Notes under the pieces: generated by a model
Seen by the model: only the letters and a program-made list of their open reading frames with translations
What the model was told of the DNA's origin: nothing
Database searches by the model: none
Assembly (NCBI RefSeq): GCF_004193775.1
Contig: NC_041020.1
Span: 7,273,657 to 7,337,656 of the forward strand
DNA from: Glycine soja
Lineage: Eukaryota > Streptophyta > Magnoliopsida > Fabales > Fabaceae
Reading direction: 5' to 3'
Length of the DNA: 64,000 nt
Shown here: positions 1 to 64,000 of the stretch, piece after piece
Layout: every line of letters begins with the position of its first letter
Numbering within the stretch: the first letter of the stretch is position 1
Position numbers and translations under genes: made by a program

Positions 1-3
1 TAT

Positions 4-367
4 GCATTAAATCTAGACTTTTATTCAAACTTCTTATATACAATATTTCTTTAAATAGGGAAACAATTGTTATCATTAAGTTTTTTAATAAGTTCGATAA
101 GAGATTGAACACCAATGATGATAGGATGATGGAGATGACCCTTCAATAGATATCATCTATATTAAGATATAAAGAAATTAATAAAATATAAATAATAATA
201 TAATTTTATGTATCACATTGCACCTAATACTTGTATGAGTTGTATCCAACGCCATGAAACAAAATGTGTCAGATATCAGTTAGATAAGATTCAGTTCAGC
301 AGGCAGGTTGGATAAGAGTATTGCTTATGTATATCTTAAAAGAAAGTTTCCTATTTGACAGAATGTG
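4..367. repeat. Left copy of a long-range direct repeat
   Basis: Bases 4-367 reappear in the same orientation at 63650-64000, with scattered substitutions and a gap of about 15 bases in the right copy near its position 63829. The match starts with gcattaaatctagac and runs to the right edge of the window. It is most simply one end of a large tandem duplication. I see no gene in it. Confidence 0.93.
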
Positions 368-1800
368 GGTGTTTTTGTCCACCTAGGAGCTTTTTACCAT
401 GTAATCTGACATAGGCTTTATGATCTGCACTAATCTTTTGAAACTTCATTTTGTCACATGTTAATAAGTTGAAAAAGAAAATATTGTTTTAGGAGCTAAA
501 GATGAATAAGCAGCTAAAGGAAAGTTATATAGAATTAGTAGTAAAAGAGAAGAGTGTAAACCTATTTGCTATTTGCTTCAGTACTCAAGTGCTGGTTCCG
601 TTACCAAATTTCAGTGGTTTTGGTTGAATATGTAAGTCAGTGGAAGTGGTGCTGAATAGTGGAGGGAATGTTTGGAGTACATGATTTGAAAAGGGGAGAA
701 TGATTAAAAGAAATAGAAAATTGACTGACCAATATTGAAGGTTTCATAGGAATGTTGAATGTTAGTAAATTGGAAAGATGTTACATACCATTCATCTTAT
801 TAGAAGCATAACTGTTCCTTTTTGTATATTTTCTGTTACCTTCCTTTCCTTCAAAATATGGCCTTTGAATTTTGAACCATTAACTGAGTTGGTATAGTGG
901 TAAAGTCATGTAGATTTTTGTTTTCGTTTTGTGGGGATATGAATGAGAAAAATCCTTACAACCAGACAAAGCTGTGGCTCAGAAGAAAGAGAAACATGCC
1001 TCACTTCTAGAATCACTGGAACTAACATCTTGTAAACAAACTGTTATACCAAACTTTCCTAAGGTGCAATTCTCAACCATTAACCAATTTCATCTCAAAC
1101 AACACTATCAGTTCTTCAGTCATGAACTTCCCATACTGAAAATTTGTCACCTATTTCTTTTATAGGCAGTGGCTTCTTATGAGAGTCACACTCTCTGAAC
1201 TTCTAATGTAAAACTTGACTTTTCATTTTGTGCTTTATAATTGTTATCTCATGCATTGCCCTTTTAAGATAAGGTTGTTGTGCATTGTTTGGTTGAGTAC
1301 AACGATTTACTGATGACCATAACTATTTGTGGATCTTATATTTTCAAAAGTGTATGCTTGGTCATTAATCAACCAAGCTTGATAAGCTCCATCACCTACC
1401 ATCCCCTTCTATGCCATATACACATTTTGCTTATCTACATTCCTACTGTTACTCTCAAACAAGTCTAACAAATAATAAGTGAAGTTAATGAACTTTTTTA
1501 GTAATATTATTATAAGGATTGGTCAATGTAATGGTGAACAGAGAAGCATGCTTTCAGCTACCCAACAAAATGGATAAGAGTGTCAGTTGATATGGTTCTC
1601 TTGTTTTTTTTTTTTCAATGCAAAATCACCTTTAAAATATAAAAGATCACTGTAACAAAGGGACAAAGGGTTTTCACCTAACCCATGCATGAGATATGAT
1701 GGTCACAAAATATGTTAGGTTTAATATGGAATGAGGGCACAGTACAAACCACTCACAAATAATATCAAACTCCACCACCATCACACATTTTACGTTCTTC
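368..1800. other. Intergenic DNA upstream of rbcS
   Basis: AT-rich sequence with no convincing coding region. The open frames at 974-1165 and 1280-1468 are short, lack recognisable domains and look like chance. A stretch near 885-930 loosely resembles a pol III A box, but no B box or tRNA fold follows. Confidence 0.6.
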
Positions 1801-2040
1801 CAAGGAAGAGATAAGATAATGAAGCCTCCTCCACGTGTCACTTCCACATGGTACCTAACGATAAGGCTACCATTCAAAATTTTCCTCACTCGTGTGGCCA
1901 ATATGCTGTAATGTCATCACTTATTCAATCCAACGGTTGTAACTTCTCAGCAACCAATCCCCTCCATTTCACACCATCGGATTAGTACTACACAAATCAC
2001 ACTATTATATATAGTAAGTTTGAGCAGAAGCTTGGATATC
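1801..2040 (+). promoter_or_regulatory. rbcS light-responsive promoter
   Basis: The promoter has the I-box / G-box layout expected of light-regulated rbcS genes. I boxes (GATAAG) lie at 1810-1815 and 1860-1865 and flank a G box (CACGTG) at 1832-1837. A CCAAT motif is at 1954-1958 and a TATA box (TATATATA) at about 2006-2013. Transcription probably starts near 2040, giving a leader of about 45 bases. The motifs are seen directly; light control is inferred from the family. Confidence 0.82.
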
Positions 2041-2085
2041 TGGCAGCAGAAGAACAAGTAGTTGAGAACTAAGAAGGAGAAGCAA

Positions 2086-3109
2086 ATGGCTTCCTCAATG
2101 ATCTCTTCCCCAGCTGTTACCACTGTCAACCGTGCCGGTGCCGGCATGGTTGCTCCATTCACTGGCCTCAAGTCCATGGCTGGCTTCCCCACCAGAAAGA
2201 CCAACAATGACATTACCTCCATTGCTAGCAACGGTGGAAGAGTGCAATGCATGCAGGTATGACAACTCCACACATATAAATACACAAGAGGCACCAAAAT
2301 GATTATAATTCATGTTACATATTTAGGCATGTACCAAAATGTTACTTAAATAAACATGTTAGTCATAGGTTGCTTAAATTTTAGTCATAGGAAAATTTGC
2401 ACATGTGCTAGTTAATCTGTTAACCCCTTTACTCAATTTTCATGCAAATTAATTACTAGGTGTGGCCACCAGTTGGCAAGAAGAAGTTTGAGACTCTTTC
2501 CTACCTGCCAGACCTTGATGATGCACAATTGGCAAAGGAAGTAGAATACCTTCTTAGGAAGGGATGGATTCCTTGCTTGGAATTCGAGTTGGAGGTCAAT
2601 TTCTTGCAAACACTTTTGGTTTAATCATAGATTTTCTTATTCTTAGTTTGTTTCAACTTATTTTCAAGAAATAATGGCTTCTCTTGCTAGTGTGCTAAAA
2701 GTACTTTTGGAAACAAAACAAAAAATGGTTGTGTTCCAAAATTTAAATTTATCTAACAGATTTTTCTATTTGAGAGTTATCAATATGTATCAAATCTGTT
2801 CCTATCTCTGACCAAATTTTATTCTTCCAAAACAAGCACTTGGTTTTGAGTTTTGATGGTTGATCTGTTTGTTTGCAGCACGGTTTCGTGTACCGTGAGC
2901 ACAACAGGTCACCAGGATACTACGATGGACGCTACTGGACCATGTGGAAGCTGCCTATGTTTGGTTGCACTGATGCTTCTCAGGTGTTGAAGGAGCTTCA
3001 AGAGGCTAAGACTGCATACCCCAACGGCTTCATCCGTATCATCGGATTCGACAACGTTCGCCAAGTGCAGTGCATCAGCTTCATCGCCTACAAGCCCCCA
3101 GGCTTCTAA
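2086..3109 (+). CDS. rbcS: Ribulose bisphosphate carboxylase small subunit precursor (three exons)
   Basis: Small subunit of Rubisco, the CO2-fixing enzyme of the chloroplast stroma. Exons are 2086-2256, 2460-2594 and 2879-3109. Both introns (203 and 284 bases) have GT/AG ends and join in frame. The product is 178 residues. Residues 1-55 form a Ser/Thr/Ala-rich chloroplast transit peptide ending GGRVQC. The mature chain starts at Met56 ([19 protein letters not shown]) and holds the conserved [19 protein letters not shown] block before ending YKPPGF. The ATG at 2086 was chosen because it begins the usual MASSMISS transit sequence; an upstream in-frame Met at 2062 lies in the leader. The coding sequence shows no damage. 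It resembles soybean rbcS as I know it, but I cannot say which family member it is. Confidence 0.97.
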
Positions 3110-3290
3110 GTGTGAAAAATTTGCAAAGCATTTGTAGCCGCCACCCCACTTTGTTTGTTTGTACTTAAACTACATTCCCATTTGTTTTTGCTTTTTGAGA
3201 TTTCATCATCCTGTATTTTTGGTTTCTGTTTTCGGACTTCAATGGAAATTAATGGATGAGAACTAATGAATAAGCTATTGTGTTGTGTTG
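3110..3290 (+). terminator. rbcS 3' untranslated and polyadenylation region
   Basis: T-rich sequence after the TAA stop, with TTTGTTTGTTTG and TGTATTTTTGG stretches like plant far-upstream elements. AATGGAAAT and AATGAATAAG at about 3241-3272 are plausible near-upstream poly(A) signals. The exact cleavage site is not visible. Confidence 0.5.
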
Positions 3291-4775
3291 CTTTGTTTCA
3301 AAATAACTTCAATAACCCATCGTCCTTGCATTTCTCTCTACTGGGCTGAAATTAATCATTTCTAAATTTAAGTTAATTAATTGTGTCTCTAAATGATGGT
3401 TAACAGGGGAACTCTGTGTTATTCAAGTGCACTGCTTAGTTTAGCTGAGCTTGGCCTTACTTTGTCACAAGTCACAAATCTGATGTATGAATGTTCTTTA
3501 TACTTTGGTCTTCCAAGAAATGAAGTTCAAGACACATAGTTTGTAAACATGTTGCTAGGAAGCTACTGAACTTTCAAAACCAAATATGAACTCGATAATT
3601 CTTGGAAACACAGATATTTTGTATAGTATATAGCAACAAAAAACCACTAAGGAACTGCTACCAAATCGTTTTGTTATTTATGTGCAAAGAAAGCGATATC
3701 AAATTCAAATTTTTATTGGTTTCAGAATCTTTTCTTTCCAAGCAATAACCACCAACTGCAACGAAACCGTTTTGTTTGTTCCATTTCTCACTCTCCTCAC
3801 TGCAATGTTCAAATTCTGATTTGGAAAACAGCACATAAAAACACAAGATTTGGTCATGCTCTGGTTCTACCAAATACTACATTTGTTTCTAGAATTGCCA
3901 GAATCTGATCCTTTTGCTGACAATTAATCTCTAGAAGATTCTTTTGCTTGTAACTTGGTAGTTATGGATTAGCAACTGATAAATAAATCATTTAGTGGGC
4001 TCTATGTTGTGAGTAGTGATAGGTAACTTATGTCGACACCTTTTAGTAGATTGCATTAATATTTAGACTGGACCCTTTTGATAGCTACATTTGTGAACAA
4101 GAATACAATACGATAAAGAAATAGATAAGAAGTTTCACCTCCTATACTCCCATGACCACATCATGACATATTCAATGCCAATCGTGAATATACAAATCAA
4201 TAGGATTTGTTTTCTTCCAAATATTTATTTGTGGACGTGAATCTACTCACCCTAGAAGCAAGTTTCGTTAAATTTCCTTTGTTTAATAACTTTTTGTGAA
4301 CATTCATTCTTTTTTAATTCAACTTTTATATAAAAATAATTAGACTCAAATTCCTTAAACAAGGTCTCAAGTTCAAATTTTGTGAATGAAAAATATAATT
4401 AAAAGAAGAGACATAATTGAAGTAGTCAGTCAAGTTATGACAAAGCCTTACAATTCACAAAATAACTAAAATATTATATCAATCAACTTCATTTTAATGG
4501 ATAGTAGTATTATTCTTTTAAAATACAAGTAAATGTTAACTATAAGATAATCTTTATGGTAATATATTACAAAATATAATAGTTAAGGGTCTCTTTGGGG
4601 GGTTGTTAGTTGTTAGTTTCATTTGTTTTTAAAATAACAATCAATTTTTAGTTTTAGTATAAAAAGTTTTTAAAACCAGTCTTTAAAATTTGATTAGTTT
4701 TCTAACTATTAGTTTTAAGATTAAGTCATTTTAAAATTTTCTAATCTTTTTAAAATTAATTTAAGAGTGTATTTT
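3291..4775. other. Intergenic, no gene seen
   Basis: AT-rich sequence without recognisable coding potential. Around 4330-4400, a segment containing caaggtctcaagttcaaatt resembles the B-box part of plant SINEs, but I cannot define its ends. Confidence 0.5.
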
Positions 4776-5110
4776 TATATATGATGATAACGACACCAAC
4801 AACAACAATGGTGGTATTTTTGGTGGCGATAGCAAAGTCAATAGTGATAATAACAGTGTCAATGATGGCAGTGATACTAGTGGTGGTGTTGGTGTTGATA
4901 GTTATAATGCAGTATTGCTAATAATGGTAGTGATTGATAGTAATGGGAGCAGTGATAGTGTTGACAACGATAGTAATAGCGGTGATGTTGGTTGTTGGTG
5001 TCAATAACAATGGTGACAGTGTTGATAATAATAGTGATTGTGTCAATGATTATGATGATGATCATAATGACGACATAGATGGTGGTCCTGGTGTTAGTAG
5101 AGGCAATGAA
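4776..5110. repeat. Degenerate trinucleotide array
   Basis: About 330 bases of drifting triplets (GTG, GTT, GAT, AAT, AAC), as in gtggtggtgttggtgttgat. It is open on both strands only because of its low complexity. The predicted His/Tyr/Ile-rich and Asp/Asn-rich peptides are by-products, not genes. Confidence 0.7.
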
Positions 5111-5411
5111 AAGTGTCATTATCAAATGTAGAGAGTGTGTACTTTTTTAAAAGTAAAATCAAAATTACAAATATTTTTTGCCCAAAACTTTTGGTTTTAA
5201 AAATTACATTTAAAAATAAAATATAAAAAACTCACAATTACGTGACCAAACCCTAAGTCTTTTAAATCAATTAGTATTCTATAAAGAAATAGTATTTTTG
5301 AAGTATTTATATAATTTAAGTATTTACTTATTCTTAGAGTGAATAGATCCCTTTCGTTTGTTTTATTCATCATACAGAATCAATAATACAGTGGAATCCT
5401 TCTGAATATTT

Positions 5412-5416
<5 letters not shown>

Positions 5417-5472
<56 letters not shown>
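5417..5472. repeat. (TA)28 microsatellite
   Basis: An unbroken TA dinucleotide run of 56 bases in AT-rich intergenic DNA. Confidence 0.97.
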
Positions 5473-5474
<2 letters not shown>

Positions 5475-7035
5475 GTACCTGGAAAAAATAATCTTCCATT
5501 AGTGAGACAGACAAATATAACCTTATTTCCATAGAGCCTGCAAAAACCTAACTATCCAGTCAATATTTTATATTTCCATAGTTTTTCTGACAAACCAACT
5601 TCTTTAATATATTTTTCAAAAGTTTTCAAATAAGTTATATAACATATCATAATATTCAAGGTTTTCCAAGAGGAAATTTAAAAATTGTTATTTTGACAAG
5701 ATAAGTGCTACATAATTGTGTGGTCTATACCGACTAATGAGTCAAGGCATCGTGACTATGTCGTAACAAAAAAGGTAAAGAAAAACAAGTCATTATCATA
5801 GCATTATTTGAAGTTGAAGAATATTACGTAGTGTGATATGATTTATTTATGACTGTTTTGGTTGTTTCCGTTGCGTTTTATGAATGGAAGATCAAATAGC
5901 TAGCTATAAAAAGACCCTAAACAGATAACAACCTATTGGTAATTTTTTTTTGTTTTAGGCTATTCAATTAGATATAGGCTCATATATGTAGATTTTATAA
6001 GTTTAAGCCACAAAAAATATATTTTTATTAAAACAATAAAAAGATATTGCCGTAGTGTTTATACGAGAAATGGCGCATAGTGAGGTGCTCGATCGAGTCT
6101 CTATCAATTTGCTTTTGATGTGTGCAAAGGAAAAGAAAAGAGAAAAGAGGAAAGTTACAAAGTGAATGCTTAGATACTTATATCTTAAGTAAATCCTTGT
6201 GTCTTTATAATAAAGTTGGATAAAGACACATTAACACTCATCTTATTTTTTTAATTCCCTGAGTATTTAACTCAATTAGATACTTAAAGATTTAAATTTG
6301 AGGCTGTTATTAGTTAAATTAAAATAATTTCACATAAATTGATTCAAACACATATTATTTGACATCTTAAGAGAAAAAGAAAAAAAAATGAAATGTAAAC
6401 AAGATAAATTATATGATATGATAAGAAAGAAAAGACAAAAATAAATTGAAGATGTCAAATAAATATCCATGTATCATTATTAATTAAGTTTCAAAATCAA
6501 AGACTGATACATGATTTTTTTTTTAAAATTCAAAATATATCTCAGTGAAAACTATTTAATGTTTAAAATAACATTCATATATCAATGTTTTATTTGAGCA
6601 CTAGTTGTTTTGAATTTATTTTTGGCATCTCTCTCATTTCCTTTTTCTTGATCACTGCTTCCTTTTTCCCATTTATTTTCCCGACAAAACAATTTTAGTA
6701 CAACACATCCTACATGCACCATCTAAAGGCTCTCTCACAAACCCAGTCTAATTAAGGACAAATTAATACGGAGAAATTAATTAGTTCTCGACTACTACTG
6801 TATATTTATAATATTGATTAATCTTTACCAAACATGATACGTATTAAAGTTTTTTAATTTAAGAAAAAATTAATAATGCTAAATTGTAAACACTCTTAGA
6901 TTGCTTAATAATTTATTCTCTTAAAAAATTATTAGATGTCCAAAACCATCCTAGACTCTATTAAAACAAGGCCACTTATATAATAAAAACATAATATACA
7001 AGACTATTAATTTTTTTATTATTAATTAAAAAACC

Positions 7036-7038
<3 letters not shown>
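5473..7038. other. Intergenic, no gene seen
   Basis: AT-rich, with many stops in all frames and no recognisable domain, RNA gene or transposon end. Confidence 0.5.

Positions 7039-7088
<50 letters not shown>
7039..7088. repeat. (AT)25 microsatellite
   Basis: A continuous AT run of 50 bases. Confidence 0.97.
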
Positions 7089-7091
<3 letters not shown>

Positions 7092-7948
7092 CGGTAAATA
7101 TTATTAGTTTTTGTTAACAGAGAAAATCAAATTTATGACTTTTTTTTTTCTTTTTCCATCTCCCATAATCTTCTAATTCATCTTATATTTTCAAAATTCT
7201 GAAAAGGTATCATACAAATTGATTCAGGCCATAGAGATGTAGTGATCCGAAACTACTTAATATATAGTTTCTTCCACACTCACGGCACTCAAATATTTCA
7301 TTTCCTCACACATAGACTGCACCTCCCCCCTCACACACTCACACACTCACTCATTCACAACACCACACTGACTTATTCATATTCATCCGTCACATGAAAG
7401 GCAATGGCAAGCACACACACAAGTTACACAGCAAATCCAAACTCTTCAGTGGCCTTATTTGCACCATGCAACCATAATATCCACCCATTATAGATCTTAT
7501 AGACAATAGCATATATAGCCACACCATATGCATTATGAATCCATGGAACAATCATATATCATTCGTGAAAAAAAAGTAAAACAAGTCTTCAAAGCTTTTC
7601 CCAACCATTGAACTTCTCAACCAAGTCTTTAAACCTTCACGTGAATCTGTCATCAAGACAGCCCCTAAATTAAGCTTGAGCCATCTGTGTCATACACGTA
7701 TAAGAGGTCACGCATGGTTTACATCAAGTAAGAAAAGAAGCTATCATAAAGATATTACTTCTATTTTTTGTTGTTGAATAAGTCTAGGGTATAATATATT
7801 GTTGATTTCTCAAAATAGTTGAGAACGATAGTTTTAGTTCTTATTAAAATTTAATATGTTTTTATTCTTTATATTTATTAAAAGTGACATGATTTTAATT
7901 CTTTCATCATGAACTAAAAACACATACATCTGAATAAATATAAGAACT

Positions 7949-7952
<4 letters not shown>
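7089..7952. other. Intergenic, no gene seen
   Basis: Contains a CA/CT-rich stretch at about 7315-7370 but no open frame with recognisable content. Confidence 0.5.

Positions 7953-8021
<69 letters not shown>
7953..8021. repeat. Compound (AC)n(AT)n microsatellite
   Basis: About 14 AC units run directly into about 20 AT units. The minus-strand frame across it (Ile-Tyr then Cys-Val repeats) is a by-product. Confidence 0.97.
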
Positions 8022-8024
<3 letters not shown>

Positions 8025-8841
8025 CTATTTGTATTTTATCTCTTGCTTGGTTGTCGTGGTAAAGGCGTAAGGCATAGCCGCATGGATATGAACTTATCAT
8101 AGGGCTCCATTGAATCAGATCAGTTTAAACTTAAAGCTTTTGAAAATTATTATTAAAAAAATGAAGTTTTGAGGACATCAAAATTACGTCACTGAAAGAG
8201 AATAATGACTTCTTTTAATTTTTTTTTCCTGTTGTAAACTTAGGATTTTCAAAACCCGAGTTCCAAATTTGCAATGGTTTCTTGTTTTTGATTCGTAAGT
8301 GGATTACACAAATTTCATTTTGACGCAAACTGTTGGATTATTTTAATATTATGTTCTAGTTGTAATTAAAAGCCATTAGGATTAATTTAGAAAACTAAGA
8401 ATAAATCTATAATAAATTTCTCTTATCTTTTCAAAATACTCATTAGTCTTTTTAAAAAAAACCCACACCGAATAGTATTTTTTAGCCATAAAAAAAATAA
8501 GGGAACGAAAGACTGAGGGAGGAAAGCCATTTTAATTAAAAAAATAGAAAATGAAAAAAATAAATTGAAAACACAAGAAAAATATCGGGCCAGAAAATAA
8601 ATATGAATTATAATAATCAAGAGCTTCATGCATGCTTAGTAGTTTTCTGTGCATTAAAGAACTCTAGAGAAATTATGTGTTATGATCTATTCTTACAAAA
8701 ACATATGCCATAGCCTGTGAACGGGATCCGTGTTCATGGTCTCTTGTATATGCTTTTGTTCTTTAATTGTTAATAATTAAGAACACATGCCGTAGTGCAA
8801 GTTTAAATCATAGAGTTATGGATACCCATAATATTCTAAGA
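8022..8841. other. Intergenic, no gene seen
   Basis: AT-rich sequence up to the outer end of the foldback transposon. No coding region or RNA gene recognised. Confidence 0.5.
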
Positions 8842-9550
8842 GATATAAAATAAAGAAATAATTAAGTTTTTCATATTTGAAATATAGTTTATTTTTAAAA
8901 AATTACTTAACATTCTTTTTTTTCTCTCTAATACCTGAAAAAATTTTGCATTTCATTTTAGTACTTGTCGTTAGTCCACATCCATTAAATAATGATGTAG
9001 CAAACGGAGTATCACGTCATCACACCTAGTTACTAAACACATATGCACAAACATTCACATCATTAATTTTTGTTTTTGTTTTTTTAATATTAAAAAATGA
9101 AAGCCAAAAAGGAGAGGGGGAGTCGTCCGTGGTGGTGTGGGAGGCGCGGCCACCACCGTCTTGGACACTCTTTGGAACTTCACCTTCGTCGTTGCCGTCG
9201 TCACCATCTTCTTGAGCTATCCACTGGATAGGGTCCATTGTCAAGCGATGATTTCCCACAGAACAAAAAATCTGCTATGCTTCACTTTCTTGCTTTTGCA
9301 TTTTCTTGTGGAAAAAAATCCTCACAACAAAAATAGGTTGTCCTTTTCTTTGATCTACCAAAGCTTTAAATTTTCCTTAGGTGCGTACTTCAAATTCTTC
9401 TTCTCCTACTCCTAACTGCTCCTTTTTTTTTTTTTTCAAATTCTCTGTGCGTTTCTAAGGATTTTGCATGTTTTGTTCTTCTCTTTGCTGTGTGTTTTGA
9501 CTTTTATTGTTTGCGTGTGTGGCAGTTTGGTTTGTTTGTGAGTTTGGAGT

Positions 9551-9778
9551 GTGATGCCACCATCGGCGGTGATCACGGAGGAGGAGGGGCAGAGCAAAGA
9601 TGTCTTCACTGATATTGAACTCGCGAAAGTTGAATTGCCAGATTTAGGGGCTCTCTGTGCCCCAGGTAAGGAGGTTCCTGTAGTTATACTCGTCCACGAT
9701 TTCACATATCAACGTGAACTCCTCCTTGAGGTTATCATTCCAAACTTCCTTGATTTGAACCGAATCGCCTTTTGGTAA
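9551..9778 (+). CDS. Unrecognised ORF in the core of the foldback element
   Basis: A 75-codon frame beginning MMPPSAVITEEEGQSKDVF, in the unique core between the two arms. Its first half is more GC-rich and acidic than the surroundings and runs up to a GTAAG at 9665-9669 that could be a splice donor. It may be a host-gene fragment carried by the transposon, since Mutator-like elements often do this. I do not recognise the protein, and chance remains possible. Confidence 0.25.
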   Translation: MMPPSAVITEEEGQSKDVFTDIELAKVELPDLGALCAPGKEVPVVILVHDFTYQRELLLEVIIPNFLDLNRIAFW

Positions 9779-10094
9779 AATCAACATATCAAACGAACAA
9801 ATCTGAGTAGCAAAGTGAGAATGACAATCAAACCCCCCATATCTGTAACAAAAACATGCGGAAACAATTCAGATCTCAAAACCTAACAAATCCAAAACAA
9901 AAATCGATGATATTTAATTGAACGAGGAAACAAATATAAACAAAATCAACAAGCCGCGATACATAAAGAGGATTTGAGTGAGTAGAGCTTCGAATCGGGG
10001 GCATGCAATCAAGCTTCGTATCGACGACGACGACAACAACGAAGGCAGAGTTCCAGAGAGTGTCCAAGACAGTGGTGGTCACCGCCTCCCGCAC

Positions 10095-11278
10095 TATAAC
10101 ATCCCAATTTCGTGAATTAAATTAAAAAGGTTTTTCATTTAAAATAGAGTTTTAGAAAAAAAAATGATGAGGTTTTTGTAGTTAAATAAATAAGGAGAAA
10201 TAACTTTATATTAAAATAATGGTTTGAAGGAAAATAAAAAGGATATTTGATTTATTCATTTGATAGGAAATAACATAGAGTATTTGTTAATAAAATAATA
10301 AAAATAAAAAATAGAGTAAATAATAAGCTAAGAGTACCTAGCTATAAATAAAGACATGCTAGGTTATTTTTCAGACTGACGGTAGTCTCTGTGGTTTCTC
10401 TTCCTTTCAGTTTCTTTTTTCTTTCTCCTCCTCCCAAAACTATTTTTCCCGCATACACTCAAGCCTATCTCAATAAAATTATGATCTCGGACTCGTTAAA
10501 CGTTGGATCATTGTGAAATTTGAGTACTAGGTTTGGAACTTAATTCCAAATATTCTCACCGTTGGAATTTGCGAAACTATATTGGAGCTGAGAGAAACTC
10601 CCTTCGTATTTTAGCTTTCTCTTTTCCCGCAGAGACCCGAAACCTATCCCGGTAAAACTATTATCCTGGACTAGTTAACCGTTGGATCATTGTGAAATTT
10701 GAACACCAAGTTTGAAATACATTTCCGCAGATCTTCACCATCGGGATTTGCAAAATGATTTCTGGGGAGGGAGAAACACTCATTGCACGTAGACAGTGGA
10801 ATGAAGGATTCAAATTCTTTTCCTTCTCTCTAATATTTGGAAACCTTATCAGAACAACCAGAGAAAAAGCTTGAGGAATCTCAGGAAATTGTTAGAGATT
10901 CCACTATTGCTGTCAGAATACACACGTGAGCCCGCTTAGAGGTAAGGGATGAGTTATTCATAATTGGAGAGTAGTGAGAACATGTGTAGGGATCCTTAGA
11001 GTATCAATTGGAATGAGTTTTTAGGTTGTTTTTGCAAATTTTGATTCTATCTTTACAATTGTAACTGTGAATTATATATTTTTTACGAACCAATTGATGT
11101 TCCAATTAGAAATTGCTGTGAAATTCATGTGTTCTTGTGTTGAGTGTGAACCTTAAAAATTGAGTTCTTTTTATTAACGTAAATTATACTCTAAATAATA
11201 TTCTTTTAACGACTTACTTTATACAAATTATTATCTTGTTCTGTATTTTTCCACGACGATAATCAACATGTTATGTGT

Positions 11279-11331
<53 letters not shown>

Positions 11332-12671
11332 TTGTGTCATGCAAATATTATTATTGTGTGATGTGTATATGAGTTATGAGACGTGATAAATTATTATAAT
11401 AATATTATAATATTATTGTTGAGATCAAGTATAAGTGTAAAGTTAGACATGTGTTATTTTGTGAAATACACATGAACATGTGATGGTGGATTGTGATATT
11501 ATGAGATGTTAAGTTGTGGTCATGAGATTTGGTTGTGAATAAGTGTGTGTTTAACACTTGATGTGATAGTATTTGTGTTGTGAGCTATGAATTATACAAT
11601 AACCCAATCAATGTTTACCTTGAGAAAAATGTTTATGCGTAGTGTTAAAGGAAAAGTGTAGGTTTCCTAGTTAGGAACCAATGTTAAATTGTAGCGCAAT
11701 GTGTTAAACGTGTTTGAAACATGAGCGTGAGGTCATGGATATTGTATAATTCATGAGCAATGTCTGCATGCAAAAATTGTTTTAGGGGTTGAAACTGAAT
11801 CAGGAAGGTGAGGCCCTAACGGATTCTTCGTAGTCTAGGCCTTGGGGGTAAAGACACTCAGTTTGAGTGCTCCTTTAAGCCTATATTGATCTCATATGGT
11901 TGGAGCATTCTCACAAAACAGAGTTATCCTGACTGGTCACCTTATGATTTTACTTAGTGAGAGTGACCTGACATACCCATTGTATGGTGTGACTTGTTTG
12001 TACTCCTAAGTGCCCCGGGGTGGTTTTTCACTGACATGGTACCACATTGCATATAGGCTTGAGTCTTAGCATAACTATTGCATAACGCTTGCTAATTGTT
12101 TACTATGAAATTGATGAGTGTTATTATGTCTTGATCAGAGTATGTGATTCATGTGTAATGTGATTGATGATTGAAAAGTGAATTTTAAATGACAAAGTGG
12201 TGGAATTACGTGAGTTATGTTTAAATAAGTTATATCTCATTTATATGATATGTATATCTAGTTGTCTTGTTTCTCTATTAGTTAGAAATGTGATAACTCA
12301 CTCCTCGTGTGTTGTTTGTGTTTGAATCCTATGATGATCTCGAACTTTGTGTTCGGGGGAACAGATGACTAGGTGGATTGCTTTAAGGAACCTTATGCTG
12401 AAGGATGTCGGGACACAATACTCTGATAGGACGTGACATCACGGCATAAGTTTCTATATTAATTGCATGAAGTCTTGAACGACCTTGTTTTAAGTCGAGA
12501 TATTTTCGTATTTATTGGACAAGTCATTTTATGATGTTAGAAAAGTAAATGTGAGCCTTTTACAATTTTGAAATGCTTTTATTTAAATGTGCTTTAAAAA
12601 CTTTTAATTAATTCTAAATTCTTATTTCTTTTATTATTAGTACATATATGTATGGGGTAGAGGGTGTCACA
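10095..12671 (+). mobile_element. Solo LTR, 2.6 kb family, copy A
   Basis: It begins TATAACATCCC (a mutated TGTAACACCC) and ends GGGTGTCACA. It is flanked by the imperfect 5-base duplication CGCAC (10090-10094) / CGTAC (12672-12676). It interrupts an arm of the foldback transposon, which defines its ends independently. A TATA box (TATAAATA) at 10343-10350 suggests plus-strand transcription. No internal region or coding sequence is attached, so it is a solo LTR. The size and ends suggest a Ty3/gypsy-type element, but without pol this is inference. Related copies lie at 26638-29343, 38168-39112 and 55403-59727. Confidence 0.8.
11283..11328. repeat. (AT)n microsatellite inside LTR copy A
   Basis: About 23 AT units, absent from the matching region of copies B and C as far as I can see. 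Confidence 0.95.
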
Positions 12672-12962
12672 CGTACCGCCACGAACGACTCTCCCTCTCT
12701 TTTTTGGCTTTCATTTTTTTAAAATAAAAAAAAAACAAAAATTAATGATGTGGATGTCCGTGCCTACATGTTTAGTGACTAGGCGTGATGACGTGACACT
12801 CTATCTGCCACTTCATCACTCAATAGATGTGGACTAACAACTGGTACGAAAATGAAACGCAAAAATTTTCCTAGTAAAAATGATAATATTAGGTAGTTTT
12901 TTTAAAAATGGATTATATTCAAGGTATGAAAAACTTAATTAAGTCTAAAATAAACTATCCTT

Positions 12963-13725
12963 TTTGTTATTGTAAAATAAAAATTTGAAGACCTTCTAAT
13001 TCACCTCATAATCAGTTTCAAGTCCAACCAATTCTATTCATCCATGCTTCACTCAGGTTCTTTTGAGACCTTTTAAGAAAAAGAAAAAGGAAATGACGAG
13101 GCCCTTATTTAGATGTAATAGAGGTGTTTAAAATTAAAAAAAAAGATCGTCAGCAAAAAATTGAAATGAATGTGCATGCAAAGTTAAAACCTAAAAGATT
13201 AATCGATCAATGATGGAACACCCAAATAGTCGTATTTTAGTTTCTGCCAAGCTCCAAAGGGAAAAAGCATTTGGTAAAATCAGTCAATAAGTTAGTAGAT
13301 AAATATAAATTGACACAAAAAAATATATGTAGTTATTTGAGGTAAAAAGTGATTAAAAAAACGAGTGAGAATAAAAGAAAGCTACTAACTTATAAACTAG
13401 AGCTTATTTTCGTAAGTTAATTGATACAGTTTATGAAAATAAACTACAAGTTAATAAAATAAACTTAAACTTGTGTACTAAACAAACTTATAAGTTGATT
13501 AAAGTAATTTGTAAGCTATTAGAGTATCATACGAAAACATTTAGTATTCATTCAGAGTCGCAAGTTGCTAGTTTTGGAACTTGTATTTAGAAGTTTCTCT
13601 CGGTGCTTTAAAAATTTGGAGGTATTTATGGTGTCAGATTAAGACTTGTCACTTCATATTAATTTTTGCTTAATAATTGCATGTTGTTCCTTTCCTTTAT
13701 TTCATTTTTGTCATATAACTAGTTA
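12963..13725. other. Spacer between two DNA transposons
   Basis: AT-rich sequence with no gene recognised. It ends with the TTA target duplication (13723-13725) of the CACTA element. Confidence 0.5.
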
Positions 13726-14178
13726 CACTATTAGAAAATACACCTTCTACATCAGTTATTTAAGACCTTTTACATTGGTTTTTAACCGATGTTGAAAGTA
13801 TTATCGTTAACATTGGTTTTACAAAACCGATGTTAATGTAAAATTGACAACATTGGTTATCTAAATAACCAATGTTATATAATAAGAATTACACCAAAAA
13901 AGTGTATGAATGTTGATAGGTGACATCGATTTTTCCACAAAACCGATGTTAACTTATATATTAACATCGATTTTTATACAAAACCGATGTTAATCTACAC
14001 GTTAATATCGATTTTTATACAAAACCGATGTTAATGTTTATAGGTTAACATTAGTTTTTAAACAAAAACTAATGTTAATCTATAAGTTAACATCGGTTTT
14101 TACAAAAACCCGATGTTAACGTGTAGATTAACATCGGTTTTGTATAAAAACCGATGTTAAGTTACACAAACAACATCA
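13726..14178. repeat. CACTA left subterminal repeats
   Basis: At least ten copies of a roughly 12-base motif (aacatcggtttt or its complement aaaaccgatgtt) in alternating orientation, many forming short hairpins such as ttaacatcgatttttatac against its complement. Such repeats are normally bound by the element's own TNPA/TNP1-like protein. Confidence 0.88.
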
Positions 14179-16040
14179 GTTTATAGAATCCACAACTGTA
14201 TAACAAATATGCTGAGACATTGACCACCATGTGCAATTTTGGAGAGATCTTCGTGCTTGATGTACAATGGGAAGTCTGGATTAAACACCCCGAACACGGT
14301 AGCATCCCACATAACCTAGAGAGGCTTCAAGAAAAGCTGTGGGATGGTCAATGTCATCAAATACAGGGGATCATTGACCTCAGGATCCGGCCTATCTGGA
14401 GGCTTTGCTGGAGACACAGTTGCCTGTTTATCAAACATAGTGAAATAACATAATTTAATTACAGTGAACAAATCAACTGAAAAAAGCATATAATCATAGT
14501 AAAATACTTGTTCTAATACACGCTTCACGAGATATGTCGGCCAAGCAAGGAAAGTGTTCAGTGCCTGCCCCACTAGTTGAACCTCGTCAATGGGTACAGG
14601 AACGGGAGCCTCTGCATCTTTAACCTTCTCAACACCAACCTTCACGTGGCCATGCAACAAAGGGATGTTGTGAACAATTGTGGATCCCTCATAAAATTTT
14701 CCTAGGACAACCAGGCGGGAAGGATTTTCTTCGATGTACAGCCCGCATTTGTCTGAGTCACCCGTCTTTGGATCGGTCGGTGAGGGATCAACGCAACTCC
14801 CTTTTGTGCTAACACAGTCAGCTGGGGGACCAACCTCAGGCTCCAGAGGCAGTGCAAGTCCCTGTGATTGCATCTGTGACTGAAGCTAGGACTACATCTA
14901 GTTGAAGGATGCCATGAGCTGCCAAGTCACTTTTTCTGTGATTGACTCCTCCAACTGGTCCCTGATTTGTTGAGTGAGCTGCTCAAGTTCTTCGGGAGGG
15001 ATGAAGGAGGAATTGCGGGAGCTTTGTAGAGTGGAGCCGAAGTATTGCTTGATGGTGACACCGGCTCTAGCAGCATGCACACGGCCAGGGTGTTCTGGTC
15101 ACCCAATGGTAGCAATCAAGACATCCTGACGACCATGGGGGACAAACGAACCCTGTGACGCCTGCTCCTCCAAAGAATCTTGTACGTAACACATATATTT
15201 GTCCAAGGCATTCACATAATAAACAAACATAATTACAATTCTTAATTTACATTTGACTTACAATCTTCTCAGCGATTTCCTTTGCGGCCTCAGACGTCAT
15301 CTACCCAGTTTTCTTGGTGTGAGCCATCTTCTACTTCACGTGTCGTCTGATGGGAGATGGAGGGTTAATGACGCCCTCAGTGCTTCCGGACTGAGCAGCT
15401 TCCTCTAGTTTTTTCTTTGTCTTCTCAACCATTAGCTTCTATTCTAAATAATCATAACCCCCACAAGACAACACGTGGGGGGTGGTGTTTTGCTTCTAGA
15501 TGGCCCGTGCTTTTTTCCGCACATCCAGCAAAATTCAAACATTAATCAAAATGATTTCTACAATCTATTATAAGAACTGAATTTTTAGTGGAAACAATTC
15601 AAATTACAAAGTACATACCTCCCATGAGGGATCTCGGCGGGTCTGACAAAACCGGACTCATTTCTCCTTGCTAATGTCGTACTTTCACAAATAGTGTCGT
15701 CCACACCGTCCTTGTTGGCTGCAAGTGCCCATTTCCTGGTCAAATCGGATTTAAACTGCCTCCACTGCTTGCCCACCGTCTGAAGACTTTCTTCTTTGTC
15801 CTACTGTCAGAAGATTCAGGGATTTCAAATTCCACTTGACAAACAATAAATTAGGTTTTATTGTTAGTAAATTATAAATTTTGGCTACTAAACAAAATCA
15901 AAGAAGAAAACAAACATACCTGAATATCCTCCCATATCAAATCCTTCTGAGCCGTAGGGACTTCCTTCCAGGTCTCGTATGTCACGTCGACCTTATCACG
16001 AGCGACAATCCCCAAATATGTTCTTAATTTCTACTTTTAG
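14179..16040 (-). pseudogene. CACTA second gene (TNP1/En-Spm type), degenerate
   Basis: Minus-strand remains of the second CACTA gene, normally the DNA-binding accessory protein. In coding order: VARDKVDVTYETWKEVPTAQ (about 16010-15920), a likely intron, then FEIPESSDSRTKKK, then QWRQFKSDLTRKWALAANKD (about 15770-15705), which is the Transposase_24 / En-Spm signature. Next come EELEQLTQQIRDQLEESI (about 14990) and the long frame 14873-14316 with PVPVPIDEVQLVGQALNTFL. The tail ends near FVIQLWIL at about 14185, where the subterminal repeats begin. Several frameshifts and stops break it. Its frame changes at about 15720 and 14320 rule out an intact product. Confidence 0.8.
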
Positions 16041-16049
16041 GGACCGTCG

Positions 16050-18899
16050 GCCTTGCCAGTCGCAGGATCAACGTGGACCACTGGTCTGCACACCGGTGTT
16101 GCTGTCAACCCATTTACATTTGAAAACACACACAGTAAATTTGACATAGTTAAGCTCCCAAATTTCATTAATGAACCCAAAGTAAGGGATGGAAGCTACA
16201 CAGGGATTGTCATCATGCACACTTGCGAAGTGCTGACATTCAACCCTTAGGGTGACCTCGCTGTTTTGCATTGTACTTTTGTCGTCTTGTGCTTTTGTGA
16301 AAAAGGAATACTTGTTTATGTTGTATCCTTGCCAAGTTATAACATTTCTTTTAGGCTCATCTGCTAGCTTTCTAAATGTTTATGAAGCATTTTCATCAAC
16401 AAAGATTGTATCTTTAAACCAATCAGAGAAAGTCTTGTTATGCTTTTTCAAAACCCAATTCTTTGATATTTTTGGATTATTTTGTTTGACTAAAGCTTCA
16501 TGCTGAAGTGTGTATGGCAAAACTTCATTACTGTTGTTCAACACATACAAGTGAGCTTGTAATAAATCTTCTACACTTGGAGTGATAACATGCAGTCCTC
16601 TTGAACCCTTACCGCCCACTCTGTCGTTATGACGAGACTTAGAAAGGCCAATAGGTTTAGCCTTTTCAATGTACTCTGAACAAAATTCAATGGCTTCTTC
16701 TGCAATGTACCTTTCAACAATAGATGCTTCTGGATGATGTAGATTCTTGGTATACCTTTTTAAGATCTTCATGTATCGCTCAACCAGGTACATCCACCGC
16801 AACTAAACAGGACCACAACATTTGATTTCTCTGACCAGATGAACAATTAAGTGAATTATGATGTCAAAGAAAGTAGGAGGAAAATACATCTCCAACTGGC
16901 ACAGTATAATTGCGGCCTCATTTTCCAAGTCATCAAACTTGACAGGATCAAGGACTTTGCTACATATGGCATTGAAGAAAAAGAACAGGCGAGTTATGAC
17001 TAACCTGACTTTGTTAGGCAAAATGTCTCGTAGGGTCACGACTAACAATTGTTGCATCAACATGTGACAATCATGAGACTTTAACCCTACTAGCTTAAGC
17101 TCCTTCAACTGCACAAGGCTCTTAATATTTGAAGAGTATCCTTATGGGACTTTCACTCGACGCAGACATTGACAAAAACTTATCTTCTCCTTTCTGGACA
17201 AAGTATGACAAGCTGGAGGCAAATATATTTTTTTCCATCAGACCTTGGATGCAACTGCAATCGTATACCCATGTCAGCTAGATCATTATGGGTATTCAGA
17301 CCATCTTTCCTCTAGCCTTGAATGTTAAGGAGTGTCCCAATGACATTGTCACATACATTTTTCTCCACATGCATAACATCAATACAATGTCTAACATCTA
17401 GATCAGACCAGTACGAAAGATCAAAGAAAATGGACCTCTTCTTCCATATGCAAGTCTTACTTTTATCCTTCTTTTTCGTGCTCTTGACTTCTATTAAATG
17501 CTTTTTTCAATCGCCTGTAAGGGTGATGAGGTTTTAGAAAACGTCGATGCCTAGTGTAAACTGTTTTTCTACCATGTTTTAGTTGTATGTAGCTTGTGTC
17601 TTCTTCACAGATGGGGCATGCATAATGACCTTTAACATTGTAACCGCTCAGATTCCCATATGCTGGAAAGTCATTAATGCTACAAAAAAACATTGCACGC
17701 ATTTCAAAAGTCTCATTGCGAAACCCATCAAACACTAAAACCCCCTCCTCCCAAACCTTTCTCAGGTCTTCAATCAACGGACTTAGATAAACATCAATGT
17801 CATTTCCTGGCTGTCTTGGGCCCGATATTATCATAGACAACATCATGTATTTTCGCTTCATGCACAACCAAGGAGACAAATTGTAAATTACCAGTAGAAC
17901 TGGCCATGAACTGTGTTGAGTGCTTAAATTGCCATATGAATTCATTCCATCACTGGCTAATCCTAGCCTAAGATTTCTTGCCTCTTTGCCAAAATCCGGA
18001 TACAAACCATCAATCTTCTTCCACTGGGAGCAATCAGCTGGATGATAGACCATTCCATCAGAGTTTCTCCCATTTGCATGCCAGGTCAGGTCTTTTGCGT
18101 CGTCTCCATTTGCAAAAAGACGCTTAAACCTTGGAATGATGGGAAGATACCACAACACCTTTGCTGGAGGGCCCTTCTTTGAGTTTTCATCAGAACTACA
18201 GTCTTCATCATCCTTCACCTTGTGCCGTGACGCCCCACACTTAGGGCATTTGGACATTTCTTCGAATTCATGCCTGTACAGTATTTAATCATTCAGGCAA
18301 GCATAAATCTTCTGATACTCCATACCCATCGGACACAATATCTTCTTGGCCTGATAGTAACTTTTAGGCAACGTGTTTTCCTCTGGAAGCAGCTCATGAA
18401 CTACTTGAAGCAGTGAAGTAAAGCTTTTGTCCCTCCACCCATATCTGGCCTTGACATTAACCAAACTTAACACCACCGACAACAACGTCAAGGAATTCTT
18501 GCACCCCGTATATAGAGGCTTCTGTGAAGCATTTTGCAATCCTTCATACATAGGGGCATGTGCTTGCTAAAAAGACTCTTGCCCAAGGTCACGAATCATA
18601 TCCTCCAAACGATCTCCCATTTCTACATCAAACGGTTTAGATTGGGACCCACTCTACATGTCTATCAATTCACCATGCCATATCCATGTTGTGTAATTCT
18701 TCTTAATCCCATTACACAATAGATGCTCTTGTATGTCGTCCAGTAGTTGTCGTCTTCCGTTCAAACAATTGATGCAAGGACAATAATATTTTCCATCTTC
18801 ATCCGGTCAACCTCTTTCTGAAGAAAATTGCAAGAACTGCTCGACGCCTTCCTCATATTCTAGGCTGATGCGACTTTCATTCATCCAACTTTGATCCAT
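16050..18899 (-). pseudogene. CACTA TNP2-type transposase, degenerate
   Basis: Minus-strand transposase of the CACTA element. From the ATG at 18899: a Transpos_assoc-like region (WMNESRISLEYEEGVEQFL, then CPC..C); the frame 18551-18285; the TNP2 core (Transposase_21) at 18257-17463 with LGLASDGMNSYGNLSTQHSS and SGPRQPGNDIDVYLSPLIED; the block WSDLDVRHCIDVMHVEKNV (about 17410-17350); a DUF4218-type region at 17114-16380 (LKSHDCHMLMQQLL; EEAIEFCSEYIEKAKPIGLS); and a DUF4216-type region at 16271-16068 (FGFINEIWELNYV). Breaks include a stop in the Transpos_assoc part (SSERG*), a stop after ACLND at 18287, a deletion with frameshift near 17465, and a stop after KCCGPV at 16803. A functional transposase is therefore excluded. 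Confidence 0.9.
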
Positions 18900-19506
18900 C
18901 TAAGTAATAACTCCGTGATGCTCACAAAGTTATTCAATGCATGAAAATCTCACTTTTTTATTATAGGTGTGGCCCTATCCCATTCAGGAGGACAGTCTTT
19001 TATGGTAGCTTCATACGTCAGGGGTAATTCTATTTTGTTAAATTTGACAAAATTTTGGCAGCATTTCGCATTGGTCTCCAAGTACACGATATGAAATTAA
19101 TTTCTTGATAATCAAGTATGGACTCAGAGAACAACTCGAAATGCATTGTACAGAAATTTCATCAAATTAAACAAAATAATGTTAACCTTAACGCATGAAT
19201 CTACCATAAAAATATCAGTCTCCCCAAACTGTCCAAACAAACAATTCAAGATTGAATACAATGATTAATGCAAACTGTCCGCAAGAATCATTGCATTCAG
19301 TCTCAAACGGGAATCTAAGGTTCACTCATCATGAACACAATTTGTATATCATATATCAATTGTCATTAATGACAATGAACAAGTAATAAAAATATTAATT
19401 GGTAACAAACATTTGTACCTGTGATGATGAACAACACGGTCCTAAATGAAAGCAAGAATCAAAGATATAACTCAATGACCACCTACATCAATCAGCAAAC
19501 TGATAT
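18900..19506. other. CACTA internal non-coding DNA
   Basis: Region 5' of the TNP2-type gene. No coding sequence recognised. It may hold the element's promoter and an upstream exon. Confidence 0.45.
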
Positions 19507-19572
19507 AAATATGTGACAATGAGTAGGCTTAAAGTTTAAATTTGCTTTAAGTGCTTCATCAAATGAGTAGGT

Positions 19573-19605
<33 letters not shown>

Positions 19606-19832
19606 ATGTGACAATGAGTAGGCTTAAAGTTTAAATTTGCTTTAAGTGCTTCATCAAATGAGTAGGTTGTGTGTGTGTGTGTAAATATGTGACAATGAGT
19701 AGGCTTAAAGTTTAAATTTGCTTTAAGTGCTTCATCAAATGAGTAGGTTGTGTGTGTGTGTGTGTGTAAATATGTGACAATGAGTAGGCTTAAAGTTTAA
19801 ATTTGCTTTAAGTGCTTCATCAAATGAGTAGG

Positions 19833-19921
<89 letters not shown>
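19507..19921. repeat. Minisatellite with a (GT)n tract in every unit
   Basis: Four tandem units start at 19507, 19602, 19683 and 19768. Each has an almost invariant core of about 70 bases (from aaatatgtgacaatgagtag to aaatgagtaggtt) followed by a GT run. The GT runs differ in length, and the last covers 19834-19921. Confidence 0.96.
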
Positions 19922-19925
<4 letters not shown>

Positions 19926-20733
19926 TTGCAATCTTAGATTTATAATGCTCTAAAATCTGATAGGAATATAGATAAAGCTGTATTGTTGACAGCTGTGTAA
20001 CTTACTTAACAGCTTGCTGCTAATTAATAGTAAATATTATAGAGATTCAAACCTAGCTTCAGCTTTCACAATGGTGACAAGGGCTTCCCAAAAGCAAGCA
20101 GTAGAGGTACTCCCTACGCCTTGCAGCTAAAGCAGCTGCAGAGAAGCAAGCAAAAGCCAAAATAGTTGCCACAAATGCACTAATGATAAGGCTGCAGAAT
20201 GAAGAAAAATGACAAAACATCATTCAAAACTCAACACTAGTCACAGAAGCAACTGCCCATTAATCACAAAGCAATTAACTCAACAAATACCCCAATCACA
20301 AATCAATCATTTTCCCCTTTCCTAACAACAATTACTTTCTGGTTTCCTCATTAAGTCCTTCTTTCCTTATAATTGACAAACTTGATTCACTAAATGCATG
20401 CAATCTACTCTTTAAAGGTTTAGTTTGATTTCTCACATTCAATTAGTTTTTTGTGAGCTACTCACAAAACCTTTGAATATGCTTTCCCTGGTCACAAAGA
20501 GTTTGAAACAATGTCCATTTATGTTAATGATGTTATCCTAGTTATAGGTCCATCTTATCTAAACCACAGGATTGGTAATTTGAGTAAATTACGCAGTAAA
20601 ACTACAAAACTGGATCAATCAATAGAGAGAACCATGCTCAAGTTGCAATGAATGTCATGTTAAAGCACTAAATATTAGAGAGAATCATGCTCAAGTTGCA
20701 ATGAATGAAGATAATACGAAGACAATGCTAATG

Positions 20734-21291
20734 GTACATAGACTTCTTGCTTATGAGTAAATGGCTAATGGTTCATTGGATAAATGGATATTCAACAAGA
20801 ACAAAGAGGAGTTTATGTTGGATTGGGATACAAGGTATAACATAGCACTTGGAACAGCAAAAGGACTTGCTTATCTACATGAAGATTATGAGTCAAACAT
20901 TATTCATTGTGACATCAAACCAGAAAACGTGCTCCTAGATGATAATTTCAGGGTCAAGGTTTTTGATTTTGGTTTGGCTAAGCTCATGACACGTGAACAA
21001 AGGCATGTGTTCGCAACACTTAGAGGCACTACAGTGTATCTTGCACCTGAGTGGATCACAAACTGTGCCATATAAGAGAAAAGTGATGTTTATAGCTATG
21101 GTATGGTGTTGGTAGAGATCATTAAGGGGAGGAAAAACTATGATCCCAGTGAAACTTCAGAGAAATCCTATTTCCCATCTTTTGCTTTTAAGATGGTGGA
21201 AGAAGGGAATGTGATAGAGATTCTTGACTCAAAGGTGGAAACTTATGAAAATGATCAAAGGGTTCACATTTCTGTGAATGTTTCATTGTGG
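20734..21291 (+). pseudogene. Captured fragment of an SD2-5-type lectin receptor kinase
   Basis: Plus-strand piece of a plant receptor-like kinase, closest in my recollection to G-type lectin S-receptor kinases of the SD2-5 type. It covers the kinase middle and C-lobe: VHRLLAYE, MANGSLDKWIFNKNKEEF, the catalytic loop IIHCDIKPENVLLDD (about 20906-20945), the DFGLAKLM activation segment and YLAPEWITNCAI. It then passes a stop into EKSDVYSYGMVLVEIIKGRK. The N-lobe, lectin domains and C-terminus are absent. In-frame stops replace the Tyr of YEYM (20758-20760) and the Ser of ISEK (21073-21075). It is intronless here and lies inside the CACTA element, opposite to its transposase genes. Confidence 0.88.
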
Positions 21292-21520
21292 TCCTAATCA
21301 TAAATATTGCTCTAATTATAAATATTGCTTTAAGTAGAGACATGGTCCTAATCTCTTACATAGACTATGACATCCTAAGCCTAGGAGTACCACCAAAGAC
21401 AAACTTTAAGGAAATCCTTACTTCTCATATAGTTTTTATTTCATTTTTAGTGAATTCAATTTATAGTAACAGCTAACAAGGTTTTAGGCTAAGCAATCCA
21501 AAACAAAATGGGATAAATAC

Positions 21521-21602
21521 CTTGGTCTTCAGATTTCACCTCAATAAACACAGCTGATGCTTCACGTGGTTGCAACTTTTGAACCATCTCTGCAGCTACT
21601 TC
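21521..21602 (-). other. Probable captured exon, protein not recognised
   Basis: An 82-base minus-strand open segment with a clean acceptor (CAAGAAACAAC side, ...TTGTAG at 21605-21603) and donor (GTATTT at 21520-21515). It reads EVAAEMVQKLQPREASAVF then IEVKSEDQ. It lies just past the captured kinase on the other strand. I cannot name the source gene. Confidence 0.5.
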
Positions 21603-21694
21603 CTACAAGAAACAACACAGATTATAGACAATTGTTAAATATATATTGTAGACAACTATATTGTGTACACAACTGTGTAGGTAAAAGGCTATTT

Positions 21695-21805
21695 TGAGTG
21701 TGTGTGTGTGTGTGTGTGTTAGGTTGAGTGTGTATACAACTTTATGTGTTGTCATGTTGAGTGTGTGGGAAGCTGAGTATCTAATCCTTATCCAAAGGTA
21801 GCCTT

Positions 21806-21842
<37 letters not shown>

Positions 21843-21846
21843 GTAC

Positions 21847-21883
<37 letters not shown>
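21695..21883. repeat. Cluster of GT and CT microsatellites
   Basis: A GT run at about 21697-21719, a CT run at about 21811-21836 and a TG run at 21850-21883, all inside the CACTA element. Confidence 0.9.
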
Positions 21884-21885
<2 letters not shown>

Positions 21886-22992
21886 ATAAAAAGCTAATGT
21901 GTGCTGAGTGTGACAATTATCTCCACTCATTCAAATTCAAGTTCTGGAGTATCTCAAATCCTTAAGCAATGTAGTCCTAAATTTTCAACAACAATGATGG
22001 GTAAATATTAGGAACTGGAATTAAGTTAGGGCTGAAATTAACAATGAGGGGACAACACAGATGATGATAGCGTAAGTATAGGAGCAGTAGAAAAAGCAAG
22101 GGATTATTTTGCACTGATGATGGATAAGTATGAGATCGAGCCATCGTGCATAAGTAGAAGCACAATTTTTTGGCAATTGAACCAAATGAAGGAAGAAATC
22201 CAAGAAAAAGAAGCAAAGGAAGAATCTCAGCAAAAGGAAGAAAAGATGCTGCCAAACCCTACCTGGAAAACTCAATCAGGTTGCTGCAAAATCAATTTGC
22301 AAATCTGGACCTATAGTTTTTAAGCCACAAACTGCAAATATCATAAGAAATTATGCAACCTACAAGCAAAGGAGAAATGGTAAGACTTTCATTTTTAGTT
22401 GTTCATGACTCAACTAAAGAATCAGGATGCAAATTTGATTACACAAATTGAATATATTTCAGATTTAGATCTAGACAGCTATTCTCCTATCCTCTAACAT
22501 CAAAGATGTTTATTCTTTAAGAAAAAGAACAGAAAAAAAGGAAGCGACAACGCCCAATGCTCTCCCTTATGTTGTTGGAGAGGCTTGTCTCTACCCATGT
22601 TTACAGCATGTAAATTCACATACCCCTCTTCAGTGACTAGGAAGTTTCTTTAACAACACAGAGAAACAGGTTGAGGAGAAAAGGGCCAATTGCACCTGAG
22701 CAAATGTTCTATTCTGGTTGTTACTATTATACTTTTCTGATGTGTATTCGGTTTAGTAATATGTGTATGATATCACAACATGTCTATATTTATCAATGTT
22801 TCTTGTTGAGTTTGGAGGGAGTTAGGAGGGAATAGCTTGATTGATATTGCTTGTGGTGTACTGCTTTTTCAGAGCATTTGGTTATAAGTATTTGAAACTA
22901 AAAAGGAAGCATTTGGTTATAAAGAAGATAAAAAAATTGAAAATAAAAAGGAAGAGTGCCATTTAAGTGTTGAAAGCTTCCACAGTGTTGGG
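21884..22992. other. CACTA internal DNA, weak coding traces only
   Basis: A short stretch at about 22270-22380 reads SICKSGPIVFKPQTANIIRN in one frame and may be another captured piece, but no splice sites or family support it. The hydrophobic minus-strand frames at 21977-22275 are complements of Lys/Glu-rich sequence and look spurious. Confidence 0.35.
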
Positions 22993-23790
22993 TTGTTTTT
23001 GGCAAGTAGGAAGAGAAGCAAGTTGCAACAAATGATAATTGGGAGTAAAAAATTCAAAAAGCAAACTCAAGAAACATGTTCTAAATCCTATGTTAAACCG
23101 GATAGCTCATTCATGAACTTGATTTCAAACATGATCAAAGGATGCTCACAATCAACTCAAGATGAGGAAAAGTCTTTGGCTCTTAACCTTGAAAATCCTA
23201 ATCATCATCTTCAACAGCCAGATCAGAAACTTCTCAAGTGCAACAAGAATAAATATTTAGAGCTAAAAAATGCAGGGTTCAGATCAAATTTTTAGTCTAT
23301 GGTTGGTGCAAAATTTAAGAATGTTGGAACAAGAATGTCTCAAGTCGGAAAGGCTTCTAAAGATTTTGAGCCAGGTACCAAGGTACATGGAATTGATGCC
23401 ACTCCAATAACCTTCTATACAAAGAACAATAGCCTTTACAGACAGTATTTTCAATCAAATAAGTTTGAAATATCTGAAGGGAGATTTGATGCCTGTCCCC
23501 CATTACAGTCGCAGATAAGACCTATAAATTCTCTCAACAGTCATCAACACTGGAAAAATAACTCAACAGAGAATGAAAAATTGTTACAACTTGGAGCTAA
23601 CTAAGGAGAAAGAAGGAATGGCATTACTATCATTACATTCACCTTCAACTAAACAAAACAGAAATGATAATGAGAATGTCAAGTCTTGTGCAATGTATGA
23701 GAGTAAGGAAATGTGTCATAGAAGTGATAATGTGGAAGGTCTTTGGATAAATCGTTTTTTTTTTTACCAAAGTCAACTTCCCCCTTGGTA
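22993..23790 (+). pseudogene. Captured plant gene fragment, family uncertain
   Basis: Three abutting plus-strand frames (22993-23295, 23299-23604, 23573-23791) read as one protein broken by a stop at 23293-23295 and a frameshift near 23600. Segments include FLASRKRSKLQQMIIGSKKF, GTKVHGIDATPITFY, KEKEGMALLSLHSPSTKQNR and SDNVEGLWINRF. A later stretch (about 23850-24000) reads KFKSFTYFPGLRAAGPMVSM then FARRLGAIK and may belong to it. The flavour recalls large plant proteins of the CCHC zinc-knuckle class, but no zinc knuckle is visible and I do not claim that assignment. Confidence 0.5.
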
Positions 23791-24103
23791 GTTTTTGATC
23801 ACCTTAATGAGAGAGGTGGTTCTGAAGTTCATTCTGCGTCAATATAGAGGATTCCACTATCCTTAAGGATGATAAGGGAAATCAATATCACACAGCAAAG
23901 ATGAATAAGTTCAAATCCTTTACATATTTCCCTGGATTGAGAGCTGCAGGGCCAATGGTGTCCATGTTTGCAAGGAGATTAGGTGCCATAAAAAAGGAAG
24001 CATTTGGTTATAAGTATAAACTGGATAATAATTTATTAGAGATAAACTAACTATATCTTAATTAACAAGTATGATAACATAAAGTATTAGCAAAGCTACA
24101 TAC

Positions 24104-24268
24104 GAATCAAGTGTTGCAGCCAAGGCACAACTTGAGGTAGCCAAAGCTAGATATACAACAGTTGTTTCAGATTTAATAGGTGTGAAAGAGGAGCTGTAAG
24201 CATTGCACAAAGAACCTATTTCCTTAGTGACTGATAGAGATGTAGCTATTAAGAAAGCTGGAAAGTAG
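24104..24268 (+). pseudogene. Captured fragment of a WEB1/PMI2-like coiled-coil gene (part 1)
   Basis: Reads [31 protein letters not shown], a stop, then ALHKEPISLVTDRDVAIKKA. The Ala/Lys/Glu heptads and the phrase VTDRDVAIKKA resemble the plant WEB family (coiled-coil proteins for chloroplast photorelocation movement). One stop lies inside and another ends it at 24268. Confidence 0.62.
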
Positions 24269-24912
24269 ATTACTTGCAGCTCAAAAGGTGAATATCAAAC
24301 CAACCATCAACTTCCAGCTAACATGTGCTTATTTAAAACTGTCAACGAAGTATTGCAGCATTAATTTGATAGAAATTGATCAAGAACAATGATTACACAG
24401 ATAACTTGGCAGTTTTGGCTTACACCATAGTCAACATTTTTTTTTCTTTTTTGGGACTTGGGTACATGAAAATTTATGGGGAGGAAAAGTTGTTGCATTC
24501 CAAGTTCATGACATAGCACAAGCCATTTGAAATGGTACTTAAAGTTACACATGACATGCCAATGGGCCTCATTTAGATAAATTTCTCAACAAACACTTAT
24601 AGGAAAAAAAATAGGAGGTAAAATGAATGAAATTTCTCCCTTAAGTGAAAATCAACTTGTGCACCTATCTTATGGACAAATTAGATTAGGGAGCTTCTAA
24701 AAAATTAATGGGAGAAGTTTAATTCAATAAACCTCTTTATTTTCTTATCTTATAAATGCTTGTTAAAAAGTTTATTCAAACTGGGCTTAAGTAGATAAAA
24801 TTTGATCCTACTAGTTGAAGTTAACCCTCATTAACAGAGTCTACAATTTTTGCTAAATAAAGCTACAACTGAAACTAGCAAGACATGTTAATTGTACCTC
24901 AAAGAAAGGAGA

Positions 24913-24993
24913 TTACTTGCAGTTCAAAAGGAGATAGAGGCTGCAAAGCCTTCTGAAAATTTGGCAATAGCAGCAATTAAAGCATTGCAAGAA
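24913..24993 (+). pseudogene. Captured fragment of a WEB1/PMI2-like coiled-coil gene (part 2)
   Basis: Reads LLAVQKEIEAAKPSENLAIA then AIKALQE, like the later coiled-coil part of WEB-family proteins. It is downstream of, and colinear with, part 1. About 640 bases of non-coding sequence separate the two, probably intron remains plus drift. Confidence 0.6.
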
Positions 24994-25009
24994 AAAAAGG
25001 GTTCAAATA

Positions 25010-26034
25010 AATAATAAAATTACAAACATTGCTTTCATTAGTTTCAATCTGAATCATTCATTCACAAAATTCAGTTAAGATTCGCTTTTCTTAAAATCTC
25101 ATTTCTCCCTAGATATGCTTTGATATACAAGTGTGACTTCAAAGTAGGTTCAAGGGCATGCAAATACATATCCAAACCCACTCTCACTTCTGCAAATTGG
25201 TAAAACCCAAACTCACTCAGCCAAAGCATACTTCTCCATCAAAATCAGGGCATTGGATATGAGTAGCCATGGTTTAAAGATTTAATAGCAATACCTAGAT
25301 AAAACACTCTGATTGTAAACTTCTGGTGACTCAGAAAGAGTATCACTAATTCCTATGGATAACGAGTGTTGCCAACTTTCTGGTACCATCTTCAATTCCT
25401 ATGGATAAAAATAAAATGCATATGCTTGTGATATTCTTTTTAGAGAAGAATGTATTAGGGCACATTAACATTAGGTATGCAGTTTGTTGCTCATACAGTT
25501 ATTCACAAATCCAAGTCTCATGCACAAAAATCTGGAATTCTCATACAGTTTGCTGCTCGTAGAAGTTGATTTAAACTCAATTAGATACATACCTGGCAGC
25601 CACTTCTACCTTTTTGTGAAGAAACTAATATGGACTAGTAGGTCCATACTAGATCTTAGCCTAATCGCACCCGCACGATCAACTATCCAATGCCCTACGG
25701 GGTGCACCTTTTATACAAGAACACAGTAAGGGTAAGGGATATTGCGTTAAATATAAGATACCCTAGCCATGTTTACTTCACTAAGTGTGCGATAGATGAA
25801 TGCAATCAAATATTTATACAGGATTAGACAAAACATACCTAGGTAAGGTGGCGAAGGAGAAGAAGCAGAGAGTTGTGACGATGCTCGAGCTTAGATGAAA
25901 CGATGCTTAGATGGAGAACAAAGAGCTTCAAGGTAGATGGAGAACAAAGAGCTTCAAGGTAGACGAAGAACAGAGACCTTAGATGGAGAAGAAAAGAGAG
26001 CGAAAGCTTAGATGGAGAAGATGAGAGCGTGAGC
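25010..26034. other. CACTA internal DNA before the right end
   Basis: No gene recognised. At 25905-25990 a unit containing agatggagaacaaagagctt is repeated in tandem with drift. The minus-strand Ser/Leu-rich frame at 25839-26048 arises from that repeat. Confidence 0.5.
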
Positions 26035-26501
26035 AAGATATGGCTCACGATATTTTTTCAAATCTAAGTTCAACATCGATTTTTTTTTTCAAAACCAATG
26101 TTAACAAAATGATGTTAACGTTAACATCGGTTTTTTCCGGAAAAAACCGATGTTAACGTTAACATCATTTTGTTAACATTGGTTTTGAAAAAAAAATCGA
26201 TGTTGAACTTAGATTTGAAAAAATATCGTGAGCCATATCTTAACTTATCAAACGTTAACATCGGTTTTGTGAAAACCTGATGTTAACAAACTTATGTTAA
26301 CAAACCGATGTTAACTAATTAATGTTAACATCAGTTTTCCAATAACTGATGTTAATGTCACTTCATTAACATCGGATTTTCACAAAACCGATGTTAACGG
26401 ATACACAGTATTTACAATTATGCCACCGCGTTTACGTTAACATCGGTTTTGTTAACAACCATGTTAAGCCGCCGATGTTAAATATGCCTTTTGTAGTAGT
26501 G
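26035..26501. repeat. CACTA right subterminal repeats, including a 207-bp palindrome
   Basis: Dense aacatcggtttt / aaaaccgatgtt motifs run up to the terminal GCCTTTTGTAGTAGTG. Bases 26035-26241 form one near-perfect palindrome with its centre between 26138 and 26139. The arms differ only in the length of one T/A run. Confidence 0.93.
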
Positions 26502-26637
26502 TTAAACTAGCTTAACTATAAGCTACTATTGAGGGTTTTCTCCTAGCTGCATCATTAGGGTTTTTTAGATCCTAAGGCTTCCATGTTTGTTTTTCCCATG
26601 TGGTTGTGGCTCTACCTAAGCTGATTTGCTGCCTTAA

Positions 26638-29343
26638 TTTGACACCTTCTACCCCGATATACATATTTATATAGTAGAATACATGAAAATGCAAAATTAC
26701 ATAAAATGATTTTATTCAATAAACATAAAAAAGCTCACGTGGGTAAAATGTTAACATTCCCGTTAATCACAAAATTAAAAACTTATCAATTGAGGGTATG
26801 AAAACATTTCCAACTCAAAACAAGGTTGTTCAAGTTTACCAAAGAACTCAAGTTAACAAAATAAAAAAAGTAAAATGACATGTTTGGAACATCATGCAAT
26901 TAAAACAGAAACCCATGCCCCAATGTCACATCCTATCATAGTATTGTGTCCTAACATCTTCCAGCACGAGGTTCCTTAAAGCAATCCACCTAGCCATCTA
27001 CTCCTATGAACACAAGGTTAGAGATCATCACATGATCCAAACACATACGGAGTGAGTTATCACATTCCTAAACAGGTAAAGATAGCCAAAGGCTTATATA
27101 TATATATATATATATATAGTATGAGTATAACAAGTTCAAATTAGAACAATTCATATCACTTTATCACTCTTTGCATAACATCACTTGTCCCAAGGATTTA
27201 ATCATATTCCACACCTTCACATTAATCACGTGTTCAAAACAACAAATCTCAAGTACAACATAACATCTCACACTCACACAATTCATTATCCACCATCACG
27301 TAGCAAGCCACATGGATCATTACACAGGTGTTATGCAACAGATACACTAAGACTCACTTCTATATGCAATATGGTACTATGTCAGTGAAAAACCTCATCG
27401 GACGCTTAGGAGTACATGACAAGACAGACCACATACTGGTAAGTCAGGTCACTCTCACTAGGTAAAATCATAGGGAGACCAGTTAGGGTCACCCTGTTTT
27501 GCGAGAATGCTCCAACCATGTGGGATCGACACATGCTTAAAGGAGTACTCAAACTGGATGTATTTACCCCTAAGGCCAAGACTCCGAAGAGTCCGTCAGG
27601 ACTTCTCCCTCCTGATTCAGGTCTAACCCATAAAACATTTTAGCACGCAAACTCTATCTATAAACTATACAAAACACACGACTCCTCAATTGTTCTCAAA
27701 ATAATTTGAACTCATTGTGCTTCAAAGTGATTCAACTCGTCGAGTTCCCACAGTGGACCCCATCACAATACTCGTCGCCCTTAAAGGGTCTTAAAATCAT
27801 GTGATTTTACAGTTCATAGCTCAGACCTCAATGCACACAACATCTCAATACATGTGTGATCTCTCAATTTAACACATACTCAACTTATCACATACACTCA
27901 ATCTCAATCACAATGTTATAATCTCAAAGCAACATGTTATCACACCTTACAAATCATATACATATCACATAATATTAATATATACATGGCACAAACACAT
28001 ACTTTACCTATAAACTATGCAATACACACAACTACTCAATTTTTTTTAAAATCATTTTAACTCGTCGCACCTCAAAGTGATTCAACTCATCGGGTTCCTA
28101 CAGTGGATCCCATCACAATACTCGTCTCACAAAAACTCGTCGCCATTAAAGGGTCTTACAATTGTGTGATTGCACAATTCATAGCTTACAACTCGATACA
28201 TACAATATCTCAATAAACATGTATCTTGCAATTCATCACATATTCAATTTATCACTTACACAATATTTCAATCACAAATTCACGATCCTAATATAACAAT
28301 TTATCACACTAATCTAGTAAATCTTGTTCAAAACACAAACAAATTATACAAAAATGTTTCTCGCAACATGGGAGAAAAACCCCTCGAACAATTTCACATA
28401 CTCATATAAAAATAAAAGGAATCAAAATCATAGGTCAAAAACATAAAAACACCAACAACACTCAATTTTATCAACCAATTCACATCAGGGCATCAATTGG
28501 TCCATCAAACAAAATAATATCATAATTATAATTGTAAAGGAAGATATACAATACAGTAAACATCCCAAAATAAACTCTAATTTGATCCTCTAAGATCCCT
28601 ACACATGTTCATTCTAACCCCAATTGCGATAAACCCATCATTTACCTCTAAGCGGGCTCACTGCATAGTCCGACAGTGATAACAGTGTCTCTAGTGATTC
28701 TATAAGATTCCTGAAGTTTTTCTTTTGGTTTCTCTGCTAGGGTTTCCAAGCATTAGAGAGAAGGAAAAGGGATTGGAGTCTCAATTTCACTGTCTCTGTG
28801 AGAGCGGTATGTCTCTCTAAAAACATTATATCCCAAATACCAACGGTGGAAATGTGTGGAAATGAGTTTCGGAGGGGGTGTCCAAATTTCTTAATGATCC
28901 AACGGTTAAAGAGTCTGAGATCATAGTTTTACTGAGACATGTTTGAGTGTATACGAGAAAAAGAAAGGGTTTTGAGAGAGGAAGAAGGGAAAACGAATTT
29001 GAGAGGAAGAAAGAGCGTAAGGACATATCATAAATGTAAAAACTGACCTAATATATCTCTATTTATAATTAGGGTACTTTCAGCCTATTATTTACTCTAT
29101 TTTTCTTTATTTTATTATTTTATAAAAATGAACTTTATTTTACTTTCATTGAATAAAATAACCAGTTAAAACATTCCTTTATTTTCTAAAACATCATTTA
29201 ACTCTATTTATTTTCTAATACTATGAAACTCTTATTTTAATTAACAAAAACCCTTTTTCTCTCATTTATTTAATTTCTAAAAACTCTATTAATTTTTAAA
29301 TAAATTTCTTTTTATTTATTTGACAAAAAAATGGGGTGTTACA
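26638..29343 (-). mobile_element. Solo LTR, 2.7 kb family, copy B
   Basis: Plus-strand ends are TTTGACACC (mutated TGTGACACC) and GGGGTGTTACA, flanked by CTTAA (26633-26637) / CCTAA (29344-29348). It is the reverse complement of copy A in layout. A minus-strand TATA box (TATAAAT) sits at 29061-29067. It contains an internal tandem duplication of about 352 bases: the cacagtgg block near 27748 recurs near 28100. No coding region is attached. The short frames inside it are chance. Confidence 0.8.
27096..27118. repeat. (TA)n microsatellite in LTR copy B
   Basis: About 11 TA units following ggcttatata. Confidence 0.9.
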
Positions 29344-29479
29344 CCTAATATCATATTTATGCCTATTTGGTACTTATGAAAACGACATCAAATGGATCAT
29401 GGAAAGAACCTTGACCTCATTGATGAGGAAAAGGACATATTAGAGTTGTCAGAACAGGAGGAAACAAGTCAACTGGATA

Positions 29480-29900
29480 AAAAGGATGTGGAAGGCTATT
29501 AGCTCGTTGGCAAAGTCTTGAAGCATGGATCGATGAACGTAAGGGTTTTCAAAGCCACAATGGCCCAAGCATGGAAAATGAAGGGAGGACTAGAGGTGAG
29601 AGTTGTGGAGAAGAATCTTTTCACCTATTGTTTTTCCAGAAGAAAGCAGAGACATGGTTATGAGGCTGGCTACATGGAATTTTGATAGGAAGCTAGTGGT
29701 TCTAAGTGATCTTGATCAAGACAAAAGCCCTAGCATGGTTTATCTAAATTGTTGCCCATTCTGGGTAAGGATTTATGATTTGCCCCTTAACCTGAGGGTC
29801 AAAAGAGTGGCTCAAACAATTGCAAACACCATACCCCAATTTATGGAGTGGAATAAGAATGAGCAGAATCGGTTGGGTCGCTTTGTAAGAGTGTGAAACC
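29480..29900 (+). pseudogene. LINE ORF1-like protein (DUF4283 type), degenerate
   Basis: Plus-strand remains of the nucleic-acid-binding first ORF of a plant L1-type LINE. LVGKVLKHGSMNVRVFKATM, then AQAWKMKGGLEVRVVEKNLF (about 29508-29625), lead by a frameshift into the frame 29603-29896 with ATWNFDRKLVVLSDLDQDKS, VYLNCCPFWVRIYDLPLNLR and WNKNEQNRLGRFVRV. This is the DUF4283 layout. The frameshift near 29630 and the truncated start show it is dead. Confidence 0.8.
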
Positions 29901-29989
29901 TCATGGATGTTATAAAATCTCTACGGAGGGGAACACAATTGAAACAATGGACGTTGCTACGCAACCTCACCGAGAGACATAAATTCCTT

Positions 29990-32540
29990 AGCTGAAATTG
30001 ATGTGGGCTTGGGAGCCCATGAGCAATTTGATCTTTGTGGAGACTTCTTTCTGATGAAGGTCTTGACTTGGTGTTCTTTATGGAAACCAAGAAAAAGGTT
30101 ACTGAACTGAATGGTTTGAGATAAGGGGTTAAAAATATGATAAGGGGGGTTGGTTTTGTTGTGGGGTGACTACATTGAGGTTGATATCATCTTTTCTCCC
30201 AAAACCATATTGACGTGTGAATTTTTGTCCATTCTCAACAAAAAAAAAAGATTCCAATTCTCAAGTGTGTATGGCTTTCCTGAGGGGTCTCACAAACACT
30301 TCACCTAAAATTTTATCTGAGATTTACAACATGAGAATGAATCCCCTGGGTTATGTCTAGGGGATTTTAACAAAGTTCAAAGCCCAAATGAAAAGATTGG
30401 GGAAATCCAGTGTGTATGAGTCAGGTAAAAAATTTCAATGACACTCTTAATGATGTTAGCCTAAGTGACTTGGGGTATTTGAGCTATAAATTTATTTGGA
30501 CAAATAGATGGAAAAAGCCCAACAACATACAAGAATGCTTAGATAGAGTAGTTGATGATGCTTAGTGGAGGAGTTGGAGGAAAGAAATGTTAGGTGTACC
30601 ATCTGTCTAGATTCGAGTCGGACCATTGCTTGATCTTTGTTTAATTCTTGGTGCAAAAAAGGAGGAGGAAAAGAAGGGCAAACATCTATCATTTTGAGCA
30701 AATATGGTTAAAGGATATGATTTATGGTATCTTAGAAATAGAGGCAAAGCAAAATGATCTCCTCCTCAAAGAAGAGTTTTACTGGTCCAAAAGGTCCAGA
30801 GCAACATGGTTGGTCCAAAAGAAACAAAACCAATACCATTGAGAAGGTTAAGGATGGCAATGGTGACTTCAAAGATGATGAGAAAAGAATTGCAGGTATT
30901 CTAAATAATTATTTCTCCACTATATTTTCTTTATTAGTAACAACTGGGTGCATGAGGTATCCTACATGGTTGGAATACGATTATATGACTAAATGATAAA
31001 TATTTTAAATGGAAAGTTTAGTGGGGAGGAAGTGGAGTAAGCATTCTTTCAAATGCACCCAACAAATGCTCTAGGCCTTGATGGCACCCCTACATTATTC
31101 TATCAACAATTTTGGGACCTTGTTGGTCTAGATGTCAAGAGGTTGGTGTTAAATAACTTTAATGATGAAGGAGACCCAACCACAATAAACAAAACATTGA
31201 TTGCACTCATCCAAAAAGTTAAAAGACCCACAAATGCAATGAGATTTAGACTAATTAGTCTTTGTATTAATGTCATCTTCAAAATTGTTAAAGACTATGG
31301 CTAACAGTTGATGATGGTTCTTCCTTCCATGCTCTTATTGCTTTTGAATGCTTCCACTATACGAAGAATAAGAGAAGTGGAGATGGATTTATTTGATCAA
31401 GGCCATCTGCATGGTCTAAAGATATGTATTTCTGCTCCTATTATTTCACACTCGTTCTTTGCAAATGACAACATTATTTTTACAAGGCAACACTAGAGGA
31501 GGCAATGTGTCTAGTAAGTATTCTAAAGACTTATGAGGGTGCTTCTAGACAGAAAATTAACCTAGATAAATTAGAGCTCTCGTGTAGTTGAAATGCACCT
31601 AGTACTAGAATTGATGAACTAACAATGCTTCTTGGAGAAAAGGCGGTGGAGACCTATGTGAAATATTTGGGTCTTCCTACGTTGATAGCAAAATCCGAAA
31701 CCTAAGTTTTCAAATTTGTCCGAGATTGGGTCTGGAAAAAACTCAAAGGTTGGAAGGAGAAGGTTTTGTCAAAGGCGGGGAGAAAAGTGTTGATAAAATC
31801 TATGGTTCAATCTATACAACCTATGCCATGGGTTATTTCTTCTTGCCACTTTCCACTTGTAGAAAGATAGAAAGTCTCACAACCCATTTCTATCGAGGGA
31901 GGGGATGTTGATGGGAAGAAGATCCATTGGATGAGCTGGAAAAATTGACTAGAAATAGGAACCATGGAGGGCTTAGATTCAGATTTGTTAAATCCTTCAA
32001 TCTAGCCTTACTAGCGAAACAATAGTGGATACTCATTTTCCACCCAGACTCCTTAGTGGACTTTTTTTTTACCAAACAAAGTGATTTTGTAAAATTATAT
32101 AGCAAATTTGGTATTTTCAAAAACTATTTATCAAATATGAGTAATTTTAACTTTTGACATCAGTTATAATTAATCACCTATTTCTGGTAAATAGTTTTCA
32201 AAATCACCTAGTTTGGTATATAGTTTTACAAGAGCTAGTTTGTTAAAAAAAAAAAGTCTTCCTTAATATGGCTAGGGTTTATAAGGCATGTTACTTTCCT
32301 TCCAAGTGCATCCTTGAGGCCACGAAAGGTTCTGATAGTAGCTATATGTGGAGTAGCTTACAAAAAGCAAAGGGGATAATTGAATATAGGGTTGCATCTG
32401 GAGTTTTCGAGATGGTTTGATGACCTCAATAAAAAATGACACATGGATGCCGTGTGTGCCCGGAGGAAAGATTCCACTTTTTGAATATGTGGATATTCCT
32501 GATGAAATGAAAGTTTCGGAGTTCATTAATGTTGAGTCGG
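29990..32540 (+). pseudogene. LINE ORF2 (endonuclease / reverse transcriptase), degenerate
   Basis: Downstream of ORF1. Endonuclease traces: FSSVYGFPEGSHKHFT and CLGDFNKVQSPNEKIG (about 30255-30400). Reverse-transcriptase traces: MHPTNALGLDGTPTLFYQQF (31053), TLIALIQKVKRP, FRLISLCINVIFKIVK, then HSFFANDNIIF (about 31446), where the usual catalytic Ala-Asp-Asp is Ala-Asn-Asp. Next come VKYLGLPTL and KGWKEKVLSKAGRKVLIKSM (about 31745-31805), and KIHWMSWKN. The region between RT motifs is shortened and frames shift many times. A 198-bp MITE sits inside it at 32060-32257. The end near 32540 is approximate. Confidence 0.82.
32060..32257. mobile_element. Foldback MITE inside the LINE
   Basis: It begins actttttttttt-accaaac and ends in the complement (gtttgttaaaaaaaaaaagt). 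The two halves pair over most of their length (agtttt, tatagcaaat / tataccaaac and so on). The LINE frame resumes after it. The flanks ccttagtgg and ccttaatatgg may be a drifted target duplication, which would fit a Mutator-like MITE. Confidence 0.7.
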
Positions 32541-32639
32541 ATTGCTAGAATACTTAAACTTTAAATTTAACAAAATTAAGACTATAATATTATTATTTAC
32601 TTTTTAATATCGACATTGTTTAACAATTGTCTAAAAATT

Positions 32640-33760
32640 TTACCTAATTTTTTATAATATAAAGTAGGAAACTTTTGACGTGCTTTTTTCCTCTTGAAAT
32701 AAGGGTATTTTCAACAATTTTTTTATAGTTATTTCATTATTTCATTTATTTTTTTTGGTGAATCTTTTATATAATACAAAATAAGAAAGTTTTGATGCAC
32801 TTTTTTCCACCCAAAATAAGAATATTTTTGACAATTTTTTTGGTTACTTATTTTTTAGTTATATTTTTGGTGGATGAATAAAACTGAAACATTTAATAGA
32901 AAATGAGTTTTAAATGCATATTTATTTATTAGGTATTGAAAGAAAGATAATAGGTTCTAAATGAGTTTTAAAGCGTATTAATAAGTATTTAAATTCATTC
33001 ATTGGTTTATTATATTTATAGAGATTTATAATATCTATGAAAATAACGGCTAGGTGCATTGGGTCCATGTTTTGTTAGAGGCTAAACATGCTTTAGTTAA
33101 GTATCTCTTGGAACTTCAAAATTTTACATGTCTTTGATGTTGTTCTTGATTGTATTTATCACGTCATAAGGGTGAATTTAACTTCTTCAAAAGCTTTTAG
33201 ACTTTAATAATATTTTCATTAATGAAAAAACTATTATATTTTTTTTAAATTGGAATTTAAAAATAAGAATATCATATATTTTAAAAATATTATTTAAAAT
33301 TAATAAGAAAGTTTTGACACACTTTTTTTCACCTAAAATAGGTATACTTTAGACAATTTTTTTGGTTATTTCATTTTTCTTTTATTTTTTGATAAATAAA
33401 AAGTGAGACATTTAATAGAAAATGAGTTTTAAATGGATGTTTATTTATTAGGTATTGAAAGAAAGATAATAGATATTATTGATGTCATTAATGAATATTT
33501 AATTTGAATTCATCCATCAAAATAATATGAAGTGCATTGGATTCATGTTTTGCGGGAGTCTAAACAAGTTGTTGATGTTTTAACTAAGTATGAGCTGGAT
33601 CTTTAGAATGCTAAGCAAGTCTTTCATGTTGTTCTTTTACTGTATTTATCATGTCATAAGGGTGAATTTAGGTTGCATTAGTTTTTTTATAGGCTTATAA
33701 CCTTTAATAATATCTATCATTAAAAAAATATCATGTTTATAAATTTGCATTTGAAAATTA
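32640..33760 (+). repeat. Tandem LINE 3' tails with RNase H remnants
   Basis: Two units of about 480-520 bases (from about 32780 and 33300), preceded by a shorter third trace at 32655. Each carries a ribonuclease H-like C-terminus: VHWVHVLLEAKHALVKYLL at 33054 and VHWIHVLRESKQVVDVLTKY at 33532. Each is followed by a T-rich tail. The phrase HVLRE..Q..DVL.K is typical of plant LINE RNase H domains. Confidence 0.65.
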
Positions 33761-36700
33761 ATAATATCAAATTTAAAAGATAAAAAAGAACTAAAGGTAT
33801 TAATCTGTCATTATAGAATCATTTATCAATTGTAATTATATATTACCCTAGCTTGATGGAAGAGAGCTATGAAGGAAAATGAAAATAGTGGTAGCTTGAT
33901 CACCCATTTACATTACCCTTATGTTTTATTGTCATTGGAGAATACTTTAAAAATTAATATTTGAGAATAATGTCTATTGAATGTCTCATATAGGAATAGA
34001 GTGATGTTTATTAGTGTCCTGTAATTCTTTTTCTTAAGCAAATCATTTTGCTTAACTTGCTAAGTAGCTTTAAATGATTTAGCTTTTTCCACTTGAAGAA
34101 TTATTCAAGGTTAGAAGATTTAAGAGGATTGAAATAATACTAAGATTCTAGCTCATTGAATGGAGAAAAATAATTTTTGTTGCCAAGATGTTGCCAAGTA
34201 TCACCAAAAAAACCCAACTAGCTTGTTTTTATTGTTGTTTCCAAACCCTGCACATCAACTGCTTATGTTTTTGTCCTTATGAACTATGTTTTGTTTAGCC
34301 ATCTAAATTTAGAAATGAACTTTCTTTTTTGCAACCTTTTCTTAATAACAAAAGCACCCTTGCCTAGTTGTTAAATTTACACAAAAGTCTAGTACAAACA
34401 AATCGTTGAGGATACGATCTTTGTACTTTGAAAATACTACATAGATTGGTATGCTTATCGATGATGTAACAAAGCCCCACCCCCATGGTGGCTCCTCTCC
34501 TTGTGCCGCCTACATCAAGCCCTCCCTTGCCTCTGGAAGCCACCACCACCTTGTCATGTGCAAAGGCTACGAGTACGACTTCCACCCAGCCACCACCAAT
34601 TAATTAATGATATTTGATTATAGAAGTCATTTTAAAAATATTTGCAAAATATATACATTAAAATTTAAATACTGTTATAATTTATCCAATATAAAAATTT
34701 TGGGCATCACACAGGTACAAGAACTAGAACAATAATAAAAGTCAGTAGTTGACAACATCAATCCACTAATTTAAGATGAGAGAGATGATACCTACAAATA
34801 TACTTTTAAAAATTGAATTTATATTTATAAAATTAAGAAAAAAAGACATGCATATTTAATTGGGTTAAAAAGTAAAGAGAAAAAAGATATTTCATTAGGA
34901 CATACTATTGGGTGGATTTTACAATAAACCCACTCAACAAATTGTTCACCAGTAAACTAATAATTACAACCATTAAATATATTTTAAAAAAAATAAATTA
35001 TTCAAATTCAGAATTATAGTTAATTTATCTAGTTAGTTAAATTTAATTATTCTTATAATCCAATTAGAACACCACCATTTCTCTGAAGAGAAGACCACAC
35101 CACCGTGAACACTATCATACTCTCACTTACTGAAATCAAAACAAAACACCACTATCTTCTTTGTCTCAACAAAAATCAAAACCAAACAAAATTTGATTTA
35201 GGAATTTCTTGTTTATTCAACAAGCACAATCAAAATCAAAATCAAATCATCAGAAAATACAATCTTATAATCAAAATCAAATCATCTACATATGTTGTGG
35301 GGTGTGTGTGGGGTGATGTGAGGTATTTACGGTATGGTTTGGCTTCATTTTTGATTGAAAAGTCATTTGAGCCAAACATAAAAATTTAATGTTTTCAGTT
35401 TGGTTTGGTTTGAATATAATATCAAATCCAAATCAAATCAAACCAATCTTTTGTTGTCTGATTTGGATTGATTTTTGTGATTTTTAATATTTTTAATTTT
35501 ATCTTTATATGACCTTTAAAAATATTTAATTTAACTAACAAAAAAAAATTGACACTAACACTATCAAACATTCAAAACCTTATTTAGACACTATAGCCCA
35601 ATAGTAGCTAATAGCTTGGTATACATTTAAAAATTTGATGTATTTTGACTTCTTGTAGATAAATTATATGAAGTATAAACTAATGCTCTAGTCAAAACAG
35701 TAGTTAAGCTCAAATTACACTTAAAAATATTTGTTTTTATTTTTTAAGTGATTTTTAGTTTTTATTTTAGATCGGATTGGATTTGAGCACCCTTAAAAAT
35801 GACATTACTTTACAAAAAAATGGCGACAAAACGTCACTTTTTAGAAACACATCAACACTTGGTTATGCATTTAAAGGATTGGTAAAATGCACAAAAATTA
35901 GGGAAAACATAATAGTATAATTTGTGGGAAAAAAACTTGAGTTATAAAATTCCCAAAATAATAATAGCTAAGTGGTAAAATGTACACTCAAGCCATAAAA
36001 ATATAATATAAAACTTACCTAGAAAAGTGATACAAAGATGTAAAAATGATTAATCCTTTAATTTATTCAAATAAAGAACTTTATTTCAAAACCAACATAT
36101 TATGGGAAGATATCAGTTGGAGTTGCTACTTTCCTCCTTTCCTTATTAATGCATATCTCTGGGTGCTTTTGCATGACCAGGTGGTGCTCAACTCTAGGTC
36201 CATTGTGCCAAATGTCACCCAACAGGTCCTTGTTATTACTTGTTCAAGTGCCTTTCTAAGTGCCCTTGTCAGGACCGGGTACTACACATGCCCCTAAGCT
36301 CTAAGGCATGTGATAACGACTGTTGAATCGCTTCAAAACAAATAAAACTAGGAAATTTTGTAATACATGAGTAACCTAGGCCAACTCAGAAATACGATTC
36401 AATTTGGTTTCTACTTCAATTCACTAATAAAGAGTAGGGAGAATTTCAACAAATAGTTTGAAGGCAAGGTAAAGGATTGCGAAAACTCAAAAACAAAATT
36501 GCAGAAACAAAACAAATTTTTTGGAAACAAAATAACATAATATGAATCAAGTTTAATAGCATCAATCTAATTCACCAAACCAATGCAAATCGAATCATCA
36601 TAGTTTTGCAGAGAATGATCATGTTGTGAAAGTTCAATCAATGTCATTAGAGTTAGTTCAATCAAATTAATTTCTAAATTCATTGAGATCGCAAATTAGG

Positions 36701-38167
36701 GTGGAGTATCATCCAAACAATTTTTTATTAAATTTCAAAATTAGGAAATGAATACATTACCTAATTCGTTTTCAATCCTAATCATATTCATAATCATGAA
36801 AATTTAAAATAGGATTGAAGAAACATATGAACATTCACACAAAATAGAAATACTAAACCAGAATTCAAATTTAGCCTTGCTTGGAGTGGATCCTAGGATT
36901 GATTGAGTGTTTTACCTTTCATGATCATCGCCAATGGAAGATTCATGAAATTTTTGCAAGAAAAAGGAAGAATAAAAGTGAAAAGAGGAAGAAGAATGAA
37001 GAACAATTGAGAGAAAGAGATAAAAGAGTTTGATCTTAAAGCTTGCACAACAAGTAACTAAATTTGTTTTTGTACAAAATGAAGTAACTAACTCACTAAC
37101 TAAATAAATTCTACTAATATATATAGTTACTACTCAGAAGGAAGGGATGGGTTTTGATTAGGCTCATCTAATCTACCTAATTAAACTAATTACACAAAGC
37201 ACAGTCCAAATTCGCAACCTAATTATTCAAGTGTAGAGGTTCTGACTTCCAAACTTAATTTGACCCTCGAAATAGTAGAATTGGCCCAAGCTTATTTCTA
37301 ACAAAATTGAATCTCTCTTTCTTAGCTTTCTAGGGACTACTCACATGCTCCATTTGGAGTTATGTAGTGCCTGATAGACCTTGCACAAGATAGATAGGTC
37401 AAGTAAGTAAAAAAAATCCAAAAATAAGCCACAATTATCAATTAAGCTCAATCATTTGCCTAAGACCAAAACTGAGTTAAGATAGGAAAATAGGAGTCAA
37501 AGAGAGAGCTAATGTCATATGAGTAGAAGTATTTGGTCCTAGGTCCTTTAAGCTAAGCGCTATCGGTAGGTCTTGATTTTTGAACTTTTGGAAGTTGCAT
37601 TTCTCTAATATACCCTTTTTGCATTCAAAATCAATTTTGATTGAAAGTATTAAACAAAATTGATGAAAAATCACTTTAATTGTAGTTACTCCAAGGCTGG
37701 AAAGAGTTACCTACATACGGACTAACCCTTAAAGCTAAGTTAAGCATTGTAGAGTGAAACAACCAAGATGTGGCTCTTAAGCAGTTGTGATCTTGCATTG
37801 ACTAGCGATGCGGCCTAAGTTGTGGTTATAAAGCTTAGACAATCTTCATCTTACAAGAGACTTTATGGTGTTGAATTAGGTTAAAAAGCCCAAATTCTAA
37901 AAATAATTTCCATAAAAATCATGTTTTCGATATCGGATATTGTAAAAAAAAAAAGTTAAAACTATTGTGCATTTTGTTCTCTTCTGAACATACATAAACA
38001 ACATTCTTCCAATTTAAAAATAAGATGTTGTCACGTGATATGTGAGGAAGGAAAAATTACAATTAGTTGAAACAACTGTGCATTTTGTTCTTTTCTGAAT
38101 ACACTTAAACACCATGATTTTAAATTGCGATCACGGTTGTGGTTGCAATTGTGGTGTGTCAGAAAAT
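33761..38167. other. Intergenic / old repeat DNA, no gene recognised
   Basis: 4.4 kb of AT-rich DNA. Possible decayed repeats: cgttgaggatacgatctttg at about 34404, and an inverted-looking pair between about 35395 (tttggtttggtttg) and 35765 (gatcggattggatttgagca), which could be a MITE. The frames at 34364-34585, 35105-35389, 36046-36297 and 37477-37674 have no recognisable domains. Confidence 0.45.
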
Positions 38168-39112
38168 CTTTACCCTCAAGGCCTAGACTTTGATGAATCC
38201 GTTAGGACCTCACCTTTGTTATTCAGGTCCAAACCCTAAAACAATTTTTGCATGCAAACACTGCTCATGAATTATACAATACACATGACCTCACGCTTGT
38301 TCTCAAACACGTTTCACATATTGTGCTACAATTTAACACTTCGAGTTCCTAACTTGGAACCCTACACTTTCCTTTTAACACTTTGTGCATAAACATTTTT
38401 CTCAAAGTAAACACCAATCAGGTTATTGTATAATTCACAACTCACAACACAAGTATTGTCACATCAAGTATTAATCACACACTTATTCATGACCATATCT
38501 CATGTCCACAATTTAACATCTCACAATGTCACAATCCACCATCACATGTTTATGTGTATCTCACAAATTAATGCATGTTTAACTTTGCACTTATACTCAA
38601 TCTCAATAACAATGTTATAATCTCAAATCAACATGTTATCTCACAATTCATCATATATTCAATTTATCACTTATACACAATTTCAATCACAATTTCATAA
38701 TCTCAATATAATAATTTATCACGCTAATCTAGTAAATCTTGTCCAAAATACAAACAAATTATACAAAAATACTTTTCCCAACATGGGGAGTAAAACCCCT
38801 CAAACAATTTCACATAACCATATCAAAATCAAAGTAATCAAAATCATAAGTCAAAAACACAAAAACACCAAGAGCACTCAATTTTATCAATCACTTCCCA
38901 TCAGGACATCAATTGGTGTGTCAAACACAACAATATCGTAATTATAATTGTAAAGGAAGAATTATAATTCAATAAACATCCCAAAATAAACCATAATTTA
39001 ATCCTCTAAAGATCCATACACATGTTTATTCTAATCTCAATTGCGATAAACACATCTCTTACCTCTAAGTGGGCTCACGTGTGTAGCCTGGCAGTGATAG
39101 TCTAGTAGTTTC
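38168..39112 (-). mobile_element. Truncated LTR of the 2.6 kb family, copy D
   Basis: Matches the reverse complement of copy A from about 11858 to 10900: ctttaccctcaaggcctaga at the start, and gtgggctcacgtgtgta near the end. Neither natural terminus is present. In its middle it follows copy A rather than B/C. Confidence 0.8.
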
Positions 39113-40904
39113 CTAATTGCCATAAACTCATCACTTACACAAATTTTGTCCGAGACATTTGTACAAAAATTAAAAAAAATGGTGGTGATGCATGTTAAAA
39201 TACTAAATGAGTTAACATATTGAATGAATAGTATCACGCTAAAATTTTAGAAGCATTGAAATGAGAAGGAAAAATATTTTGGGGTGGCCAATTTCATATT
39301 TCAAATATTTTAGAAGGATAAAAAATATATTTTATCCAATAATTAAGTTATATATTTTTTATTTAATAAAATATTTTTTTAATTTGTTAGATAACTCTAG
39401 AATTAGATTTCTTCAAAAAAAAAACTTTAGAATCAAAAGATTTAATGCATATATGCATATAACACAAATATACCTTACCAATGAATAAGAAAATTGAGCA
39501 TTGATTTGGCCAAATAAAAAGTAATACAGCTTTGTTTTAACTGAATTAGATATAATAAACAACAAAATTTTAAAAAGAAATTTTTATTCCAAAAATAAGT
39601 CAAGCATTATCCAAAATACTTGCAAGGGAAAATTAAATATGAGAAATAATCAGTAAGATTCTATATACAATTAACAACATGTAATAAATTAATTTTTTTA
39701 GCTTTGGACAAATGATCTATTTAATTTTTTATCTTCATTTTTTGGTTTATTTTGATCTTATCTTTTAGAAATTTTATTATGATCTTTTATGTTCTGAAAA
39801 AGAATCAAAATGGTCCTTTCGTCAATGCAAAGATAACGTCGTTAATGAAGTAAAGATATTAATGGCTAAAAATTATCACAAAATATAATTTCTTATTTTC
39901 TTTAGCTTTCTCCTTCCCTTATTCCCTTGAACCAAAAAAATAAAATAAAGAATCAAATAGGCCATTTGATCTTTTGTTTAATATACCTAAACATGAATCC
40001 ATTAATTAAATGATTTGCATATCTGTTTGTCAAATTTTGAACTTGCATAATATTTTTTAAATTAAAAATAAAAACAATAAGTGTTCCAAAAATTTGTACT
40101 CAATTTTTTTTAATATTTTCATTGAACATAAAATAAAAGACATAAAGATTTTTTTCAATGACTTACATCATTTATCAAAAAATGTTACCATCTTCGCTCT
40201 ATCCATTCTTTTAAGTAACCCCCTATAAGATAAAGAAATTTATCATAAGCCTTTTTGCATTTTATTATAAGCATTATAATTTCATTTTTTTGCTAAAACA
40301 ACCTTGACTCTAAAAAAGGATGAATCATGAATATTTTCTAAGAAAGATGGATATATAAGTATTACTAACAATGGATTCAAGAGAGTTGGTGTCACTTCTA
40401 AGCAAATCATGGTATGTGTGGTTTCCTATATTATATGTTTAAAAGGAACCAGTTTGGGGATTGTATTTTGTATGTTTCTTCCTAATACTGGTACCAAACA
40501 TAGTAATTCAAATTAATTTTAGTGCACCCCTAAATACCATTTGGACATTTACTTAAGTAGAAGAAGCTACCTAAGGAACATAATTTTTTTAAAATTAGTT
40601 TATTTTCTATAGATGATAGTGGTAAATATTATCATGAGTTGTTTGATGATTGTCCAAATGGAAATCGAAAAGCTATCTAGGATGGAGGTGTTGGAATTGT
40701 GTAATTTTGTCACATTGCATTTTGGCATAATTACCAATAGGTCTATAGATCTGATAATAACTTTTTTACTCATTACTTGGTCATTTTAGGTTCTCAAACA
40801 CTTGGTTAGATTCATTGTTTTGGTTAAACTAAAAGATATTACTTTCATTCTAAAATGTTTGCTTTTTTGTCATTTTAGGGACATGTTTGACTGAAATCTC
40901 CTAT
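39113..40904. other. Intergenic, no gene seen
   Basis: AT-rich, with no recognisable coding sequence or transposon termini. The 75-codon frame at 39261-39488 is Phe/Ile/Lys-rich and probably chance. Confidence 0.5.
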
Positions 40905-41402
40905 CACTAGTGCAAAATACACATTTTATAACAACTTTTTAAATAAAAATTGTTTTAAAAAATAATACGGTGGTACTTTCATAATTAAAAACAGTTTTTA
41001 GATTGGTTATAAGAGAACAGATATAAACCTAGATTTTAAATCGGTTAAAAATGAAACCGATATGAAAGGTTATCTTTTTAAACCAATTCAATTTATAACT
41101 AATGTAATTAAAGGGTGTTTTTAGATTAGTTAATAAAGTAACTGATGCTATAAGACAAAATTGATTTTAAAAAGGGTGTTTTTAAAATAATCTAGGCATT
41201 AATTTCATATTATTTTTTAGATTAGTTATATAGGGATCTATCTTAAAAACTAATCTAATTTAAAAGATAGTTACCATTGAAGACCGGTTGAAATCTAATG
41301 TTAAATGTCAAAGTTTTTATATTTCCTGCATAGGCATCGGTCGTACAACCAATATAAAAAGTCATTTTTAACCTATGTAAAAAAGTGTTTCTTGTAATAG
41401 TG
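40905..41402. mobile_element. CACTA-type MITE, about 500 bp
   Basis: The left end is CACTAGTGCAAAATACAC. The right end on the other strand is CACTATTACAAGAAACAC. Flanking triplets TAT / TAC may be a drifted 3-base duplication. The interior has short inverted units (aaaccgatatgaaagg, gattggttataag) but no coding sequence. It is non-autonomous and distinct from the 12.8 kb CACTA element. Confidence 0.75.
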
Positions 41403-41702
41403 TACCCTTTTTGTGCTCCTATCATGTATAGAGATTTTAATATCACTTACACGCAATGATGAATCCAGAAATTAAGTCGTGGGGCCAAAACACATACAAA
41501 ATTTTGTTGCATTAAAAATATTACATGTTTTATTTTTAAAAGTATAAATATTCATCGTAATTGTTCTTTATGAGTTTTTGTATTCCAAAAATAATTGATA
41601 ATTTTCTCATTTTTCATATCAAAATTTTTATGATAGTCAAGATCTATCTATCAGTTGATGAAGAAAAAAACCATAATATAACATACTAACTACAACAATA
41701 TA

Positions 41703-42060
41703 CATATTTTGCACAATTAGTTTTCAAATTTGAGTGCAATAAGCTTTTAGATGGACAAATATCCTTTGAATATGAGTCTTAGACAACAAGGGAAATTAGG
41801 ATTAAAAAAAAAAGTTGTTTGATGATAAATAAGTAAATGTTTATGAAAGCGTTAGAATGATTATCCTTTAATTTATACATTTTGCACAATTAGTTTTCAA
41901 ATTTGAGTGCAATAAGCTTTTAGATGTACAAATATCCTTAGAATATGAGTCTTAGACAACAAGGGAAATTAGGATTAAAAAAATATGTTGTTTGATGATA
42001 AATAAGTAAATGTTTATGAAAGCGTTAGAATGATTATCCTTTAATTTATACATTTTTGCA
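41703..42060. repeat. 173-bp tandem duplication
   Basis: Two near-identical units (gcacaattagttttcaaatt starts at 41711 and 41884) and the beginning of a third at 42058. They differ by a few substitutions and A-run length. Confidence 0.95.
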
Positions 42061-42741
42061 CATTTGCTAGATAATAAATAACTAAATAAATAAAAATGTT
42101 TTTTTAAGAAAAATAAATAAAAATATTAAATATTGAAAAGTGGGAATAAAAATAAAAAAGAGAATCCAAATATTTATTGTTTACACATTTTTAATTTATA
42201 TTAAGATTGAAATTATAATTATAAAATCATAATATTATAGGGGGGGGCAAAATAGTACTATATATTCCGTCCTTGCTTTCATGTTGATGATTTCTCTCAA
42301 GCCAGCAACACTTACATTGGAAAGTTGAGGTTAGTCTGATCTTTCTGCTCTTGTTTCTTTAAATATTTGAACTATTGGCTTGATTTGTAAACATTAAGTG
42401 CTTATAATGGCAATTGATTTATTACTTGCTGCAATAATATAACCGAAATTTGTATATTTTTACTGCATTGTGTTTGTAAAATTTAATTTACATCAAATTG
42501 TGATTGTCTTTTTGTTGCATTATTACTTGATCTGCTTCTTGTCCTTGTCATTAGTGTGCATATTTCCGATCTTGCAAGGTACCATATATAGTGATGTATT
42601 GTGTTTAAAAAAACAGCTTATGTTCCGCTGCATAATTTTATGGTTTGCACCTTTATTTGTTCTTTATATCATGAATTTAACATGCTACAGCCTTGATAGG
42701 GTGTGGTCCAACTTCATGTATTGATTGTTAGATGTAGTAGT
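42061..42741. other. Intergenic, no gene seen
   Basis: AT-rich. The 84-codon hydrophobic frame at 42470-42724 has no recognisable family and no supporting context. Confidence 0.45.
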
Positions 42742-43150
42742 CAATACTAGAAAATAGACTTTTAACATCGATTATTTTTTACTTTCAACATCGGTTTTTA
42801 TCTAATGTTGAAACCATCGACGTTAACATTATCCATGTTAATATCAGTTTTCAAAAAATCAATGTTAACATACACTACACAACATCGATGTTCACAAAAA
42901 CTGATCGTATAATAAGAAATATACAAAAACAGCAAAAACAACATCGGTTTTGGTCAAAACCAATGTTGTAAGATGAATAAAAACATCGGTTTTGAAAAAA
43001 AACCGATGTAGAAATTATTTTTACAACATCGATTTTGCTCAAAACTGATGTTGAATATGCTTACGACATTGGTTTTGGCCAAAACCGATGTTGTAAGAGC
43101 ACTTTCTACATTGATTTTAGACCAATAGATGTTGTTTTTTTTTTTTTTTG
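42742..43150. mobile_element. Left end of a second CACTA element (relic)
   Basis: It starts CAATACTAGAAAATAGAC (CACTACTAG with one change), followed by dense subterminal units: aacatcggttttgg, ccaaaaccgatgttgtaaga and relatives. These resemble those of the 13726-26501 element but belong to a distinct variant (ttgtaag spacers). I found no matching right end, so it is either truncated or its right end is beyond recognition. Confidence 0.75.
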
Positions 43151-43574
43151 CAAATTTTTATAATATTTTGTTTGTTTTTACAATGAACCAACCATAACCA
43201 ATTTATAAAAAATATATTAATTATAAATTAAAATATTTAAAAATATTATTTTCATTACAATGTTACATTACTTACAATTTCATAATATTAATCTAGATTT
43301 ATAAAATTTATTTTAAGAAAGCAAGATAATTTCTCTAAAGGTCAATTGTCTCCAAGAAAAATAAGACTGATATGATATCCTAAATGTCTAGCTGCAAAGC
43401 TCTTATAAAATCCACAGAAGAGATGATATGAATATGTATATAAAAGCTAATAGAATAAATATAAATGTATAAATATGTATTACATAGGAAGGATGATACC
43501 AATTAATTAATAAATAAAAATAACTCTTATTCCAAATTAAAAATAGATAGAAAAGGTTTAAAGAAAGAAATTAC

Positions 43575-43671
43575 CTCTACAAGAGCAACAAAGGATGTCA
43601 TCATCATGGCAAAGGCTTCACCTGCATCAAATGTAAGTGCTCCCCTTCGAAATGGATAAGGAACTCGTATC
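43575..43671 (-). pseudogene. Single exon of a nucleobase-ascorbate transporter (NAT)
   Basis: A 97-base minus-strand exon with intact acceptor (TTTGCAG side, 43674-43672) and donor (GTAATTTC from 43574). It reads IRVPYPFRRGALTFDAGEAF then AMMMTSFVALVE. This is the GEAFAMM..SFVALVE segment, which I know from plant nucleobase-ascorbate (xanthine/uracil) permeases. No neighbouring NAT exons are visible, so it is a stray copy, probably carried by the CACTA element whose end lies 425 bp away. Confidence 0.72.
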
Positions 43672-44638
43672 CTGCAAACACAAAATACATGTTGAATACA
43701 TTCCCATAAGCTTCAAGTCATAAGGCTATGACTAAATAGTAAATTAATAGTGAATAATAAATTAATATCTCAAGGATGCAATAGTCTTGCATAAAAATGT
43801 CAATTATGCCCATGCTCTAAGCTTGATTATCATAGGGAGTTCAACATCAATAACTTGAAATATTATAAAGAGACAAACAATTAATCAAGATCAATAGCAC
43901 TAATTGCACATATGTTATTAGATTTTAAGGTTGATACTAAGGATATAAAAACAAAAAAAAATCATAAATTAAAAAGAGAAATACTAGCTTTTATATTTTT
44001 AACATAATATATGTTTTTAGTTTAATGAACAAATTTAAATTAAGTTGCATCCTTGACATCAAAACCCCTTAAATTTACACAATGTTTGGACTTAGGGTGG
44101 CTCAGAAGTTGGTAGAAGCTAGTTAATTGGACTGTGTCATTGCGCAGACTTTGAATTCACTTTCACAACAATGTAATAGTCAAGTATCTGAGTGTAGATA
44201 GAATAATCACACCTTCAAAGGACCATTTTCACTAGCTTTCTCTAGAAAGTCTCCTCCACCAAAATCAACCTTTTTCCTTGGTTCAAAATCAACCATCTCT
44301 GTTTCGTGAGTGTGCAAAATCAAAGTCCAAAAGTGAACAATTATGACATTGAACGACTAGATTATTTATTTATTTTTCTTTTCTAAGTGTTTCTTTTAAG
44401 TCCACTATGGACATGGAACATTGGGGGTGGGGGTGGACTGGCTTTTACTACTACCGGGTAAGTTCCATTTAAACACTTAAAATATGAATTTAGACTTTTC
44501 AAACTATTCAGGACAACCACCATGTTTTTTTTGCATAAGTCACACTTTCATGTACTAAAACAAGTCATTTTAACTTCATTTGCTCCCCAAACATTAGGGA
44601 TTTCATGTACTAACCACCTAGCACTAAAAAGATGCAAT
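43672..44638. other. Possible interior of the second CACTA element
   Basis: No further coding segment recognised between the NAT exon and the copia insertion. Confidence 0.4.
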
Positions 44639-46986
44639 TGTTGGTCAAGTGGCCTCAATAAATTAAGAGGAGGGTGAATTAAGTTTCAAAATTTCTCACT
44701 AACAAACTTTTAACCTGATGAGGACATGACCAAGAGCAAGGGCAAGGATCCACTTGATGGACTTGGAGGACCTATGACAAGGGCTAGAGCAAGGAAAGCA
44801 AAAGAAGCTCTTCAACAACTATTGTCCATACTATTTGAATACAAGCCCAAGTTTCAAGGAGAAAAGTCCAAGGTTGGGAGTTGTATCATGGCCCAAATGG
44901 AGGAGGACTAAATGACACCACTTTGTCTCAATTTTAGAGTGTTTAGTTTGTCTAAATAATGGCCCAATCCTTGTAAAGTTGGCTGACCAAAAATATGTTT
45001 TGGGTTAATCAACTAAAGGGGCTTTAGTTTGGTTTAATTCAAGTTGTAATAAGGGCCCAATTGGCAACTTAGGCATCAACCTTTGGGAGACCAAATGGTG
45101 ATTGGCTTGATGGCTTTTAGGGTGACTTTTGGTTGCCACAATTTCAGTTACACTCAGCCATTAAGTTCTTTTCATTCCCTATGTTAATGGATCATTACTA
45201 AATCTAAGTGGATTGTATTTTCCTTTAATGAAACATATGTAAAATCTGATGGTAAAGCTTCTTTATATGCTGAACCATTTTATCAATAAAGACAAGTTAA
45301 GTTTTATTCAGAAAAATTAGAGTTTATCTCTTTTATCTTAGTGAGAGTGATTCTCCTAAGTTCTTGAGTGATTCAAGAACACCCTAGCTATATCAAAGGA
45401 ATTTCACATCCTTTGTGTGCTGCCCTCACCGGAATGAGTGATTCTTTCCTTCCACCATTTCATCTTCAACCTTATTCTTTCAAACCACAATTCTCAAAAA
45501 TCCAATTCTGCCCAAAATTATCTTGTGACATAATTCTTGTTTTACTTGCTCAAATTAAGTGATTCTTGAGCCTAAATTGAAATTCAAAATGAGATCTTCC
45601 ACCTCGTTTAGGAATCACCTCATTTGGAACTCTGTAGCTTGAGTTATAGCCATTTCTATATTTCTGTCCAGCCGTCACTTCACCTACATTTTTACCATCT
45701 CATTCATCCCTTTTATGTCAAGATCCACCTTATTAAGGCCTAAGAAATTAGCCACTGCCCAACCCTTGAATCTTGCCAATTTCCCATCCTTTTCTTAATC
45801 AATTTCCAAATTTTCCATCAAGGTTTAATCCTAGACGATCTTAAGTCAGCCCTTGTGCAATGAAGGTTCATATCATAACCCCCTTCTAAATGATAGGCTC
45901 AGAATGCAAAATAAGAAGCAACAATCAATTTAATAATGTTTTTTTAAACATGCAAGACAAAATTGATTGTAATAACATAAATGAGATAAGGGAAGAGTGA
46001 AATGCAAACTCAATTTATATTGGTTCGGCCACTTCCAGTGCCTATGTTCAGTTCTCAAGCAATCCACTTGAGATTTTCCACTATCTGTGTAAATCCTTTA
46101 TAGACTTTGAACACACCTTGAGATCCCTCGCCCTTGTGTTCAAAGATTCTCAAGGAGACAAACCGTCTCTTGATTACAACTGACTTTCTGAGATGAACAG
46201 AAAGATTTCTCTCCTTTAGAGTGGATGATACAAATTGAAGATCCTAAAGGAAATTCTCTTTTTTAGAGATGATAATACAAATTGAAGTTCCTAGATGAAC
46301 TCTCAATAGATTTGCAAGTGTTTGCCCAACAGTTGTTGAGATAGCATTTGATAATTAAGTTCTCTTAGAATATCTCTCTCTTGTTTTTCGAAGTCAAACA
46401 CACATATATATTGGCCCTTCGTGCCTTTTCAAAATGGTTTGAAGAGATGTGTCTTTTTAAAAAGTTTTTTCTAAAATTCTTCATTGGTTTGAAGAGTCAT
46501 GTCATTTCAAAGTGTTTTCTGAAGTGTCATTGCTAGAAATCGATTACAAACATCTGGTAATCGATTACATGATTCAAAATTCAAATTCAAAATCCTTTTT
46601 AAAAGTTGTTTTTCAAAATTGTCTTTCGGTAATTGATTACACTGCCTGGTAATCGATTACAGCTTTTAAGTTTCATATTCAAACTTTTCTGAAAGCTGTT
46701 AAAACTATTTTTGCTTTTGGTAATCTATTACAGCCTCTGGTAATCGATTACCAGAGAGAAATACATATTTTTCAAAATGTAATATTTACTTCAAAACTTT
46801 ATAAGATATTTGAAAGCTTAAGTCTTTTAAGGCCAAACCTTTGCAACCTTTTTAAGAGATTCTTTTAACATATAAAGGTTTATCGTAAATCGTTTCTCTT
46901 GATTTCTTGATCTTGACTTGAATCAATGTTGAATAGCTTTAATCTTTTGGCATCATCAAAATCTTCATACAACATATGAACTTACA
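44639..46986 (-). repeat. 3' LTR of the copia element (interrupted)
   Basis: Matches 52524-53725 over about 1180 bases once the nested insertion 44716-45875 plus one TAACC is removed. It begins TGTTGGTCAAGTGG and ends CTTACA. A TATA-like tatatatgtg lies on the minus strand at about 46404-46411. Paired ATCGATTAC-type palindromes start at 46539/46560, 46632/46652 and 46723/46743. Confidence 0.93.
44716..45875 (+). mobile_element. Solo LTR nested in the copia 3' LTR
   Basis: It starts TGATGAGGACATGACC and ends GGTTCATATCA. A perfect 5-base duplication TAACC flanks it (44711-44715 and 45876-45880), and the other copia LTR shows the uninterrupted site. Length 1160 bases. Its first 190 bases are an open frame (44726-44911) reading DPLDGLGGPMTRARARKAKE then ALQQLL. 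This resembles the C-terminal tail that follows pol in soybean Ty3/gypsy elements, so the family is probably gypsy and its LTR overlaps the coding end. Confidence 0.88.
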
Positions 46987-47000
46987 ATCTCCCTTTTTTT
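46987..47000 (-). promoter_or_regulatory. Polypurine tract of the copia element
   Basis: The minus strand reads AAAAAAAGGGAGAT directly against the 3' LTR, the expected start site for plus-strand DNA synthesis. Confidence 0.8.
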
Positions 47001-47522
47001 GATGATGACAACAATCTGAAAACAAGATAAACGATATACGATTTGTAATGCTTGCACTCACTCTTACTCCACCTTAAATTTGCAATTTATTGCCTAGTTT
47101 TTAGATAAGATCTACCCTAGTTTCTCTCCCCCTTTGGCAACATCAAAAAGCCAAAAAGACTGGAGTAAATATCAAAGCCACAAAATCTAGAGCAAGCATC
47201 ATAACCAAAAAACCAATCATCCATTGCAAAACAAAAACTAAATATCCAAAGCAAAGCATAAATCAAATGCTAAATATCTAAAGCAAAGTATAAACCAAAT
47301 GCTAAATATCCAAAGCAAAACACAAAATTAACCAAAGTGCTAAATAACTAAAGCCAAATACAAGGAAAAAAGAGTAAAAATGTCTAGAAAATTAAGAACG
47401 TAAAATACTAGAAACGTCTAAGAATCCGCAGGAGGATCAAAGCAACGTTGAATGAAGCTCATGTCGTCTTCAAGACGTATGATATGGGAGTCCATGGCAT
47501 CAAAGCGATCGTCGATAAAAGC

Positions 47523-48532
47523 TCAAAGATCCCGTAGCTCAATGAGGACGTCATTCAATAAGGAGGAAGAGGTATCTCGTTGCGGTGGTGGAGAGGGTGT
47601 GTGTTCATCGAGAATGGGAGGTGGCAGGTCTTGCTTATGAACCCATTGGCCATCCATATCCTTCCAGTATCCGAAAGAAGTAACAACACCAGCACCAATA
47701 GCAAAAGATCTTTTAACCTTAACAAAAGGCTCATCCTCTAAAGGAACATTGAAATGTTGAAGAAACAAAGTAACAAGATGAGGATACAGAAAAGGTGCAT
47801 TGGCCAGTAATGCCTTATGCATATGGTACCAAACAAGATGGGCCCAGTTAATTTGGCAACCCGTTTGAAGAGCAATAGCAAGATTAAATCCTACTCAGAG
47901 GCCTGAGCAAGATTGGTGGACCGGGGAAGCAAGACTTGACAAAGGATATAATGCATGATGCGACACTCAAAGGTGAATGAGCCAGCAAGCAATCTGTCGG
48001 TCATATCAGCATGGTCATTACAGATCATTTTACAAGCATCATGACTAGAATAAACATGTTTTCAATCATCAACTAGAGTGCCCTCAAAAGGAACACCCTG
48101 ACTGCTTAGTTTAGTAAGAGAATAAAATAGAGATTGATCAACAACAATAGGTATTTGATGCACCTCAGAGAAAATGACTCCATCCTGAATTTTCAAATTA
48201 TTATAAAAGACTCTAACTAATTCAGGATAATACAAAAATGGCATAGACATAAACTCAACTAATTCAAAATTTTGAAACACTTGATAGCAACCAAAGGTTT
48301 CCCCATCAAAGAATTTTACATCTAAATACTTAGGATCGAGAATGACACGATTGGAGAATTGGGAATAGTACCTTTGATGCTGGTCATTAGAAGAAAACAA
48401 AGTTAATGACCTGTGAGATGAAAAAGAAGGAGGATTTGGTGCTGGTGGGTCACCGGATGTGTCGTGGCGACATTGGCCTACAGCGGTGGTGGTGGAGGAG
48501 GATCCCTTTCTCTTCTTTGAGGATTCTGCCAT
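47523..48532 (-). pseudogene. Extra ORF downstream of copia pol
   Basis: A third coding region, between RNase H and the 3' LTR. Reading from the Met at 48532: MAESSKKRKGSSSTT (a basic, nuclear-signal-like start); VILDPKYLDVKFFDGETFGC; FELVEFMSMPFLYYPELVRV; FYNNLKIQDGVIFSEVHQIP; ending GTLVDD at a TGA (48064-48062) where Trp would fit. Beyond it the frame continues (HVYSSHDACKMICNDHADM), shifts near 47890, and ends with the frame 47822-47523 (ALLANAPFLYPHLVTLFLQH; GYWKDMDGQWVHKQ). The LVR.FYNNL..QDG phrase resembles the domain called putative plant transposon protein. I chose 48532 rather than the in-frame Met at 48703, which lies only 21 bases past a TATA box. No transmembrane segment or envelope-type signal is visible. 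Confidence 0.7.
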
Positions 48533-48723
48533 TTTGAGCTTGTTTCTGAAAATTTTGATCAGTGGGTTTTGTAGAGAATTGAAAAAGAAGAAATTTGAGC
48601 TTTGTTTGAAGTGATTTGGACAAGAAACGAGAAAGTTATGGAGATTTGAAGTATTGAGAAAAAGGGGCGCCGTCAAGGAGAGTGAAAGAAAAAAGGGCTG
48701 CACAAGGAGAGAGCAAAATGCAG

Positions 48724-48857
48724 TATTTATAGACAGGGACGAGCTGTAATCGATTATAGCTCATGGTAATCGATTACAGGCGTAACCTGTAACTGACCAA
48801 GCCCGCTGGTAATCGATTACAGCCTATTGTAATGGATTACAGGGAGTGGTAATCAAT
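48724..48857 (-). promoter_or_regulatory. Internal promoter of the copia element
   Basis: On the minus strand, TATAAATA (48731-48724) lies about 190 bases before the Met of the extra ORF. Directly upstream are five ATCGATTAC-type palindromes, starting at 48749, 48769, 48812, 48832 and 48852, spaced 20, 43, 20 and 20. The same motifs lie upstream of the TATA box in this element's LTRs. Promoter activity is inferred. Confidence 0.6.
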
Positions 48858-49214
48858 TACCAGACCCTAAAAACATGGATTTTTCATAAAAATCTAACTA
48901 TTTTTCACTCACAAAACACACATTTAGTATAACAATCATCAACAACAATCAACAATCAAAATATACAATCAAACCAAGTATAAAAAATTCTCAAACACAG
49001 ACATCAAAGATAATCAAAATTTCAAGAACAATCATCAACAACAATCAACAATCATCATAACTATCAAAACATAATTATCAAAGACAATCAAAACTCAAGT
49101 GAAAACAATCATTAAACCTCAATCAACAATAATCATTAAAAACAAACACAATCATCAAGGGCAATCAAAAGTTTAACAATCACAAGAAAAGAAAATAATA
49201 AACAAACAAATTAA

Positions 49215-49976
49215 TTATTTATCTAAGTCATTGATATCTAGGAGTCTTAATTCTCTTCTAATAGCAAATAAGGTTTCTTTGGGGAGAGGTTTTGTAAAGA
49301 TATCACCTAACTGATTCTTTGTGTCAACGAATTCTAGTACACAATTCCTTTTTTGAACATGATCTCTCAAGAAATGATGCCTAATCTCAATATGCTTGGT
49401 TCTCAAGTGTAGAACAGGATTTTTGGATAGGTTTATTGCACTCGTGTTATCACATCGAATGAGAATATGATTAAGAATTAATTCATAGTTAGAAAGTTAT
49501 TGTTTCATCCAAAGTATTTGTGCACAACAACTGCCAGCAGAAATATATTCCGCCTCAGCAGTGGATAAAACAACACTATTTTATTTCTTACTATGCCATG
49601 AAACTAGAGCAGAGCCAATGAAATGACAGGTTCCACTAATGCTCTTTCTATTAGTTTTGCAACCGACAAAATCAGAATAAGAGTATCTTATTAGATTACA
49701 AGTGGAACTTTTAGGATACCATAATTCTAAATTAATAGTGCCTAATAGATATCTCATGATTCTTTTAACTACACTAAGGTGAGATTCTTTGGGATTTGCT
49801 TGAAATCGTGCACACATACAAATACTAAACATTATATCAGGTCTACTTGCAGATAAATAAAGAAGAGATCTGATCATACCTCTATATTTCTTTATGTCTA
49901 TTGACTGATCGGTTTCATCTTTATCCAGATAGCAAGCAGTACTCATTGGAGTAGTCATATGTTTAGCATTTTCCAT
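49215..49976 (-). pseudogene. copia RT C-terminus and RNase H
   Basis: Minus strand. The 49976-49581 frame has MTTPMSTACYLDKDETDQS, KKYRGMIRSLLYLSASRPDI, and a Tyr-Ser-Asp-Phe-Val-Gly-Cys RNase H start where Ala-Asp is usual. TAEAEY (about 49560) follows, then a stop within the WMKQ stretch, and the 49406-49215 frame with LRTKHIEIRHHFLRDHV and TKNQLGDIFTKPLP. The order is normal for copia RNase H. Stops after WHSKK and WMKQ break it. Confidence 0.88.
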
Positions 49977-49986
49977 CCCAAATCCA

Positions 49987-51522
49987 TCATTGACATTCCA
50001 AATTCATTTTGCATATCTTGAGAGAATTCCCTTTAGATATGTCACCGATAATGTTATCAAGAGGGTGGTATCTAGAAGTTCTCCACCCTTTTGGAAGATA
50101 TGCACTTGATTTTGTTTCATCAATTTGAAAGTCTTCATCATTTCCTTTTTCTTTGCCTTTGTGATCTTCACCATGAATATGCATTCCTTCTAAAGAATTT
50201 GAAATATCATCTAGAGTATCCTTTCTTGGCAAAATTAGGTTAGTTTCATCAAAAGCAACATGGATAGATTCTTCAATGATCATAGTTTTTTTGTTATAAA
50301 TTCTAAATGCTTTACTGTGCAAGGAATATACCTTCATTAGATTTTGCATCAAACTTACCAAGTTGTCTTTGCCGTTGTTTAGCACAAAACATTTACATCC
50401 AAACACATGAAGATGAGAAATGTTCGGTTTTCTATCGTTGTATAATTCATATGGAGTTTTCTTTAAGATTGGTCTAATTAAAGCTCTATTCATAATATAG
50501 CATGCAATATTTACAACTTCAGCCCATAAATATTTAGGAAGGATTGTATCATTAAGCAAAGTTCTGGCTATCTTTTTTAAAAATCTATTTTTCCTCTAAA
50601 CTACTCCATTTTGTTGAGGGGTTCTAGGTGCAGAAAAATTATGTTCAATGTCATTTTCATCACAAAATGATTCAAAATCCTTATTTTCAAATTCTCCTCC
50701 ATGATCACTCCTAATTTTGAGATTTTTCTTATTTTGAATAATTTTAGCAAGTTTCTTGAAAGCATGAAAAACATCTCTTTTATGAGTGAGAAATAATGTC
50801 CGTGTAAATCTGGAGTAATCATCAACTATAACAAGAGGATAGTAGTTTCCTCCAAAACTCATAGTTCTAGAGGGACCAAAAAGATCCATATGCAAAAGTT
50901 GTAAGGGTTGAGTTGTAGATACAATATTCTTTGATTTGAAAGAAACCCTTACTTGTTTTCCTTTATGACAAGCATCACATAATCTATCTTTTTCAAATTT
51001 AAGTTTTTGTAAACCAATAACTAAATCTTTAGAAATTAGTTTATTTAAATGTTTCATGTTTATATGGGCAATTCTTTTATGCCATAACCAAGGATCATCA
51101 TCTTTACTAAGAAAACATTGATCATGATTTAGTGTTCTATCTAAATTTATCATGTAAACATTATTTGATCTATAGCCTATATGTTTTATATTTCTATCAT
51201 GTTTGTTTTCAATAACACAATTATGAGAGTCAAATAATACTAGATAACCTTTATCACATAATTGACTAAAACATAGTAAATTGTGCTTAAGACCATTAAC
51301 AAGTAGAACATTTTCAATGGAGGTAGATGAATTCGTACCTATTTTTCCAACTCCAAGGATTATACCTTTATTGTTGTCGCCATAAGTCACATGTCCACTA
51401 TTCTTGGGAGAAATATGAGTGAACTTTGATGCATCTCCCGTCATGTGTTTAGAGCATCCACTATCTATGTACCAACTCTTCTTCAAAGAAACCTCTTCAT
51501 CGCTTTCATAATTTTTGGCCAT
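49987..51522 (-). pseudogene. copia protease and integrase, with the RT core deleted
   Basis: Minus strand. Protease motif WYIDSGCSKHMTG (about 51470). GAG-pre-integrase zinc motif HKRIAHINMKHLNKL...CDACHKGK. Integrase core: LLHMDLFGP, IVDDYSRF, RSDHGGEFEN, APRTPQQNG. A stop follows at 50595, then integrase C-terminus YLWAEVVNIACYIMNRALIR and HVFGCKCFVLNNG, then the linker to RT (LPKGWRTSRYHPLDNIIGDI). After GDISKG the sequence jumps to DMQNEFGMSMMD, then to GMENAKHMTTP. The RT fingers and palm, including the catalytic YVDD, are missing. The element cannot copy itself. Confidence 0.92.
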
Positions 51523-51529
51523 TAGACTC

Positions 51530-52470
51530 AGATTTATAACTTCATTTTCTGAATCTTCGGATGAATGTTGTCTTCCTAAGTGATGTAAGCCTTCTTTGCT
51601 TTCTTATCATTGAAGGTTTTCTTTTAAGATCTTTCTATTCTTTTCTTGAAACTCGGGCAATAATCAACTCTCAGATGTCCTCTTTACGAAGAAACTGAAA
51701 TCATCATCTTCCTCTATTTCATTCAAATCTTCTTTATTACTTCCTTCTTGAATTGAAGATGAAGCTTTAAGTGTGATTCCTTTCTTTTTCTTATCATTCT
51801 CCTCATGTTGATTCAGTCTCATTAGTTCCATTTCGTGTTCTTGAAGCTTTCCAAACAAAGTTGCAAGAGACATGTTAGTAAGATTTCTTGATTCTGTAAT
51901 AGCCGTTATCTTTGATTGTCATTCCCTGCTTAAACATCTTAGAACTTTATTAATAAGATCCTCATTGGGAAATATCTTTCCTAATGATGCAAGATGATTT
52001 ACTATGTGTGTGAATCTCTTTTAAATATCTTGTATAGTTTCGTTTTGATTCATTCTAAACAATTCATATTGATGGGTTAGGATATTTATTCTAGACCTTT
52101 TTACATCCGTTGTTCCTTCATGGGTTACTTGTAAGGTATCCCACATTTCTTTTGCATTCTTGCAATTTGATACTCTAAAATATTCATCCATTCCTAATGC
52201 AAATGTAATTATATTTTTGGGTTTTAAATTATATTGTACCAATTTCTTTTCCTCTTCATCCCATTGTTCCTTAGGGTTTTCTATAGTTGCATTTCTTGCT
52301 ACCATAGTAGGGATGTAAGGACCAATTTCTATGGCTTTCTAGATGTTTAAATCAATAGCCTCTATGAAAATTTGCATACGGGTTTTCCAGTAATGATAAC
52401 CCACACTATTGAATATAGGAGGTCTATTTATAGAGTTCCCTTCGGGAAATAAAAAGTTTGATGAGGCCAT
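51530..52470 (-). pseudogene. copia gag (UBN2 type), degenerate
   Basis: Minus strand, from the Met at 52470: MASSNFLFPEGNSINRPPIF, YHYWKTRMQIFIEAIDLN, a TAG where Trp is expected (about 52341), then the 52305-52021 frame (AKEMWDTLQVTHEGTTDVKR, INILTHQYELFRM), a stop, FTHIVNHLASLGK, and 51873-51664 (LFGKLQEHEMELMRL, EEDDDFSFFVKR). The sequence then jumps to GHLRVD..CPSFKKRIERS in another frame. The Cys-X2-Cys half of the nucleocapsid zinc knuckle is gone, probably by deletion. The expected Gag role is particle assembly and RNA binding. Confidence 0.87.
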
Positions 52471-52507
52471 GACTATTCTGGAAGTTTCTAAACCTTATAC
52501 AAGAATT

Positions 52508-52521
52508 AAGCTCCGATACCA
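52508..52521 (-). promoter_or_regulatory. Primer binding site of the copia element
   Basis: The minus strand reads TGGTATCGGAGCTT, two bases inside the 5' LTR. It differs from the usual plant initiator-tRNA-Met site (TGGTATCAGAGC) at one base. Confidence 0.85.
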
Positions 52522-52523
52522 CT

Positions 52524-53725
52524 TGTTAGTCAAGTGGCCTCAATAACTTAAGAGGGGGGTGAATTAAGTTTCAAAATTTCCCACTAATAAACTTTTAACC
52601 CCCTTCTAAATGATAGGCTTAGAATGCAGAAGAAGCAGCAATCAATTTAATAATATTTTTTTAAACATGCAAGACAAAATTGATTGCAATAACATAAATG
52701 AGATAAGGGAAGAGAGAAATGCAAACTCGATTTATATTGGTTCGGCCACTTCCCATGCCTACGTCCAGTCCTCAAGCAACTCACTTGTGATTTTCTACTA
52801 TCTCTGTAAATCATTTACAGACTTTGAACACACCTTGAGATCCCTCATCCTTGTGTTCAAAGATTCTCCAAGAGATAACCCGTCTCTTGATTAAAACTGA
52901 CTTTATGAGATGAACAAAAAGATTTCTCTCCTTTAAAGTGGATGGTACAAATTGAAGATCCTAGAGGAATTTCTCTCTTTTAGAGATGATAATACAAATT
53001 GAAGTTCCTAGATGAACTCTCAATAGATTTGCAAGTGTTTGTCTAAGAGTTGTTGAGAGAGTTTTTGACAATTAAGTTCTCTTAGAATATTTCTCTCTTG
53101 CTTTTCGAAGTCAGACACACATATACATAGGCCCTTCGTGCCTTTTCTAAATGGTTTGAAGAGATGTATCTTTTCAAAAAGTTTTTTCTAAAATTCTTCA
53201 CTAGTAATCGATTACATGGTTATATTTTAAAGGGTCGTGTCTTTTGAAAGTGTTTTCTAAAGTGCCGTTGCTGGTAATTGATTACAAACATCTGGTAATC
53301 GATTACATGATTCAAAATTCAAATTCAAAACCCTTTTTAAAAAGCTATTTTTCAAAATTGTCTTTTGGTAATCAATTACACTGTCTGGTAATCGATTACA
53401 ACTTTCAAGTTTCAAATTCAAACTTTTCTAAATGTTGTTAAAATCATTTTTGCTTCTGGTAATCGATTACAACCTCTGATAATCAATTACTAGAGAGAAA
53501 TACATATTTTTCAAAATGTAATATTTACTTAAAAACTTTATAAGATATTTGAAAGCTTAAGTCTTTTAAGGCCAAACCTTTGCAACCTTTTTAAGAGATT
53601 CTTTTAACATATAAAGGTTTATTGTAAATCGTTTCTCTTGATTTCTTGATCTTAACTTGAATCAATGTTGAATAGCTTTAATCTTTTGGCATCATCAAAA
53701 TCTTCATACAACATATGCACTTAAA
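52524..53725 (-). repeat. 5' LTR of the copia element
   Basis: 1202 bases, TGTTAGTCAAGTGG to CACTTAAA on the plus strand (final CA mutated to AA). A minus-strand TATA-like box (TATGTATAT) lies at about 53121-53129. Palindrome pairs start at 53277/53298, 53370/53390 and 53462/53482, with a single site at 53207. It shows the uninterrupted target site of the nested element (aacttttaaccccctt). Confidence 0.93.
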
Positions 53726-53730
53726 GCAAG

Positions 53731-54083
53731 ATGGCAACAGAGTAAATTATGCAGCAAATTTTAACCTTTCAAGGTCTCCAACATGACTTTTTATACATTA
53801 TTTAATCACCAATAGACTAAGGAATCGTCTGATAACCTTTGCAACACTAACCATACCTCTGAGCACCTTAATTTTATTATTTTAAGGACAATTTAAACTA
53901 CAATGCAGCAGTTGCGACTCTATTAGGAAAATCATTAAATAAAGTCAAGATATAATCTCAAGATATCAAATACATCATTGAGTTATCATTGAATGGTCTC
54001 ATGACAACACCTTATATGTAGGTTATCAATATATCTAACATGAGTCGAAGTCATATATAAAAGTTATTTGGCAACAAGTTCAT
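53731..54083. other. Spacer after the copia element, no gene seen
   Basis: AT-rich sequence joining the copia target site to the CIPK fragment. Confidence 0.45.
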
Positions 54084-54525
54084 CTGCTTAGGAAATGCAC
54101 TTAAACCAAAATCGAAAATCTTTATATTTCCTAGTGAATCAAGTAAAAGATTTTCAAGCTGCACAAGGAAAAAAGGAAAATTAGAAGAAATCACCATAAG
54201 GGCAATAGACAACTTTTCAGATCTCACGCAATGCAAACCTTTAAATCTATGTGATAAACTCCGTTACAGTGGCAATAATCTACATTGTCAATAAGTTGTT
54301 GGAAATATCTTCTAGAGTCAACTTCACTAAGATGACCATGATATATCTGCACAATCATATTATTCACCATCAAACATTTCCAATATCCCGAATGGTGATT
54401 AATAAAAGCCACAATAAAATCCACACAAAAAAGGTTCCATCTTGAGCTACTCACAATTTTATAAACAATTCACCACCCGTGATGAACTCCAATATGATAT
54501 AAATCTTGGTACAACTTGCAAGAAC
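54084..54525 (-). pseudogene. CIPK (CBL-interacting protein kinase) fragment, three exons
   Basis: Minus strand. Exon a (54525-54455) reads [20 protein letters not shown]. Exon b (54346-54239, 108 bases) reads [20 protein letters not shown] then [16 protein letters not shown]. Exon c (54158-54084) reads LENLLLDSLGNIKIFDFGLS then AFPKQ. Every exon edge has AG acceptors and, for a and b, GT donors, so a genomic segment was copied. The text fits plant SnRK3/CIPK kinases, which act with CBL calcium sensors. Catalytic-loop Arg is replaced (HIDLK for HRDLK) and the Pro of PENLLL is Leu. The N-lobe ATP site and C-terminal regulatory half are absent. Confidence 0.87.
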
Positions 54526-54937
54526 CTGAAGTAAACAACGTTTCACAACAAAAACAAGTGCTTGTGAGTGGCATCAACTAACGAGAGAAACATTAAGAAT
54601 TACTTCTCAGAGCAAATATTGAGTCGGCATGGCTCTTCGTTTAAAACATTTTTTTTTCATTTAATCAAGGAAGATTCTCAAATATCAGAATATGATTTTA
54701 GAACTATCCCTCACTCCAAAAGTCCAAACAATCAAAATAAAAAAGAAATTCTATAATTCTGGTTTCTGCATTGCACACTTTTCCCCAACCCTAAAAGCAT
54801 GACATGATTCAAATGTTATTCACAAGCTTTGCATTTTTTGGGTTTTAATTTATTAGTTTATTGTTAAGTGTCTTCTTGGCAGGGAAATAGAAAAACGAAA
54901 AGAGAACAACAACAACATCATTCTTTGAAAATTAAAC
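54526..54937. other. Spacer between captured exons
   Basis: Probably intron and junction sequence. No coding segment recognised. Confidence 0.4.
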
Positions 54938-55034
54938 CTGTGTTGTTTATGGAGATGCTCGTGCAAAGACCTCACATGATTATGGTAAACATGTGCATCC
55001 CCAATAATATGGATAAAATCACCTGGAATGAGAT
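54938..55034 (-). pseudogene. Exon of bifunctional dihydrofolate reductase-thymidylate synthase
   Basis: A 97-base minus-strand exon with AG acceptor (55036-55035) and GT donor (54937-54936). It reads DLIPGDFIHIIGDAHVYHNH then VRSLHEHLHK. The PGDFIH.IGDAHVY.NH phrase is the hallmark of the thymidylate synthase C-terminal region, here of the plant bifunctional type (dTMP synthesis). Only this exon is present. It lies 412 bases from the CIPK piece, on the same strand. Confidence 0.85.
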
Positions 55035-55402
55035 CTGACAAGAAGAACACATAGTATAAAGATTGATTATTTTATGTTTAAATTACTTTTAATGTTGTAT
55101 TTTCTCTTGTGATATTATCAAAATCAATAAGCTTCTGAACCTTGAATCTACCTAGACTGGAACTTCAATTAAAAACTTATTGATAAACTTATGAAAACAA
55201 CTCTATCAAAAAATCTATAAAAATAATTGAAAAGTGCAAATAGGCCACTAAAATAATCAAATTAGTTAAGCAATGGAAAACCTTTTCTATACAGAGATAA
55301 TCTATAACAATTTTTTCCAAAATTTGTCATGATTTCTTAATGTTACCATGCTAGGTAGATGGAAGTTGATGAGTCCATGAGAACCTGGAACAGTGCAAAT
55401 AA
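55035..55402. other. Spacer before LTR copy C
   Basis: AT-rich, with no gene seen. Confidence 0.4.
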
Positions 55403-57596
55403 TGTCTATGATATCCCAACATACATATTTATATAATATCATACATGAGAATGCGAAATTAATTAAAATAATTTTATTCAATAAACATAAAGGAACTCAC
55501 ATGGGTAAAAGGTTCACATTCACGTTAATCACCAAATTAAAAACTTATCAAATAAGGGTATGAAAACATCTCTGGCCCAAAACAAGGCCATCTAATTTTA
55601 ACAAAAGAAAACAAGTTAAGCAACATAATAACATAAACTAACATATTCAGAACATTATGCAAATAATATAGAAACTCATGCCCAATACCACATCATATCA
55701 TAGTGTTGTGTCTCAGCATCCTCTAGCGCGAGGTTCTTTAAAATTATCCACCTAACCATCTGCTCCCACGAACACAAGGTTCAAGATTATCACAGGACCC
55801 AAACACAAACAACACACGGGGAGTGAGTTATCATATTCCTAAACAGGTAAATCTAAACGAAGCACATATATATAATATAAGTATAATGAGCTCAACTTAG
55901 CATAATTCACATCATTTTACCACTCATTGTGTAACTTCACTTGTCCCAAGGATTTAATCACAAAATCAATTTCATACCTTCACATTAATCAGGTGTTCAG
56001 AACAACACGTCTCAAGTACAACACAATATCTCACACTCACACAATTCATTACCCACCATCACGTAACAAGTCATAATAGTCATTATGCAAGTATTATGTA
56101 ACAGATACACTAAGACTCAATCTTATATGCAATGTGGTACCATGTCAGTGAAAAACCTCGCCGGGAGCCTAGGAGTACATGGCAAGACAAACTACACGCT
56201 GGTAAGTCAGGTCACTCTCACTAGGTAAAATCATAGGAAGACCAGCTAGGGTCACGCTGTTTTGTGAGACTACTTCAACCATGTGAGATTGACACAAGCT
56301 TAAAGGAGCATTCAAACCGGGTGTATTTACCCCAAGGTCTAAACTCTGAAGAGTCAGTTAGGACCTTTCCTTCCCAATTCAGGTCCAACCTAGAAAACAT
56401 TTTAGCACGCAGATTGTATCAATGAATAGTAAAAAACACACGACTCTTGAATTATTCTCAAAATAATTTTAACTCGTCGTGCCTCAAAGTGATTAAACTC
56501 GTCGAGTTCCCATAATGGATCTCATCACAATACTCGTCGTGCATTAACTTGTCACCCTTAAAGGGTCTTACAACCGTGTGATTGTATGGTTGATAGCTCA
56601 CAACTCAATGCACACAACATCTCAATACATGTGTGATCTCTCAACTTATCACATACACTCAATCTCAATCACAATGTTATAATCCCAAAGCAACATATTA
56701 TCACACTCATGAATCATATACACATCACACAATATTAATATATGCATGGCACAAACACAAACTTTACCTATAAACTATGTAATACACACAATTACTCAAT
56801 TGTTTTCAAAATCATTTTAACTTTTCGCGCCTCAAAATGATTCAACTTGTTAGGTTCCCACAGCGGATCCCATCATAATACTCGTCGCGCATTAACTCGT
56901 TGCCCTTAAAGGGTCTTACAGTTGTATGATTACACAATTGATAACTCACAACGCAATACATACAATATCTCAATACACATGTATCTCACAATTCATCACA
57001 TATTCAATTTATCACTTACACACTATCTCAATCACAATTTCATGATCTCAATATAATAATTTAACACACTAATCTAGTAAATCTTTTTCCAAAACACAAA
57101 CGAATTATACAAAAATGCTTCTCACAACATGGGGAGTAAAACCCCTCATACAATTTTACATAATCATATCATAATCAAAGGAATCAAAATCATAGGTTCA
57201 ATAATCACAAAAAAAAAAACCAAGAGCACTCAATTTTGTAGAAGCAAAGCTTCATGGAGAATCAAAGGTAATTTAAAGGTGTTTTGATGATAACAATGAT
57301 GATAACAAAAGATGATGACAAAAGGTGATGACAAAAAGCTCAAAGATCAATCAGAGAACAACTCAGGTGAATCAAGAACAATTCAAGAGTTCAAGATAAG
57401 AATCAAGAAGAATTCAAGACTCAAGAAGAAAGTTTAGAGTCAAGAATCAAGATTCAAGGTTCAAGATCTCAAGAATCAAGATCAAGATTCAAGAATCAAG
57501 AGAAGGCTTAATCAAGATAAGTATGAAAAGTTTTTCTCAAAAATTGAGTAGCACATGATTTTTCTCAAAACATGTTTACCAAAGAGTTTTTACTCT

Positions 57597-57836
57597 CTGG
57601 TAATCGATTACCAGATTGTTGTAATCGATTACCAGCAGCAAAATTGTTTTGAAAGAGTTTTCAAATTGAATTTACAACGTTCCAATTAATTTCAAAAAGC
57701 TGTAATCGATTACAATGTTTTGGTAATCGATTACCAGTGCCTTTGAACGTTGAAATTCAAATTCAAATGTGAAGAGTCACATCCTTTCACATAAAAGCCT
57801 TGTGTAATCGATTACACTGATTTGGTAATCGATTAC
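57597..57836 (+). promoter_or_regulatory. Three phased pairs of ATCGATTAC palindromes
   Basis: ATCGAT cores start at 57603/57624, 57705/57725 and 57807/57828. Within pairs the spacing is 21, 20 and 21 bases; between pairs it is 102 bases both times. Most sites extend to ggtaatcgattacc. They end about 130 bases upstream of the TATA box. Function is inferred only from placement and repetition. Confidence 0.85.
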
Positions 57837-58139
57837 CAGTGATTGTTTCTGAATAAATCAAAAGATGTAACTCTTCAAAAGGTTTTTGACTTTTTCAAAT
57901 TGGTTTTAAGTTTTTCTAAAAGTTATAACTCTTCTAAATGGTCTTCTTGACCAGACATGAAGAGTCTATAAAAGCAAGGTTTTGTTTTGCATTTTCATTC
58001 ATTCATTCAATCTTGAACACTTATTCAGACAATCCTTTATAAGCCTTGAATCTCTTTAAACGTCTTCTTCTTCTTTGTACCAAAAGCTTTCTGAAGTTTT
58101 TCTGGTTTTCTAAACCTTGAAAACTTGAGTTATTCATCT

Positions 58140-58430
58140 TTTCATTCTCTTCTCCCTCTACCAAAAAGAATTCGCCAAGGACTAACCGCCTGAATTCTTT
58201 TTGTGTCTCTCTTCTCCCTTTTCCAAAAGAACAAAGGACTAACCGCCTGAATTCTTTTGTGTCTCCCTTCTCCCTTGTCAAAGAATTCAAAACGACACAG
58301 TCTGAGAATTCTTTTGATTCTTCCCATTCCCTTATAAAAAAGTGTTCAAAGGACTAACCGCCTGAGAATTCTTTTGTATCCTTATTCACAAAGTATCAAA
58401 GGTTTAACAGCCTGAGATCTTTGTCTTAAC
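58140..58430 (+). repeat. Tandem hairpin units, AAAAGAATTC / GAATTCTTTT stem
   Basis: Five units carry the phrase ggactaaccgcctgaattc or a decayed form, near 58180, 58236, 58291, 58351 and 58401. Most can fold because a CAAAAAGAATTC-type arm precedes the phrase and GAATTCTTTTTG follows it (12 pairs in the first unit, about 8 in the second). The frames read on the minus strand here are by-products. Confidence 0.8.
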
Positions 58431-58613
58431 ACATTGGAGGGTACATCCTTTGTGGTACAAGTAGAGGGTACATCTACTTGGGTTTGACTGAGAACAAGAG
58501 AGGGTACATCTCTTGTGGATCAGTTCTAGTGGAGGGTACATCCACTAAGTTCAAAGAGAACAAGGGAGGGTACATCCCTTGTGGATCTTTGCTTGTAAAA
58601 GGATTTTTACAAG
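58431..58613 (+). repeat. Five hairpins with one loop (AGGGTACAT) and different stems
   Basis: Invariant 9-base loops are at 58438-58446, 58465-58473, 58501-58509, 58533-58541 and 58567-58575. The flanking arms are complementary in each case but differ in sequence: CAAGTAG/CTACTTG, ACAAGAG/CTCTTGT, TAGTGG/CCACTA, ACAAGGG/CCCTTGT. The first, CACATTGG/CCTTTGTG, has two mismatches. A sixth hairpin (CTTGTAAAA, loop GGAT, TTTTACAAG) follows at 58592-58613. They lie downstream of the TATA box and so would be in the RNA. Confidence 0.88.
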
Positions 58614-59727
58614 GTTGAAAGAAATCTCAAGGACCGCAGGTCGCTTGGGTACTGGATGTAGGCACGGGTTGTTGCCGAACCAGTATAAAAACTCTTGTGT
58701 GTTTGCTTCCTTCTTCCCTACTCTTTTACTTTCTGCTGTGCATTTAATTTCCGCTTTTACTTTCTGTTAAGTTTCTCTTCTACTCCTCATTCTCTTAACA
58801 ATTTAGTAAAAGCCTTAGAAGAGTAATTTTTTAATTAGTAAAGGTTTAGGAATAATTAATTTAACCCCCCTTCTTAATTATTCTGAGGTCACTCGATCCA
58901 ACAAATTTTATCAACCAATTTGCATTAGGATATCAATTGGTCCGTCAAACATAACAATCTTGTGATTATAATCATAAAGGCAGAATTATCATCATAAACA
59001 TCCCAAAAAAATCCCAATTTGATCATCTAAGGACCCTTACACATGTTCATTTTAACTCCAATTGCGATAAACTCATTCATAAGCGGACTCACGTGTGTAG
59101 TCCGATGACAATAACAATGTCTCTAGCAGTTCCCTGGGATTCCTCAAGCTTTTCCTTTGGTTGTTCTGTTATGATTTCTAAGCATTAGAGAGAAACAAAA
59201 GGGATTGGAGCCTCAATTTTACTATCTCTGTGCGAGGGACGTTTCTCTCTCTATAGACATTATTTCTCAAATCCCAAAAGTAAAAATGTGCGAAAATGAG
59301 TTCTGAAGATGATGTTCAAATTTCACGAGGATCTAACGGTTATTGGGATTATAATTTTATTAAGACATGTTTGAATGTATGCAAAAAAAAAGAAGATATT
59401 AGAAGAGAAAGAAGGAAAAAAAATTTAAGACAAAGATGGAGGGTACAAATGTTTAAATTAAGTTAGTTAGGATACTTACTTTCAACCTATTATTTACTTT
59501 ATTTATATTTTATTTTATTATTTTATAACAAAGGAAATTTTATTTCTCTTTTATTAAATAAATAATCAATTAAAACATCTTTTTATTCTCTAAATCATTA
59601 TTTTATATTATTTATTTTCTAATATTATCAAACTCTTATTTTAAGTAATAAAAAATTCTTTTTTTTCATTTATTTAATTTCTAAAAAAAATTATTAATTT
59701 TTTATTTTACGGAAAACGGGTGTGAGA

Positions 59728-60014
59728 ATGCCATTGAGAGTGCTACTCTCCATATCTTCTCCGTCCGCAAAACAAACTTAACATCCTTCAAGCATTTCAC
59801 CGGCAAATAGTCAAGTTCACGAAGTTAGTATAAGACAAATTGCAATCAATAGGTAAGAATGCTCAGCTCTGCTCCTAGGTTAACCTGTGCTATGAAGGTA
59901 CCCGAAGAATAAAACTATAAAGAAGCACATAAGCTACTAATTCAAGAAATGAACATGTGAAGAGTGGTGAAAGCGATAACGAATAGATGAGAATCGGATC
60001 GGGGCAGCTAAACG
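59728..60014. other. Flank between LTR C and the mS23 pseudogene
   Basis: On the minus strand, 59735-59835 reads LRELDYLPVKCLKDVKFVLR then TEKIWRVALSMA without a stop. It looks protein-like and may be another gene fragment. I do not recognise it, and no splice acceptor is evident. Confidence 0.35.
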
Positions 60015-62570
60015 ATGTCGTTTATCAGAGCTTGTGAAGGGTTTGATCAAGGCACATCCCGTGTGTCTCAAAGCCATGGAACAGTTAATGTCTCACATTC
60101 TTTTTTTTTTTTTCTTTTTCTTTTTGCACCCACTTTCAGATTCAATTGGTGCCTTTCTTGGTTTTTTCTTGTACCCTTTGGGGTTTTATCATTTAGCTCC
60201 AAAATGGTACCTTTTGCAATGTTTGCCATTATTTTGCATTTCACTTTTTAGCATAATTTATTTGTTTCTGAATCATACTGAGGAATGTGGTGCTTGTGGT
60301 GTTCAATTCTCCTGTTTTGGTCTACATTAGGCATTCTGACTTCTGAGTTTAGTGATTTTAGGAATTTTTGGGATGTCATGTGTTTTGTCACCTAATTTTG
60401 ATTTTCAATGTTTATTTAAAGTTTAGTGTTTTTTTTTTTAATATATACTCTCTCTAGTCATTAGGCATTAGAAAAAAACATATTTTTCTCTTATCATTCA
60501 TTTGATTGAGGTACTAGTTTCATAAACTCTTATTTTTTATACTAAGTTCCAAATATAATTTGAAAAAAAGTTACTTTTTAATTAAAATTGATGCAATTAA
60601 ATATTGCTAAGTAACTTTTGTTAGTTAGCGTGAAATGTTTTTTTTTACTTCTTATATTTGAGATGGAAGGAAATACATTTTAAGTTGATAAGGAAATGTC
60701 AGTATTTAATCTTTTAATCTCCTGAAAAAAAAGTTATATATTTTTAGTTTCTTAAAATGTGTTAAGTGTAATAATATCTGTTCTTTTCTTGGACTTAGTA
60801 CTAGTAACATGAAATACAACGCCAATTTTATAAACAAAAATGATACATCGACACCTTATGCTAATGTACTCCTAAAGAGAGAAAGAGAGAACAAAGAGAA
60901 ACGTGGATGTGATAAGAAGAGACATTGAAAAAAAATGAGAAGTGCCAATGAAGTGTTTGTATTATAACAGATGTCCCTATATCATTTTTCTTTTATAGAT
61001 GAGGAATTAAAAATATGATTTTATTTAAGGAACATTCTATTTTTCTAGGAACATTTTCTTATTTACAGGAATAAAAATATACTATTCAAACTTTTTTTTC
61101 CTGCAGGGTGAAAATTTGAGTATTATTATCTTTTTGACTGTGTTTACAAGAGCGCCACCTGCAACATTTCCTAGAGCTGAAAAAAATTAGAATATGCTCT
61201 GCTCTTAAGCATGAATATTTATCTGAATTTCTAAATAAGCGCAGAAACTGCTTAGTTAGGCTTTATGTTGACAGCTAAAATATTGAAAATGTTGAGTTCA
61301 GTATGATTGTTGTACCATTGTTCTCAATAATATTGATCATGTTCATGACTGATGTTTATTCAATTGATTGGAGGCTATGTTAGCCTTTAGTGCTGCTCAA
61401 GTATTTTTATGTGACAGATCTGTCATAATGAATATGGTATTTCAAATGCATGTGGAATATGGTATTTTTCTCTAGTTATAATGAATATTTCTCATCTGTA
61501 GTCTGTTATACAAATGTTTTTATATAATAGATCTGTCACATTTTTTTCAAATGCATTTGGAATATGTATTTTTCTCTAGTTATAATTTCTCATTTAGCTA
61601 CTTGCTGAGTGGATTCAAGTATAATCTGACACTCTGAGTTCCTTTCCATAGAAACAGTGGAAACTGAAAAGAGGTGTACTTTCTCTCATTCTCTTTCTTC
61701 ATTTTGTCTTGCCCTTTCTGGGTGTGGACTGAGTTCTTAAATATAGAACTACTCATGTGAAAGATTATATGTCTCTGCTCTGTTTCTGATATGTGATATC
61801 TGATAACTCTTTGCTTATATGTATATATATTATATATGCTGGTTTTATCAACTTGGTAAGAATTCTTAAAATGAAATGTTTGTTACTAATAGACAATGTT
61901 ATCAATGGTGGATGGTGGAATGTAGCGGAAAGTCAAAATTCCACCACATGAACACCGAATTGTGGCCTATGGTGCTGTGTTATGAGTCACACATTGAGTA
62001 GAGTAAACTACTTGGTGTGGTACATAGTCCTTGAGGTTCTTCACCTAATGAACCAGTCTTTTGGGTTGAGCTCTTCTCTTGTGCTTAATCCTAACAATTA
62101 ATGCTTTTGGAATGACTGATTCATATTGGATGCATAGAATTAGAGTAGGGTATTTTTTTTCCAAGTTGCCTACTTTTAAATATGCCCTAGATCATGTCCA
62201 CTTAGTTCATATGGATGATTAATTTTCAGTAGGTTCTGTGCTTTTGATCCCCCTCCATCTCTCGTATTTGGATTGAGGGTTCTTGAGTTAAAGGAGCAAG
62301 GTGTTAGTAAGGAACAAGCAATGGCTATGGCAGATGTAGTAACGTGAACTGGTTCCTGAACATGTTAGCTCTGCAATTTGTTTTTCCCTTGTGTTCTCTT
62401 ATCCTTTAATAATCCACTTTGGCTTTTTTGCTTCCTAGATGGAGAGTATCTGACAGAGAAGAGGGCAAAAAAGAAAGCATATACCTGTTTGAGGAAAAAA
62501 CCCATATCCTAGTCCTATCAAGGAAATACAAGCTGAGGAGAGGAAATTGTGAAGCAATAGAAAGCTGAGT
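60015..62570 (+). pseudogene. Mitochondrial ribosomal protein mS23, broken gene with four exon remnants
   Basis: Plus-strand remains of the plant mS23 gene (small subunit of the mitochondrial ribosome). Exon 1 (60015-60083): MSFI, then after a deletion and frame change LVKGLIKAHPVCLKAMEQ, with donor GT at 60084. Exon 2 (from 61151): APPATFPRAE, then KN and a stop at 61187, the rest missing. Exon 3 (about 62231-62335): RFCAFDPPPSLVFGLRVLEL then KEQGVSKEQAMAMAD, with donor GT. Exon 4 (from 62439): a 2-base insertion in MEYLTEKRAKKKAY, a deletion, then PSPIKEIQAEERKL and a stop. Colinear exons with splice sites show a decayed genomic copy, not a processed one. The family name is from memory of plant mS23 and should be confirmed. 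Confidence 0.75.
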
Positions 62571-63649
62571 CAGCAGAGAGATTCAGAGAGGGGGTGATTG
62601 GTGAGATGTAGAGGGGAAAAGTTACACTACTTTGAAAGTTTGGCTCTTGAACAAATGATCTTTGACAATAACATTTACTGTTCAGCCACTGAAAAGTTAT
62701 TTGTTGTAAATAAGAAAATCTATTTGTTGTGTTAGATAACTGTAGAGGAAAATTTTACCAAAATCTTATGCAAGTTTTCTGTTTTTCCAGGCCACCCATG
62801 TAGGTTTGTTAGTTGGTACAAAAGAACTAAATAGATAATCAAGATTTGTATATTTACTCTTTTTATTTTTATGATTATGAGCCTCATGACCAAAATATTA
62901 TGCGATTAATTTTCAATATAATATATTTTAACTTGACTTTTTGAATGTTAAAAAATTGAATCTGTTTTATAATATCAATGTTCTTGAAGTATCCAGCCAT
63001 ATAGATAGCTTAAGTGTTCAAGTCATGTGGATGTGTCAAGTAAACTGTTTGAACTAACAAAACTTTTGTTAGACTTAGTGAGTAGTGTAGGACACATGTT
63101 GTACAGATGTCGAGAAAGTGTTGGTGCTAAAAATTTGTCTAATCACTGTGCTTAACAAGTTTCATCTTATCATTCAGTAACTATTGTGTTTTTCTTTAGC
63201 AGCCTTTTCCACTACTTTTATCTCTTGTTCTGTTCTTGTCATCCTCACTTGTACTCAGGGTCACTTGTTGCATCTTATTCTCTTGATCTTTGTATGTAGT
63301 TAAGTACATTATCAGATTTTGTGGCATGCAGACACGAGATCTCTCACCATCCTTTTAATTATTTTCATCATAAGCAGCACATAACACTGTTTGAAGCAAT
63401 TTTAATGTGAGCTCCTTTGGATGGATGCTAATTCCCAGGTTCTATCTTAAAGTTGTTCTTCTGACAATGTCATCCATTTTTAGCTTTAGGTTGTTAACCA
63501 AAATAGAAGCAAGGTGGCAGCTGTTGCTGAAGAACTCTGATTATTTGTGTCCTCTGATGTACAGATACTTTATGGTCACATATCCATATTTGTATCGTAC
63601 TTGTAATGAATACCCATAGGCGTATAATAAGGCTGCCTAAGTCGGGTAA
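62571..63649. other. 3' flank of the mS23 pseudogene
   Basis: Likely former 3' untranslated and intergenic sequence leading to the second repeat copy. The 70-codon frame at 63407-63619 has no recognisable domain. Confidence 0.45.
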
Positions 63650-64000
63650 GCATTAAATCTAGACTGTTTTATTGAAACTTCTTACATACACTATTTCTTT
63701 AAATAGTGAAACAATTGTTATCATTAAGTTTTTTAATAAATTCGATAAGAGATTGAACACCAATGATGTTAGGATGATGGAGATGACCCATCAATAGATA
63801 TCATCTATATTAAGAAATAAAGAAATTAAAATATAATTTTATGTATCACATTGCACCTAATACTTGTATGAGTTGTATCCAAAGCCATGAAACAAAATGT
63901 GTCAGATATCAGTTAGATAAGATTCAGTTCAGCAGGCAGGTTGGATAAGAGTATTGCTTATGTATATCTTAAAAGAAAGTTTCCTATTTGACCGAATGTG
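63650..64000. repeat. Right copy of the long-range direct repeat
   Basis: Matches 4-367 in the same orientation and is cut by the window edge, so the true repeat is longer. The separation is about 63.6 kb. Confidence 0.93.

What the first reader, a model, noticed from the sequence alone, without database searches (positions are those of the whole stretch)
58431..58613. Five hairpins with an invariant AGGGTACAT loop and compensated stems
Within 140 bases the same 9-base loop occurs five times, each between complementary arms. The arms differ between units yet stay paired (CAAGTAG/CTACTTG, ACAAGAG/CTCTTGT, TAGTGG/CCACTA, ACAAGGG/CCCTTGT). Tandem duplication alone would copy the stems too. Different stems that still pair imply either selection for the fold or a copying process that makes small inversions around a fixed loop. 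The array lies after the LTR's TATA box, so it would be in the RNA leader. A sixth hairpin (58592-58613) and a TACTGG/CCAGTA hairpin near 58651-58686 follow. It could be a packaging, dimerisation or translation element, or a protein-binding array.
Basis: partly seen in the sequence, partly recalled or inferred. Interest (0 to 1): 0.87.

Follow-up and report, generated by a model that had tools for sequence, protein, structure and literature searches.

The report
Retrotransposon RNA leader hairpin array
A row of small hairpins that repeat one loop on different stems sits in what looks like the untranslated RNA leader of a very abundant plant retrotransposon, and comparison with related families suggests that evolution kept the folded RNA rather than the letters.

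Summary
Five AGGGTACAT copies lie at 58438-58575 (0.43 expected). Four close 7-8 bp stems; the first is weak. The array lies in a solo LTR (57237-58903, 5-bp target duplication) of a copia-type element with Sirevirus signatures, in an apparently Glycine genome. Neighbouring loop pairs occur 19,888 times genome-wide (reversed-pattern control 2).

Two results point to a real RNA leader. ATG triplets collapse at the TATA box: one 5' LTR copy has 0 in 924 nt (8.1 expected), with a gag frame starting 28 nt past the LTR. And the last array stems plus the two stems after it recur in other families with other letters: in 21 leaders, 35 cells in 11 of 29 pairs changed on both sides and still pair (shuffle maximum 18). 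Between families one-sided changes favour G.U over A.C (25:7); among decaying copies they do not (27:39).

I read it as a fold-selected 5' leader whose stems display G-rich loops, most likely for Gag and packaging. The fold is well supported, the function is inferred. Strand-symmetric template switching is the main rival; antisense folding z-scores do not help me.

The parts
57237..58903 (+). solo LTR (TG...CA, 1667 bp) that contains the array
   Evidence: flanks join in paralogous repeats at 38656-38978 and 28241-28544; AATTT at 57232-57236 and 58904-58908
57600..57836 (+). six exact GTAATCGATTAC palindromes upstream of the TATA box
57966..57974 (+). TATA box CTATAAAAG; transcription start inferred about 30 nt downstream
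   Evidence: ATG per 100 bp falls from 1.3-2.7 to 0.10-0.68 after it in 31 copies
58162..58423 (+). second hairpin series upstream, loops around GGACTAACCGCCTG (58162-58203, 58224-58259, 58280-58314; weaker ones to 58423)
   Evidence: covarying pair AT 24, TA 12, TT 3 in the last unit
58430..58454 (+). H1, weak hairpin: CACA..TGTG outer, GGA..TCC inner, loop GGGTACA
58458..58480 (+). H2: CAAGTAGA / TCTACTTG, loop GGGTACA
58486..58525 (+). H3: outer GACTGA/TCAGTT, inner ACAAGAGA/TCTCTTGT, loop GGGTACA
58526..58548 (+). H4: CTAGTGGA / TCCACTAA, loop GGGTACA (outermost pair broken in this copy, C-G in 42 of 63 arrays)
58552..58591 (+). H5: outer CAAAGA/TCTTTG, inner ACAAGGGA/TCCCTTGT, loop GGGTACA
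58592..58613 (+). H6: CTTGTAAAA..TTTTACAAG (9 bp), present in other families at the same place
58626..58649 (+). H7: CTCAAG-GACC-GCA-GGTC-G-CTTGGG; in other families CTCAAG-TGGGTTG-CTTGAG
58650..58685 (+). H8: TACTGG..CCAGTA around a block (GTAGGCAC..GCCGAACCAGTATAAA) found in all other-family leaders that I aligned
58865..58870 (+). C run near the LTR 3' end, fits the Sirevirus polyC integrase signal
   Evidence: PMC2829016

Best explanation
The array is part of a roughly 900-nt RNA leader (inferred R-U5 plus 28 nt) of a very abundant Sirevirus-like copia retrotransposon; the window holds only a solo LTR copy. Shown by sequence: the leader is nearly ATG-free from the TATA box to the gag start, it is packed with hairpins, and its last stems are kept in place in other families through changes on both sides. 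Inferred: selection acts on the fold of the sense RNA, and the stems mainly present short G-rich loops (GGGUACA here; GGG-bearing loops in most H5 and H7 analogs). Most likely mechanism: the loops are repeated binding sites for the element's own Gag, which has a CCHC zinc knuckle, and mark genomic RNA for packaging or pairing, while ribosomes scan through these separate short hairpins to the gag AUG. The five units arose by duplication of one- and two-hairpin pieces whose stems then diverged under compensation.
For: ATG collapse at the TATA box: 0 in 924 nt of L005 (8.1 expected, 0 of 1000 shuffles as low), 1 in 906 nt of the window copy (7.0 expected), no shortage upstream; 26 against 93 expected in 21 leaders of several families. 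gag frame 28 nt after the LTR in L005, copia gag E 5.7e-27 and CCHC knuckle. Covariation between families: 93.0% of cells paired, 35 both-side cells in 11 of 29 pairs, shuffle maximum 18 cells. Six compensated pairs between the duplicated units. G.U:A.C 25:7 between families against 27:39 among copies, Fisher p 0.0006. Retroviral nucleocapsid binds exposed guanosines in leader structures (PMC7599994 passages).
Against: No transcript, probing or binding data. The 21 rows are related and were picked by eye; by distinct pair types the G.U:A.C ratio is only 11:5. The antisense strand has the more extreme folding z in 20 of 21 leaders, though the sense fold has the lower energy in 21 of 21. Most variation among copies is one-sided (GU 44, AC 64, other 52). 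H4 loops of other families vary, and L264, L268 (H5) and L269, the two window D copies and the window copy (H7) lack a GGG loop. Helices were chosen from the same kind of data; slid by +1 column they still give 15 both-side cells in 7 pairs.
Confidence: 0.45

Rival explanations
1. Mutational origin without selection on RNA: template switching during DNA replication or reverse transcription at imperfect hairpins copies one arm from the other, so stems stay paired while their letters drift.
For: Template switching is proposed to create and maintain hairpins (PMC8794818, abstract and section 8). Reverse transcription is part of this element's life. Antisense folding z is as extreme as or more extreme than sense. 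Pair 58527/58547 changes only jointly, 5 times on a tree, though exchange of the block between copies could do that too.
Against: The process treats both strands alike, yet between families G.U exceeds A.C 25:7 while decaying copies show 27:39. It does not explain the same hairpin positions in several families or the ATG-free leader. No flipped loop in 63 arrays.
Confidence: 0.2
2. Translation element: the leader structure governs ribosome scanning, shunting or gag output, with no role for Gag binding.
For: The ATG-free leader ends at the gag start; the hairpins lie on the scanning path.
Against: A conserved loop sequence on changing stems (GGGTACA in five units) is not needed for a mere barrier; no direct test.
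Confidence: 0.15
3. Dimerisation array: the GUAC core of the loops forms kissing contacts between two genomic RNAs.
For: GUAC is self-complementary and present in all five loops; Ty1 RNA uses complementary hairpin loops for dimerisation (PMC5454406 abstract).
Against: The analogous H5 and H7 loops of the other families aligned (AGGGTTG, TGGGTTG, GAGGGA and the like) lack GUAC.
Confidence: 0.08
4. DNA-level array: palindromic repeats in the LTR that bind a protein as double-stranded DNA, like the known Sirevirus repeated motifs.
For: Sirevirus LTRs carry many palindromic repeated motifs (PMC2829016 section 9), and this LTR has GTAATCGATTAC boxes.
Against: Here the asymmetric loop is kept and the palindromic arms vary, the reverse of those boxes, and the array lies downstream of the TATA box while those boxes lie mostly upstream.
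Confidence: 0.07

Closest known systems
Sirevirus LTR conserved motifs (Bousios et al. 2010, PMC2829016; abstract, passages and section 9 seen)
   Same: LTR with TATA box near the middle, palindromic boxes upstream of it, polyC run near the 3' end, characteristic PPT/LTR and LTR/PBS junctions
   Different: The paper's repeated motifs are palindromes upstream of the TATA box; the word hairpin does not occur in its main text. This array is downstream, with a fixed loop and changing stems
Ty1 RNA leader, TIPIRT domain (Gamache et al. 2017, PMC5454406; abstract seen)
   Same: Copia-type element whose 5' RNA end folds and serves translation start, packaging and priming
   Different: Ty1 uses a pseudoknot and two hairpins with complementary loops; here many hairpins share one loop
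Retroviral packaging signals (review PMC7599994; passages seen)
   Same: Hairpins with exposed guanosines in the 5' leader that nucleocapsid binds
   Different: No five-fold array of one loop was seen in the passages; no Gag binding has been tested here
BARE retrotransposon RNA pools (Chang et al. 2013, PMC3735527; passages seen)
   Same: Plant copia element with RNA set aside for packaging; packaging and dimerisation signals are mentioned
   Different: No hairpin array in the passages read; BARE uses two TATA boxes
Template-switch hairpins (Monttinen and Loytynoja 2022, PMC8794818; abstract and section 8 seen)
   Same: Stems whose two sides change together
   Different: That is a mutational explanation studied in RNA genes; the G.U against A.C contrast here argues for selection on the sense strand

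Membership tests
Ty1/copia LTR retrotransposon | copia-type Gag encoded just after the LTR | tested here: met
   L005 frame: Retrotran_gag_2 5.7e-27, zf-CCHC 3.7e-6; only one related copy examined
Sirevirus | PBS directly after the 5' LTR and a G-rich PPT directly before the 3' LTR | tested here: met
   AGTGGTATCAGAGC after L005 and L008; gggggaga before L002, L004 and L023
Sirevirus | TATA box near mid-LTR and polyC run near the 3' end | tested here: met
   57966-57974 and 58865-58870, compared with PMC2829016
Sirevirus | palindromic repeated motif with CGG-CCG core | tested here: not met
   palindromes present (six GTAATCGATTAC) but without that core; the paper lists Tnd-1 (ACAATCGATTGT) as an exception and finds the motif in 13 of 21 elements, so it does not define the genus
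Sirevirus | multiple PPTs, reverse-transcriptase phylogeny | not tested
   only flanks of LTR copies were fetched
Retroelement packaging signal | located in the genomic RNA leader | tested here: inconclusive
   position and ATG depletion fit; no transcript data
Retroelement packaging signal | conserved RNA fold | tested here: met
   covariation in 21 rows above 1000 shuffles, relatedness not corrected
Retroelement packaging signal | Gag binding and need for packaging | not testable with these tools
   needs binding or packaging assays
Any Rfam family | match at the gathering score | tested here: not met
   57200-59000: 5 matches at E up to 1, all below gathering, none on the array

The most novel reading that the evidence does not exclude
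Sirevirus-like elements carry a long AUG-free leader built as a string of modular, fold-selected hairpins in which stems are free to change and loops are the signal; in this lineage the GGGUACA module was multiplied to five units, giving an avidity array for Gag or a host protein, a packaging-signal architecture that I know from no retrovirus and not from Ty1.
Probability: 0.35. Interest if true: 0.8.

Novelty: new variant of a known kind. Interest (0 to 1): 0.62.

Why it matters
Little is known of how plant LTR retrotransposons mark their RNA for packaging or translation, and Sirevirus-like elements fill much of many plant genomes. A family with thousands of copies in one genome and visible compensatory changes lets a leader fold be mapped by sequence alone. 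The contrast of G.U against A.C between element evolution and post-insertion decay is a simple test of RNA selection against template switching that can be repeated on other repeats.

Tried and rejected
I take them for chance from the pattern length and the size of those collections; I did not examine them one by one. A search of viral contigs with an integrase-region frame of the window's second element found no relative. Small inversions were rejected: they flip loops, not arms. GUAC kissing was downgraded. GGG as an invariant of all loops was rejected: H4 loops vary. A first covariation table was discarded because overlapping hits and an off-by-one helix spoiled it; the outer-stem rows were off by one and are replaced; one search timed out; one search failed half way. 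H6 rows with 5 odd copies are an alignment shift. A genome-wide joint count of two stem pairs was asked for and never answered.

Row choices: the family alignment has 21 rows: the window copy, two window copies of family D, 2 of 12 newly fetched B copies, one flank in L025, and 15 picked by eye for diversity from the roughly 100 places listed of 2215 matches. The search anchor fixes the left letters of three H5-outer pairs in those 15 rows. In one search the copy-level tally leaves out H6 and two pairs (58486, 58526); with them, and both measured on 62 rows without L238, it is GU 44, AC 64. One search read 39 of 64 rows, the window copy counted twice.

Full report
What is there. The window holds AGGGTACAT exactly five times, all between 58438 and 58575 on the + strand; dinucleotide shuffles give 0.43 on average and at most 3. 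The heptamer GGGTACA is closed by 3, 8, 8, 7 and 8 Watson-Crick pairs; 22 of 63,930 window positions close a 7-nt loop with at least 7. Hairpin 1 is weak, the other four are strong. Hairpins 3 and 5 have outer stems beyond a GA/GGA internal loop. The stretch 58424-58620 folds at -72.6 kcal/mol, z -5.59; its antisense at -59.9, z -6.42. The inferred leader 58000-58903 has z -5.63 on 20 shuffles.

Where it is. 57001-57237 and 58904-59000 lie next to each other in two paralogous repeats of the window (38656-38978 and 28241-28544). The insertion 57237-58903 begins TG, ends CA and is flanked by AATTT on both sides: a solo LTR. Among 30 fetched copies some are 5' LTRs followed by AGTGGTATCAGAGC (L005, L008) or 3' LTRs preceded by gggggaga (L002, L004, L023). 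In L005 a gag frame starts 28 nt after the LTR and matches copia gag and a CCHC knuckle. TATA box, polyC run and palindromic boxes agree with the Sirevirus description (PMC2829016: abstract, passages, section 9), although the boxes lack the usual CGG-CCG core. The genome has 1.01 Gb in 1119 contigs; that it is Glycine is my inference, no call names it. The reverse transcriptase was not examined.

How common. Neighbouring loop pairs (AGGGTACAT, 12-40 bases, AGGGTACAT) occur 9958+9930 times, the reversed pattern 1+1 times.

Is it in RNA? In 31 copies with a TATAAAAG box, ATG runs at 1.3-2.7 per 100 bp in the 500 bp before it and at 0.10-0.16 in seven of nine bins after it; the other two have 0.68 and 0.26. 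I ascribe the 0.68 bin to CpG decay of an ACGTAG block, which was not counted separately. L005 has none in 924 nt (8.1 expected, 0 of 1000 shuffles as low), the window copy one in 906 nt (7.0 expected, 1 of 1000 as low); the U3 parts have 16 and 15 against 12.2 and 12.6 expected. In 37 copies measured from TATA box to LTR end the count ranges from 0 to 6. The 21 leaders of several families have 26 against 93 expected, with L257, L260 and L271 at 4-5 each. This is what a scanned leader ending at the gag AUG would show. It is indirect; I have no transcript data.

Are the stems kept through compensated changes? Within the window, hairpins 2+3 and 4+5 behave as duplicates: of 22 pairs, 6 differ on both sides and still pair, 1 is one-sided and broken, 15 are the same. 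Among 63 arrays (the window's and 62 others, mostly picked as near copies or from the first 9 Mb of one contig), pair 58527/58547 is TA 46, AT 17 with none broken; on a tree of upstream columns it changes 5 times on each side, always jointly, which exchange of a whole block between copies could also cause. A pair of the upstream hairpin series is AT 24, TA 12, TT 3. Most other variation among copies is one-sided: GU 44, AC 64, other 52, both sides 20, of which 16 are the pair just named.

Between families the picture is sharper. Family B, for example L250, keeps GGGTACA three times and GGGTA once on other stems; its H3 outer stem is AGTGAAC/GTTCGCT. More families came from a nearby anchor (1118+1097 matches, control 0+0). 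In 21 aligned rows the analogs of H4, H5 outer, H6 and H7 give 93.0% paired cells, 35 both-side cells in 11 of 29 pairs and 26 extra pair types. In 1000 shuffles the paired fraction has mean 0.872 and maximum 0.890, both-side cells mean 8.6 and maximum 18; 11 pairs are reached once and 26 types 6 times. Helices slid by 1-3 columns pair at 35-55%, the best of them (+1) with 15 both-side cells in 7 pairs. A subset of 11 rows gives 20 cells in 10 pairs, shuffle maxima 12 and 8. Limits: the rows are related and picked by eye, the helices come from folds and scans of the same kind of sequence, and the anchor fixes some left letters of H5 outer.

RNA selection or template switching? Template switching can make and repair hairpins (PMC8794818: abstract and section 8) and treats both strands alike; selection on sense RNA tolerates G.U but not A.C. 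Between families the cells are GU 25, AC 7, other mismatch 13; among family A copies GU 27, AC 39, other 27; Fisher p 0.0006. By distinct pair types it is 11:5, so it is suggestive, not final. Against it, the antisense strand has the more extreme z in 20 of 21 leaders, although the sense fold has the lower energy in 21 of 21. Simple inversion is excluded for this family: 0 of 63 arrays hold an exact flipped loop, against 261 exact forward loops; at one mismatch 2 against 366.

What it does. H5 and H7 loops contain GGG in most of the 21 rows (GGGTACA, AGGGTTG, TGGGTTG, GAGGGA and similar in H5; TGGGTTG or CGGGTTG in H7). Exceptions are L264 and L268 in H5, L269, both window D copies and the window copy in H7, and H4 loops vary. 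Retroviral nucleocapsid binds exposed guanosines in the leader (PMC7599994, passages), and this element's Gag has a CCHC knuckle, so I favour a Gag/packaging array. Ty1 is a copia precedent for leader hairpins needed in cis (PMC5454406, abstract). Kissing through GUAC is less likely because the analogous H5 and H7 loops of other families lack it. A translation role comes next, given the AUG-free leader.

Novelty. No Rfam family reaches its gathering score in 57200-59000. A search for SIRE1, soybean, LTR, leader, hairpin (at least 4 terms) held 12 papers; PMC2829016 among them has no 'hairpin', PMC7385966 has both words and was not opened. A looser search had 17,367 papers, of which I saw 15 titles. 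Only open-licence PMC papers are held. So absence from print is likely but not shown. I rate it a new variant of a known kind, a structured retroelement leader.

Noticed in passing
45870-53760 (- strand): A second Sirevirus-like element with two related LTRs; frame 50596-51603 matches gag_pre-integrs, Pol_BBD and integrase core. Its leader has its own hairpins and served as family D.
   Followed up: partly
26081-26196: Near-perfect long palindrome: 55-base complementary arms around 6 bases, with AACATCGGTTTT-like motifs also seen at 13849-14160 and 42983-43009, perhaps ends of a DNA transposon family.
   Followed up: no
28241-28544, 38656-38978, 57001-57237/58904-59000: Three copies of one dispersed repeat; the third was split by the solo LTR and so gives the empty site.
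   Followed up: partly
41706-42062: 173-bp unit in tandem, 2.1 copies, 97% matches.
   Followed up: no
19583-19852: 81-85-bp tandem unit, 3.2 copies at 95-96%, next to a long TG run.
   Followed up: no
58162-58423: A second, upstream hairpin series in the same leader with a different kept loop (ACTAACCGCCTG) and AAAGAATTC/GAATTCTTT-like arms; ACTAAC followed by pyrimidine runs also resembles a plant branch point with a 3' splice site (recalled, not tested).
   Followed up: partly
L230 (family A copy): One copy has a 14-base direct duplication inside the array between hairpins 3 and 4, an example of how the spacers grow.
   Followed up: no
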